From the NCBI GenBank assembly GCA_020721965.1, contig DYLS01000032.1, positions 1 through 45,355 on the forward strand: a stretch of DNA of 45,355 nt, read 5' to 3'. Shown here one piece after another: positions 1 to 45,355 of this stretch; the stretch's first letter is position 1; each line of letters begins with the position of its first letter. The notes below the pieces were generated by a model, which saw only the letters and a list, made by a program, of their open reading frames with translations, was not told the origin of the DNA and ran no database searches. A program made the position numbers and the translations under genes. Source of the stretch: Blastopirellula marina (lineage in GTDB: Bacteria; Planctomycetota; Planctomycetia; Pirellulales; Thermoguttaceae).

Positions 1-341
1 AATCCCGACGCCGCAACCGATTCCATGCGATTCTGAAAAAGAAGTTCGGGCTAGATTTCGGATTGAGACCAACCTATTGTGCCGCAGGCAAGGCTGTCAC
101 CACATGCTGGGGTTTTTCTTGAAACTAGCGCTATAGTACTAGCAGGCGAGTCAACCGTCAGCGAGAATCCGGGCGCCAGAGGGACCTCAGGCGGCGTCGC
201 GAGGTACCCGCATCGGCCCGAGGCGAAGCGGGCATCGGGAGGGCCAGCCTCGTGACGGGCTGAAATCTGCGCCTAGAAGTCTGTTGCCGAAACTCCCTCC
301 GACCAAGCGGTGGCGGGGGATGCCGATTGTCTCGAACCAAG
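1..341. other. Left-edge intergenic stretch
   Basis: No convincing gene is visible here. In plus frame 1 the window opens with eleven sense codons followed by TGA at 34-36. This could be the very end of an upstream plus-strand gene, but the piece is too short to identify. The rest, up to the fucosidase stop codon, shows no ORF with family-like sequence and no clear terminator hairpin with a T-run. Confidence 0.4.
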
Positions 342-1736
342 TTATGGATTGGCGTCCAGGTCCAGTCGGATCACGCTGGCCGCGCTGTCCGGGGCTTTTT
401 GTGGCAGGTCGAGGACGATCGCGCCCCCCTCCGGCTTGGCGGGGACGGCGGAACCGTCAGCGACCAGGGCGGCGGCCTTGGGTCGGCCCGGCGCGCCCTC
501 CACTGTCAGGCGACCGCTCTCCGGCCACTGGAAGACGTGCAGATAAAGCCGAAGCGTGCCGTCGCCCAGCCGTTGCGACGTGCAGCGACCCCAGGGCGTG
601 GACGGCAACGGGCTGGCCTGCGTGCCATAAATCGATTCGCCGTTGACTTTCATCCAGCGACCGACCACCGCCAGCCGTTCCACGGAGGCCGCGGGAATCT
701 CGCCCTCGCCGGTCGGACCCACATTCAGCAGGTAGTTGCCACCCTTGGAGGCCGTGTCGATCACATTGCGGATCAGCGTCTCGGCGCTCTTCCAATTGTG
801 ATCGTCTTGCTTGTATCCCCACGTATCGTTCATGGTCATGCACGATTCCCAATCCACGCCGGGCAGGCCGTTGGCGGGTATTTGCTGCTCGGGCGTGCCG
901 AAGTCGCCGACGTACTCTCGATCCTCCCGGCTCAGCCCCTCCATCCCTTCGCGACCCTTGCCCACGCGGTTGTTGATGATCAGCTCGGGCTTGAGCTGGC
1001 GGAGGTAGGCGTAGATTTCGCGGCCGTCCGCCTCGGTGTACCAGTCGGGCCACTCGCCGTCGAACCACAGCACTTCGGGATTGCAGCTCTCCAACAACTC
1101 GCGGAGCTGCGCCTTCATGTACTCTATGTATTCGCGTTTGCGTTCGGGATGGATGCGGGTAGGATTATAGGCCCGATCGTTACCCCGATACTGCGCCGGG
1201 TGATGCCAGTCCATGATCGAGTAGTAGGTGCAGAAATGAAGACCTTGCTTGCGGCACTCGTCGGCCAGGGGTTTCAGCAGGTCTTTGCCCCAAGGGGTGG
1301 CGTCCACCACGTCCCAGTCGGTGACCTTGGATTCGAACAAGCAGAAGCCATCGTGGTGCTTGGAGGTAATTACGATATAGCGCATGCCCGCATCCTTGGC
1401 GATCCGCGCCCATTCCGCCGGATTATACTTCACAGGATGGAACTTCGTGGCCAGCGTTTGGTATTCCTCGATCGGGATGTTGGCTGAATTCATGATCCAC
1501 TCGCCGATCCCTCGAACGGGCTGGCCCTTCCATTCGCCCCCCGCCACGGAATAGACGCCCCAATGGATAAACATTCCGAACCGGGCTTCGCGCCACCACT
1601 GCATGCGGGCATCGCGTTGCTCGGGCGTTTCCTTGGGGATGGCAGGGGGGCTTACCGCCTCCTCAGCGCGGCCTCCAGTTAGCAACGAACACCACGCCGC
1701 GAGGAACAAGGCACCAAACCGAGCTTGCGATTTCAT
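342..1736 (-). CDS. Alpha-L-fucosidase, glycoside hydrolase family 29
   Basis: Predicted secreted retaining alpha-L-fucosidase that removes terminal L-fucose from glycans. An N-terminal signal peptide (MKSQARFG followed by a hydrophobic stretch, ending near GGRAEE) precedes the GH29 barrel. The barrel opens with the family landmarks REARFGMFIHWG and TSKHHDGFCLF. The motif LWFDGEW near residue 227 carries the family's nucleophile Asp. A beta-sandwich-like tail follows, and total length (464 residues) is normal for GH29. The ORF can be extended upstream to 1787, but ATG at 1736 is preferred because TAGGAGC lies about 7 bases before it and it yields a clean signal peptide. The next gene upstream on this strand is the DUF502 protein at 1802-2500, which has no related function. 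An exported fucosidase near a beta-helix carbohydrate protein and, far away, a FucI-like protein suggests fucose scavenging; that link is inferred. Confidence 0.93.
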   Translation of the reverse strand: MKSQARFGALFLAAWCSLLTGGRAEEAVSPPAIPKETPEQRDARMQWWREARFGMFIHWGVYSVAGGEWKGQPVRGIGEWIMNSANIPIEEYQTLATKFHPVKYNPAEWARIAKDAGMRYIVITSKHHDGFCLFESKVTDWDVVDATPWGKDLLKPLADECRKQGLHFCTYYSIMDWHHPAQYRGNDRAYNPTRIHPERKREYIEYMKAQLRELLESCNPEVLWFDGEWPDWYTEADGREIYAYLRQLKPELIINNRVGKGREGMEGLSREDREYVGDFGTPEQQIPANGLPGVDWESCMTMNDTWGYKQDDHNWKSAETLIRNVIDTASKGGNYLLNVGPTGEGEIPAASVERLAVVGRWMKVNGESIYGTQASPLPSTPWGRCTSQRLGDGTLRLYLHVFQWPESGRLTVEGAPGRPKAAALVADGSAVPAKPEGGAIVLDLPQKAPDSAASVIRLDLDANP

Positions 1737-1801
1737 GTCAGAAGCTCCTAAACGAAGTCGAACCAACGGAAAGGAAAACTTTGCCATTCCCCTCGCGTCC
1801 T

Positions 1802-2500
1802 CTATGGCGGTGGTTGATCACCTGTTTGCGATTGTACCAAAAGCTCGGGCGGAACGGCGGCCGAGGTCATGACGCCCATCGACAGGTAAATCTGCATCAA
1901 CCGGTCCACGCTCATGGGGATTTCGCGGACTTGGTTGGTGGGCACGAGCAACACGCCGCCCGACATCGGCACCGGCGCGGTGGGAAGGTACACGACGCAG
2001 TACTCGCGCTCGCCCAAGCGAAGGCGGTCGCGCGACGCCAGGAGCGCCAGAAAACCGCAGGTTTGCGTCTCGCCAAACGTGCACAACACCACGCTCATGG
2101 CAGACATCTGGGCCTTGTCTCCCGGTTGTAGCATTTTCACCATTTGGGCGGCCGTTGAATACACGCTGCCCACCAGGGGAATGCGGCCGGTGGCGGTGTC
2201 GATCCAGCCTGCCACGGCCTTCTGGATCCGCGATCGGGAGAACAGCCCCAGGGCCCAAATACCCACCGCTGCGACGATCAGCCCGGCCACCACCGCGCAG
2301 GCTTCATGCGTCACGAATGGGAGACCGATGGTCCGCAACGCCCGGCCCAGCGGCGCGTCGGCCGCGAGTAATCGCAGCAGCAAGGACGCCACCCAATTGA
2401 TGATCACCACGGTGATCAACAAGGGCAAAACCAGGATCAACCCGGATAGGAAGTTCCCGATCACCCCTTGTTGCCACAGCCAACGTAGGATCGCGCGCAT
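1802..2500 (-). CDS. DUF502 family membrane protein
   Basis: Conserved integral membrane protein of unknown function (DUF502). There are two hydrophobic helices, near residues 15-47 and 63-88. A conserved soluble part follows with the family signatures GRIPLVGSVYSTAAQMVKML, PTAPVPMSGGVLLVP and EIPMSVDRLMQIYLSMGV. Its 232-residue length matches the family. The start at 2500 is supported by AAGGAG six bases upstream. It is divergent from the beta-helix gene, and downstream it faces the fucosidase across a short gap. No biochemical role is established for the family; DUF502 proteins are widespread in Planctomycetota and Proteobacteria. Confidence 0.9.
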   Translation of the reverse strand: MRAILRWLWQQGVIGNFLSGLILVLPLLITVVIINWVASLLLRLLAADAPLGRALRTIGLPFVTHEACAVVAGLIVAAVGIWALGLFSRSRIQKAVAGWIDTATGRIPLVGSVYSTAAQMVKMLQPGDKAQMSAMSVVLCTFGETQTCGFLALLASRDRLRLGEREYCVVYLPTAPVPMSGGVLLVPTNQVREIPMSVDRLMQIYLSMGVMTSAAVPPELLVQSQTGDQPPP

Positions 2501-2842
2501 GACGTACTCCTTGCCAGGTGAAGCACTCGATAGATTTGTCGCAAAATTCGCTAGATTCGTCGCTGAATCCGTCCCATCGGGCGGGATCGAAACCTCGCGC
2601 GTTTTCTTCCCGACCCGACCCGACTCTAGCGAAAAGATCAGCTCCGATAGCTATAATAGCCCGTGCCATCCTTCCGACAACACTTTCCGATGATCGTGGC
2701 CGTTTCCGTTGCTTCTTCCAATGCCTCGCGCCGCCCTCGGATGGGAACTCTGGCGATGGCCGATACGCGGCGCGTGGTGATTTGGGTCTCGCATCGCGTA
2801 AAGCTTTTGCGGACTTGGACTACACAACACAGGAGCTGATCC
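2501..2842. other. Divergent intergenic region
   Basis: This stretch separates the minus-strand DUF502 gene from the plus-strand beta-helix gene, so both promoters should lie here. Short near-repeats of the form TAGATTYGTCGC occur at about 2530-2565. I could not place a convincing -35/-10 pair. ORFs crossing it have no family-like sequence. Confidence 0.4.
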
Positions 2843-5605
2843 ATGCAACGAAGTGGAGCCAACCGGTTGTTGACGCTCGTTTTGACGGCGTGCGGGTTGT
2901 TTTCCGGGATGTTTTCGAGCTGCCTCGGGCGAGCGGAGACGGTGCTCCACGTCAGCCCGCGGGGGGATGACCGCTGGTCGGGAGGGTTCGAATCGCCGAA
3001 CGCCGAGGGCACGGATGGTCCCTTGGCGAGTCTGATCTGAAGGGTGCCCGAGACGCCATCCGCCGCTTGAAATCGGCTGGCCAACAAGGACCGTTTCGCG
3101 TCCAGATCGCGGCCGGAGAATACCTGTCGGACGAGCCGTTGGTCCTGGAGCCGCAAGATGGGGGCGCGGCCGAGGCCCCCGTGGTTTACGAGGCGGTCGG
3201 TCCAGGCAGGCCACGATTCCTTGGTGGGCGGAGGATCACCGGTTGGCGCCAGCAGCCGGACGGCCTGTGGACGGCCCAAGTGCCCGACGTCGCCGAAGGT
3301 TGCTGGTATTTCGAGCAATTTTGGGTGAACGGGCGGCGCGCCGTCCGCGCCCGCAGCCCCAACAAGTTTTATTTCTACGTGCAACGAAAGATCGACCATT
3401 ACCGCGACCCGGCGACGGGCGAGGTCCAGGACACCGTGAATCGCGCCTTCGAAGCACGACCGGAGGACATCGCGCCCTTGCGCGGCTTGAGCGGTCGGGA
3501 GCTTCAGGACGTGACCCTTGTCACGTATCACTCCTGGGAGACCTCTCGCTCTCGCGTGGCAGGCCTGCCGCCCGAGCAGAACATCGTTACCGTGATGGCG
3601 CCGATTCCCTGGGGGTTCGCCTATTGGGGGCCGAACTGCCGCTATCACCTGGAGAACTTTCGGGCGGCGCTGGACGAGCCGGGCGAGTGGTTTCTGGATC
3701 GCGATGGGACGCTCTTCTACTTTCCGCGACCTGGCGAAGATCCGAGCACAGCCGAGGTGATCGCCCCCGTGGTGCCGGAGTTTGTGGTGGTGGCGGGCAA
3801 GCCCGACCAGGGTCAATGGGTCGAGCATGTCACCTTGCGCGGACTATCGTTCGAATATGGGCAATATACTTTGCCGCCGGAAGGTCACGCCGACGGTCAG
3901 GCCGAGGTGACCATCCCCGCTGTCGTGCTGTTGGACGGCGCGCGGCAGGTGGCCCTCGAAAGCTGCGAAATCCGGCACGTAGGAACCTGGGGCGTATGGT
4001 TTCGCCGCGGATGCCGCGACTGCCGCATGGAAAAGTGCGTGCTCGAGGATTTGGGGGCAGGCGGCGTCAAGATCGGCGAGGGCCACGGCGCCGATCTCTC
4101 CCAGGAAGATGTCCGCACCAGCCATATCACGTGCTGCAATAACATCATCCATGCGGGCGGGCGCATCCATCACGGCGCCATCGGGGTGTGGATCGGCCAC
4201 AGCGGATATAACGACATCCTCCATAACGATATCAGCGACTTCTTTTATACCGGTATTTCGGTGGGCTGGGTGTGGGGCTATGGTGATTCGCTCGCGCACC
4301 ATAATCGCATCGAATATAATCATATTCATCATCTGGGCTGGGGCGTGCTCAGCGATATGGGCGGAGTTTATACGCTCGGCGTCTCCCCGGGAACCAGCGT
4401 CAGCCATAACGTGATCCATGATGTCTATTCGTACGATCGCTATGGCCGCGGCGGCTGGGGACTGTATAACGACGAAGGGAGCAGCGGAATCGTCCTGCGG
4501 AATAATCTCGTGTATAGAACGAAAACGGGCAACTATCACCAGCACTATGGACGAGACAACGGCGTGGAGAATAATATATTCGCGCTCAGCATGGATGGCC
4601 AAATTCAACGCTCGCGAGTAGAAGACCATGTCTCGTTCTTTTTCGAGCGCAATATCGTGGTGTGGGAGGATGGCCCATTGGTCGCGGCTGGGTCGATCCA
4701 TGACGACAATGTAAAGTTCGCCTCCAACGTGTATTGGAATGGCGGGAAGGGGCCGATCGACTTTCAGGGGATGACCCTGGAGCAGCGGCAGGCCCGGGGC
4801 TGGGATCAAGGCTCCATCATCGCCGATCCCGGTTTTGTGGACGCGGAGAACGGCGACTTTCGACTGCGGCCGGATTCGCCCGCCTTGAAGGTTGGGTTCG
4901 TGCCGTTCGATTTCACGCAGGCGGGCTTGGAAGGCGACGAGGCATGGCGACGGATACCGCAAGGTTTCGAGTATCCGGAGGTGGAATGGGCGCCGCCACC
5001 GCCGCCCGCGCCTCCCCTGGCCCTGGACGAGTCATTCGAGTCCGATCCCCCCGGTCGTCCGCCGCGCGAGGGACAGGCCATTACCGAAGGGCGCGGCGAC
5101 ACCCTGGTGGTGTCCCCGGATCGGGCATCCGACGGGAGCAAGTCGCTCTCGTTTCGGGACGCCGCGGGATTGGCGAGCAGCTTCAATCCGCATTGGGTGA
5201 TCCAGCCCAATCACCGTAGCGGCACAACCTCCCTGCGGTTCGACGTGTGGTTGGGGAAGGGGGCCGTGCTGTTTCACGAGTGGCGGACCTGGGATGCGGG
5301 TCCATACCAGGTCGGGCCATCTCTTTGGGTCCGGGACGGCCAGTTGACCGTCGCCGGAAAGCCGCTGGCCCCATTGCCCGCCGAGGCCTGGATCGGCTTC
5401 CAGATCGACTGCCCGGTGGGCGAGTCGGTGAACGGTAGTTGGCGGCTCCGCGTGACGTTGCCCGACGGAAAGCTGCTGGCGTTCGACGATCTCCCCCCTG
5501 GGCAGCGGGCAGTTCCGGGATCTGACCTGGATCGGTTGGTGCAGCATGGCCGATGCGCCCACCGTGATGCATCTGGATCGCTGCGTGCTGGAAAATCGGC
5601 CGTAA
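2843..5605 (+). CDS. Right-handed parallel beta-helix protein, frameshifted twice
   Basis: Secreted carbohydrate-active-type protein, perhaps a polysaccharide lyase or glycosidase. The ATG at 2843 has AGGAG well placed upstream and starts a signal peptide, followed by the family opening [15 protein letters not shown]. That reading frame (frame 2) ends at a TGA at 3038-3040, but the homologous continuation [14 protein letters not shown] runs on in frame 1 from about 3040. The central ~800 codons are intact: a pectate-lyase-like beta-helix with many HN/NN-rich turns (for example [15 protein letters not shown] and NNIF) and a C-terminal beta-sandwich-like domain. At the six-C run 5493-5498 the frame slips back: frame 2 then reads [20 protein letters not shown] and stops at 5603-5605. 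In frame 1 the ORF instead runs to 5784 with non-family sequence. One missing base near 3037 and one extra C near 5498 would explain everything, so these may be sequencing errors or real decay. Specificity is unknown. Confidence 0.8.
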
Positions 5606-5640
5606 ATGCAGTGCTGGGCGGCGGGACACGTCTTACTCGT

Positions 5641-5668
5641 GCCGAGCCGATATTTAGCGGCTCCGGGG
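5641..5668. terminator. Hairpin between convergent genes
   Basis: An inverted repeat, GAGCCG (5644-5649) and CGGCTC (5658-5663) around an AT-rich eight-base loop, is extended outward by further G-C pairing. It sits in the 85-bp gap between the ends of the convergent beta-helix and desaturase genes. No T-run follows on either strand, so the terminator role is inferred from position only. Confidence 0.35.
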
Positions 5669-5690
5669 CACGATGCGGAGGCCTGGCCCG

Positions 5691-6779
5691 TCAGCCCGCG
5701 AAGGCATTCGCTGCGATACCCGAGCTAGCCGCCCCACGCCACAGTTCCCCAAGTTGCCGCATGAGGGACGTTCGCGTCGTCTGATGGTAAGGGGAGTCGG
5801 CCGGCAGATGTGCGGCGAGTCGCCGATGGGCCCGGCCCAAATTGTGATAGGGCATGCTGGGAAACAGATGATGTACCGCGTGATAGCGGAGTCCCACGGG
5901 GGCCCAAAGCTCGTTCAGCCAGGGCCGGGTGGGATAGTTCAGCGAGTCCAAGACCTGCTCGGCGAACGTGACCGGGGCCGGTTCGAAGGCGTAACGATGC
6001 GCCCCCAACGTCCGCAATGCGTTCACCAGCACCACGAATACCGCCGTGGCATACGCCTGGATCAGAAAGGGGATCGGCAGGCGATGGAGCAACAGCGGCG
6101 GGACCAGAAAAATGCCCCATACCCAAAGGAAGCAAAGCCCTTCCTGCACGCGAATCCAGAACAGCTCCCCTGGCGTCGGATGGGGGCGAAGATACTTCGG
6201 ATCGATGACCATGGATGAGGCATGGGCATGGACCCAGGCCCGGATTCGCGGGCTGATCCATGCCAATGGGCTGAGCACCGCGAAGCGAAAGACGACCAGC
6301 GGCGGGATGAGGAAGCTGCTGAGCAGGTACTTGACGATCTCCCACCGGGGTCGCCGCGCGAAAGGGAGATACTCGCCGTCTTGGTCGGTGGCATAGGTCG
6401 TCTTGCGGTGGTGGTCGTGGTGCGTTTGATACACGAACGATGGGAGCAGGAACGGTGTGCCGCAGAGCAGGTTCCAAACAAGCGTGAACGCCCGCATCTT
6501 GCCCCGCGGAAAATGTGCGATTTCGTGAATGAACAAGGCTGCCCGATAGTACGCGAACGCCGACGCGAAAAAACAGGCCAATTGTTGTACGGAAAAGAGC
6601 GGAGTCCGGCGAACCAGGGCAAAGCACACGGAGCCGATCAGGAACGAGGCGAGGAAGTCGGCCCAGTAAATGGCCGGATTCCGCGAAAAGAGCTCCTGAA
6701 CCAGTCGCTTGGCCTCAACAGGAGAGAAGTTCGCATTGGAATGTGGAGCGTTTTTATAAACATTACCCGTCTCGGTCAT
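5691..6779 (-). CDS. Membrane fatty acid desaturase family protein
   Basis: Integral-membrane di-iron desaturase/hydroxylase-type enzyme acting on fatty acyl chains or another lipid. The three His boxes of the superfamily are present: HEIAH (residues 85-89), HHDHH (120-124) and HAVHH (about residue 297). Four or more hydrophobic segments separate them, and the 362-residue length is usual. Sequence around the third box ([23 protein letters not shown]) is typical of the FA_desaturase family. The start is taken as ATG at 6779. The gene stands alone between a convergent neighbour and a long upstream intergenic region. Regiospecificity and substrate cannot be told; carotenoid- or sphingolipid-type desaturases share these boxes. 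Confidence 0.9.
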
Positions 6780-7340
6780 AGCGCTACCTCACGGCTCGGG
6801 AATGGGATGGGTTCGAGTAGTGGGGCAGGGTCTCATCCAGACGGAGTGAAGCACCTCAGGGTCTGCCGCCAGGGTAGCCCTGCTCTCACGCCGCGCTACA
6901 ATTGGGCCTTTTCCTTTTCGAGTTCGTAGGAATCCTTTCGGTTACATCGCGGTTGTGTCAGTTATCGGCTGCGCGGCCCTCCGGCGCCCGAGTAATTATA
7001 CCCAAAGGCATCTCTTAGGCTATGTATTTTGTTTATGTTATGCAGATCATCCATTCTATCTATATAGTGCAGTATTCTGTTTCGATGACACTCTTGTTTG
7101 ACATCGGTAACCGTTATCCGCGACAATGATATTTTGGCTCAAGGTGGAACTTCCCCGCGATGGGCACAGGATCGCGGCAGCGATACCTCGGCTGGGGCTG
7201 AGGGTTGAATACCTCTACAGCGTGATCGATGCCGGGACGAGTGTTGTGGAAATAGCAACATGGGCGTTCTGGCGGGTGTTTGTCGCTCCTGTTGTTGCTG
7301 TCGTCACGGCAGTTGTTTCAATGGCTCCGGGGGTTCTGCA
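6780..7340. other. Intergenic region, locally AT-rich
   Basis: This is the divergent spacer between the desaturase and the PQQ-like gene. About 6990-7100 is clearly richer in A and T than the surroundings. It holds the candidate promoter at 7098-7127. An ORF from 7126 crosses into the PQQ-like gene in another frame and has no family-like sequence, so I do not call it. Confidence 0.4.
7098..7127 (+). promoter_or_regulatory. Candidate sigma70-type promoter
   Basis: TTGACA (7098-7103) is followed after 18 bases by GACAAT (7122-7127), at the edge of an AT-rich stretch and upstream of the PQQ-like gene. The spacer contains GGTAACCGTTA (7107-7117), the reverse complement of a motif that recurs near 13126 and 43624. 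Confidence 0.5.
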
Positions 7341-8633
7341 ATGCGAGGTCTATTTGGCGCGGCTTGGTCCATCGTTCTTGCGGTGGTTGGCATGGTTTGG
7401 CAGGGGACAGTCGGCTGGGCGGCCGATTGGCCGGAGTTCCACGGCCCGAAACGAGACAACATCTGCCCCGAGACCGGCTTGTTGGATCAATGGCCCGAGG
7501 GAGGCCCCAAGCTGCTGTGGAAGTTGGAGGGTTTGGGGCGAGGTTACTCGACGGTTTCCATTGCGGGGGGGCGGCTGTACACGATGGGCGACCGCCCGAA
7601 TTCGCAAGGACGCGACCGCCAATACGTGATCGCCTACGATCTGGAAACCCGGGAGGAGCTTTGGGCCGCGGAGGTCGGTCCCCCCCACTCGGACGGCGGC
7701 CCACGATGCACACCCACGGTAAGCGGCGACAAGGTCTATGCCATTGGCACCAGCGGCGACCTGGTCTGCCTGAACGCCAAAAATGGCAGTCTTGTCTGGC
7801 GAAAGAACTTCGAAAGCGACTTCGGCGGCAAGATGATGTCGGTCTGGCGGTTCAGCGAATCTCCCCTCGTGGACGGTGAAAAGCTGGTCTGCACGCCGGG
7901 TGGAGACAAGGCCCTGCTGGTCGCCTTGAACAAAGATACGGGCGAGACGATTTGGGAGTGCGACCCGGGCGACCTGGGACCGGCCGGGCAGGACGGCGCC
8001 GGCTACTGCTCTATCGTCGTCGCCGAAATTCAGGGCCTGCGGCAATACGTGACCGTTGTCGGCCGCGGCGCCGTCGCCGTCGAGGCCCAAGCGGGTAAAC
8101 TGCTGTGGAACTACAATCGCATCGCCAATGGGGTGGCCAACATCACGTGCCCCATCGTTCAGGACAACCACGTCTTTGTTACCACCAGTTATCGCACCGG
8201 CTGTGCGCTGGTCGATGTGGAGCGGGCCGGCGATCGCTGGTCGGCGAAGGAGGTCTATTTCTTCGATTACCATCACTTCGCCAACCACCACGGCGGCGTT
8301 GTATTGGTCGGCGACGCCATCTTCGGCGGTAACGGGCAGAATCAGGGGGCGCCGACCTGCCTCGATTTCCTGACTGGCGAGATCAATTGGAAGGAACGGG
8401 CCTTGGCGAGAGGCTCCGCGGCGGTCTTGTACGCCGATGGGAAGCTCTATTTCCGTTATGAGTCTGGATTGGTGGCCTTGATCGCCGCCGACCCCAAGGA
8501 ATTTCGTGTGATCAGTAGCTTCACGCCGGAGGTCGTGGACGGCCCGGCTTGGCCGCATCCCGTCATCTGCGATGGCAAGCTGTATCTTCGGGCACACAAC
8601 GTGTTGATGTGCTATGACGTCAAGGGTGACTGA
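7341..8633 (+). CDS. PQQ-like beta-propeller repeat protein
   Basis: Exported propeller protein built of PQQ/WD40-like blades. A signal peptide (MRGLFGAAWSIVLAVVGMVW) ends near GWAAD. The planctomycete-style opening WPEFHGPKRDNICPETGLL follows, then repeats such as QYVIAYDLETREELW, DLVCLNAKNGSLVW, LLVALNKDTGETIWE and AVEAQAGKLLW, which are blade-end motifs with the conserved Trp. The ORF is open from 7260, but ATG at 7341 gives the clean signal peptide and has a GGGGG tract seven bases upstream. No catalytic haem or calcium site was recognised, so it is more likely a binding or scaffolding propeller than an active quinoprotein dehydrogenase. It overlaps the BtuF-like gene by 20 bp, implying co-transcription. 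Confidence 0.88.
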   Translation: MRGLFGAAWSIVLAVVGMVWQGTVGWAADWPEFHGPKRDNICPETGLLDQWPEGGPKLLWKLEGLGRGYSTVSIAGGRLYTMGDRPNSQGRDRQYVIAYDLETREELWAAEVGPPHSDGGPRCTPTVSGDKVYAIGTSGDLVCLNAKNGSLVWRKNFESDFGGKMMSVWRFSESPLVDGEKLVCTPGGDKALLVALNKDTGETIWECDPGDLGPAGQDGAGYCSIVVAEIQGLRQYVTVVGRGAVAVEAQAGKLLWNYNRIANGVANITCPIVQDNHVFVTTSYRTGCALVDVERAGDRWSAKEVYFFDYHHFANHHGGVVLVGDAIFGGNGQNQGAPTCLDFLTGEINWKERALARGSAAVLYADGKLYFRYESGLVALIAADPKEFRVISSFTPEVVDGPAWPHPVICDGKLYLRAHNVLMCYDVKGD

Positions 8634-9639
8634 ACCGCGGCATCGGGACCGGAAGACGATTCGGTCGAGGCATCCATCGTCCCTCCCGGCGGGGTCTTGG
8701 CGGGCGAGGCACCTCTTGCCGTTGGTCTGGATTCTGATGGGGTCTGTCCTGCTAGGGGTTGCGGTCGGATGCCGCCGCGACGCGGCGCCGCGCCTCCCGG
8801 AAACCGGCTCCAAGGCCCAGCCGATCACGTCCACGAACCCGCATCGAGTAGTATCCTTGGCCCCCAGTATTACGGAGACTTTGTTCGCGCTGGGGCTGGG
8901 GGATCGGGTGGTTGGCGTGACGGATTTCTGCCGTCATCCCCCGGGGGTGGCGAAGTTCCCTAAAGTGGGTGGATATCTCAACCCCAGCGTGGAGGCCGTG
9001 CTTCGCTTGCGCCCCGACCTGGTGATCGTCCCTGCCGGTGCTCAGCAGCTTCGGGAGAAGTTCAGTCGATTTTCCTTGTCCGTCTTGGAGGTGGACCATC
9101 GCAGCCTGGATGGGGTGTTCGCGTCGTTTGGGGTGATCGGCAAGACCTTCGACGAGGAAGAGCGGGCAAAACAAGTAGCCGGGGCGCTCCGCTCAAAGCT
9201 GGATCACGTGGCAAGCCGTTGCAAGGGGCTTCCCCGCCCCCGCGTCCTATTGGCGATCGATCGCATGATCGAAAAGGATCGTCTGCGGGATGTGTATGTG
9301 GCGGGCGACGACGGGTTTCTCGATCAAGTCATCACATTGGCTGGGGGCGAGAATGCCGCGAGACACCTGGGCATCCCCTTCCCTGTCCTGTCCGCCGAGG
9401 GAATCCTCCGCATCAACCCGGATGTAATCGTGGATTTGGTGGGCGACATGCCCGACTCCGCCTCGCGGCGTCAAGAGATTCTGAGCGGCTGGCGGCAGGT
9501 GGCGGAGGTGGCGGCGGTGCGGACGGGTCGCGTATACCCCCTGTTCGACGTGCCCGTTGTTCCCGGACCGAGGACGCCGCAGTTGGTCGAGCGGCTTGCC
9601 AGGTGCTTCCATCCCGATTTGGATTGGCCGGACGAGTAG
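8614..9639 (+). CDS. BtuF-like periplasmic binding lipoprotein
   Basis: Substrate-binding protein of the vitamin B12/iron-complex ABC uptake class. A basic N-terminus and a hydrophobic stretch end at a lipobox-like AVGC. The classical domain start RVVSLAPSITETLFALGLGDRVVGVT follows, and later VGGYLNPSVEAVLRLRPDLVI and LAGGENAA, all typical of the TroA-like fold. The mature domain of about 280 residues is normal for the class. The start overlaps the end of the PQQ-like gene by 20 bp. No BtuC-type permease or BtuD-type ATPase lies nearby, so the transporter must be encoded elsewhere or this is an orphan receptor. The ligand cannot be told from sequence. Confidence 0.88.
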   Translation: MTSRVTEPRHRDRKTIRSRHPSSLPAGSWRARHLLPLVWILMGSVLLGVAVGCRRDAAPRLPETGSKAQPITSTNPHRVVSLAPSITETLFALGLGDRVVGVTDFCRHPPGVAKFPKVGGYLNPSVEAVLRLRPDLVIVPAGAQQLREKFSRFSLSVLEVDHRSLDGVFASFGVIGKTFDEEERAKQVAGALRSKLDHVASRCKGLPRPRVLLAIDRMIEKDRLRDVYVAGDDGFLDQVITLAGGENAARHLGIPFPVLSAEGILRINPDVIVDLVGDMPDSASRRQEILSGWRQVAEVAAVRTGRVYPLFDVPVVPGPRTPQLVERLARCFHPDLDWPDE

Positions 9640-10075
9640 TCGCAACCCCCCACTTCGGGCAGAAGTCCCCTCCTGCGATTGCCACCAAAGAATCCGGCCT
9701 GGGAGGGGTGTCGCTGGTGCATCCACCTCGGGCTGACGCCCGAGGCTCATGTGCGCTGGCGCGAACATCCCCACGCAACATAGATCACGAGCCACCAGCG
9801 CCGATGAGCCACCAGCGTAAGCTGGTGGTGGGAAAACCGCGCGCCGATGACCGATCGCCATAATCTGGTGGTGATCCGTTTCGAATGCAGCAATTTCGGC
9901 TTTACTTCGCGTCGCAATGGCTCCGATTGGCGAAACTTTGACGGAAATAGCGATTTTGCGGAATATTCCTGCTGTTCGGGCTGCGAATTGCCGATTACGG
10001 TTTTGCGAGTATTTTGGTCCACGATTCCAGCTCCCCCCTGCCTGGGGAAATCGTGTTGCCACGGAGGATGACCGC
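9640..10075. other. Intergenic region with hairpin repeats
   Basis: This gap lies between the BtuF-like gene and the BBP7-type gene. Its main content is the composite hairpin element at 9726-9828. The ORF of the downstream gene is open through 9917-10075, but the sequence there is not signal-peptide-like, so I leave it non-coding. Confidence 0.45.
9726..9828. repeat. Composite hairpin repeat (type B plus inverted type A)
   Basis: On the left, CCTCGGGC (9726-9733), loop TGAC, GCCCGAGG (9738-9745). On the right, CCACCAGC (9809-9816), loop GTAA, GCTGGTGG (9821-9828), with an extra half copy GAGCCACCAGCG at about 9789-9800. The two hairpins face each other and are joined by about 60 bp that resembles the spacer of the copy at 32855-32972. 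Confidence 0.85.
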
Positions 10076-11329
10076 GTGAAAGCCCGTCTTGTGATTGCCC
10101 TTTGGCTTCTGGTGGTTCTGTGCCGGTTTGGGATGTCGGGAGGCTCTGCCGTGGAGGCGCAGCAGTTCGACTCCGCCTACTCCGGCGAACAGCTCGAGAT
10201 GGTGGACGTTGGGGCCGAAAGTGTCGGCGAGGGCGCCGCCTCGCAGGGTTGGCCCGAGGGTGCCTGGGATCGTGCCGCCGCCGGGAAGTCGATGACGTTG
10301 CAAGGCACGGCCGGGAGCTGCGAAATCTGCGGGGCGGGTTACGATAGCCCGCACTTGCTGTCTTGGTACAATGGGGCCAGAGTCCTCAACCGCTCGCGAC
10401 CTCGCGCGAAGTCCATCACGCAGGACATCTCAGGGAACTCCTTGCTGGACGTTCAGGATCTGAACGACGACATCGCCGGCGGCTACGAGACCAGGGTGGC
10501 CTATTATTTGGGTCGGGACAAGGAGAACCGGGATCAATTCCTGGAATTCGTCTATTGGGGGCTGAATGAGTGGTCCGAGAGCAAGGCGGTGTCGGGCACC
10601 CGGACGGATTACACCTCGGGCTCGGGTAATTTCACGGCCGGTTCGCTGTTTACCCCCTTCAATCTCACGGATTTCGACTTCGCCGACTGGCAGCAGGCGG
10701 AATACCATTCCGAGATCAACAACTTCGAGTTGAACTGGTGGTTTCGGCCGCGGCAGCGGGCGGACCGTCTGGCCCTGTTGCCAAACGGACGCTGGCAACG
10801 GCAGTGCCAGTCGGGGACGTTCTGGAGTTTTCTGCTGGGATTGCGAGGGCTTTCGCTGGATGAGGGATTTACCTTCGATAGCCGCGGCGAGATCGTGGGT
10901 GGCAGCGGTACGACCACGCTGTGGGGGCGGCAGTCGATTTGGAGCCAGAGCGACACCTTTGGTCTTCAGGTGGGCGTGGAATTGCTGTTTCACCGGCACC
11001 GCTTCGATTGGGGGGCCCGCGTGAAAGTAGCACCGATGCTGAACTGGTCGGAACAAACCACGCGGATGGACCTGCTGAATGACCCCAGCCCGGTGCTCCG
11101 CTTTGCAGACGATACGGACGCGGCCTTCATGGGTGAAGTGAACTTTTTCGCGAGCTATCAGGTCTTGCCGCAGGTGACGGTCTTTGGCGGCTATGATTTG
11201 ATGTGGTTGGAGGGCGTGGCGCTGGCCGCCGAGCAGATCGACTTCGCCCTGTCCACCCCTGCCCGCGTGAACGACAATGGCGGCGTGTTCTTTCAAGGAG
11301 TGTCGCTGGGTGGCCAGGTGGTCTGGTGA
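10076..11329 (+). CDS. BBP7-type outer-membrane beta-barrel protein
   Basis: Predicted outer-membrane protein of the planctomycete BBP7-like group. The preferred start is GTG at 10076, because GGAGG lies eight bases upstream and the product then opens with a signal peptide (VKARLVIALWLLVVL, ending near VEAQQ). The ORF itself is open back to 9917. The mature protein has alternating hydrophobic and polar residues, many aromatic residues and frequent Gly. Barrel-like strands include FGLQVGVELLFHRHRFDWGA and FFASYQVLPQVTVFGGYDLMWL. The C-terminus, FFQGVSLGGQVVW, ends in an aromatic residue as outer-membrane barrels often do. About 417 residues. Its function is unknown; a porin-like or surface role is likely from the family. 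Confidence 0.75.
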   Translation: MKARLVIALWLLVVLCRFGMSGGSAVEAQQFDSAYSGEQLEMVDVGAESVGEGAASQGWPEGAWDRAAAGKSMTLQGTAGSCEICGAGYDSPHLLSWYNGARVLNRSRPRAKSITQDISGNSLLDVQDLNDDIAGGYETRVAYYLGRDKENRDQFLEFVYWGLNEWSESKAVSGTRTDYTSGSGNFTAGSLFTPFNLTDFDFADWQQAEYHSEINNFELNWWFRPRQRADRLALLPNGRWQRQCQSGTFWSFLLGLRGLSLDEGFTFDSRGEIVGGSGTTTLWGRQSIWSQSDTFGLQVGVELLFHRHRFDWGARVKVAPMLNWSEQTTRMDLLNDPSPVLRFADDTDAAFMGEVNFFASYQVLPQVTVFGGYDLMWLEGVALAAEQIDFALSTPARVNDNGGVFFQGVSLGGQVVW

Positions 11330-11430
11330 CGCTGGGCGGATGAAGTTATGGCACGCCCCGGCGAGGATCGGCCATGCCGCGGGACAGGCCATCGGTTGTG
11401 ACGGGCCGTGCCGCTCGGAAAATCTCGATC

Positions 11431-12846
11431 ATGCGTGTTCCCTCTCCTTTCCGGTCATCGGCCACGGTCGTCTTGATTGTGGCCGTGATCGTTCGGGCAG
11501 GCGTGCTTTGGGGGGTGCCGGGCGGTCTGGCGGAGGACGTGGACAGCTACGCCGCCGTGGCCGATAACCTGCTGCATCACGGCGTGTTCGGGTATGGCGA
11601 CCGGGCGACGGCGTTTCGGCCCCCGCTTTACCCCATCCTATTGGCTACCTGCCGCTCCACCGGCTTGCCGTGGATTGGGAGCGCCGGAGCCGCCCATCTG
11701 TTGCTCGCGCTGGCGACCGTAGCGCTCAGCATCGGTTTGGCGCGGCGTTTGGGGTTAGGCGAGCAGGCCTGGATCGCGGGGCTGCTCGTGATCTGCGATC
11801 CCATTTTGCTCTTCCATTCCCGACTATTGATGACCGAGACGCTCAGTGCCGCGCTGGTGACGGCCGCCTTGTGGATGGCGACCGAGGCCGCCCGCCGCAG
11901 CACCGGCCCTGCGTGGTTCCTGGCTGGGGTCTTGTTGGGTCTGAACGCCTTGACGCGGCCCACCTTCCTGCCGTGGATTGCGGTTGCCGTTGCCGTCGTG
12001 CTCATCGTGGGACAGCACGCCGCATGCGCGGAATGCCTCCCACCGCGGCCAGGCGAAAGGCGCTCGGCAAGGCTTTTCCCCAGCACATGGGCGTGGCGGG
12101 AAGCGGCCCTGACGGCCCTGGGGGCCTTGGCCGTCTTGTCCCCCTGGGCCGCGCGAAACGCCATCCTTTTCGGCCGACCCATTCTCGGTACGACGCATGG
12201 CGGTTATACGCTTTATCTCGCGAACAATCCGGATTATTACGCGTACTTGTGGGCCGGGAGACGGGATCGCGTGTGGGACTCGGCAACGTTCGATCGCCAT
12301 TGGAAAGACGAGCTGCACGCAGCCCACGTAACGGACGAGCCTGCCGCCGACCGGCTGGCCTACTCGTTGGCGCGGCGAACCATCGCGACCCAGCCCGGCA
12401 CCTTCCTGCGAGCGTGCGTGCAGCGGCTGGCGTCCTTTTGGGGCGTTTTGCCGCATGACGTGCTGGGCGAAGAGTCCGTCTCGAGGCGTGCGGCGCGATA
12501 TCTGGTGGCGGTCTTTTACACCATCGAGTTTGTGGCGGCGATTTGCGGGACCTGGTCCCTTTTTGTGGGACGGCGGGAGGGATGGCACGGTGCAGGCCAT
12601 CCGCCGCATCGGCCGGATCCCGCCGAAGCAGGTTCTCGGGGCGGGGGACGCGAAGGAAAGATCGCCGTGTACTGGGCTGCGGCCGCGGTGCTCATCCTCA
12701 CCTTGGCCCACCTCTTTTACTGGACGAACATGCGGATGCGGGCGCCGATCATGCCCGTGATCGCGATAGCCGCCGCGGCCGGGATGCGCCTCCCTGTAAA
12801 ACCCTTCGCCCCCCTGTCATTTCGAGCGAAGCGAGATACCCTTTGA
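11431..12846 (+). CDS. GT39-like membrane glycosyltransferase
   Basis: Polytopic membrane protein of the ArnT/PMT glycosyltransferase superfamily, which transfers sugars from polyprenyl-phosphate carriers on the outer face of the inner membrane. The first helix is followed by an acidic loop (EDVDSYAAVADNLLHHGVFG), then AFRPPLYPILLA and HSRLLMTETLSAALVTAALW. These are typical of the family, with the early acidic residues expected to be catalytic. About eight or more hydrophobic segments follow. The chosen start, ATG at 11431, has GGAA nearby; the ORF is open from 11374. The last ten or so codons (FRAKRDTL and stop) lie inside the 12-bp-TIR element at 12814-12948, so the native C-terminus has probably been replaced by element-derived codons. 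Acceptor and donor are unknown. Confidence 0.85.
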   Translation: MRVPSPFRSSATVVLIVAVIVRAGVLWGVPGGLAEDVDSYAAVADNLLHHGVFGYGDRATAFRPPLYPILLATCRSTGLPWIGSAGAAHLLLALATVALSIGLARRLGLGEQAWIAGLLVICDPILLFHSRLLMTETLSAALVTAALWMATEAARRSTGPAWFLAGVLLGLNALTRPTFLPWIAVAVAVVLIVGQHAACAECLPPRPGERRSARLFPSTWAWREAALTALGALAVLSPWAARNAILFGRPILGTTHGGYTLYLANNPDYYAYLWAGRRDRVWDSATFDRHWKDELHAAHVTDEPAADRLAYSLARRTIATQPGTFLRACVQRLASFWGVLPHDVLGEESVSRRAARYLVAVFYTIEFVAAICGTWSLFVGRREGWHGAGHPPHRPDPAEAGSRGGGREGKIAVYWAAAAVLILTLAHLFYWTNMRMRAPIMPVIAIAAAAGMRLPVKPFAPLSFRAKRDTL

Positions 12847-12948
12847 AGCGCGGTACCTTGCGAAGGGAAAAATTTTCTCGGCCGGGGTAAGATTTCTCCT
12901 TACTGGCGCTCGTCGAAATGGCATGGCTGGGGCACATCGAAATGACAG
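12814..12948. mobile_element. MITE-like element with perfect 12-bp terminal inverted repeats
   Basis: CTGTCATTTCGA at 12814-12825 and TCGAAATGACAG at 12937-12948 are exact inverted copies bounding 135 bp. Inside there are further pieces of the same type (GAGCGAAGCGAGA near 12823-12836 and GCTCGTCGAAATGG near 12908-12922). No transposase is encoded. No clear target-site duplication is visible at the outer ends. The stop codon of the GT39-like gene falls within it. Confidence 0.7.
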
Positions 12949-12966
12949 TCCGTTCCAGACCTAAGG

Positions 12967-13088
12967 AATCGTTTGAAGAACCGTAAGGAATCGTCTGAAC
13001 GCCCCTTGAGAACTACTGAGCAAGCCTCAAAAGACTCTGAGCAAGCCTCAGAACACTCTGAAAAGGCCTCAGGAACGTCTGAACGATC
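12967..13088. repeat. Degenerate 21-bp tandem repeat array
   Basis: Copies of CTGAR recur at exact 21-base steps at 12995, 13016, 13037, 13058 and 13079, with a diverged copy (TTGAA) at 12973. The best-conserved unit contains CTGAGCAAGCCTCA, itself an imperfect hairpin. Because 21 is a multiple of three, the array reads as a heptapeptide repeat (TEQASK-like) on the plus strand, but there is no ribosome-binding site, so I treat it as non-coding. It lies between the TIR element and the higBA promoter. Confidence 0.75.
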
Positions 13089-13120
13089 TCCGTTGTTTCC
13101 CAAACTTTTCCGTTATAGTG

Positions 13121-13137
13121 CAGCCGTGAACGGTTAC
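13121..13137 (+). repeat. 17-base recurrent motif, copy 1
   Basis: CAGCCGTGAACGGTTAC occurs here and again, identically, at 43619-43635. A near copy without the first bases is at 41857-41868, and a reverse partial copy is at 7107-7117. Here it lies 33 bases after the tandem array and about 50 bases before the higBA -35 box. Confidence 0.7.
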
Positions 13138-13161
13138 GTGGGATCCCGGCAAGAATGGCAA

Positions 13162-13238
13162 GTTCGCAATTTACGAACATTTGGCTTGCCAGTTCGTGTT
13201 TTGCGAACTACAATAGCGTTGTGTGCCGATAACAGGAG
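13162..13238 (+). promoter_or_regulatory. higBA promoter with two operator palindromes
   Basis: -35 TTGCCA (13186-13191), 17-base spacer, -10 TACAAT (13209-13214). Operator 1 is GTTCG-N7-CGAAC (13162-13178). Operator 2 is AGTTCG-N7-CGAACT (13191-13209), filling the spacer exactly. The ribosome-binding site AGGAG is at 13234-13238, six bases before the higB ATG. Binding of HigA to operator 2 would block RNA polymerase directly; this follows the usual type II autoregulation and is inferred from the layout. Confidence 0.8.
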
Positions 13239-13244
13239 CTGCGG

Positions 13245-13625
13245 ATGCGGGTGATCTCGAAGGCAAGGCTGCGGGCGTTCTGGGAGGAACCGGGGCACGA
13301 GGACGCCGAAGGGCCATTGCGGGCGTGGCACACCCATGTGAACAGCAAATCGGTTTCCTGGCATTCGTGGGGAGATGTCATAGCCGACTTTGCCACATCT
13401 AACCTCGCCGGGAACTGCGTGGTCTTCAACATTGGCCGAAACAAGTACCGCCTGGTGACCCGCATCCTGTATCCAAGCCAAAGGGTCTTCATCCTCGCAG
13501 TGCTGACGCACGCCGAACACGACAAGGGCAGATGGAAGGAAACATGTGGCTGTTTTGAGCCAGCTCCGAGACCCAAGAGCGAACTGTCAAAGAAGTCTCG
13601 CGAATGGCGACGCAAAGGACACTGA
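13245..13625 (+). CDS. higB: HigB-type mRNA interferase toxin
   Basis: Type II toxin of the HigB (RelE/ParE-like) family, expected to cleave translated mRNA at the ribosome. Family signatures are NCVVFNIGRNKYRLVTRILYP, VFILAVLTHAEHDKGRWKE and the N-terminal RLRAFWEE. The length of 126 residues is longer than the usual ~100 because of a basic tail rich in Lys, Arg and Ser after the core. The start ATG at 13245 has AGGAG six bases upstream. The higA antitoxin starts three bases after the stop, so the two are co-translated from the promoter just upstream. As in other higBA loci, the toxin gene comes first. Confidence 0.92.
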   Translation: MRVISKARLRAFWEEPGHEDAEGPLRAWHTHVNSKSVSWHSWGDVIADFATSNLAGNCVVFNIGRNKYRLVTRILYPSQRVFILAVLTHAEHDKGRWKETCGCFEPAPRPKSELSKKSREWRRKGH

Positions 13626-13628
13626 TCG

Positions 13629-14060
13629 ATGGCGACCAAGACGAAGTTTGGGCTCAAGCGAAAGGACCGAGATTCCTATTTGGAACTCGTGTTGGCATTC
13701 CCGCTGGCTTCCATCAAGACGGACGAGCATTTGGCCGAAGCGCAAAAGGTCATGGATCGCCTGCTTACCAAGGGCAAGCTCGATGACGGCGAAGAGATGT
13801 ACCTCGATGCCCTCAGCGATCTGGTCGCCACCTACGAAGGCGTTTACCACGCCATCGAACCCGCCTCTGATGCCGAGATGCTGCGGCACCTGCTGGAAGC
13901 CAAGGGAATCACGCAGGCACAGCTCAGCCATGAGACGGGGCTGGCCAAGTCTTCGATCTCCGAAGTGCTGGCGGGCAAGAAGCCTTTCAGCCGCAAGATG
14001 ATTCGCAAGCTGGCGGACTACTTCTGCGTGGACGTGAGTGTGCTGGCGGCGAATTTGTAG
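13629..14060 (+). CDS. higA: HigA-type antitoxin, HTH transcriptional regulator
   Basis: Antitoxin partner of HigB and autorepressor. The N-terminal half (residues 1-75) is acidic and helical and should contact the toxin. The C-terminal half is an XRE-type helix-turn-helix: LLEAKGITQAQLSHETGLAKSSISEVLAGKKPFSRKMIRKLADYF, split here by the two recognition-type helices ITQAQLSHETGL and KSSISEVLAGK. The length of 143 residues matches the COG5499 type. The gene begins three bases after higB. The two GTTCG palindromes upstream of higB are its likely binding sites. Confidence 0.92.
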   Translation: MATKTKFGLKRKDRDSYLELVLAFPLASIKTDEHLAEAQKVMDRLLTKGKLDDGEEMYLDALSDLVATYEGVYHAIEPASDAEMLRHLLEAKGITQAQLSHETGLAKSSISEVLAGKKPFSRKMIRKLADYFCVDVSVLAANL

Positions 14061-14129
14061 CCAAACCCGCCGTTCTGGTTGGCAAGCGGGCGTCGTCCAG
14101 CGTGAGCTTACCCCATCCTTTGCCAGGTC

Positions 14130-14375
14130 CTAGCTCCCACCCATGGATGTACAGCGCGACGGGCCCCCGTGCTTCGCGCTGGCGTTGTGCGACGCTGGAT
14201 CGAGGTATTCCCCGCAGGCGGATTCTTCAGGGGCGTCCGGGTTGCTGGCCATGGCGATGATCTTGGTCAGCGCCGCCTCCTCGGCAAGAATCTCGGCGTC
14301 GGGACCGGAGACGTGATCGGGGAGGAGCACCCTGACCTCGGCCTCGAATCGCGGTCGAACGATTCGCACTTTCAT
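14130..14375 (-). CDS. Small hypothetical protein
   Basis: An 81-residue reading frame, unrecognised. It starts MKVRIVRPRFEAEVRVLLPD, continues with an acidic helix (AEILAEEAALTKIIAMA) and ends in a low-complexity polar tail. Codons in the first two thirds are strongly G/C at the third position, like the neighbouring genes, which supports real coding. Upstream there is only a weak GGAAAAG as ribosome-binding site. It lies opposite to, and convergent with, higA, and is divergent from the ABC permease gene. No Cys/His cluster, membrane segment or signal peptide is seen. Confidence 0.5.
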   Translation of the reverse strand: MKVRIVRPRFEAEVRVLLPDHVSGPDAEILAEEAALTKIIAMASNPDAPEESACGEYLDPASHNASAKHGGPSRCTSMGGS

Positions 14376-14597
14376 GCGCGAAGCTTTTCCGCGCCCGGCC
14401 GCTGATTTAAGATGATGATTGAACGTATCGCAGGTGAATTGCGTAAGCTGAATTGCGTAAGCAATGCGGATTGCGGTTCTGAAGTTTGCGACGCGAGTTG
14501 ACCTAGCTGAGATGGCTGGGCCTCGAAACAACACCGCGACCGTCCCGGATGGGATAACGCAGCCGGTTGGGTTGATTTGAATGGTTGGAGTTTTCCT

Positions 14598-16550
14598 TTG
14601 ATTGCCGGACCGATCCTCAGACGCGAGTTGACCATTCGTCCGCGGCGACGGCAGTTTTATGTTGCCCGGTCCATGTACGTGCTCATCCTGATCTTGCTGA
14701 TGTGCACGGCGTGGCTGGTAGTGACGGGTACGCAATATATCCGTGACGTGGGCGACTCGGCCCGATTCGGGATGGCCTGGTTCCAAATCGCGGCCCCGCT
14801 TCAGGCGATTGTGGCGTTTTTTGCGGCCGGAGTGATCGCGGCAGGCAGTGTCTCGCAGGAGAAGGACCGGCGCACGCTCGATCTGCTTTTGATGACGGAA
14901 TTGACCAACCGCGAATTGGTGCTGGGCAAACTGCTGGGGAGTTTGGTGACATTCCTGTCGATGCTCGTGGCGGGCGTGCCGGTCTTTATGCTCAGTGCTT
15001 TATTGGGAAGCATTTCGGAGCGGCAAATCGTTCTTTCTTTCGGAGTCGCCGTTCTGGCCGTGCTGTTGGGCGGGGCCGTGGGTACGGTCACCGCCTTCTG
15101 GCGCGAAAAGACGTTTCAAGCCTTGGCCGTCACCATCATGGCCTTGGTGCTGTGGCTGGCACTGGGTGAGGTCGTAGCCGCCGGCTTGTTGGGCGAGACT
15201 TGGGCGGGGACCGACTGCCGCCTCTGGGCCGTCGCCATCAGCCCATGGCGGGCGGTCCTGGAGGCCTGCCGTCCCGTGCCGGATGCCTCCGCCTCCCTGT
15301 TTGGCCTGCACCCCCTGGCCGCCTTTGCCGTCGTCTCTGCCGCCGTCTTTACCTTGGTTGCCGGTATTGCCGTGGCGCGGGTACGAAGCTGGAATCTGAT
15401 CCCGGATGCCCTGCGGCGCGAGCGGAGTCCGGCGGAACTGAAGGCCCTGGTGGAGCTGGCGGCGACCGGGCAGGCCCCGCCCTTGCCCGAAGCTGCCGAT
15501 GCAGGGGCCGAACCAGCGCGGGCGTCGGATTGGGTCACCCGGTGGGAAGCACGAGGCGCTGGGGTACCGGTGGCGCAGGCAGGCGCGGATGCCTCGGATA
15601 CAAGCGAGGCGTCTCCGGGTTCGCACTTCTTGGACAAAGCGGAGGCCCCGGCCAAGCCCGCCTCGCGAAAGGCCGCGAAAATCCGCCACGTTTGGGATCA
15701 TCCCGTGTTGTGGCGCGAGGTCTGTACCTGGGCCTATGGTCGGAAAGTGTTGCTGGTCAAGGGTGCGTATTTCACCCTTTTCGCGGCGGCCGTCGCGGCG
15801 TTGACGTTGGTCCCTGGCTCTCAGGCCGGTTTTGCGGCCCTGCCTGCCGTGGTCCTTGTGCCCTTCTTTTTGCTCAGCCTGATCCTGGTCAATGCCCAGG
15901 CCGTCACGGCCTTGACGACGGAGCGCGACGCGGGGACGCTGGACCTTATTCTGGTGTCTCAAATCACGCCCAAGGAGTTTGTTTTCGGCAAACTGCTGGG
16001 CACGCTGTACAACGTGAAAGAGGCCGTGGTCTTGCCGCTGTTGCTATGCGGGCTTTTGTACTGGCAGGGGAGGATTTCCGGCGAAAACTGCTTTTACCTG
16101 ATCGTGGGGCTGGTCGTGTTGTATGCCTTCGTGGCCATGCTGGGGTTGCATTCGGGTCTGTCGTATGTCAGCTCGCGCAACGCCATTGCCACGAGCTTGG
16201 GCACGGTCTTCTTCTTGTTCGTTGGCGTGGCGGTATGCATGCGGGTGATGCTGGCCTTCAGCGGCTCGTTCCAGGCACAATTGCACCCGTTCTTGGCCTT
16301 TATGATTGGCGGGGGGGCCGGATTGTACTTGGCACTGGGGGCACGCAATCCCTCCAACGCCATCGCCGTCGCCGCCTTTGCCTGTCCGCTGGCCACATTC
16401 TATGCTTTAACCAGCCTGTTTTTGGGACAAACGCACCTGGCGTTCCTGTCGCTGATTGCGGCCTACGGATTTGCAACGGCCGCCATGCTCATTCCGGCCG
16501 TGGACGAATTCGATCTGGCGACGGGAAAGACCAGCCTGGATGAGACGTAG
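14598..16550 (+). CDS. Double-length ABC-2 type permease
   Basis: Membrane subunit of an ABC-2 type transporter, about 650 residues with 12 or so hydrophobic segments. It contains two similar halves. The first has GPILRRELTIRPRRRQFYVAR and later DRRTLDLLLMTELTNRELVL followed by GKLLGSL; the second has HPVLWREVCTWAYGRKVLLVK and DAGTLDLILVSQITPKEFVF followed by GKLLGTL. A soluble charged linker of about 100 residues (Ala/Pro/Glu-rich, roughly residues 275-370) joins them. TTG at 14598 is preferred as the start because GGAG lies seven bases upstream; the ORF is also open from TTG 14577. No ATPase gene is adjacent, so the partner must be elsewhere. Role unknown; GldF-like, NatB-like or multidrug export are all possible. 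Confidence 0.85.
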   Translation: MIAGPILRRELTIRPRRRQFYVARSMYVLILILLMCTAWLVVTGTQYIRDVGDSARFGMAWFQIAAPLQAIVAFFAAGVIAAGSVSQEKDRRTLDLLLMTELTNRELVLGKLLGSLVTFLSMLVAGVPVFMLSALLGSISERQIVLSFGVAVLAVLLGGAVGTVTAFWREKTFQALAVTIMALVLWLALGEVVAAGLLGETWAGTDCRLWAVAISPWRAVLEACRPVPDASASLFGLHPLAAFAVVSAAVFTLVAGIAVARVRSWNLIPDALRRERSPAELKALVELAATGQAPPLPEAADAGAEPARASDWVTRWEARGAGVPVAQAGADASDTSEASPGSHFLDKAEAPAKPASRKAAKIRHVWDHPVLWREVCTWAYGRKVLLVKGAYFTLFAAAVAALTLVPGSQAGFAALPAVVLVPFFLLSLILVNAQAVTALTTERDAGTLDLILVSQITPKEFVFGKLLGTLYNVKEAVVLPLLLCGLLYWQGRISGENCFYLIVGLVVLYAFVAMLGLHSGLSYVSSRNAIATSLGTVFFLFVGVAVCMRVMLAFSGSFQAQLHPFLAFMIGGGAGLYLALGARNPSNAIAVAAFACPLATFYALTSLFLGQTHLAFLSLIAAYGFATAAMLIPAVDEFDLATGKTSLDET

Positions 16551-16673
16551 GACCATGAGGGCGTCCGATTTCAAGGCGATCCCTCATCTCTCGCTTGCCG
16601 CGATGGATTGGTCGCGCAAGAGGGGGGATTGGTGGTGCAGGCCGCGACCCTCGCAGGCGGAGGCTGTGCTCCC

Positions 16674-18014
16674 GTGACCGAGTGGTGGATGCTTGCGCCC
16701 TTGTTCCTGGCCATGGCCGCATTGGCGGTGGTCTCGGCCTTTTGCTCGGCTTGCGAGGCGGCCTTCTTCTCGCTTCGCGCGGCGGATCGCGAGGCGATGT
16801 CCCGGGGAACGTTGGGAGATCGGAAGGCGGTGGCCCTGCTCCGCGATTCGCAGCGGCTCTTGACGGCGATCCTGTTCTGGAACCTGATTGCCAATTTCGC
16901 CTTTTTCACCCTGTCATCCATCGTCACGCTCCGCTGGCAGGCATCGGGGCGGGCGGACTTGGCGGGCGGGTTCGCCGTCGTCTCCGTCTTCGCTCTGATC
17001 CTGTTCAGTGAAATGCTCCCCAAGAGCGTGGCCCTGGCCGCCGCTCGGCCGTTTGCCCGATTCGCCGCATTGGTACTGGCGCCAGCCGTTCGCGTGGTTT
17101 CGCCCGTCCTGGACACCCTGCACGGCACTGGGGCGGCTGTATTGCGAGTGTTTTTGCCAGGTTTCCGACCCGAACCCTATCTTCGTGTCCGCGACCTGGA
17201 GATGGCCGTAATTCACGCCCATCGCCCCGCCGTGACCCTTCAGCGTGAATACGAGATCACTCAAAACCTGATGCAATTGTCGGACCTGTCGGCCGAGGAA
17301 GTGATGCGACCGCGGAGCGAGATTCGGCACCATCGTCCTCCCTTGACTCCCGCTTCCCTGCGAGAGGGGATTCCCCCCAGCGGCTATTTCATTATCTCGG
17401 ATGAGGAGGATCAGGTGGTGGCGGCCCTTGCCCCGCAAGCCTTGCTGCAACAGGCCCTGGCCCTCCCTCCGCGAGAGGCGAACCGCCCGGCATCGGGGCG
17501 GGTTACCGCGACCGGCGGGGCATCTCCCCGGGTGGGGCTGGAACGATTTGCCGATCCCGTCCCGTATGTCCCCTGGAAGGTCTCCGCCGCGGCGGTGTTG
17601 CAGACGTTGTGGCGGGAAAAGAGGCCCGTCGCGGCGGTGGTCAATGAGTTCGGCGAGACCATCGGCGTTGTCACTATCGACGATTTGTTGCGGCGCATCT
17701 TCGCGCCCCAAGCCGGACGCAGCGAGATCTTGTGGCATCGAACGTCCATCCAACGGGTGGGGGCCGGGGTGTGGCAAGTGACCGGCATTACAGGCATCCG
17801 CCGGCTCGAGCGATTCTTCGGCCTGACCTTGCCGCGAACGAGGCATTACACCGTGGCCGGCGTCCTGCAAGAGCAGCTCGAACGGGTCCCTGGGGTGGGC
17901 GATGAATGCGCCTGGGGGCCTTTCCAGTTCCGTGTGGTTCAGGTCCGCCGCGACAAGCCGGTGGTGGTAGAGCTGCGGCGACGTTTGCCGGAAGAAGGGG
18001 AGGGCGGCCCGTGA
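16674..18014 (+). CDS. CNNM/CBS/CorC-domain membrane protein (hemolysin-like)
   Basis: Member of the CNNM/CorC (DUF21) group, linked in other organisms to Mg2+ or Co2+ efflux. The N-terminal transmembrane part carries CSACEAAFFSLRAADRE and SEMLPKSVALA, the family landmarks. A CBS pair follows (roughly residues 190-350, ending PVAAVVNEFGETIGVVTIDD) and then a CorC_HlyC domain (GVWQVTGITGIRRLERFFGL through VPGVGDECAWGPFQFRVVQV). The start is uncertain: GTG 16674 has GGAGG ten bases upstream, the ORF is open from 16608, and ATG 16689 is also possible. It overlaps the next, related gene by four bases (GTGA), so the pair is translationally coupled and may act as a heteromer. Confidence 0.87.
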   Translation: MTEWWMLAPLFLAMAALAVVSAFCSACEAAFFSLRAADREAMSRGTLGDRKAVALLRDSQRLLTAILFWNLIANFAFFTLSSIVTLRWQASGRADLAGGFAVVSVFALILFSEMLPKSVALAAARPFARFAALVLAPAVRVVSPVLDTLHGTGAAVLRVFLPGFRPEPYLRVRDLEMAVIHAHRPAVTLQREYEITQNLMQLSDLSAEEVMRPRSEIRHHRPPLTPASLREGIPPSGYFIISDEEDQVVAALAPQALLQQALALPPREANRPASGRVTATGGASPRVGLERFADPVPYVPWKVSAAAVLQTLWREKRPVAAVVNEFGETIGVVTIDDLLRRIFAPQAGRSEILWHRTSIQRVGAGVWQVTGITGIRRLERFFGLTLPRTRHYTVAGVLQEQLERVPGVGDECAWGPFQFRVVQVRRDKPVVVELRRRLPEEGEGGP

Positions 18015-19021
18015 TTGCCTTCGCCCTGATCTTGGCTGGGTTCGGCCTCCTGTTGAGCGGCTTGTTCAGCGGATCGGAGACGGCCCTGTATCGCGTGGCA
18101 CGGCTCCGCTTGGAGTTGGCGGCGGCGACCGGCGATCGTGTGATGGCCGCGGTGGGCTGGCTTGCGGCGCGGACCTGGCTGTACATTGGTACCGTACTGA
18201 CGGGCAACAACGTGGCCAACTACGTCTTCTCGATGGGCGTGGTATTGCTGATCCAGAACGCCGCCGACCTGCGGGGCGCCGATGCCGAGACGGCGGCGGC
18301 CTTGCTGGCCGCGCCCCTCCTGTTTTTGTGCGGGGAACTTCTCCCCAAACGCCTGGGCTTGGCGGCCCCCTTTGCCACGCTCCGCCGCTGTGGCCCGCTG
18401 CTCGTCTTTTTCGCCCTCCTCTTCCTGCCGATTTCCTTGCTGCTTTATCTCTGGGACCGCTTGTGGAAGGCGTTTCTCTCGAAGGGGCCAGAGGACGTGC
18501 GGTCCTTTATCACCGACCGCGAACTGCGGAGAATCCTGGACGAGGCCCGCGAGGCCGGCCTGCTGTTCGATATGCAACGGGAACTGGCCTCCCGAATCTT
18601 CGCGGCGTCGTCGCAGCGTATCACCGCCTGCATGCGGCCTCTCTCGCATTTCCCCGTTGTCCCCTGGAATGCCGAGCTTGCGGAGTTGGAGGCGGCGATC
18701 CGGCAGGACCCTCCGTTTGCTTTGCTGCAAGACCCCAATCGCAAACGGCTTCCCGCGGGTTACGTGGATGCGGTTTCGATTCTGCTGCGCCGGGGCCAAT
18801 CCGGGCGGCTGGAGCGGCGACCCCTTCTCCGCGTCCCGGCGGATGAAACGGTCGTCGAGGTGCTGACACAGTTGGACGAAAGGGGAGAACCCTTGACCCT
18901 GGTCCAAGATCGCGACGGGGCGCCCATGGGTGTGGTGCTGAAAAGCGACCTCCGCCGTATGTTGCTATCGGACGACTTGCACCCCCGGGAGAAACCCGCC
19001 GATGCCGCGAGCCTGACCTGA
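18011..19021 (+). CDS. CNNM/CBS membrane protein without CorC domain
   Basis: Second CNNM-type protein. The transmembrane domain has the canonical motifs SGSETALYRVARLRLE, LTGNNVANYVFSM and GELLPKRLGLA, better preserved than in its upstream partner. A CBS pair follows (DRELRRILDEAREAGLL and later MRPLSHFPVVPWNAEL to PMGVVLKSDLRRML). It ends soon after the second CBS and lacks the C-terminal CorC_HlyC domain present in the upstream gene. The GTG start at 18011 overlaps the upstream stop as GTGA and has GGGGAGGG about six bases before it; the ORF is open upstream, but there it overlaps the preceding gene. Likely function: Mg2+/divalent cation homeostasis together with the upstream protein (inferred). 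Confidence 0.87.
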   Translation: MIAFALILAGFGLLLSGLFSGSETALYRVARLRLELAAATGDRVMAAVGWLAARTWLYIGTVLTGNNVANYVFSMGVVLLIQNAADLRGADAETAAALLAAPLLFLCGELLPKRLGLAAPFATLRRCGPLLVFFALLFLPISLLLYLWDRLWKAFLSKGPEDVRSFITDRELRRILDEAREAGLLFDMQRELASRIFAASSQRITACMRPLSHFPVVPWNAELAELEAAIRQDPPFALLQDPNRKRLPAGYVDAVSILLRRGQSGRLERRPLLRVPADETVVEVLTQLDERGEPLTLVQDRDGAPMGVVLKSDLRRMLLSDDLHPREKPADAASLT

Positions 19022-19180
19022 GCGCGCGATGCCGCTGGATACCGCGTGCCGTCGCAGGTCAATCGCTGGAGCCGCGACTTGACCATCACTGGACACGAGG
19101 CCAGGCACCCGGCCGCACGTCGCCCCCTTGCGCTAACCTGCCCACACGGGTCATGGCTTTGGCCAAAGCAACCTTGCCCG

Positions 19181-19489
19181 CTATTTGTGGTAGCCCAGGG
19201 AGCGAATGACCGCCAGCAGTTCCTCGTAACCGATGAAGCGGCGGTGGTTGCGAAACTTGTACTCGTCGATGGCCAGGCCCAACTCGCGGGCCTCGGGCGA
19301 AAGCGTGCTGTACGTATTCGCGAACTGGCGCCGTTCCGCGCCCGGTCCCGATCGGGAGCCGCTGCGGCGGTCTTTGAAGACGGGTACCGCCGCTCCCGCC
19401 TCCGCAGTCAACGGCTCGGGATTGGTGTTGGGCGAGGTGAGCCGGGCATCAACGGTCTCGTAGGCAGTGGATTCCGGTTCGGAAGGCAT
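19181..19489 (-). CDS. Small conserved-looking hypothetical protein
   Basis: A 102-residue protein. The first 45 residues are low-complexity and polar (Pro, Glu, Thr, Ala); the C-terminal half is a compact basic/helical module: ERRQFANTYSTLSPEARELG, then LAIDEYKFRNHRRFI and YEELLAVIRSLGYHK. The C-terminal module looks conserved and I believe similar small proteins occur in other planctomycetes, but I cannot name a function. No signal peptide or membrane segment. It stands alone, convergent with the second CNNM gene. Confidence 0.65.
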   Translation of the reverse strand: MPSEPESTAYETVDARLTSPNTNPEPLTAEAGAAVPVFKDRRSGSRSGPGAERRQFANTYSTLSPEARELGLAIDEYKFRNHRRFIGYEELLAVIRSLGYHK

Positions 19490-19861
19490 GGCGTGTTTTC
19501 TCCAAGGTCCCGGCCGGGGTCGTTCGTTCGGCCGATTCTTAGCCGCCGTCTGTGGCTGGCTTGGGCAGGTCGGAATCGCGGCTGATGGTTTCTACGCAAC
19601 CATACGTCGAAAAACGGCCGCCTGCGCAGCAGAGCAGGGCTGGGTGATGCTCGACCGTCGGTTAAGGGGCCGGATAATCGTTGCTGCCCGCACAATCGCC
19701 ACTGCTCTGGTGGTGAAGAAAACGCGCTCACGAGCCACCAGCGTAAGCTGGTGGTGGAAAAAATGCGTAGAAACGAGCCTCGCATGTAAGCTGGTGGTGC
19801 AATCGCTGTGAACGCGTGTTGCCCTTCGAGACGCCCGGCTCGTCGTTCTCGATGGGCGGAT
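19490..19861. other. Intergenic region with hairpin array
   Basis: No gene is supported in this stretch between two minus-strand genes. Its only clear content is the type A hairpin triplet listed separately. Confidence 0.5.
19699..19799. repeat. Triplet array of type A hairpins
   Basis: The central copy is perfect: CCACCAGC (19735-19742), GTAA, GCTGGTGG (19747-19754). Degenerate copies flank it at 19699-19715 and about 19775-19799, in the same orientation and about 40 bp apart. The spacers are A-rich and contain GCGC or GCGT. The layout matches the array at 37600-37698. Confidence 0.8.
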
Positions 19862-21250
19862 TCAGGGAGTGGCGTCAGCCTTGGGATTCGGCAGCACCGG
19901 TATCTCGATGGCGGCATGTCTGCCCACCTCGCCCGTCCCGATGCCCTGCACATAGACCCAACCGTCGTGGGCTTCGACCTGATACGGTTCGCCCGTCCAG
20001 GGATTGATGGGCGGCTGTTGGGGTGGGTCTCCCAGGGCCGTGCGCAGGGCCAGCAGCCAGGCCTCCACGTTCGCCCGATCCCGGGCCTGAATCGCCTGGC
20101 CGGGCGCCACTTGCGGCAAGAGCACGCGGCAGGAGACGAAAGGCGGCGGATCCTGCATCAAGGCCTCGCTCCAGGCGGTGGCCAGCCGATCCAATTCTGC
20201 CCGCCGCTGAAAGAACGGTTGGGAGCTGATGGCGAGGACGCGAACCATGGCCCGAATAAAGTACAAGGCGTCGGCATCCGCATTCTGGCGGACTTGTTTC
20301 ACGAGCGATTTCATGTCGTACTGCTCTTGAAAGTCGGTCAGTTCTTCGCGGGTCAGGATATCGTAGAGGCGTCCGCGCTTGGCGGCCTCCAGGGCGTGCA
20401 GGCCGAGCGCCCGAGCCCCGATCCAGGCGTTGGCATCGGGCGGCCAGATGGCGATTTGGCGTCGCAGTTCGTCGTAGGCGTGAACCGCGTCTTGGCGGCG
20501 GAAGGACTTGCTCAAGACTAACTCTTGCAGAACGTTGAGCGCCGCGGCGCGATGCCGCGCAGCGGAAAAGCGGACCAAGGGATGCTTGCCAGCGGCCAGT
20601 GCGGCAGACAGTTGCAGTTGCGCAACCACCGACCCCGCGGCATCGGCCGAATTCCCTTGGGCGACGGCCTCCAGGGCGAATAGCCTCTCCAATTGCACGG
20701 CGGCCGTTACTTGATCCAGAAATCCCAAGTCGGCCGCGAAACCGGCGGTGAATCGGATGGGAAACACGCACTTCGGCCGCCGCAATGCAGTCCGCACCAG
20801 CAGTCGCTGGGGTTCGAATCGTTCGCGGTAAGATCGAGCTTCGGCAAGCCCGCCGGGATTGGCCTCCGGATCGCGAAGCGCTTGGAGGTGCTGCTCCCCT
20901 TCCGCCAGGATTCCCGGCAGCCGATCGGCCGGGAACAAATCGACGAAGACCGCCGCCAGGTTTTCATCCGGCGGGGGGAGGGCTTCCATCAATTGCCAGG
21001 GAAGCCCATTTTCCTCTTCGAGGCGGGCCAGCTCTTCGCGGAGGGGAACCAGCTTCGTCTCGCGGAGCGACGCGAGCTGTCCGATCTGCTCGACCAATGG
21101 CACCTTCGCTTCGTCCTTGGCTGGCGTGGTCCGCGCGCATCCCGTCCCGGCGGTGACCAAGACGGCCAGCACGCACCACAGCGTCCTTGCTTTTATTGCC
21201 CTGAAGACTCCGCGGTCGGTGGGCAGGGCCGATGTCGCTGGAGAGACCAT
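19862..21250 (-). CDS. Hypothetical lipoprotein, all-helical
   Basis: Exported lipoprotein of unknown function. The N-terminus (MVSPATSALPTDRG) precedes a hydrophobic segment ending in the lipobox TGC (VLAVLVTAGTGC). The mature part is long, helical and rich in Ala, Leu, Arg and Glu, with no recognised catalytic motif. The C-terminal 60 residues change character (NPWTGEPYQVEAHDGWVYVQ), resembling the short beta-rich tail found in other planctomycete lipoproteins. The start at 21250 is chosen for AGGAAGG nine bases upstream; ATG 21292 with GGGAG is a real alternative, and the ORF is open to 21316. Alone on its strand, between hairpin-repeat regions. Confidence 0.75.
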   Translation of the reverse strand: MVSPATSALPTDRGVFRAIKARTLWCVLAVLVTAGTGCARTTPAKDEAKVPLVEQIGQLASLRETKLVPLREELARLEEENGLPWQLMEALPPPDENLAAVFVDLFPADRLPGILAEGEQHLQALRDPEANPGGLAEARSYRERFEPQRLLVRTALRRPKCVFPIRFTAGFAADLGFLDQVTAAVQLERLFALEAVAQGNSADAAGSVVAQLQLSAALAAGKHPLVRFSAARHRAAALNVLQELVLSKSFRRQDAVHAYDELRRQIAIWPPDANAWIGARALGLHALEAAKRGRLYDILTREELTDFQEQYDMKSLVKQVRQNADADALYFIRAMVRVLAISSQPFFQRRAELDRLATAWSEALMQDPPPFVSCRVLLPQVAPGQAIQARDRANVEAWLLALRTALGDPPQQPPINPWTGEPYQVEAHDGWVYVQGIGTGEVGRHAAIEIPVLPNPKADATP

Positions 21251-21344
21251 GCGAAACGGCCTTCCTGGGTGACGGAGTAGGCTGCGTGGCATCGCCGAAT
21301 ACTCCCTTTGTTCCAACCGTCGGGCAGATCGAACGGGAGCCTTT

Positions 21345-21449
21345 CACCACCAGGTTACGTCGGTAACCCATAAGTTTGCGCTTGTTCCCACCACCAGCTT
21401 ACGCTGGTGGCTCGTGAGTACGCTTTTTTCACCACCAGGTGATGCTGGC
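21345..21449. repeat. Cluster of type A hairpins
   Basis: One perfect copy, CCACCAGC (21391-21398), TTAC, GCTGGTGG (21403-21410), is read in the opposite orientation to the copies at 19735 and 37679. Two degenerate copies lie at about 21345-21365 (CACCACCAGGTTACG) and 21430-21449 (CACCACCAGGTGATGCTGG). This is intergenic, upstream of the lipoprotein and beyond the clpC terminator. Confidence 0.75.
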
Positions 21450-21480
21450 GGGAATCCGTCAAGCACAAGCCCTATTCCAA

Positions 21481-21517
21481 CAAAAACTCGCCGCGGGGGA
21501 AAGCACCCACGGCGAGT
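21481..21517 (-). terminator. Rho-independent terminator of clpC
   Basis: On the minus strand ACTCGCCG (21517-21510) pairs with CGGCGAGT (21493-21486) across a 16-base loop and is followed by TTTTTG. It lies about 50 bases beyond the clpC stop codon, so it is well placed to end the clpC transcript. Confidence 0.8.
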
Positions 21518-21567
21518 CTGGAGATGCGTGTTCGGGGACCAGGAGCTTCGCGGAGCCACGCAACGGT

Positions 21568-24162
21568 TCAGTTGGAGGACGCGGGGCTGGACGAACCTTC
21601 CTCGCCAGCCGATACCCCGGCTGTTTCCGGGAGATGATCCTGCAACAGCTCGGGGGGCAGTTCTTCGGGCTTGCCTGTCACCCCCTCGAAGATCAACTGG
21701 CGTTTCCCGCCGACCTCTTTGACCCGCACGATGATGGTGTCCTTGCCTTCGAATTTGCCGCGGAGCAACTCCTCGGACAAGGGGTCTTCGATGTAGTTTT
21801 CGATGGCCCTGCGGAGCGGCCTGGCCCCGAAGTCGAGGTTGCTGCCGCGCTTGATGATCAGCTTTTTCGCCTCGTCGGTCAACACCAGGGCCAGATTTCG
21901 CTCTTGCAATCGCCCACGGACCTTGGCCAGCTCCATCTCGACCACGTCTCCCAAATCCTTCTGGGTGAGGTGGCGGAAGACAATGATATCGTCCACGCGG
22001 TTGAGGAACTCGGGGCGGAAGACCTTCTCGATCTGCTCGATGACGCGTTGCTTCATGCTTTCGTAGCTGGCGTCGTCGTCGGGCTTCTGGAAGCCGAACG
22101 CAGACTCGTTCTTAATCGCCTCCGCGCCCGCGTTGGTGGTCATGATCAGGATGGTATTGCGGAAGTCCACGTTGCGGCCGAAGCTGTCGGTCAAGCGGCC
22201 TTCCTCCATGACCTGGAGCAGCATGTTGAAGACGTCGGGGTGGGCCTTTTCGATCTCGTCCAGGAGGACCACCGAATAGGGGCGCCGGCGGATTTTTTCG
22301 GTGAGCTGGCCGCCCTCCTCGTAGCCCACGTAGCCGGGAGGCGCGCCCACCAGCCGGCTGGCGTTGTGTTTCTCCATGTACTCGCTCATGTCGATCTGGA
22401 TGAGGGCGTCCTCATCGCCGAACATGAACTCGGCAAGGGCCTTGGCCAGAAGCGTTTTGCCGACGCCTGTCGGCCCGGCGAAGATGAAGCATCCCACGGG
22501 CCGCTTGGGATCCTTCAGCCCGCTCCGGCTTCGCCGCACGGCCTTGGAGATGGACTTGATCGCCTCATCTTGGCTGACCACGCGGCGGTGCAGATCTTCC
22601 TCCATCTTGAGCAGGCGGAGCGAATCCTCGGTGGTCATCCTGGTGAGCGGGATGCCGGTCATCTTGGACACGACCTCGGCCACCACCTCGGCATCCACCA
22701 CCCCGTCCGTGGAGCTGGATTTTTCCCGCCATTCCCGCATCATGGCGGCCTTTTTTTTCTTCAGCTTATCGGCCTGGTCGCGGAGCCGGGCGGCCTTCTC
22801 GAAGTCCTGATTGGCGACGGCCTCTTCCTTTTCCTTGTTCAGCCGTTCCACTTCCTCGTCGATTTCCTTGAGGTCTGGCGGTCGGGTCATGGATTTCAGG
22901 TGCACCCGCGCACCGGCCTCGTCCACGACGTCGATGGCCTTGTCGGGCAAGCAGCGGCCGGTGATGTAGCGGCTGGAGAGTTCCGTCGCCGCCTCGATGG
23001 CGTCATCCGTGATCTGCACGTGATGGTGCTTTTCGTAGCGGTCGCGAAGCCCGCGGAGGATGGCCACCGTTTCTTCCTTGCTGTTCGGCTCCACCATCAC
23101 CATCTGGAAACGCCGATCCAGGGCGCTGTCCTTTTCGATGTATTTGCGGTACTCGTCCAGGGTGGTGGCGCCGATGCACTGGATTTCGCCGCGGGCCAGG
23201 GCGGGCTTGAGGACGTTGGAGGCATCGATGGCCCCTTCGGCCCCGCCAGCGCCGACCAGGGTATGCAGTTCGTCGATGAACAGGATGACATTTTGCGCCC
23301 GGCGGACCTCGTTCATGACCGCCTTGATCCGTTCCTCGAACTGGCCGCGATACTTGGTACCCGCCACCATCATCGCCAGGTCCAGCACCACGACGCGGCG
23401 GTCGAGCAGGATTTCGGGCACATCGCCGCTGATGATCCGCTGCGCGAAGCCTTCCACAATGGCGGTTTTGCCCACCCCCGCCTCGCCCAGCAGGACCGGA
23501 TTGTTCTTGGTCCGGCGGCAGAGGATTTGCATGGTCCGCTCGATCTCCTTTTCCCGCCCGATGACGGGATCGAGCTTGCTTTGCCGCGCCAACTCCGTCA
23601 GGTCGCGGCCGAAGCTGTCCAGGGCGGGCGTCCGCGAGCGGCTGGATCGGGTTCCCCCTTCCTGGGGCTCTTCCCCGGTGGCGCCTCCCGGGTTGCGTTC
23701 CGGCGTCTCAGCCGCCTCACTGCCGTGACCGAGCAGGTTCAAGACTTCCTCGCGGACGTCTTCCAGCTTCAGGCCCAGGTTCATCAGCACTTGGGCGGCG
23801 ACGCCCTCCTGCTCTCGCAACAGACCCAACAAGATGTGTTCCGTGCCGACGTAATTGTGATTGAGGTTTCGGGCCTCTTCCGTGGCGTATTCCAGCACCT
23901 TCCTTGCCCGTGGCGTGAGAGGCAATCGGCCCATGGTGACCATGTCCGGGCCGCTCTGCACTAGTTTTTCCACCTCCAGGCGAATCTTGCGGAGGTCCAC
24001 GTCCAGATTCCGGAGGACGTTGGCGGCGACACCGCTCCCTTCCTTGATCAAGCCCAGGAGGATATGTTCGGTCCCCACGTATTCGTGATTGAACCGCTGC
24101 GCCTCTTGATTGGCGAGCTGGATGACTTTTCGGGCACGATCCGTAAATCTCTCAAACGGCAT
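21568..24162 (-). CDS. clpC: ATP-dependent Clp protease ATP-binding subunit ClpC
   Basis: AAA+ unfoldase that feeds substrates to ClpP in the cytoplasm. Domains in order: two N-terminal Clp_N repeats (residues 1-145, each with the [15 protein letters not shown]-type motif), D1 AAA with Walker A GEAGVGKT (226-233) and Walker B ILFIDE (293-298), a middle domain with a UVR motif (about 450-470), and D2 AAA with Walker A GPTGVGKT (563-570) and Walker B VVLLDE. An FGF tripeptide in D2 is at the position of the ClpP-docking loop. The ClpB_D2 small domain with [18 protein letters not shown] completes the fold. At 864 residues it is slightly longer than the Bacillus protein because of a low-complexity tail. 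The start has GGAGAGG upstream. No CIRCE or CtsR operator was recognised, and no mcsAB genes lie nearby. Confidence 0.98.
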
Positions 24163-24825
24163 GTTTTCAACCTCTCCTTCCCAATCACCGCCAGTCCGCC
24201 GGTCTTGAACGGACGTTTGAAAGGCGGCGCAAAGTTTGCATCTTCAATTCCCGGAAAACTCTCGCCATTCCCGAAAAACCCTCGCCCGCGCCCACTCGAC
24301 CCAGCTTCAGGTATTTTGTCGGGTTTCAGGGGTGGGACCGGCATGTGGGCATTGCCGGCGAGCGGATTCCGGACGCGGCCGACCCTACAACCAGCGACCG
24401 CCGCTCACTTTTTATCGTCGTCTTTCCGTTCTCCAAGCAAATAGTATGCCATACACCGAAATAAGCAAATTTCCTGCGTGCCGCTGGTCCCTACGCCGGA
24501 GCGGGGTTATTTCGCAGATGCTCGCCGTCGTCGCATCGCCGTTCACCAAGCCATTGCATCCGGGATCCCTCGGTACGATCTAGGAGCCTGCCAAAACGGC
24601 AGTTTTTGCCATGCCCCGCCGACTATTTTCGTAGCCGCGTTCAGTCGACTTTGCGCAATCATCCCCCTTTTGAATATCGTCGATCGCCGACCTTGAGCCG
24701 ACAAAACGGGGCGCTGTGCAACCGCCGCCCTCCCCACCCAATTATAGCGGATTCTTTGAAGTTCGGAGATGCCAATCGGCCGGGCGGGGTAACCCTTGGT
24801 CATGATGTTGCCTGATCCCGGTGCA
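24163..24825. other. Intergenic region upstream of clpC
   Basis: This 660-bp gap lies between the rnr stop and the clpC start, both on the minus strand, so it should hold the clpC promoter. A short hairpin, CTGCC-AAAAC-GGCAG followed by TTTTTG (about 24588-24610), is oriented as a plus-strand terminator although no plus-strand gene precedes it. No ORF here has family-like sequence and no RNA gene was recognised. Confidence 0.45.
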
Positions 24826-27201
24826 TCACCCATCGGCCTTACCCTTCCTTTTGGGCTTGGCCGATTTTGAGGGGGGCTTTTTAGCCCCTTCCGCGCGTTT
24901 GGATGGCTCGCTTGCCGTTCTCTTTTTCACCGTGCGAGGTGCGGCGGAGAGTGGCTCGCGCCGCTTGCCGGTCTTCCGCTTTTTCCAATCGAAAGAGTTG
25001 AGAGAGTCGCCGAGCGTGTGGGGGCCTGGGTGGCCCAGGTGTTCGAGAAGGCGGAGATCGAGCTGGCGCCGCTCCATGTCGACACGAGCGACGGCCACCT
25101 TTACCAAATCGCCCAGGCGGAATTGGCGGCCCACTCGGTGCCCGTTGAGGCTGTGCGTGGCGCGGTCGAAGCGGTAGTAGTCGTCGGTCATGGAATCGAT
25201 GTGGACGAGTCCTTCGGCGGGCAGCGCCACCCCTTGGACGAACAGGCCATAACTTTCCACGCCGGTCACCACGCCATCCATTTCCAGGCCGATCCGTTCG
25301 CCCAAATAGGCCAGCAATTTGAGTCGCACCAGCTCGCGTTCGGCCAGTTCCGCGCGTTCCTCGCGGGCCGAGCAGTGCTCGCCCAACTCCACCAGTTCCA
25401 CGGGGTTGATCCGCGGGTTTTCGTTCAGCAGCAGGGCGTGCACAAGGCGATGCACGGTCAGGTCCGGATAGCGGCGGATGGGCGACGTGAAATGGCAGTA
25501 GCAATCGCTGGCCAGGGCGAAGTGGCCTTCTTCCTTGGGGCTGTAGACGGCCCGTTGCAGCGTCCGCAGTACCGCATAGTGCACGGCGTATTGTTGCGGC
25601 GTGCCGGTGAAGTATTTGAGGATGCGTTGCAGGCTGAAGCGGTCGTCCAGTTGGTCCGTGGCATGGCCCAACCCTTCCAGGAACTCTTGCAGGAGCCGCA
25701 ATTTGCGGACCGAAGGCGGGCGATGAATGCGGCGGAGGAAGGGCCAGCCGCGGGCGTAAAGCGTCTCGGCCACGGCCTCGTTGGCGGCCAGCATGAACTC
25801 CTCGATCATCTGGTGGCTCTCGGTGTAGGGAACGACGTGCGCGCCCACCACCTGCCCACGGCGGTCCAAATCGACCTTGACCTCGGGCATGACCAGCTCC
25901 AGGGCGCCGCGGCGGATCCGCCGTCCGCGAAGCAGAGCCGCCAGTTCCCGCATCTTCAACATCAAATCGCCGACCGCTTTACCCAGCCGCCGCTTCCCGG
26001 CAGCGGGATCGTCCAGGAATGCGTCCACTTGCTCGTAGGTCAACCGCTTGTCGCTGCGAATGGCGGACCGCTTCAAGGCAACGTCGGTCTTGATCCCCTC
26101 CGCCGTGAACTCGATGTATGCGCTGACGGTCAAACGGAGCTTGCCCGGCTGAAGGCTGGCCAGCCCGTTGGAGATCAGCTCCGGCAGCATGGGGATCACG
26201 CGATCCGGCAGGTAGATGCTGGTGGCGCGGTCGCGGGCCTCGCGATCCAGGGGCGAGCCAGGGCGGACAAAGTGCGAGACATCCGCGATGTGCACCCCTA
26301 AGCGCCACCCGCCTTCCGGCAGCCGCTCCAGCGAGATGGCGTCGTCGAAATCGCGGGCGTCCTCGGGATCGATGGTGATGGTCACTTCGCTGGTGGCGTC
26401 GTACCGGTCGGGCGGGATGGCCTCCTCGAATGCGGCGGCCTGGCGCCGGGCGTCCTCTAAGACCTCCGGCGGAAAATCGCCCGGCAAATTGAATTCCCGC
26501 AAGATCGTCAAGGTATCCACGCCGGGCTTGCCCAGCGATCCCAGGACCTCGACAATGACGCCTTCGCCGCGGCGGTAGTGGTTGGGGAAGCGCAGCATTT
26601 CGATGACGACCTTGTCGTCGGGACGGGCGTTTTTGGCCCCGGCGTCGCCCACGAAGATCGGCTGAGCGAAGACCGTTCCGTCCACTTGCACGTAGCCCGC
26701 CCCTTCCTCCTCGAAATATGTCCCGACGAAACGGGAGGTCTGCCGTTCGAGGACCTCGATGATCTGGCCGGCAGGTCCCAACCCCCGTTTCCTTGCGCCA
26801 CCGCGGGGGGCCAGGCGGACGCGGACGAGATCGCCGCTGGAGGCGTCCCCGCTCCATTCCGGAGGGATGTAGATGTCGTCTTCCTTGCCAGCGGATTCCG
26901 GCATCCCACGCGGTCGTACAAAGCCGTAGCCTGCCTCGCGCCGGCGAAAGATGCCGACGATCTCCGCGGCGGGCCTCTTGTCCTCGCCCTTGCGTTTTCC
27001 CGCCGGATAGACCAGGTGGCCACCGCCGAACTCCAACAGTCCGGCCGAGACCATCCGTTTGACGGCCTTGCGGACCAGGTGCGATTCCTCCGACGGAATC
27101 TTCAATTGCTTGGCGATCACCTTGGGCTTGACCGCCTGGTAGCCCGGGGCTTGCACCAACTCCAAAATCGCGCGTTCCAAATCTTGCAATACTTGTTTCA
27201 T
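24826..27201 (-). CDS. rnr: Ribonuclease R
   Basis: 3'-5' exoribonuclease that degrades structured RNA. Order: N-terminal winged-helix HTH (MKQVLQDLERAILELVQ), two cold-shock domains (VEIVGIFRRREAGYGFVRP and FEEEGAGYVQ-type segments), the RNB catalytic domain with the metal-binding Asp cluster ITIDPEDARDFDDAISL, then HIADVSHFVRPGS and FTSPIRRYPDL. An S1 domain follows (LEMDGVVTGVESYGLFVQG through VHIDSM), and a Lys-rich tail as in other RNase R. About 791 residues, normal for the family. ATG at 27201 is preferred: GAAGG lies seven bases upstream and the homologous HTH begins there, whereas the 39 extra residues back to 27318 have no family-like content. It is followed at a distance by clpC on the same strand. 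Confidence 0.97.
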   Translation of the reverse strand: MKQVLQDLERAILELVQAPGYQAVKPKVIAKQLKIPSEESHLVRKAVKRMVSAGLLEFGGGHLVYPAGKRKGEDKRPAAEIVGIFRRREAGYGFVRPRGMPESAGKEDDIYIPPEWSGDASSGDLVRVRLAPRGGARKRGLGPAGQIIEVLERQTSRFVGTYFEEEGAGYVQVDGTVFAQPIFVGDAGAKNARPDDKVVIEMLRFPNHYRRGEGVIVEVLGSLGKPGVDTLTILREFNLPGDFPPEVLEDARRQAAAFEEAIPPDRYDATSEVTITIDPEDARDFDDAISLERLPEGGWRLGVHIADVSHFVRPGSPLDREARDRATSIYLPDRVIPMLPELISNGLASLQPGKLRLTVSAYIEFTAEGIKTDVALKRSAIRSDKRLTYEQVDAFLDDPAAGKRRLGKAVGDLMLKMRELAALLRGRRIRRGALELVMPEVKVDLDRRGQVVGAHVVPYTESHQMIEEFMLAANEAVAETLYARGWPFLRRIHRPPSVRKLRLLQEFLEGLGHATDQLDDRFSLQRILKYFTGTPQQYAVHYAVLRTLQRAVYSPKEEGHFALASDCYCHFTSPIRRYPDLTVHRLVHALLLNENPRINPVELVELGEHCSAREERAELAERELVRLKLLAYLGERIGLEMDGVVTGVESYGLFVQGVALPAEGLVHIDSMTDDYYRFDRATHSLNGHRVGRQFRLGDLVKVAVARVDMERRQLDLRLLEHLGHPGPHTLGDSLNSFDWKKRKTGKRREPLSAAPRTVKKRTASEPSKRAEGAKKPPSKSAKPKRKGKADG

Positions 27202-27563
27202 GACATAACCTTCGCAAAAGACGGAATTCCCGCCCCTTCGGCATGAGCTTGATCCGACGGCACGTTCAAGAGCGGTGCGCGACTTCGCCTCAGCCGGGCT
27301 CGGCAACCAAGATAGCAACTACACCGATCCGCCGACAGACGATCGTGCGCGGAGAGCGTACTTGGAGGAGGAAACGCAGGCGGGATGAGAATGAACTCCG
27401 ATCGATTCAATATATCCTTTGCCAATTATCGGGGACGAAGGCGGAAAAGACAACTCCACCCTTCGGCGTCGCCCCAAAAATATGTAGCTCGGCCCACAAC
27501 GCAACCGCCTCTCGGCGTCGGCGGCCGCACAACGGCGTGGGCCGAACGTCAGAGCTTTCCGGC
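27202..27563. other. Intergenic region between kinase and rnr
   Basis: This 362-bp gap between two minus-strand genes must hold the rnr promoter and the kinase transcript end. The half near rnr is richer in A and T. A G/C-rich inverted-repeat patch is at about 27510-27590. No gene is supported here. Confidence 0.4.
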
Positions 27564-29900
27564 TTACGCGGTCGGCGCCGCGGTCATATAATCCGCGGGC
27601 TGCCGGGCTGGTCCGCCCAGCCACTCCACGGCCTTTGCCAGCAGCGTTCGCGCATCGCACGGCTTGGACAGGTAGTCATCGCATCCCGCTTCCCGACATC
27701 GGCGCTCGTCCTCCGGCATGGCATGGGCCGTGAGCGCAACGATCGGTGTAGCGACGCCTGCCTCGCGCAAAACCCGTACGGCGGTGTAACCATCCATCTC
27801 CGGCATCTGCATGTCCATGAAGATTAGGTGGAAATTCCTTGGGCCGTCGGTGCCAGGCTTTGCCTCGTTATCGGGCTGGCCCAGGACGCGATCGCAGGCC
27901 ACTCGGCCGTTCTCGGCAACGGTCACCTCGGCACCCGCCCTACGTAGCAGGAAGGCGAACAAACGTTGATTGTCTGGGCCGTCTTCCGCCAAAAGGATGC
28001 GGCAGCCGACCGGGAGCGTGGGCAAGGAGGGGCGCCGCGGGCGATCCGGCGTGGGCGAGTCCGCAGCGGCATCGGGGATCGCCTTCAGGCGAGGGATGCC
28101 TTGCAGGGGACCGGGGTCGATGGTCAACGTAAAGCAGCTCCCCTGGCCGATGCGGCTCTGGACCGAGATGTCGCCCCCCAGCAAGCGGGCCAATCTTCGG
28201 CTGACGGCCAGCCCCAAACCGGTGCCACCGAATCGCCGCGAGGTCGATTCGTCGCCTTGGCTGAAAGGCTGAAACAGCCGCGACATCTGCTCCGGCGTCA
28301 TGCCGATACCGGTGTCGCGCACTTCGAAGGCCAGACGTGGATTCCCCTGGTCGTCGGCCGTCAGACCTACACTCAAGGCAACCTCGCCCACCTCCGTGAA
28401 TTTGATGGCATTGCTGAGCAGGTTGATCAGAATCTGCCGCAATCGAACGGGGTCTGTTTGGATCGTCTCGGGATATTCCCCGCTAGCGCCTATGCGAAAG
28501 CCGAGCCTCTTGCTCTCCGCTCGAATCCGCATCAGCGAGAGGACATCCGCGATCAGTTCCACTGTTTTGACGGGCTGCTTGACGACGGTCATCTTGCCCG
28601 CCTCCACCTTGGACAGGTCGAGGATATCGTTGATCAGTTGCAGGAGGTATTGGCCGTTGCGTTGGATGATGCTGACGGCCTCGGTCTGTCTCGAATCCGA
28701 GAGCGTGCCCGCCAGCATCTCCGCATAGCCGAGGATGGCCGTCATGGGCGAGCGGATTTCGTGGCTCATGTTGGCCAGAAACGCCGATTTGGATCGGCTA
28801 GCCTGATCGGCGGCCTCTTTGGCGGCGTGCAGGGCGTCTGCCGTCCGGCGCAGCTCCTCCTCAGACTCCTTCTTTTGCGTAATGTCGTTGAGCGTCAACA
28901 GGATCCGCCGCTCGCTTCCCAAACTGACGGGCACGGCATTCAAGCAGAACCAGTACGCCTGCCGCTTGCCGCGAATCGTCAATTCCCTTTGCAATTCCCG
29001 ATCGTGGATGGCCTGGCCGGTTTGCAGAGCGGTGTTGATGGCGTCCCGGATGGGACAGGACTTGCACGCCTCGCCCGATCCGCAACCGGCGGGGGCTGTC
29101 GCGGCATGAATGCAGCAGAGGCCGTCGCCCGGCTGTGCGCCCAGCCACTCCGCGCCCGACTTGCCAACCAGGTGCTCGGCCACGCGGTTGATGTGCTCGA
29201 CCGCGCCGTCCTCGGCGAGCAGGACGACAGCGGCAGGCACCGCGTTCAGGATCGCGCGGAGATTTTCACTCTCTTGACAATGCTCCACGTTTTGCCGGAG
29301 CAGTTCTTCCTCGCGGCGGCGGCGATCCGTGATATCCACACAAACCGTCGCCAGACGCGTTTTTGTGAGGGGATGAACATAGATGTCGTAATACCGACCG
29401 AACGGGGCGAAGAAGTCCTCGAAGTGTCGCGGCGTACCCGACTCCGCCGCGGCACAGATTTCCGCGAAGTAGCGGGTCTCGCGAAATCCGGGGAAGACCT
29501 CCGTCAGGGGCCGATTGATCACTGACGCGATACTGCGAGCCGTGTGATGCTCAAACGCTTGACTGGCCATTCGAACGACGTCGTCCACGGGTCGGCCGAC
29601 CTCATCCCGAACCAGCTCGTGGAGCGTGATCGCCACTACCGGGTTGGCCAAGAGCATTTGCGTCAGTTGGTGGTGATCTCGGGCCACGCGGTCGAAGCGG
29701 CACCGTTGCCGCCGGGCGAAGGCCAGCACCAGGGCGAAGAACACTAGGAGGACCGCGGCATAGCCCCAGCTCGCCAGCGATGCATGCGCCGCAGCGGGGA
29801 TGACAATCCAAAGTACGGCCGACGCGGCGATCCCTCCGAGGAACAGGTCGCAAGGCGTCCAGCGCCGCGCGTCGTGGTTTGCAACTGAGTACGCTCTCAT
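27564..29900 (-). CDS. Hybrid sensor histidine kinase with two PAS domains and receiver
   Basis: Membrane-anchored hybrid kinase. Two N-terminal transmembrane helices (about 20-40 and 46-61) precede a PAS domain (75-195) and a second PAS domain (210-345) with a Cys/His cluster: C262, C263, H265, C273, C279 and C282. The HisKA domain has FLANMSHEIRSPMTAILGYA with phosphoacceptor His380. The HATPase_c domain has the N box (N497), DTGIGM and GGTGLGLAVSRRL. A C-terminal receiver has Asp696 in MDMQMPEMDG and Lys746. So a phosphorelay from His380 to Asp696 is likely. The signal may be redox or metal sensed through the Cys cluster (inferred). A hairpin in the leader (29925-29940) lies about 25 bases upstream. 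The start, ATG 29900, has AGGA about seven bases upstream. Confidence 0.95.
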   Translation of the reverse strand: MRAYSVANHDARRWTPCDLFLGGIAASAVLWIVIPAAAHASLASWGYAAVLLVFFALVLAFARRQRCRFDRVARDHHQLTQMLLANPVVAITLHELVRDEVGRPVDDVVRMASQAFEHHTARSIASVINRPLTEVFPGFRETRYFAEICAAAESGTPRHFEDFFAPFGRYYDIYVHPLTKTRLATVCVDITDRRRREEELLRQNVEHCQESENLRAILNAVPAAVVLLAEDGAVEHINRVAEHLVGKSGAEWLGAQPGDGLCCIHAATAPAGCGSGEACKSCPIRDAINTALQTGQAIHDRELQRELTIRGKRQAYWFCLNAVPVSLGSERRILLTLNDITQKKESEEELRRTADALHAAKEAADQASRSKSAFLANMSHEIRSPMTAILGYAEMLAGTLSDSRQTEAVSIIQRNGQYLLQLINDILDLSKVEAGKMTVVKQPVKTVELIADVLSLMRIRAESKRLGFRIGASGEYPETIQTDPVRLRQILINLLSNAIKFTEVGEVALSVGLTADDQGNPRLAFEVRDTGIGMTPEQMSRLFQPFSQGDESTSRRFGGTGLGLAVSRRLARLLGGDISVQSRIGQGSCFTLTIDPGPLQGIPRLKAIPDAAADSPTPDRPRRPSLPTLPVGCRILLAEDGPDNQRLFAFLLRRAGAEVTVAENGRVACDRVLGQPDNEAKPGTDGPRNFHLIFMDMQMPEMDGYTAVRVLREAGVATPIVALTAHAMPEDERRCREAGCDDYLSKPCDARTLLAKAVEWLGGPARQPADYMTAAPTA

Positions 29901-30392
29901 TCCAAGGTCCTAACTTACTGTTTCCCGTGCAGTGGCACGGAAGGCGCGAAAGATCATGCCCCAGCGTTGCCGAATCGGGCTAAAAAAGTTTAGGTTAATT
30001 TGCGACAGCGCGCGTGCAAAAAACTGGGCGCCGCTGGGCATCGGCCCTGCGGCTGAGACGACGTGGGTGCCGGGAGCCAGGGGGCAAATGGTCTTTGGGG
30101 CCGGATCGGCCGCTTGATCGACGGCGATATTCTCCCGCGAAAGCCCGAACCGCCAATGCCAGACGGCGGAGGGGCACGCCGTTCCAAAGACTCAAGGCGG
30201 TGTTTTGGTCCGCACAAGCTGGGCGTGGGGATCGTATCTGTTGTATCGATAGCGCCGGCTTGATAGAGTAATGGCGGTGGGTCTTGCGGACGGGTCGTCG
30301 ATGGGGTAAAGCGTGCCGGTGCCCTGAAGACGGGTCTGGGTTCTTCGCCCCGAATCGGCGGTGAGACGCGATGTCCTCGGTTCCGCGTTGGC
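29901..30392. other. Divergent intergenic region between kinase and HNH gene
   Basis: It holds the promoters of both flanking genes. CCGTGC (29925-29930) and GCACGG (29935-29940) form a perfect six-base stem with a four-base loop in the kinase leader. An A-rich patch is at about 29970-30030. Otherwise nothing recognisable; reading frames here have no family-like sequence. Confidence 0.4.
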
Positions 30393-31034
30393 ATGGCACC
30401 GAGCGCGGATTCCCTTTTGCCCGTAAAGGTCCTAAACGTGAACTCGGCGATTTTGCAGCGGCCCACGCTGGTGCTGAACCGCGACTGGCAACCCATCCAC
30501 GTGGCCACCGTGGCCCGGGCGCTGGTGATGGTTTACCAGGGGACGGCCCTGATCGTGGACCCCGACGACTTCAGCATGTACACCTGGTCGGATTGGACCG
30601 AACTGGCGCCGGTGGAGGGCGACCCCTTCATTCAGTCGGTCTCGTTGCGGCTGCGTGTGCCGGAAGTGGTGGCCTTGAAGGACTTCGATCGCGTCCCGTT
30701 TCACACGGTCCCCTTCAGCCGCCGCAACTTGTTCAAGCGGGACCACAACACCTGTCAATATTGCGGACGTCAGCTCGCCGGGGAATTGCTGACCATCGAC
30801 CATGTGATCCCTCGTGCCCGCGGGGGGGAATCGACCTGGGAGAATTGCGTGCTGGCCTGCACGGAGTGCAATCGCCGCAAAGGCTCCCGAACGCCGGAAG
30901 AGGCCGGCATGAGGCTCCGCCGGAAGCCGGTGCGTCCCAAGTGGCGGCCATTGTACGCCTCGCGGGAGATTCGCGTGGAAAGCTGGTCCCGCTTTGTCAG
31001 CGAGGCGTACTGGAACGTGACGCTGGAGAAGTAG
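30393..31034 (+). CDS. HNH endonuclease domain protein
   Basis: Predicted HNH nuclease of a family widespread in planctomycetes and cyanobacteria. The N-terminal part carries LVLNRDWQPIHVATVARALVM. The nuclease core is TCQYCGRQL (zinc-ribbon Cys pair), LTIDHVIPRARGG (catalytic His), then WENCVLACTECNRRKGSRT (second Cys pair and Asn) and PEEAGMRLRRKP. The length of 213 residues fits. The biological role in this family is unproven, possibly DNA repair or mobile-DNA control. The start is uncertain: ATG 30393 lacks a good ribosome-binding site, and GTG 30438 (product starting VNSAILQRPTLVLNRDW) is a plausible alternative. Stands alone downstream of the divergent kinase gene. Confidence 0.88.
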   Translation: MAPSADSLLPVKVLNVNSAILQRPTLVLNRDWQPIHVATVARALVMVYQGTALIVDPDDFSMYTWSDWTELAPVEGDPFIQSVSLRLRVPEVVALKDFDRVPFHTVPFSRRNLFKRDHNTCQYCGRQLAGELLTIDHVIPRARGGESTWENCVLACTECNRRKGSRTPEEAGMRLRRKPVRPKWRPLYASREIRVESWSRFVSEAYWNVTLEK

Positions 31035-31273
31035 CCGATCCGCCCGCCGGACTCTCCCCCGGCAGCCGGTTGGCACGCCAGCCAGCGGCGTGAGTGCGGG
31101 GCACGTTTTGGCGGCCCGACCGGGCCTCGTTTCAACTCTCAGACCCGCGCTGTCCCCGGCGACCTTCTTGGTCTTCGGCGTCTCTCGTATAATCGCTTCT
31201 AGGATCGTTTCCAGGTGGCGATCGCCCCCACGCCGCCCAATCAATGTAATGTCCCTACGTGCGAGAGTTTGCC

Positions 31274-31714
31274 ATGGCCGCCAAGAGCAGGATTCTGATC
31301 GCCGACGATAACCCCACCAACGTGGAGCTGCTGGAGGCGTATCTGGCGGACTTCGATTGCGAAACGGCGGTGGCCGCGGACGGAGTCGACACCCTGCGGC
31401 AAGTCGAGCAGTTCCAGCCCGACGTCATCCTCCTGGACATCATGATGCCGCGGCTCAGCGGTTTCGAGGTCTGCAAGCAACTCAAAACCAATCCTAGCAC
31501 CAAGGACATCATGATTCTGATGGTGACGGCGCTGAACGAGCCGGGCGATATCGAGCGGGCGGTTCAAGCGGGCTGCGATGACTTCCTCAGTAAGCCGGTC
31601 CACAAGCTGGAGCTTCTCAAACGCCTCGACAACATGCTGAAGATCCGGCACATCACCGACGAGGTTGAGCGTCTGCGGGCATACATCGAGCGGATGGAGG
31701 AACACCAGCGCTAG
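31274..31714 (+). CDS. Single-domain response regulator
   Basis: CheY-like receiver without an output domain. Landmarks with the ATG 31274 start: acidic pair D11-D12 (ILIADDNPTNVELL), phosphoacceptor D55 (PDVILLDIMMPRLSG), T85 (MVTALNEP) and K107 (FLSKPVHKLELL). After the receiver, 30 residues form a charged helix (DEVERLRAYIERMEEHQR) that could be a coiled-coil interaction tail. The ORF is open from GTG 31259, but ATG 31274 starts right at the receiver fold and has GAGAG six bases before it. The partner kinase is unknown; the hybrid kinase is 1.4 kb away on the other strand, with the HNH gene between. Confidence 0.92.
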   Translation: MAAKSRILIADDNPTNVELLEAYLADFDCETAVAADGVDTLRQVEQFQPDVILLDIMMPRLSGFEVCKQLKTNPSTKDIMILMVTALNEPGDIERAVQAGCDDFLSKPVHKLELLKRLDNMLKIRHITDEVERLRAYIERMEEHQR

Positions 31715-31799
31715 CTCCGCGGCGGACCCGTCACGGTCGCCAGCGCGTCGGCTTTCGGGAAGGTCTGGGAGTCAACCCCTGTGGGGGACGGAGTCGATC

Positions 31800-32834
31800 A
31801 TGCAGATCGGATTGGTAGGCTATCAAGGCTGCGGCAAGAGCACGCTATTTCACTGGCTGACGGGCGTGGCGCCAGACCCCGCGCTGGCGCACAGCGGCCA
31901 GAGCGCGATGGCCATCTTGCCCGACCCGCGTTTGGAAGAGCTGCGAAAGTTCTACGACGCGAAGAAGGTCACCCCCGCCGCCCTGGAGATAATGGATACG
32001 CCGGGTTTGAGCCGGTCCCATCAGGGGAACGCCGCGAAATTGGCGGTGCTCCGCGACGCGGGCTGCCTGGTGCTGATTGTCCCGGCCTTTGGCGGCGCCG
32101 ATCCGGCCGCGGAGCTGCAATCGTTTCGAGAAGACTTGATCCTGGCGGACCTGGAAATCGTCACCGGCCGCATGCAACGCGTGGAAGAGGCCCTGCGAAA
32201 GCCCCGCGCCAAGCAGGACCGCGAGACGTTCGAGGAAGAACAGGCAGTGCTGCAACGGGTGAAAGAGGGCCTCGAGGCTGGCCGCCCCCTTACCGAGGCC
32301 GATATGCAGCCCCACGAGTTGCGCTATACCCGAGCCTTCCGGCTGCTCAACGAAAAGCCACAATTGGTGGTGGTCAACACGGCCGACGATGAACGGGATT
32401 TTGATCGCTTTGCGGCCGTCCTTCCCGCGGAGTTGCCGGTCTTCGCCGCGCCCTTGGCGCTCGAGGTGGAGCTGGCCGCCATGCCGCCCGATGAACGAGC
32501 CGCCTTCCAGGCCGAACTCGGCGTCGGCGGGGCCGATCGCGGGGAATTGCTGTGGAAGCTGTTGCGGGTATCCGGGCGGCAAACTTTTTTGACGGCGGGG
32601 CAAAAAGAAGTCCGCGCGTGGCTCGTTCGCCGGGGAGCCACGGCGGTCGAAGCCGCCGAGGCCATTCACACCGATTTGGCCAAAGGATTCATCCGCGCCG
32701 AGATCATGAACTACCACGACCTGATCCGCGTGGGGAGCGAACGCGAAATGAAGGCCCAGAATCTCGTGCGACACGAGCACAAGGACTACGTCGTCCACGA
32801 GGATGACATCTTGCTGATTCGGTTCAGCGGCTGA
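31800..32834 (+). CDS. Divergent YchF-like GTPase/ATPase
   Basis: P-loop NTPase related to the YchF subfamily of Obg-like proteins. The N-terminal G domain has Walker A GYQGCGKST (residues 7-15) instead of the usual GLPNVGKST, Walker B-like DTPGLSRS and NTADDE in place of the G4 motif NxxE. Between them sits a helical segment (residues about 110-165), as in YchF. The C-terminal part matches the YchF TGS-type (DUF933) domain: FLTAGQKEVRAWLVRRGATA, then HTDLAKGFIRAEIMNYHDLI and KDYVVHEDDILLIRFSG. YchF is a ribosome-associated ATPase; this paralogue may have another role. ATG 31800 has GGAG six bases upstream; 344 residues. Confidence 0.85.
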   Translation: MQIGLVGYQGCGKSTLFHWLTGVAPDPALAHSGQSAMAILPDPRLEELRKFYDAKKVTPAALEIMDTPGLSRSHQGNAAKLAVLRDAGCLVLIVPAFGGADPAAELQSFREDLILADLEIVTGRMQRVEEALRKPRAKQDRETFEEEQAVLQRVKEGLEAGRPLTEADMQPHELRYTRAFRLLNEKPQLVVVNTADDERDFDRFAAVLPAELPVFAAPLALEVELAAMPPDERAAFQAELGVGGADRGELLWKLLRVSGRQTFLTAGQKEVRAWLVRRGATAVEAAEAIHTDLAKGFIRAEIMNYHDLIRVGSEREMKAQNLVRHEHKDYVVHEDDILLIRFSG

Positions 32835-32854
32835 CCCGGCGGAGATTTTTCCCA

Positions 32855-32972
32855 CCTCGGGCTTACGCTTACGCCCGAGGCTCACACGCCGGCGCGTTCA
32901 TCAACGCACGGCGCCGCGCTATCATCCACGAGCCACCAGCGTATCTTTCGAGCCACCAGCGTAAGCTGGTGG
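32855..32972. repeat. Composite hairpin repeat (type B plus inverted type A)
   Basis: Type B arms: CCTCGGGC (32855-32862) and GCCCGAGG (32873-32880), with a doubled TTACGC loop. Type A arms: CCACCAGC (32953-32960) and GCTGGTGG (32965-32972) with loop GTAA, preceded by a half copy at 32939-32950. The spacer after type B (CTCACACGCCGGCGCG) matches that of the copy at 9726-9828. Confidence 0.85.
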
Positions 32973-33100
32973 TGGAAAACGGCGCAAAAATATAGGACCG
33001 CAATCAGCCACAAACGACAGAATCGCAATTGCGCGGGAATGTTAAATCACGATTACGTAGAGACGACGGAATCGCAGTCAAACGTCTCGCTGATTTTCCA

Positions 33101-33120
33101 CCTCGGGCTTACGCCCGAGG
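33101..33120. repeat. Type B hairpin, single copy
   Basis: CCTCGGGC (33101-33108), TTAC, GCCCGAGG (33113-33120), preceded by TTTTCCA and followed by CTCACACGCTGGC, the same flanks as in the composite copies. No type A partner follows; the LigD-like gene ends 23 bases further on. Confidence 0.85.
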
Positions 33121-33142
33121 CTCACACGCTGGCACATACAGA

Positions 33143-33517
33143 TCATTGCTCTGGGGGCCTTGCGTCCGCCACGTAGCGATGCGTCCAGGTGTCCGAGCCA
33201 GGCCCGCTCCTGATCAATCGAACCGTGCCCCGCCAGCGCAGACCGCGGACCTCCAGTTCCAGCAATCCCTCCGTTCGCCTTAGGATCAAGTACTCTCCCG
33301 CGTCCCAGCGAGTGACCGTGCCGCGATTGCCGGAGATCGGGCCCTCGTATTCCAGGTAGATGCGGCGGTGGTCGGGGAGCTTTTGGGCGGGCAAATCGTC
33401 CGGGGTGTCGGGAGGCCAGGGAATTGCCCAAGTACAAAGGAGTCCGGCCGTTTCCAACAACAAATCCCAGTGCAATCCCCGCGGAGAATCGTGCTTTAGA
33501 ATGACGTATCGTGGCAT
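33143..33517 (-). CDS. Stand-alone LigD-type 3'-phosphoesterase-like protein
   Basis: A 124-residue protein resembling the 3'-phosphoesterase (PE) domain found at the N-terminus of bacterial DNA ligase D, which trims 3' ends during NHEJ. The matching features are MPRYVILKHD, HWDLLLE (two of the conserved metal-site His/Asp positions) and LLCTWAIP, then EYEGPISGNRG and VTRWDAGEY. The start ATG 33517 is chosen because homology begins there; the ORF is open to 33721 but that extension is not family-like and spans a repeat-like patch. No ligase, polymerase or Ku gene is near, so it acts alone or with distant partners. Activity on DNA is inferred from the domain only. Confidence 0.75.
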   Translation of the reverse strand: MPRYVILKHDSPRGLHWDLLLETAGLLCTWAIPWPPDTPDDLPAQKLPDHRRIYLEYEGPISGNRGTVTRWDAGEYLILRRTEGLLELEVRGLRWRGTVRLIRSGPGSDTWTHRYVADARPPEQ

Positions 33518-33863
33518 CGGGGGGCTGACTCCGAAGTCACCGTATTCCTGTTCGGTAAATCGCGCATTTTTCTTGACGCGAGAAAACTTCCGTCTTAAAA
33601 GGCGGACCTGAAGCGGCGATGTCGAGTTCAACGGCGATATTAGAAGACAGTCTATCTCCAACCTCGGGCCCAGGATATGCACGGTGACGCCCGACCTACG
33701 TGTTTTTATGGGCGTCGGCATCGAGGCCGCGACTGATCCTCACCTATTGCGGTGTTCCGTGTGCTGGAATCGTCGCTGCGAATCGGGTTGATTGCGGCTT
33801 GTTCCAACTTGTTGTCCCTTGTGGTCGTCAGTCGTTTTCCGTAGCGGTTCTGTGCTTTTCTAA
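33518..33863. other. Intergenic region
   Basis: Divergent spacer of 346 bp between the LigD-like gene and the small lipoprotein. A degraded type B-like piece (CCTCGGGCC ... GACGCCCGACC) is at about 33661-33696. GGAGG at 33866-33870 is the ribosome-binding site facing ATG 33877. No gene is supported here. Confidence 0.45.
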
Positions 33864-34322
33864 TTGGAGGTGCGTCATGAAGCAACGTTCCACGTCGGCA
33901 AGGCGGCGGATAATCGCCCGGCACGGGTACCTGTGACGGTGACGGTGATGTATCGTGGTGCCCCCGTGGAGGGTGCGACCGTCACCTTGCACCCGGCCGC
34001 GCAGGATGGTAAGCCTGCCTTCGCTACGACGGACTCCCAAGGCCACGCCGTGCTGGGTACCTTTGAGGTGAGCGGCGGCGCGCTGCCGGGCGACTACGCC
34101 GTGACGGTGGTCAAGGCCGAGCAGGCCAGCGGCGGGGCGACTCCGGCGGACGAGGGGGGATCCATGCCCGCCGTCGGCCCGGATGGCACACCGCCCCCGG
34201 CGCAACCCTCCGGCCCACGCCATCTCTTGCCCGCCAAATACGCCGACGTCAACACGTCTGGCTTGCGGAAAACGATCAACGCAACGGGCAACAACGATTT
34301 CACGCTGGAACTGGTCGACTGA
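33864..34322 (+). CDS. Carboxypeptidase-regulatory-like small protein, N-terminus probably damaged
   Basis: Planctomycete-type small surface lipoprotein whose mature part reads DNRPARVPVTVTVMYRGAPV, then EGATVTLHP. This is the usual beta-sandwich opening (VPVTGTVTYKGQPVEGATV in relatives, from memory). The expected start is ATG 33877, with GGAGG six bases upstream, but in that frame translation meets TGA after 19 codons (MKQRSTSARRRIIARHGYL). The mature domain is in another frame, reachable only from a TTG at 33864 without a ribosome-binding site. No hydrophobic signal peptide or lipobox Cys exists in either frame. So a deletion in the signal-peptide region, with frame change, is likely and the protein may not be exported or made. 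The C-terminus (NTSGLRKTINATGNNDFTLELVD) is typical of the family and intact. Confidence 0.65.
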   Translation: MEVRHEATFHVGKAADNRPARVPVTVTVMYRGAPVEGATVTLHPAAQDGKPAFATTDSQGHAVLGTFEVSGGALPGDYAVTVVKAEQASGGATPADEGGSMPAVGPDGTPPPAQPSGPRHLLPAKYADVNTSGLRKTINATGNNDFTLELVD

Positions 34323-34385
34323 CGCACAGCGGCTGCCCAAAGCTGTCCCGTGGCATCGGGAAAGGCCCTAGCGTCCGCGCGGCCC

Positions 34386-37223
34386 TCAGCGGCGGAGGAT
34401 CGTAGTCCTCCGCGTGGCCGTGACCGGTTGCGGCAAGGCGTCGGCCGACAGCTCGGCCAGAATCTCCACCTCTCCCGGGGCAATCGTAGCGACGGATATC
34501 GTGTAGTCGCGACTTTCCCCGGCCGGTAATTCCTCCAGCGGCAAAAAGCGTATCAGACCGGGCTTGAGACCTGTTTCCGCCGGCGTGGGACCGCTCGTTT
34601 CCGCGGCATTCCACGCCAAAGCGGGGGGTAATTGGAGCGTCAAGCGCAGGTTTCGCGCCGCCTGGCTCCCCTCGTTGGCAATCCGGAGAGTGATGGTCTT
34701 GCCCTTGCCCTGGGTGATGGGTTCGTAGCGATCGAGGATCCGCAGCCCGAGATTGGGGGATGTGGGGCGTTCGCGAATCGTGGCCGTGCCGGGCGCCGCC
34801 GGTTGCACCGCCAGGCAGGCGCTGGCTTGACTTAGCGTCCCCGTCGAACCCTCCAGTCTGGCACGGCAGCAGGCATTCGCAGCGCTGGCTACAGCCTTCA
34901 ATTCTACTTGCCGACGAACGGTTTGGCCGGGAGCGATCTCCGTCAGCGACCACACAATCGACTCACCCTCCACTTGCTGGCCGGCGCTGGCCCGAATGGG
35001 TTCAAAGGCTACGTCAAAATCGCAGACCATGCGGACCTGCGACAAGGCCGTCGCGCTGCGGTTCGTGGCCTCCAAGGTAAAAATCCCCAAGCTGCCCAAT
35101 TCCAAGCGTGAAGGACCCGAGACGCGAAGCTCCACCGGCGAGGCAGCGGTTGGAGGTACTGCCCCCGATGCGTCCCCGGCGCCGGTCGATGATGGTGGCA
35201 CGGTGACGTTGGGACGGTCGGGACCGGTACTTGCGTTCGTGGGCGGCGCCGGCACCTCTGGCGCGGCGCCGGGAGTGGCAGCCCCGCCCGTGCCCGACCC
35301 GGAAGAAGGCGGCGCTGTCGGTGGCGGGGAAATGGTCGTGCCAGTTCCGGTCGGAGCCGGTGGAAGTGCGATTGCCGGACCTCCAGTCGATGGCACGGGC
35401 GCGGCGGGGGCGGCGGAGGGCGTGGAACTCCCCCCGGATGCCGCAGGGCTGGTCCCGGTTGCGGGGTCGGCGCCAGTTGCGGGGCCAGTACCGGTTGCGG
35501 GGCCAGTGCCGGTCCCCAAGCCGGGCGCACCGTTGCCGGGCGATGCGGCCCCTCCGACTCCTCCGGCCGCTGCCCCGGACGCCGAGGCTTCCAGACAGGC
35601 CTGCTGCGAGGCCGCAATCCCGCCCGGACCGGTCACCTGAACCGTATGGCACCAGCGGCCTGGCTGGACCACGCGAAACGTGACACCAATGGACTTGGTC
35701 TGGCCGGGTAGGATCGAGCCGGGAAAGTCGCGTTCCACCGACCCTTGGGCAACGCTGTGCTGCAAACCCCGGTCGAAGGTGTCGCGGACCAGTAGCCCGC
35801 TCACAGCCGTCTGGCCGCGATTGCTGATGTCGATGATGAAGCTCACGTCCTGGCCGACCAAAGCCCGATCCGGCCCGCGAACTTGGAGGGTTATCTGTGG
35901 GGCGCCCACGGTCAGGGTAGCGCAATTTCGGGCGGAGATGCCGCCAGCGCCCTGGGCCGTGGCACAGATCGAGTAGCTGCCTGCCGCGGCGATGTCCATA
36001 GCCACATCGAAGTACCGGGTTTCGCCGCTGTTGAGACGGCCGACCTGCCACGATGGCACGCCGTCCGCGAGGGTCGGCGCGGGATTGCCCGAGCGGTAAA
36101 TCGCCCCCGGCGGCAGGGCCACGCTGAGGCTGACTGCATCGGCCGGCAGACTGCCCGAGTTGTTCACCTCGATCCGGAAGGATTGGGCGCCGGGAGCGGC
36201 GGTGCTGGGTCCGGAGACGCGGACATCGAGTTGTGCGCCGGACCAGGTCACGATGGCCGTGCCGCTGCCGACCGTCAATTGTCGGCCGGAGGCCCCTGGG
36301 GTGTCGCCCGGCCGAATGATCTGTACGCTAATTCGAGTCGCTCCGGTGGCTGGTTGAGTCTGGTAGATTTCGGCGGCGGCCTGGCCTGCCGAATCGACCG
36401 GTACCTCCACCACATTGGTCTGGTTCGCCGCAAAGACCGCGGAGGCCCCATCCACGATCTCATACCGCACCTTCCAACCGGAGCAGGGCGTACCGTCGCG
36501 TTGCCGGGTGACCGTGGTGACCAGTTTGTGGCGGGATCCGGCGGGCACGACGGCTGGCCCCGGCAGCGTCCAGTAGGCGTCCGCCCAGTGGATCGTCGCC
36601 GTCTGGATGCGGCGATCCCAGCCGTAAACGCAGGGCACGTACACGTTGACGACCGAGGTTCCCTCCACCGCGCTGGTCACGCTGACCCAGGCCTGGCCCG
36701 GCCGAACGAGCACGTCGTCCGTGGGGGTGACGGTGCCGCGGGTTAAGCGGAGGTAATCGCGGGTGGTGCTGGTGATGACGAAGCGGTCGGTGACTTTGCG
36801 CGGCCGCGTAAAATCGCCGACCAAATAGTCCATGATCCCGGCGCGGTTGAAATCGACGAAGCTGCCCACCCCCGAGTCCGCAAGCGACCATTCCACCCGC
36901 TGGTTCGTGAGCATGTACTGGTCCTGGCCGCGAACGCTCGCCACCAGAATGACCTCGGTGCCCACGGATGCGGCGGTCTCCGCGGGAGTGACGGCGAATT
37001 CGCTGCAATCGCTGGGTCCGATGCGGCCGGGGACTTCGACGAACGGCCCCACCGTTTCTCCCCCACCCGGGGCCAGAATCTGTTGTCCCGAAGGGTCGAT
37101 CGCACTCGGCGGGAGCGTGCAGCCTGCCAGCCAGGCGGACAAAACAATCAGAGCGCAGACTCCCCCCCACGAGCCGAGGTAGGCGGCTCGACGACGCGTG
37201 CCGGGTTGTGCAACTCGGATCAT
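34386..37223 (-). CDS. DUF11-repeat lipoprotein
   Basis: Large exported lipoprotein, about 945 residues. The signal peptide ends at the lipobox LAGC (VLSAWLAGCTLPPSA). The N-terminal 330 residues hold two or three immunoglobulin-like beta domains. At least four DUF11/conserved-repeat modules follow (LDVRVSGPSTAAPGAQSFRI, ITLQVRGPDRALVGQDVSF, VELRVSGPSRLELGSLGIF, and LGLRILDRYEPITQGKGKTI), each followed by a Ser/Gly-rich strand pattern. Between the second and third is a Gly/Pro/Thr/Ala-rich linker of about 130 residues that contains a TGPATG-type repeat. Such proteins are common in planctomycete cell envelopes, probably as surface spacers or binding proteins. ATG 37223 is the likely start; a GGGGGG tract lies about 15 bases upstream, so this is not certain, and the ORF is open to 37268. 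Confidence 0.85.
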   Translation of the reverse strand: MIRVAQPGTRRRAAYLGSWGGVCALIVLSAWLAGCTLPPSAIDPSGQQILAPGGGETVGPFVEVPGRIGPSDCSEFAVTPAETAASVGTEVILVASVRGQDQYMLTNQRVEWSLADSGVGSFVDFNRAGIMDYLVGDFTRPRKVTDRFVITSTTRDYLRLTRGTVTPTDDVLVRPGQAWVSVTSAVEGTSVVNVYVPCVYGWDRRIQTATIHWADAYWTLPGPAVVPAGSRHKLVTTVTRQRDGTPCSGWKVRYEIVDGASAVFAANQTNVVEVPVDSAGQAAAEIYQTQPATGATRISVQIIRPGDTPGASGRQLTVGSGTAIVTWSGAQLDVRVSGPSTAAPGAQSFRIEVNNSGSLPADAVSLSVALPPGAIYRSGNPAPTLADGVPSWQVGRLNSGETRYFDVAMDIAAAGSYSICATAQGAGGISARNCATLTVGAPQITLQVRGPDRALVGQDVSFIIDISNRGQTAVSGLLVRDTFDRGLQHSVAQGSVERDFPGSILPGQTKSIGVTFRVVQPGRWCHTVQVTGPGGIAASQQACLEASASGAAAGGVGGAASPGNGAPGLGTGTGPATGTGPATGADPATGTSPAASGGSSTPSAAPAAPVPSTGGPAIALPPAPTGTGTTISPPPTAPPSSGSGTGGAATPGAAPEVPAPPTNASTGPDRPNVTVPPSSTGAGDASGAVPPTAASPVELRVSGPSRLELGSLGIFTLEATNRSATALSQVRMVCDFDVAFEPIRASAGQQVEGESIVWSLTEIAPGQTVRRQVELKAVASAANACCRARLEGSTGTLSQASACLAVQPAAPGTATIRERPTSPNLGLRILDRYEPITQGKGKTITLRIANEGSQAARNLRLTLQLPPALAWNAAETSGPTPAETGLKPGLIRFLPLEELPAGESRDYTISVATIAPGEVEILAELSADALPQPVTATRRTTILRR
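35446..35517. repeat. 18-bp tandem repeat in the linker of the DUF11 lipoprotein
   Basis: GTTGCGGGG recurs at exact 18-base steps at 35458, 35476 and 35494, with a diverged copy further on. On the coding (minus) strand it encodes the six-residue unit TGPATG. Being in-frame, copy-number changes would alter only linker length. Confidence 0.75.
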
Positions 37224-37852
37224 ACCATCAATGAGTTGTTCCCCCCTGCTGTATCGCCTCGATGGCAACTATCGCCTCACCCAGCCGCAACCCAAACGTC
37301 GGCCGCCGCCGCAACTCCGTACGGTACGTGGGATGGGTCGGGCACATCGGGCCGCTTGCCAATCCGGGGCTATGCTGACAGGTATTGGGCGGACCGGATG
37401 CCAGCCCCTTCGTCCGCTAACGGTTCCATCGTACCCGAAGTCACCCTGGTTTGAGTTCGGCATCATGTCGGCCACATAAACCGAACGAGAATCCGCCGAG
37501 CTTGCAGTATGATAGAAAGTTGTCGTTTTTTTCAAAAGATCAGTTTGGAGAGATTGGGACAGTTGGGTGACAAATGCGAGCACTAGTGCAACTCACGACC
37601 CACCAGCGTGAGCTGGTGCTGGAGCAAACGCGCACAGAAGAGCCATCAGCATAAGCTGGTGGTGAATAGAAATGTGAGCCACCAGCGTGAGCTGGTGGTG
37701 GTTGCACTGCCGGGGCGTGCTCGTCGCTGCTTATTGATTGTAATCGGGCGCCATGAATGGCACAATATGGCTTGACTAAGGGGAGTATCGCCGCGACAGG
37801 AGGTCCCGGCGAGAACGGTTCACTCGCATCCGAATTGCTAGGAGGGAAAGCC
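37224..37852. other. Divergent intergenic region with hairpin array
   Basis: This 629-bp gap lies between the DUF11 lipoprotein and the FucI-like gene. It holds the type A hairpin triplet at 37600-37698. The ribosome-binding site AGGAGG lies eight bases before ATG 37853. No other feature is supported. Confidence 0.45.
37600..37698. repeat. Triplet array of type A hairpins
   Basis: Three copies in one orientation: CCACCAGC-GTGA-GCTGGTG (37600-37618), CCATCAGC-ATAA-GCTGGTGG (37643-37662) and CCACCAGC-GTGA-GCTGGTGG (37679-37698). The starts are 43 and 36 bp apart. Loop and stem changes keep the pairing mostly intact. The spacers are A-rich. Confidence 0.85.
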
Positions 37853-39427
37853 ATGGACACTCGCCATCCGCTGCCCAAGGGAAAGGTTTTGACGCATTGC
37901 TGCCCGTGTGGTCACGATCACACGGCATCCCCACAAGGAGTGGAGGGATTGGATCGCAGGGTATTCTTAGGCGGCATGAGCGGGGCCGCCTTGGGTATCG
38001 CGGCCTTGAGCGGTCTGAGCTGGGCGAGCGGCCTGCAATCGGCCGAATTGCCTACGCCTCCCCCGCGGAAGCCCCTCAAGGTGAAGCCCGTCTTTTTGTA
38101 TCAGGTGTACCAAAAAACGCCCCAGACCAGTTGGCGTCCTTGGGGTGGGGTGCAAACCGAGGATGACGCCCGAGTGGAAGTCGCCCGAATCAACGGCGAA
38201 TTGCAGGCCCTTTCTGGCAAGGCCGACTTCCCCTTGGAAATCGCCCCTTTGACGGCCACACGCAACGCCGGCGAACTGGCCGCCATGCCGGACGTGCAGC
38301 AGGCCGACGCCCTCCTCGTTTACGCCTGCGATGGCGATCTCAGTCAGCTCGCGGCCCTCAAGAAGGACACGATCTTTTTCTTGCGGCACAAGTCAGGCCC
38401 CGTGTATCTGTATTATGAAATCATCAGCCCGCGATTTCTCCGCCAACACACCGACGAATTGAAGGTGGCGGGCATGGATCACGATGACGTCGTGGTGGAT
38501 GACTGCGACGAAGTGCTGTGGCGGCTGCGGGCGCTGTGCGGACTGAAGAACACTCGCAACACGCGGATCGTGGCGGTGGGTGGAGCCGGCGGTTGGGCCC
38601 AGCCCAGCCAGGTCATCATCGAACTCGTGAAAAAGGTCTGGGGCATGGAGATTCTGGAGGTCAGCTATCCCGACCTGAAAAAGATGATCGAGGATGCCCG
38701 GGCCGATTCCGCCGCCATGGCCTTGGCGGAGCAGCGCACGGATGCCTACCTCAGCGATCCCCACGTGAGTATGGAAACGGACCGCGTCTTCCTCCGCAAC
38801 GCCTTCGTGCTGGAACACGTCTTCCGGAAAATCATGCAGCAGGCCGACTGCCGGATGATTACGGTGCTGCATTGCATGGGCACCATCATGCCGGTGGCGG
38901 AGACCTCCGCCTGCATGGTCCTCAGCACGCTGAACGACGGTGGCTACCTGGCCTTCTGCGAGTCCGACTTCGTGCTGATTCCGGCGGGAATCCTCATGGC
39001 CTCGATCTCGGGCAGGCCGCCGTTCATGAATGATCCCACGTATCCGCACCAGGGCGTGATCACGCTGGCACATTGCACGGCGCCACGTAAAATGAATGGG
39101 AAAGACGCCGAGCCGGTCCGCGTCATGACGCACTTCGAGTCGGACTACGGAGCCGCCCCCAAGGTCGAGATGAGCAACGGCACGGTGGTCACGAACATTC
39201 TGCCGGACTTCAAGTCGCAGCGTTGGGTGGGGCTGTTGGGCGAGATCGTGGCCCATCCCTTCCTCCCCATCTGCCGCTCGCAGATCGACGTGGCCTTTAA
39301 GTGCGATAGCAATCTGCTGGCAGAGAGAATGCCGGGTTTTCACTGGATGACGATCTACGGTGACTATTTGAAAGAGGCGGCCTACGCGGCCAAGCGGGTG
39401 GGCATTCAGGTGGAAATCCTCGGCTGA
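37853..39427 (+). CDS. Tat-exported L-fucose isomerase-like protein
   Basis: Protein of the L-fucose/L-arabinose isomerase superfamily carrying a twin-arginine signal: DRRVFLGGMSG followed by a hydrophobic stretch, preceded by an unusual n-region with a CCPCGHDH cluster. The FucI-like core includes VGGAGGWAQPSQVIIELVKK, HCMGTIMPVAETSACMVLST, FCESDFVLIPAGILMASISG, then RPPFMNDPTYPHQ and LAHCTAPRKM. Isomerases of this fold bind Mn2+ through Glu, Asp and His; ESD and HC are candidates. The ATG 37853 start is well supported by AGGAGG eight bases upstream. The ORF opens at 37757. Substrate and even isomerase activity are unproven: proteins of this type in planctomycetes are often annotated only as FucI-like domain proteins. 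Confidence 0.82.
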   Translation: MDTRHPLPKGKVLTHCCPCGHDHTASPQGVEGLDRRVFLGGMSGAALGIAALSGLSWASGLQSAELPTPPPRKPLKVKPVFLYQVYQKTPQTSWRPWGGVQTEDDARVEVARINGELQALSGKADFPLEIAPLTATRNAGELAAMPDVQQADALLVYACDGDLSQLAALKKDTIFFLRHKSGPVYLYYEIISPRFLRQHTDELKVAGMDHDDVVVDDCDEVLWRLRALCGLKNTRNTRIVAVGGAGGWAQPSQVIIELVKKVWGMEILEVSYPDLKKMIEDARADSAAMALAEQRTDAYLSDPHVSMETDRVFLRNAFVLEHVFRKIMQQADCRMITVLHCMGTIMPVAETSACMVLSTLNDGGYLAFCESDFVLIPAGILMASISGRPPFMNDPTYPHQGVITLAHCTAPRKMNGKDAEPVRVMTHFESDYGAAPKVEMSNGTVVTNILPDFKSQRWVGLLGEIVAHPFLPICRSQIDVAFKCDSNLLAERMPGFHWMTIYGDYLKEAAYAAKRVGIQVEILG

Positions 39428-39489
39428 AGCGAAGCGTCACCGCGAGGGCGGCGGGGCCGAACGAAATACGGATTCCCGATAGCGCACCG

Positions 39490-40215
39490 ATGATACCACG
39501 CGGCGAAGACCAGCACGGACCGCATCTGTCGCCCTCGCGATTCTTTCCGCCCGCTCAAACGGCGTCGCCCGAGGGCATCGTCGCGCTGGGCGGCGACCTG
39601 CGCGCCGAGCTGCTCTTGGACGCCTATGCCCACGGGATCTTCCCCTGGCCCGCCGACGAAACTTCGCCCATCATCTGGGCCTCGCTGGACCCCCGCGCCA
39701 TCTTCGAGTTCGACCGCATCCACATCCCCCGGCGCCTCTTGCGACTGTTGCGCCAAGGCCGTTTCCAGGTCACTTGCGATAGAGATTTTGCGCGGGTCAT
39801 TCGCGAGTGCGCCACCGCCGGCTGCCGCGCCGATCAGACGTGGATCACCTCGGCGATGATTCGGGGGTATAGGCGGTTGCATCGGCTGGGCTTCGCGCAC
39901 AGTGTGGAAGTGTGGGAGGGCGAGCAACTGGTCGGTGGCGTGTACGGCGTGGCCCTGGCCGGATTGTTCGCCGCCGAGTCGATGTTCCATACCCGCTCCA
40001 ACGCCTCGAAGGTCGGGCTGCTGCACCTCCTGTTTCACTTGCTGGCCAAAGGTTACCGGTTGGTCGATATCCAGATGCTGACGCCCGTGACGCAGGCCCT
40101 GGGTGCCCGCGAAATCTCTCGCAATGACTATCTGCGGCGCCTGGCCGTGGCCCTGCAATGTGCGGCTGAATTCGGGACGGAATTGGACCTCTCCTTGGCT
40201 CCCTGGCGCGGATAG
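39490..40215 (+). CDS. aat: Leucyl/phenylalanyl-tRNA-protein transferase
   Basis: Transfers Leu or Phe from aminoacyl-tRNA to proteins with N-terminal Lys or Arg, marking them for the N-end rule Clp degradation pathway. The family features are PSRFFPPAQTASPEGIVALG, DAYAHGIFPWP and SPIIWASLDPRAIF, then GCRADQTWITSAMIRGYRRL, HSVEVWEGEQLVGGVYGVAL and FAAESMFHTRSNASKVGLLH. The length of 241 residues is normal. The start has no strong ribosome-binding site. It follows the FucI-like gene by 62 bases on the same strand and may be read from the same transcript; clpC is 15 kb away in the window. Confidence 0.96.
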   Translation: MIPRGEDQHGPHLSPSRFFPPAQTASPEGIVALGGDLRAELLLDAYAHGIFPWPADETSPIIWASLDPRAIFEFDRIHIPRRLLRLLRQGRFQVTCDRDFARVIRECATAGCRADQTWITSAMIRGYRRLHRLGFAHSVEVWEGEQLVGGVYGVALAGLFAAESMFHTRSNASKVGLLHLLFHLLAKGYRLVDIQMLTPVTQALGAREISRNDYLRRLAVALQCAAEFGTELDLSLAPWRG

Positions 40216-40638
40216 TCCGACAGGGCAACGTCCGCCCGATTGCAGGATGTGCCCAGCATATCTTGCGGATCGCTCTGTCCCGTCACCGCAACATCAACTC
40301 TGGCTCATCCCCCCGAAGCTCAACCTGTCTCATTACCGCCTGTCTCACTACCGCAACATCAGCTAGGTCTCATCACCGCAACATCAATGCTGCCCTGTCA
40401 CCGCAAGATCGAGATGTTGCGCCACGCCAACAATTGCGCTGTCGTAATAAGGCGGGGCGAGCGTGGCCTTTCCGTCCCCGACCGCCCACAATAAAATCAA
40501 GTTTTCCCCACCACGGCGGCGCGATCGCCGCGATCCGCCTCCCGCCGCGCGTCCCTTGGACCGGGCGGCGTCGCGCATCGTAGTGATATCACTCGGTGGG
40601 GAACCCTTTCCACCCGCAGTCTCCCATCGAGGTGATTC
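40216..40638. other. Intergenic region with 25-bp repeats
   Basis: 423 bp between aat and leuB. The first 200 bases are dominated by the degenerate repeat array listed separately. The rest holds the leuB ribosome-binding site (GAGGTG, about six bases before ATG 40639). No gene is supported in this part. Confidence 0.5.
40275..40422. repeat. Degenerate 25-bp tandem repeat array
   Basis: ACCGCAACATCA or close variants begin at 40350, 40375 and 40400, exactly 25 bases apart, with a further copy at 40285 and shortened or diverged pieces between (TCATTACCGC at about 40329). The last unit ends in GATGTTGCG (40412-40420), the inverse of CGCAACATC. Units are adjacent without unique spacers, so it is not a CRISPR. 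Confidence 0.75.
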
Positions 40639-41718
40639 ATGGCAGAAAAAAAGCTCTTGCGCGTGGCGGTCATCGGGGGCGATGGCACCGGTCCCGAGGT
40701 CACGGCGGAATCGGTCAAGGTTCTCAAGGCCGTGGCCCGCCTGGAGAATTTCGACATCCAGTTCCGGGAATTCGACTTGGGTGGTGAACGATACCTGAAG
40801 ACCGGCGAGGTCCTGCCGGAGTCGGTCTTTCAGGAAATCAAGACCTTCCCTGCCATTCTGCTGGGCGCCATCGGGCATCCCCAGGTGCCGCCGGGAGTCC
40901 TGGAACGCGGCCTGCTCCTCGAGCTGCGCTTCCGTCTGGATCAATACATCAACCTCCGACCGGTGAAGCTCTATCCGGGGGTGGAAACGCCGCTCAAGGG
41001 CAAAGGCCCCAACGACATCGACTTCGTCGTCGTCCGCGAGAATACCGAGGACCTATACACCGGTGTTGGCGGATTCTTGAAGAAGGGCACGCCAGACGAA
41101 GTCGCCACGCAAACGGCGATCTTCACGCGAAAGGGGTGCGAGCGGTGCATCCGCTGGGCCTTCGAATATACCCGCAAACGCAACGCCAAAAAGCGGCTTA
41201 CCTTGGTGGCCAAGACCAACGTCTTGACCTTCGGCCACGACCTGTGGTGGCGGACCTTTCAAGAGGTCGCCAAAGAGTACCCGGACATCCAGACCGACTA
41301 CAACCACGTGGACGCCTGCTGCATGTGGATGGTCAAGAATCCGGAATTCTACGATGTGATCGTCACGACCAATATGTTCGGCGACATCATCACCGACCTG
41401 GCCGCGATCTTGCAAGGCGGGATGGGCGTGGCCGCGGGGGGGAACCTCAATCCGGATCCCGGCGGGACCAGCATGTTCGAGCCGATGGGGGGCAGTGCTC
41501 CCAAATACACCGGCAAGGGCGCCATCAATCCGATCGCCGCCATCGCCGCCGGTGGGATGCTGCTGGAACACTCCGGCTTCGAGGCCGCCGCCGCCCGAGT
41601 TCACAAGGCCATTCAGGTCGTGACCGGCACCAAGATGAAGAGCCAGGCGGCGGGCAAGATGGGCTACTCGACCTCCCAGATCGGCGACCTGGTCGTCGAG
41701 GCCCTGCACACGGTTTGA
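40639..41718 (+). CDS. leuB: 3-isopropylmalate dehydrogenase
   Basis: NAD-dependent beta-decarboxylating dehydrogenase; the third step of leucine synthesis. The sequence shows IGGDGTGPEV at the N-terminus, LELRFRLDQYINLRPVKLYP (substrate-arm segment with the Arg pair), VRENTEDLYTGV, and the Lys/Asp catalytic set (VAKTNVLTF, then TTNMFGDIITDLAAILQGG). Dinucleotide-site features GGSAPKYTGKGAINP complete it. The substrate-arm wording resembles the actinobacterial LeuB type more than isocitrate dehydrogenase, but closely related tartrate or isocitrate dehydrogenases cannot be fully excluded. 359 residues. The ribosome-binding site GAGGTG precedes the ATG. No leuC, leuD or leuA is adjacent. Confidence 0.9.
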   Translation: MAEKKLLRVAVIGGDGTGPEVTAESVKVLKAVARLENFDIQFREFDLGGERYLKTGEVLPESVFQEIKTFPAILLGAIGHPQVPPGVLERGLLLELRFRLDQYINLRPVKLYPGVETPLKGKGPNDIDFVVVRENTEDLYTGVGGFLKKGTPDEVATQTAIFTRKGCERCIRWAFEYTRKRNAKKRLTLVAKTNVLTFGHDLWWRTFQEVAKEYPDIQTDYNHVDACCMWMVKNPEFYDVIVTTNMFGDIITDLAAILQGGMGVAAGGNLNPDPGGTSMFEPMGGSAPKYTGKGAINPIAAIAAGGMLLEHSGFEAAAARVHKAIQVVTGTKMKSQAAGKMGYSTSQIGDLVVEALHTV

Positions 41719-41807
41719 TTTTCCGCTCGTGGAACCTGCGCGGTGTCGCGCCGCATCGACCACGACATCGCGGGGTTCCCAGGAACAATCCGCGGCTGCG
41801 GGCAGGG

Positions 41808-41831
41808 CGTTTTTACACGCGCGTAAAAACG
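41808..41831. terminator. Perfect palindromic hairpin between convergent genes
   Basis: CGTTTTTAC (41808-41816), loop ACGCGC, GTAAAAACG (41823-41831). It lies in the gap between the convergent ends of leuB and corA, so it could end both transcripts, although the T-runs are inside the stem instead of after it. A protein-binding palindrome is the alternative. Confidence 0.45.
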
Positions 41832-41856
41832 GCCCGTGTTGCGCACGATTCCACCC

Positions 41857-41868
41857 GTGGACGGTTAC
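41857..41868 (+). repeat. Recurrent motif, partial copy
   Basis: GTGGACGGTTAC differs by one base from the core GTGAACGGTTAC found at 13126 and 43624. It lies downstream of the leuB-corA hairpin. Confidence 0.5.
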
Positions 41869-41965
41869 GATTTTCCCCGATGAGGCGCCCCGATGAGGCG
41901 CAGGGAGCGGGCTGGCCGGAGCGCCCCGTGCCTCGGGCCTTGCGATTCCGACCGCGGTTCATGGC

Positions 41966-43207
41966 TTACGCGCTGTCCGCGACCGCATCGTTCGGGCGGC
42001 GTTTCGCGATTGACGAGTCGGTGGGGGCTGCCCCTTTGCCTTCCGAAGCCCCGGCCTCGCTGCCATGGTTGGGATCAGCCTGCGTGGTGGCAAACACGTC
42101 TTCCCTTCGCCCGATCCAACCGCGACGGTAAAAGGTGTACATCATCCCCGCCGCCACGAGCAGCATCAAGCCCAGGGCGAAGGGATATCCCCAGGTCCAT
42201 CGCAACTCGGGCATATTCCACGGTGAGACGTCGGGATCGAAATTCATCCCGTAAACGCCGGCAATGAAGCTCAGCGGAATGAACAGCGTGGCCATCACGG
42301 AAAGCCATTTCATGACCTCGTTCATGCGGTTGCTGATCAGCGAAATGCAGTAATCGCGGAGGTCGGCGCACATTTCCCGATAGGTCTCGATCAGTTCCAC
42401 GATGGCCGTGACGTGGTCGATGCAGTCGCGGAGATGGAGGCGGGTATCGGGGCTGAGGAAACGATCCTGGCGGGCCAGCGCCTGCAAGGCGTCGCGGTGC
42501 GGCCAAACGGCCCGCCGCAGAAACAGCAATTCCCGCCGTAGATCGTGAATGGCGTGCAGCACCGAACGCGGATCGGAAGTCGCCGCCTGCTCGTCGATCA
42601 CGTCGATACGGTCTCCAAACTGCTCGAGAATCGGAAAGAAGGCGTCCACCGTCAAGTCCAGGAGCGAATAGGCCAGATAGTCGGCGCCCGCCGCGCGGAG
42701 CGACGAGCTGGGGTCGCGGAGTCGATTGCGGACCAAGTAAAAGGCATCCCCCGGTCGCGGTTGAAAAGTGACCAGCAGCCCCTTGCGCAGGAACATGCTG
42801 ATCTGCTCGGTTTCCAGCCCGTCGCGGATGTGCGGCCAGCGGGCCACGATGAACAGCCAGTCTCCGTACTCCTCCACCTTGGCGCGTTGGTGCGAGTGAA
42901 TCACGTCCTCCAGGGCCAAAGCATGGAGGCCGAGGGTTCGGCCGATCTGCGCCAGCATCACGGCGTCGCCCGTCCCGTCCACGTCGATCCAGGTGGTGCC
43001 CGCCTCTGCGGAGGGAGGCAGGTCTTCCACCCGAGAAATCCTGCGCTCCGTGCAACTCTCGGCGTCGAACACGGTGCATGTGATGCGGAGCGGCCCGGCG
43101 GCAGGTTCCGAGACCAGAGTGCCGGGCGGCGCCCCCGGCGGCGTGCGACGGTGGAAGCCGTGGCGGCGAGACTTGGCGGGGCCTTGGCGACGATTCTTGG
43201 GTTTCAT
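41966..43207 (-). CDS. corA: CorA-type magnesium/cobalt transporter
   Basis: Homopentameric inner-membrane divalent-cation channel. A basic N-terminal extension of about 40 residues precedes the cytoplasmic domain. The C-terminal two-helix module contains SVMATLFIPLSFIAGVYGMN, including the signature YGMNF and the first transmembrane helix, then FALGLMLLVAAGMMYTFYRR as the second. The long helices include RDALQALARQDRFLSPDTRL and YREMCADLRDYCISLISNRM. An acidic C-terminal tail follows the second helix, which is longer than usual. 413 residues. It is convergent with leuB and divergent from the ThuA gene. The start at 43207 has only a weak ribosome-binding site (GGGACGG). Confidence 0.95.
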   Translation of the reverse strand: MKPKNRRQGPAKSRRHGFHRRTPPGAPPGTLVSEPAAGPLRITCTVFDAESCTERRISRVEDLPPSAEAGTTWIDVDGTGDAVMLAQIGRTLGLHALALEDVIHSHQRAKVEEYGDWLFIVARWPHIRDGLETEQISMFLRKGLLVTFQPRPGDAFYLVRNRLRDPSSSLRAAGADYLAYSLLDLTVDAFFPILEQFGDRIDVIDEQAATSDPRSVLHAIHDLRRELLFLRRAVWPHRDALQALARQDRFLSPDTRLHLRDCIDHVTAIVELIETYREMCADLRDYCISLISNRMNEVMKWLSVMATLFIPLSFIAGVYGMNFDPDVSPWNMPELRWTWGYPFALGLMLLVAAGMMYTFYRRGWIGRREDVFATTQADPNHGSEAGASEGKGAAPTDSSIAKRRPNDAVADSA

Positions 43208-43535
43208 GGCAGCCGTCCCGGGGCGAATAACCGAAGTGCAACAATCGACCGCGCTGTCCCTGAGAAAGACGTCCTGCGATCGTTGACGCTTGAGCCTTCC
43301 CCTCGCTCCCTTTCCACGCGGTTCACGCAGTTCTCCAGCGCAGGGTTGTGTTCTTGTACCTCGACATCGTGTGCTGATGGGGCATGACGCCTCGCAACCT
43401 GCGCCGGGCGCATCATGCCATCAGGCCGACGGTGCCCTGTACTATTCTTCGCTGTATCCTGCAACTCTGATTATTCTCACGCCGTGCTCGCAATGCGATT
43501 GCCTCGCACAGCCGTACCTTCAAAAGCGGTACCGC

Positions 43536-43610
43536 ACAAAGATGCCTGCGTCAATCCTGGACAACGATATCCGTGTCAATCTTGGACAAAGATACCTGCG
43601 TCAATTTTGG
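43536..43610. repeat. Three exact-period 25-bp tandem repeats
   Basis: Three units of 25 bp, 43536-43560, 43561-43585 and 43586-43610, share ACAAAGATRCCTGCGTCAAT with one to four changes each. Immediately after the third unit comes TTACAGCC and then the 17-base motif. No spacers, so not a CRISPR. Confidence 0.85.
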
Positions 43611-43618
43611 TTACAGCC

Positions 43619-43667
43619 CAGCCGTGAACGGTTACTCCTTGCCGCCCGCCCAGCGACTGATTCTAAT
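43619..43667 (+). promoter_or_regulatory. Candidate promoter with adjacent 17-base motif
   Basis: The motif CAGCCGTGAACGGTTAC (43619-43635) ends three bases before TTGCCG (43639-43644). That is followed after 17 bases by TCTAAT (43662-43667), a reasonable sigma70-type pair reading toward the ThuA gene. The leader to ATG 43799 is then about 125 bases. The close placement suggests the motif is an activator or repressor site; this is inferred. Confidence 0.5.
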
Positions 43668-43798
43668 GGGGAGGTACCCACTCCGGGCGAAGCCGGGCGT
43701 TCTCGGCCGGGTCGCGGGGCACATGTCCTGGCAGCCCGCCGCAATCCGACCACCCGCCTGCCGATAGTTCACTCTTAACCGCATCGTGAGGTACCCCC

Positions 43799-44728
43799 AT
43801 GCGACGCCGCGAAGCGATCCAGCTCGTTTCCAGTTCTTTCCTGGCCTTGGCCGCCGGATCGATGCCCAAGCTCCTCGCGCAGGAAGCGAAAAAGAAGAAG
43901 ATTCTCTTCTTCACGCGGAACGTGGGCTACTACCACGAAATTGTCCAACGCAAGCAAGGCCAGCAACTCAGCTTCGGTGAGCAGCGCTTGGTGGAGATCG
44001 GCGGCGAGATGGGCGTGGAGGTCGTCTGCACGAAGGACGGTCGGGTCTTCGATCAGGACCTTTCCCAGTACGACGCCTTCGCCTTCTACTGCAACAATGA
44101 CCTGACGCAACCGAATGACGCCGGCGAACCGCCGATGACGGCCGCTGGCAAAGCCCGTCTGTTGGCCACCATCGAGGACGGCAAGGGCTTCATCGGATTC
44201 CATTCCACCTGCGCCTGCTGGCGGACGCCAGGAGAGCCGTATGCCAACGTCCCGCAAGAGAAACTCGATCCCTTCCTGCGGATGCTGGGTGGTGAGTTCG
44301 TCGTGCATGGGCCGCAGCAAGAGGCCTCGCTGGCGATCACCTCGCATCGCCTTCCGCCCATCGCGCCGCTGGGTTTGGGAGAGGTGATCGCCTTCTTCGA
44401 CGAATGGTACTGCATGAAGAACTTCAACCACGACATGCACGTCATCCTGGTGCAAGAGACGCGATTCCTGAAAGGCGATTGCTACCGCCGCCCGCCGTTC
44501 CCCTCCACCTGGGCGCGGCGCCAAGGCAAGGGCAACGTCTTTTTCACGTCCATGGGACACACCGAGGACGTGTGGACCAGCCCACTCTTCGCGGTCTTCG
44601 TCACCGCCGGCATCAATTGGGCGGTCAAAAACGCCGATCCCGACTTGCCAGCCAACTTCGAGAAGGTCGTTCCCCACGCGGATATCCTGCTCGACAAGCT
44701 CGCGCCGCAGGAACAGCCCGCGCCGTAG
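43799..44728 (+). CDS. ThuA-domain protein with Tat-like signal
   Basis: Class I glutamine-amidotransferase-like protein of the ThuA family, found with sugar-degradation genes in other bacteria and common as exported proteins in planctomycetes. The N-terminus MRRREAIQLVSSSFLALAAG is a twin-arginine-like signal. The mature domain begins KKILFFTRNVGYYHEIVQR and includes YDAFAFYCNNDLTQPND, GFIGFHSTCACW and GNVFFTSMGHTEDVW, the usual ThuA landmarks with a conserved GFH-type segment. 309 residues. ATG 43799 has GAGG six bases upstream. No sugar dehydrogenase of the usual ThuB type lies next to it. The actual reaction is unknown for the family. Confidence 0.88.
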   Translation: MRRREAIQLVSSSFLALAAGSMPKLLAQEAKKKKILFFTRNVGYYHEIVQRKQGQQLSFGEQRLVEIGGEMGVEVVCTKDGRVFDQDLSQYDAFAFYCNNDLTQPNDAGEPPMTAAGKARLLATIEDGKGFIGFHSTCACWRTPGEPYANVPQEKLDPFLRMLGGEFVVHGPQQEASLAITSHRLPPIAPLGLGEVIAFFDEWYCMKNFNHDMHVILVQETRFLKGDCYRRPPFPSTWARRQGKGNVFFTSMGHTEDVWTSPLFAVFVTAGINWAVKNADPDLPANFEKVVPHADILLDKLAPQEQPAP

Positions 44729-44759
44729 GCTCCATGCCCGAAGCCCCCTCTCCAGCCTC

Positions 44760-44936
44760 CGCGATGGCCTTCATGTCGTGCTTCGCGGCCGGAAGAGCCA
44801 GTGGGATTATGTGCGATGGGCCAAGGCGGTGGCGCGGGCCTCGTTGCACAATCCCAACCTGACGCCGTGGCTGATCGATGATTGCGACGGCAACCTGGGC
44901 TTCTTCGGGTTGTTTTTCAGGCGGTGGCGATTCTGA
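44760..44936 (+). pseudogene. C-terminal remnant of an unidentified protein
   Basis: A plus-strand frame without a start codon reads LRDGLHVVLRGRKSQWDYVR, then WAKAVARASLHNPNLTPWLI and DDCDGNLGFF, ending at TGA 44934-44936. Its composition and the phrase LTPWLIDDCDGN look like a real protein segment, resembling from memory planctomycete glycosidase-like proteins with a YPNLxxWxIDDF motif. Upstream in this frame nothing protein-like remains beyond about 44757. So this is a truncated piece, with the N-terminal part of its gene lost. It overlaps the last 20 bases of the opposite-strand RND gene. Confidence 0.5.
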
Positions 44937-45355
44937 CCAGCCGTTTTACGAATTCGGCCAGATCGTCGAAGATGGTGTAGACGACGGGGATTACCACCAT
45001 GGTGAGCCCCACGGTTAGCCCCATGGCTGCGACGACCCCCAGCGGGCTCATCCGTTCGAGACCGACGGCCATTTCGAACACCGGCGGGATCAGGCCGACG
45101 ATTGTGGAGACGGTGGTCATCAGGACGGGACGCAATCGCAGCCGGACGGACTGAACGACGGCTTCGTTGCGTTCCATGCCCGCGGCCCGGGCTTGGAGGA
45201 TGAAATCGAGTAGCAGGATGCTGTTGTTGACGATGGTGCCGGCCAGGAGGATCATGCCCGTCATGGCGGGCTTGCATATGGGCTTGTCGAACAGGAGCAG
45301 GCCCCAGAATCCCCCGGCCACGGCCAAGGGGACGGCGGCCATGATGGTGACGGGG
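44917..45355 (-). CDS. RND-family efflux permease, C-terminal part (cut by window edge)
   Basis: The C-terminal 145 or so residues of a resistance-nodulation-division permease (AcrB/CusA type); the gene continues past the right edge. Visible parts are PVTIMAAVPLAVAGGFWGLL, the helix with GMILLAGTIVNNSILLLDFI (the conserved G-x-x-x-N-N/D-x-I-L region), the amphipathic QSVRLRLRPVLMTTVSTIVG and the last helices SPLGVVAAMGLTVGLTMVVI. The proton-relay Asp residues lie in the missing part. Substrate cannot be told. The reading frame is open to the edge at 45355. Confidence 0.93.
   Translation of the reverse strand, partial: PVTIMAAVPLAVAGGFWGLLLFDKPICKPAMTGMILLAGTIVNNSILLLDFILQARAAGMERNEAVVQSVRLRLRPVLMTTVSTIVGLIPPVFEMAVGLERMSPLGVVAAMGLTVGLTMVVIPVVYTIFDDLAEFVKRLVRIATA

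Follow-up and report, generated by a model that had tools for sequence, protein, structure and literature searches.

Tagged REPs are sorted into a GTAG and a CGTC super-family in the sections of PMC3733652 (Di Nocera et al.) used here, according to which CGTC is altered to TGTC in many repeats. The same sections state that no transposase adjoins the CGTC repeats; what moves them is left open there, and a broad range of transposases is suggested. A precedent for a REP within a MITE comes from Coxiella burnetii, where the part of PMC5896051 available to us describes a GTAG REP inside a MITE. The window analysed here, that is the whole stretch of 45,355 nucleotides from a draft genome of Blastopirellula marina (4.95 Mb, 380 contigs, 97% complete), contains a MITE copy with a TGTC-tagged hairpin pair at the end of a glycosyltransferase gene. 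Our joint reading, to which we assign a probability of roughly three in four, is that of an IS66-ended MITE with more than 100 copies, which was truncated on its left side into the end of a gene and whose TGTC hairpin pair is selected as folded DNA. The locus itself is modest, and it is the distribution and the structure of the hairpin that form the interesting part. Gene and element are located as follows:

11374..12846, + strand: PMT_2 / GT39-like glycosyltransferase gene (translation, Pfam)
12779..13137, + strand: left-truncated MITE assigned to the IS66 type, model positions 28-273 of 273 (profile search)
12844..12846, + strand: TGA serving as the stop of the gene, within the element
13124..13137, + strand: right TIR, CCGTGAACGGTTAC
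13138..13145, no strand: octamer GTGGGATC, expected place of the right copy of the 8-bp target duplication (position deduced from the 8-bp duplications of other copies)

The earlier note had taken two inverted 12-mers for the termini of a 135-bp, MITE-like element without its own transposase. The pair as such is exact, with CTGTCATTTCGA at 12814-12825 (+) and its exact inverse at 12937-12948, and at zero mismatches the window contains no further copy of CTGTCATTTCGA. Similarity of the aligned copies, however, extends well past the 135 bp, and the real ends, GTAACCGTTCACGG... and ...CCGTGAACGGTTAC, enclose 224-434 bp in the 32 two-ended copies. An imperfect 21-bp direct repeat (12903-12923 / 12927-12947) includes the right 12-mer in its second copy, so that this 12-mer is not an element end. 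The inverted 12-mers are the outer edges of an internal pair of TGTC-tagged hairpin arms; as transposon ends they are ruled out by the aligned copies, by the two-ended copies with duplications and by the bounds of the profile. What holds of the MITE-like character is that the element is multi-copy and too short for a transposase gene, while 135 bp had to be given up as its extent. The parts of the hairpin pair are:

12814..12948, no strand: TGTC-tagged hairpin arms forming an inverted pair, with part of the right arm duplicated
12815..12840, + strand: left (short) hairpin arm (sequence, aligned copies)
12889..12923, + strand: right hairpin arm, the long one, in opposite orientation to the left arm (sequence, aligned copies)
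12927..12947, + strand: second copy of the outer 21 bp of the right arm, containing the right 12-mer (direct repeat D3)

In the window copy the 3' side of the left arm has decayed and reads GAGATACC, compared with GAGAAATC in other copies.

In a BLAST search of the own genome with a 143-bp query, 40 of 167 candidates were scored and gave 59 matches. The 21-mer core TGTCATTTCGAGCGAAGCGAG occurs there at 147 places with at most two mismatches (reversed-pattern control: 0), and the 14-bp end at 121 exact places (control: 0). The fetched loci hold 55 distinct copies, of which 16 lack the right end, seven lack the left end and 32 are two-ended; whole copies start with GTAACCGTTCACGG or with a variant beginning GTAGTCGTTCACAGGG, and the right end is CCGTGAACGGTTAC. 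The eight bases flanking the two-ended copies on the left and on the right agree at a mean identity of 0.76, compared with 0.27 for mispaired copies (n = 32). A duplication of 8 bp with at most one mismatch is present in 19 of these 32 copies (mispaired controls: 0.2%). For lengths of 4-7, 9 and 10 bp the agreement is near background (0.24-0.32, compared with 0.24-0.26 for mispaired copies). The element thus clearly generates an 8-bp target duplication. With its 14-bp TIRs GTAACCGTTCACGG / CCGTGAACGGTTAC, this duplication, the lack of an own transposase and its many copies, it shows the features by which a MITE is recognised.

The own genome also harbours a second MITE family, which shares these ends and carries no hairpin. 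It comprises seven elements of 150-171 bp (L041, L055, L087, L089, L090, L099 and L100), two of which, L099 and L100, exhibit perfect 8-bp duplications; two rows for L007 in this survey are one element with two possible ends. Three loci (L025, L026 and L055) share an insert of about 115 bp (TTGTGGTGCCC...) after the hairpin arm, suggestive of an additional repeat or of a subfamily, and a different interior (CCCCCGCGAACTAGGGGGATGCTA...) stands behind the left part or end of the element in L058 and L110. At 43605-43635 the window contains an isolated right end, 31 bp long (E 2.7e-4), of the family to which the element at 12779-13137 belongs; it ends in CCGTGAACGGTTAC and is preceded by unrelated sequence.

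The window copy was delimited with a profile of 32 other copies, which were picked by slightly different rules than the 32 two-ended ones. It matches at 12779-13007 (E 1e-43) and 13054-13137 (E 1.7e-16), lacks the first 27 model positions including the left TIR, and retains the right TIR only; the left partner of GTGGGATC was lost together with the left end of the element. Its right half has grown by short tandem units at 12962-13057, namely two 16-mers (12962, 12984) and two 21-mers (13016, 13037). A distant-mode search of the plasmid collection gave no match. To the right of the element, beginning some 100 bp away, a HigB-type toxin gene (PF09907) and a gene resembling a helix-turn-helix antitoxin occupy 13245-14060 of the window, and a BBP7 porin gene (PF07585) is also among the Pfam matches.

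The glycosyltransferase gene, whose PF13231 match of 26.8 bits is barely above the cut-off of 26.1, indeed ends inside the stretch between the 12-mers, as had been claimed: from 12814 onward it takes ten codons and its stop from there. The whole contribution of the element amounts to the last 16-21 codons and the stop. V475-L490 and the stop are element-derived, the last 16 codons matching the element closely letter for letter, and G470-P474 are ambiguous owing to the likeness of gene and element at GGGATGCGCCTCCC / GGGATTCTCCTCAC. For comparison, proteins from 13 of 19 relatives' loci were used, which are 35-42% identical (BLASTP). The alignment with them stops at ...AAG(M/L) or a like motif, and the tails beyond it differ in length and sequence; the protein of the window continues there with RLPVKPFAPLSFRAKRDTL. 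The element-derived SFRAKR tail is shared by none of the 13, which bears out the proposed replacement of the C-terminus. Relatives do not conserve the tail that was replaced, and the glycosyltransferase may therefore well still work, judging from these alignments. Among the 55 copies only that in the window is entered in the sense direction by an ORF of at least 200 codons, which is the PMT_2 / GT39-like gene; five further candidate ORFs of at least 200 codons, all of them predicted, enter copies from the other side. For annotation, this means that gene ends reading SFRAKR... can be repeat-derived instead of belonging to a conserved protein.

The proposed insertion at the 3' end of the gene stands insofar as the element supplies the gene end. 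It was not a plain insertion, as about 27 left positions are missing; with the left TIR gone as well, a deletion or a one-sided event must have joined the gene to the interior of the element. The simplest route to the fusion, though not a proven one, is a deletion at the likeness of GGGATGCGCCTCCC and GGGATTCTCCTCAC. An element copy would have inserted at the gene's end or directly after it, and a later deletion, perhaps at this short likeness, would have taken the left TIR together with the gene's own last codons, after which the reading frame would have run through the element to the TGA at 12844-12846. Alternatively, the left end might have diverged rather than been deleted, or the element might have moved one-sidedly, with the tail of the gene being older than the element. 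The blurred border at GGGATGCGCCTCCC / GGGATTCTCCTCAC and the variable length and sequence of the relatives' tails would suit this idea, yet we consider it unlikely: the residues encoded left of 12779 align with the relatives' conserved ...AAAG(M/L) and so leave no room for a left end, and the close match of the last 16 codons to the element speaks against an older tail. Even less probable, indeed hardly to be expected, is a contig misjoined at a repeat. The fragmentation of the draft into 380 contigs, with several copies of the element at contig ends, would suit such an error, but misjoins normally occur at a long identical stretch, whereas the gene here meets the interior of the element over a short, imperfect likeness. 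Deletion into the gene end thus remains the preferred reading of the junction.

For the IS66 transposase (PF03050), four genomes of the genus and 81 genomes of the family, those four included, were searched. One of the four and 44 of the 81 are positive; in the own genome (G000), a draft of 380 contigs and 97% completeness, PF03050 is absent. Of 30 loci examined in genomes of this bacterial family, five have the transposase match enclosed by inverted 14-mer ends at a distance of 1.49-1.56 kb. Both ends are exact in L321, which contains a single ORF of 473 aa, and carry one to two mismatches each in L111, L326, L327 and L329. A single-ORF subgroup is what we take to be the closest IS66 type. 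An 8-bp target duplication is usual for the IS66 family. A clean one was found at none of the five end-bounded loci, which counts against the IS66 reading. Filing the element as an IS66-ended MITE is nevertheless well supported, and we infer that an IS66-type DDE transposase would have mobilised it in trans. No autonomous partner was found in the own genome, and an old non-autonomous derivative does not require one.

Pairing within the hairpin was analysed in 174 distinct copies from 136 IMG/VR loci, with a pattern in which three stem pairs and the loop could vary and the rest of the stem was fixed. Identical contexts were counted once, here as well as in the counts of 139 and 56 copies given below; another covariation count kept all copies. 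Watson-Crick pairs occupy the three free positions in 164, 161 and 163 of the 174 copies, compared with shuffle means of 122, 88 and 102 (maxima 136, 107 and 120), and G.T pairs fill five of 522 cells, compared with about 76 in shuffles. GNA loops are found in 146 of the 174 copies, and the 139-copy count gave the same. GA stands opposite GA in 55 of 56 copies under a separate pattern with both stem-interrupting positions free. In the longer form of the arm (21 copies) 80 of 84 cells are paired and 16 of 21 loops are GNA; at two of its four pairs some shuffles equal the observed count. All these hairpin counts are counts of sequences, related ones being treated as independent events. GNA loops are a DNA speciality, and both the GNA triloop and the tandem sheared GA pair count as very stable elements in hairpins of DNA. 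The repeat is therefore read as selected as single-stranded DNA; the covariation of the stem, the scarcity of G.T pairs and the GNA loops suggest selection as folded DNA. The hairpins may be bound by a single-strand DNA-binding protein, or they may aid transposition when the strands part at replication. With the GNA loop and the covariation at hand, a function as DNA hairpin becomes directly testable.

These data also bear on the idea that the repeat is an RNA element at gene 3' ends, a terminator or mRNA stabiliser whose structure is kept for that purpose. The two arms do fold strongly together (z -5.1 for the consensus pair, -2.3 for the 135 bp of the window), the window copy sits at a gene 3' end, and published REPs are, in the sections of PMC3733652 mentioned above, mostly downstream of genes. 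However, the few G.T pairs and the many GNA loops are at odds with RNA, as is covariation that lies within each single arm, and Rfam yielded no match at gathering score in the window, so that an RNA role is rather unlikely. What speaks against the DNA reading is that arms on their own fold no more stably than shuffles (z 0.51, 0.17 and -0.45 for three arm sequences, nearest-neighbour), together with the stem positions fixed in the patterns and the counting of related sequences as independent. It is likewise very doubtful that the pair is REPIN-like, moved by a Y1 (RAYT) transposase, with the long TIRs being secondary. The TGTC tag, the hairpin and the inverted pairing resemble REPs, and Y1 transposase genes are present in 27 of 29 hairpin-bearing genomes; the own genome has one. 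Yet the locus of the own Y1 gene contains no hairpin, only two (L293, L295) of 30 fetched Y1 loci, a subset of the matches from hairpin-bearing genomes, contain it at up to three mismatches, and the 8-bp duplications are placed at the outer TIRs. A cognate RAYT was accordingly not recognised, and a RAYT origin was rejected. That the repeat does not flank a transposase is a trait of the CGTC-REPs, and its scarcity at Y1 genes repeats what those sections of PMC3733652 report for CGTC repeats. The own Y1 gene is flanked by separate direct repeats, seen as the peptide SVSWWWLSWWWRWVMVAYNRSASTSGLRPRLVVARPRIVIASGG in two ORFs (L222, 1084-1300 and about 1830-1990), and belongs to a different REP-like system.

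Selection as folded DNA, our preferred reading of the hairpin, concerns a sequence that is spread far beyond this genome. The exact 28-mer arm TGTCATTTCGAGCGAAGCGAGAAATCTT occurs in at least 110 stretches of the GTDB collection and spans, by record titles and among the matches listed, about ten phyla. Titles of the 80 stretches listed of these at least 110 name Deltaproteobacteria/Desulfobacterales, Hydrogenedentota, Gammaproteobacteria, Nitrospirae, Elusimicrobia and Omnitrophota, as well as Anaerolineae, Ignavibacteriae, Prevotellaceae, KSB1 and SAR324/Lambdaproteobacteria; as most of the cross-phylum records are MAGs, single cases may be misbinned. Within the own order the spread is patchy, with the hairpin in four of 117 genomes. 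Exact hairpin matches in the same family number 25 in G087, four in G102 and one in G007, and the listed ones are of the CT/AG and CC forms, compared with the TC/GA form of the own genome.

The 80 listed stretches hold 94 arm copies, 50 of which have an inverted partner arm; 43 without a partner and one too close to an end were left out. Around 21 of the 50 paired copies an inverted repeat better than those of 30 shuffles was found, where about two would be expected by chance; four of the 21 (L122, L156, L167, L175) were set aside because the flank match was a further copy of the arm, a low-complexity stretch or a different palindrome. The TIRs around the hairpin pairs differ, being TAATTAGTATCTGTTGCGGAAA in Nitrospirae, TTAGTGTCTGTCCGAAAA and TTTCGTAAAAAGTC in Desulfobacterales, and further GGCTGTATCAAAAGCCCCAA, CTAAGGAAGCTCTGATTAAG and others. 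Almost the whole element is covered at 22 places in the Nitrospiraceae genome G142, among the matches listed. The Desulfobacterales genome G148 contains 13 distinct hairpin pairs in three TIR types (7, 4 and 2, flanks read by eye) and genome G145 eight pairs in at least four TIR types; as the loci of both were brought in by two queries, these proportions are no census. Near-identical hairpin pairs ride in MITEs of several different TIR types, even within one genome. It is conceivable, at somewhat less than even odds, that the TGTC/ATTNN/GA-GA/GNA hairpin is a pan-bacterial module which is captured or exchanged as cargo by unrelated transposon families, kept as single-stranded DNA and probably recognised by a conserved protein of replication, repair or transposition. 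If so, it would explain how CGTC-type palindromes that lack their own transposase have spread, and it would act as a common helper in the transposition of MITEs. Searches of the openly licensed literature listed no report of this hairpin in MITEs with differing TIRs, nor did they find the hairpin sequence as letters; in the portion of a review of prokaryotic MITEs covered here (PMC10969869), REP appears in two reference entries only and IS66 is absent.

Compared with known systems, the element is closest at its ends to IS66 insertion sequences, with which it shares the GTAACCGTTCACGG ends found at IS66 transposase loci of the same family and the 8-bp target duplication. It differs from them in its 224-434 bp, the lack of a transposase and the hairpin pair as cargo. 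With REPINs, as far as the excerpt of PMC3116915 describes them, it has in common two inverted hairpins that form one unit in many copies; unlike these, no RAYT adjoined it in the loci examined, and long TIRs and 8-bp duplications bound the unit as a whole. QMITE2 of Coxiella burnetii is likewise a MITE with a REP inside, its target duplications being 7-11 bp, but the available part of PMC5896051 describes a GTAG REP in one species, whereas the TGTC hairpin extends across several phyla and resides in MITEs with more than one type of TIR. Rickettsia palindromic elements, as cited in the sections of PMC3733652 used, are also palindromic repeats read in frame in protein genes, yet they lie inside genes, and here it is a gene end that is affected, with a deletion. 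The same sections give the CGTC-REPs a CGTC tag with TGTC as a variant, a stem starting with AT, inverted dimers, several phyla and no adjoining transposase, all of which the hairpin shares, its tag being TGTC. Within our set, T precedes GTC in 54 of 56 copies; the AT start was fixed in the patterns and hence seen rather than tested. In contrast to the 8-9 bp stems and loops of 4-5 described there, the hairpin has a 5-bp stem, tandem GA/GA, two further bp and a GNA triloop; its tail is CTT/TCT rather than CCA, mostly continuing with TC, TT or TG after AATC, and it lies within MITEs of different TIRs. As stem, loop and tail are unlike, it resembles the CGTC-REP family and is not filed in it. 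DDE-type MITEs look like a carrier of CGTC-REP-like hairpins, and the IS66-ended MITEs described here, together with the further TIR types, at least three of them within single genomes of Desulfobacterales, fit the broad range of transposases suggested in that part of PMC3733652.
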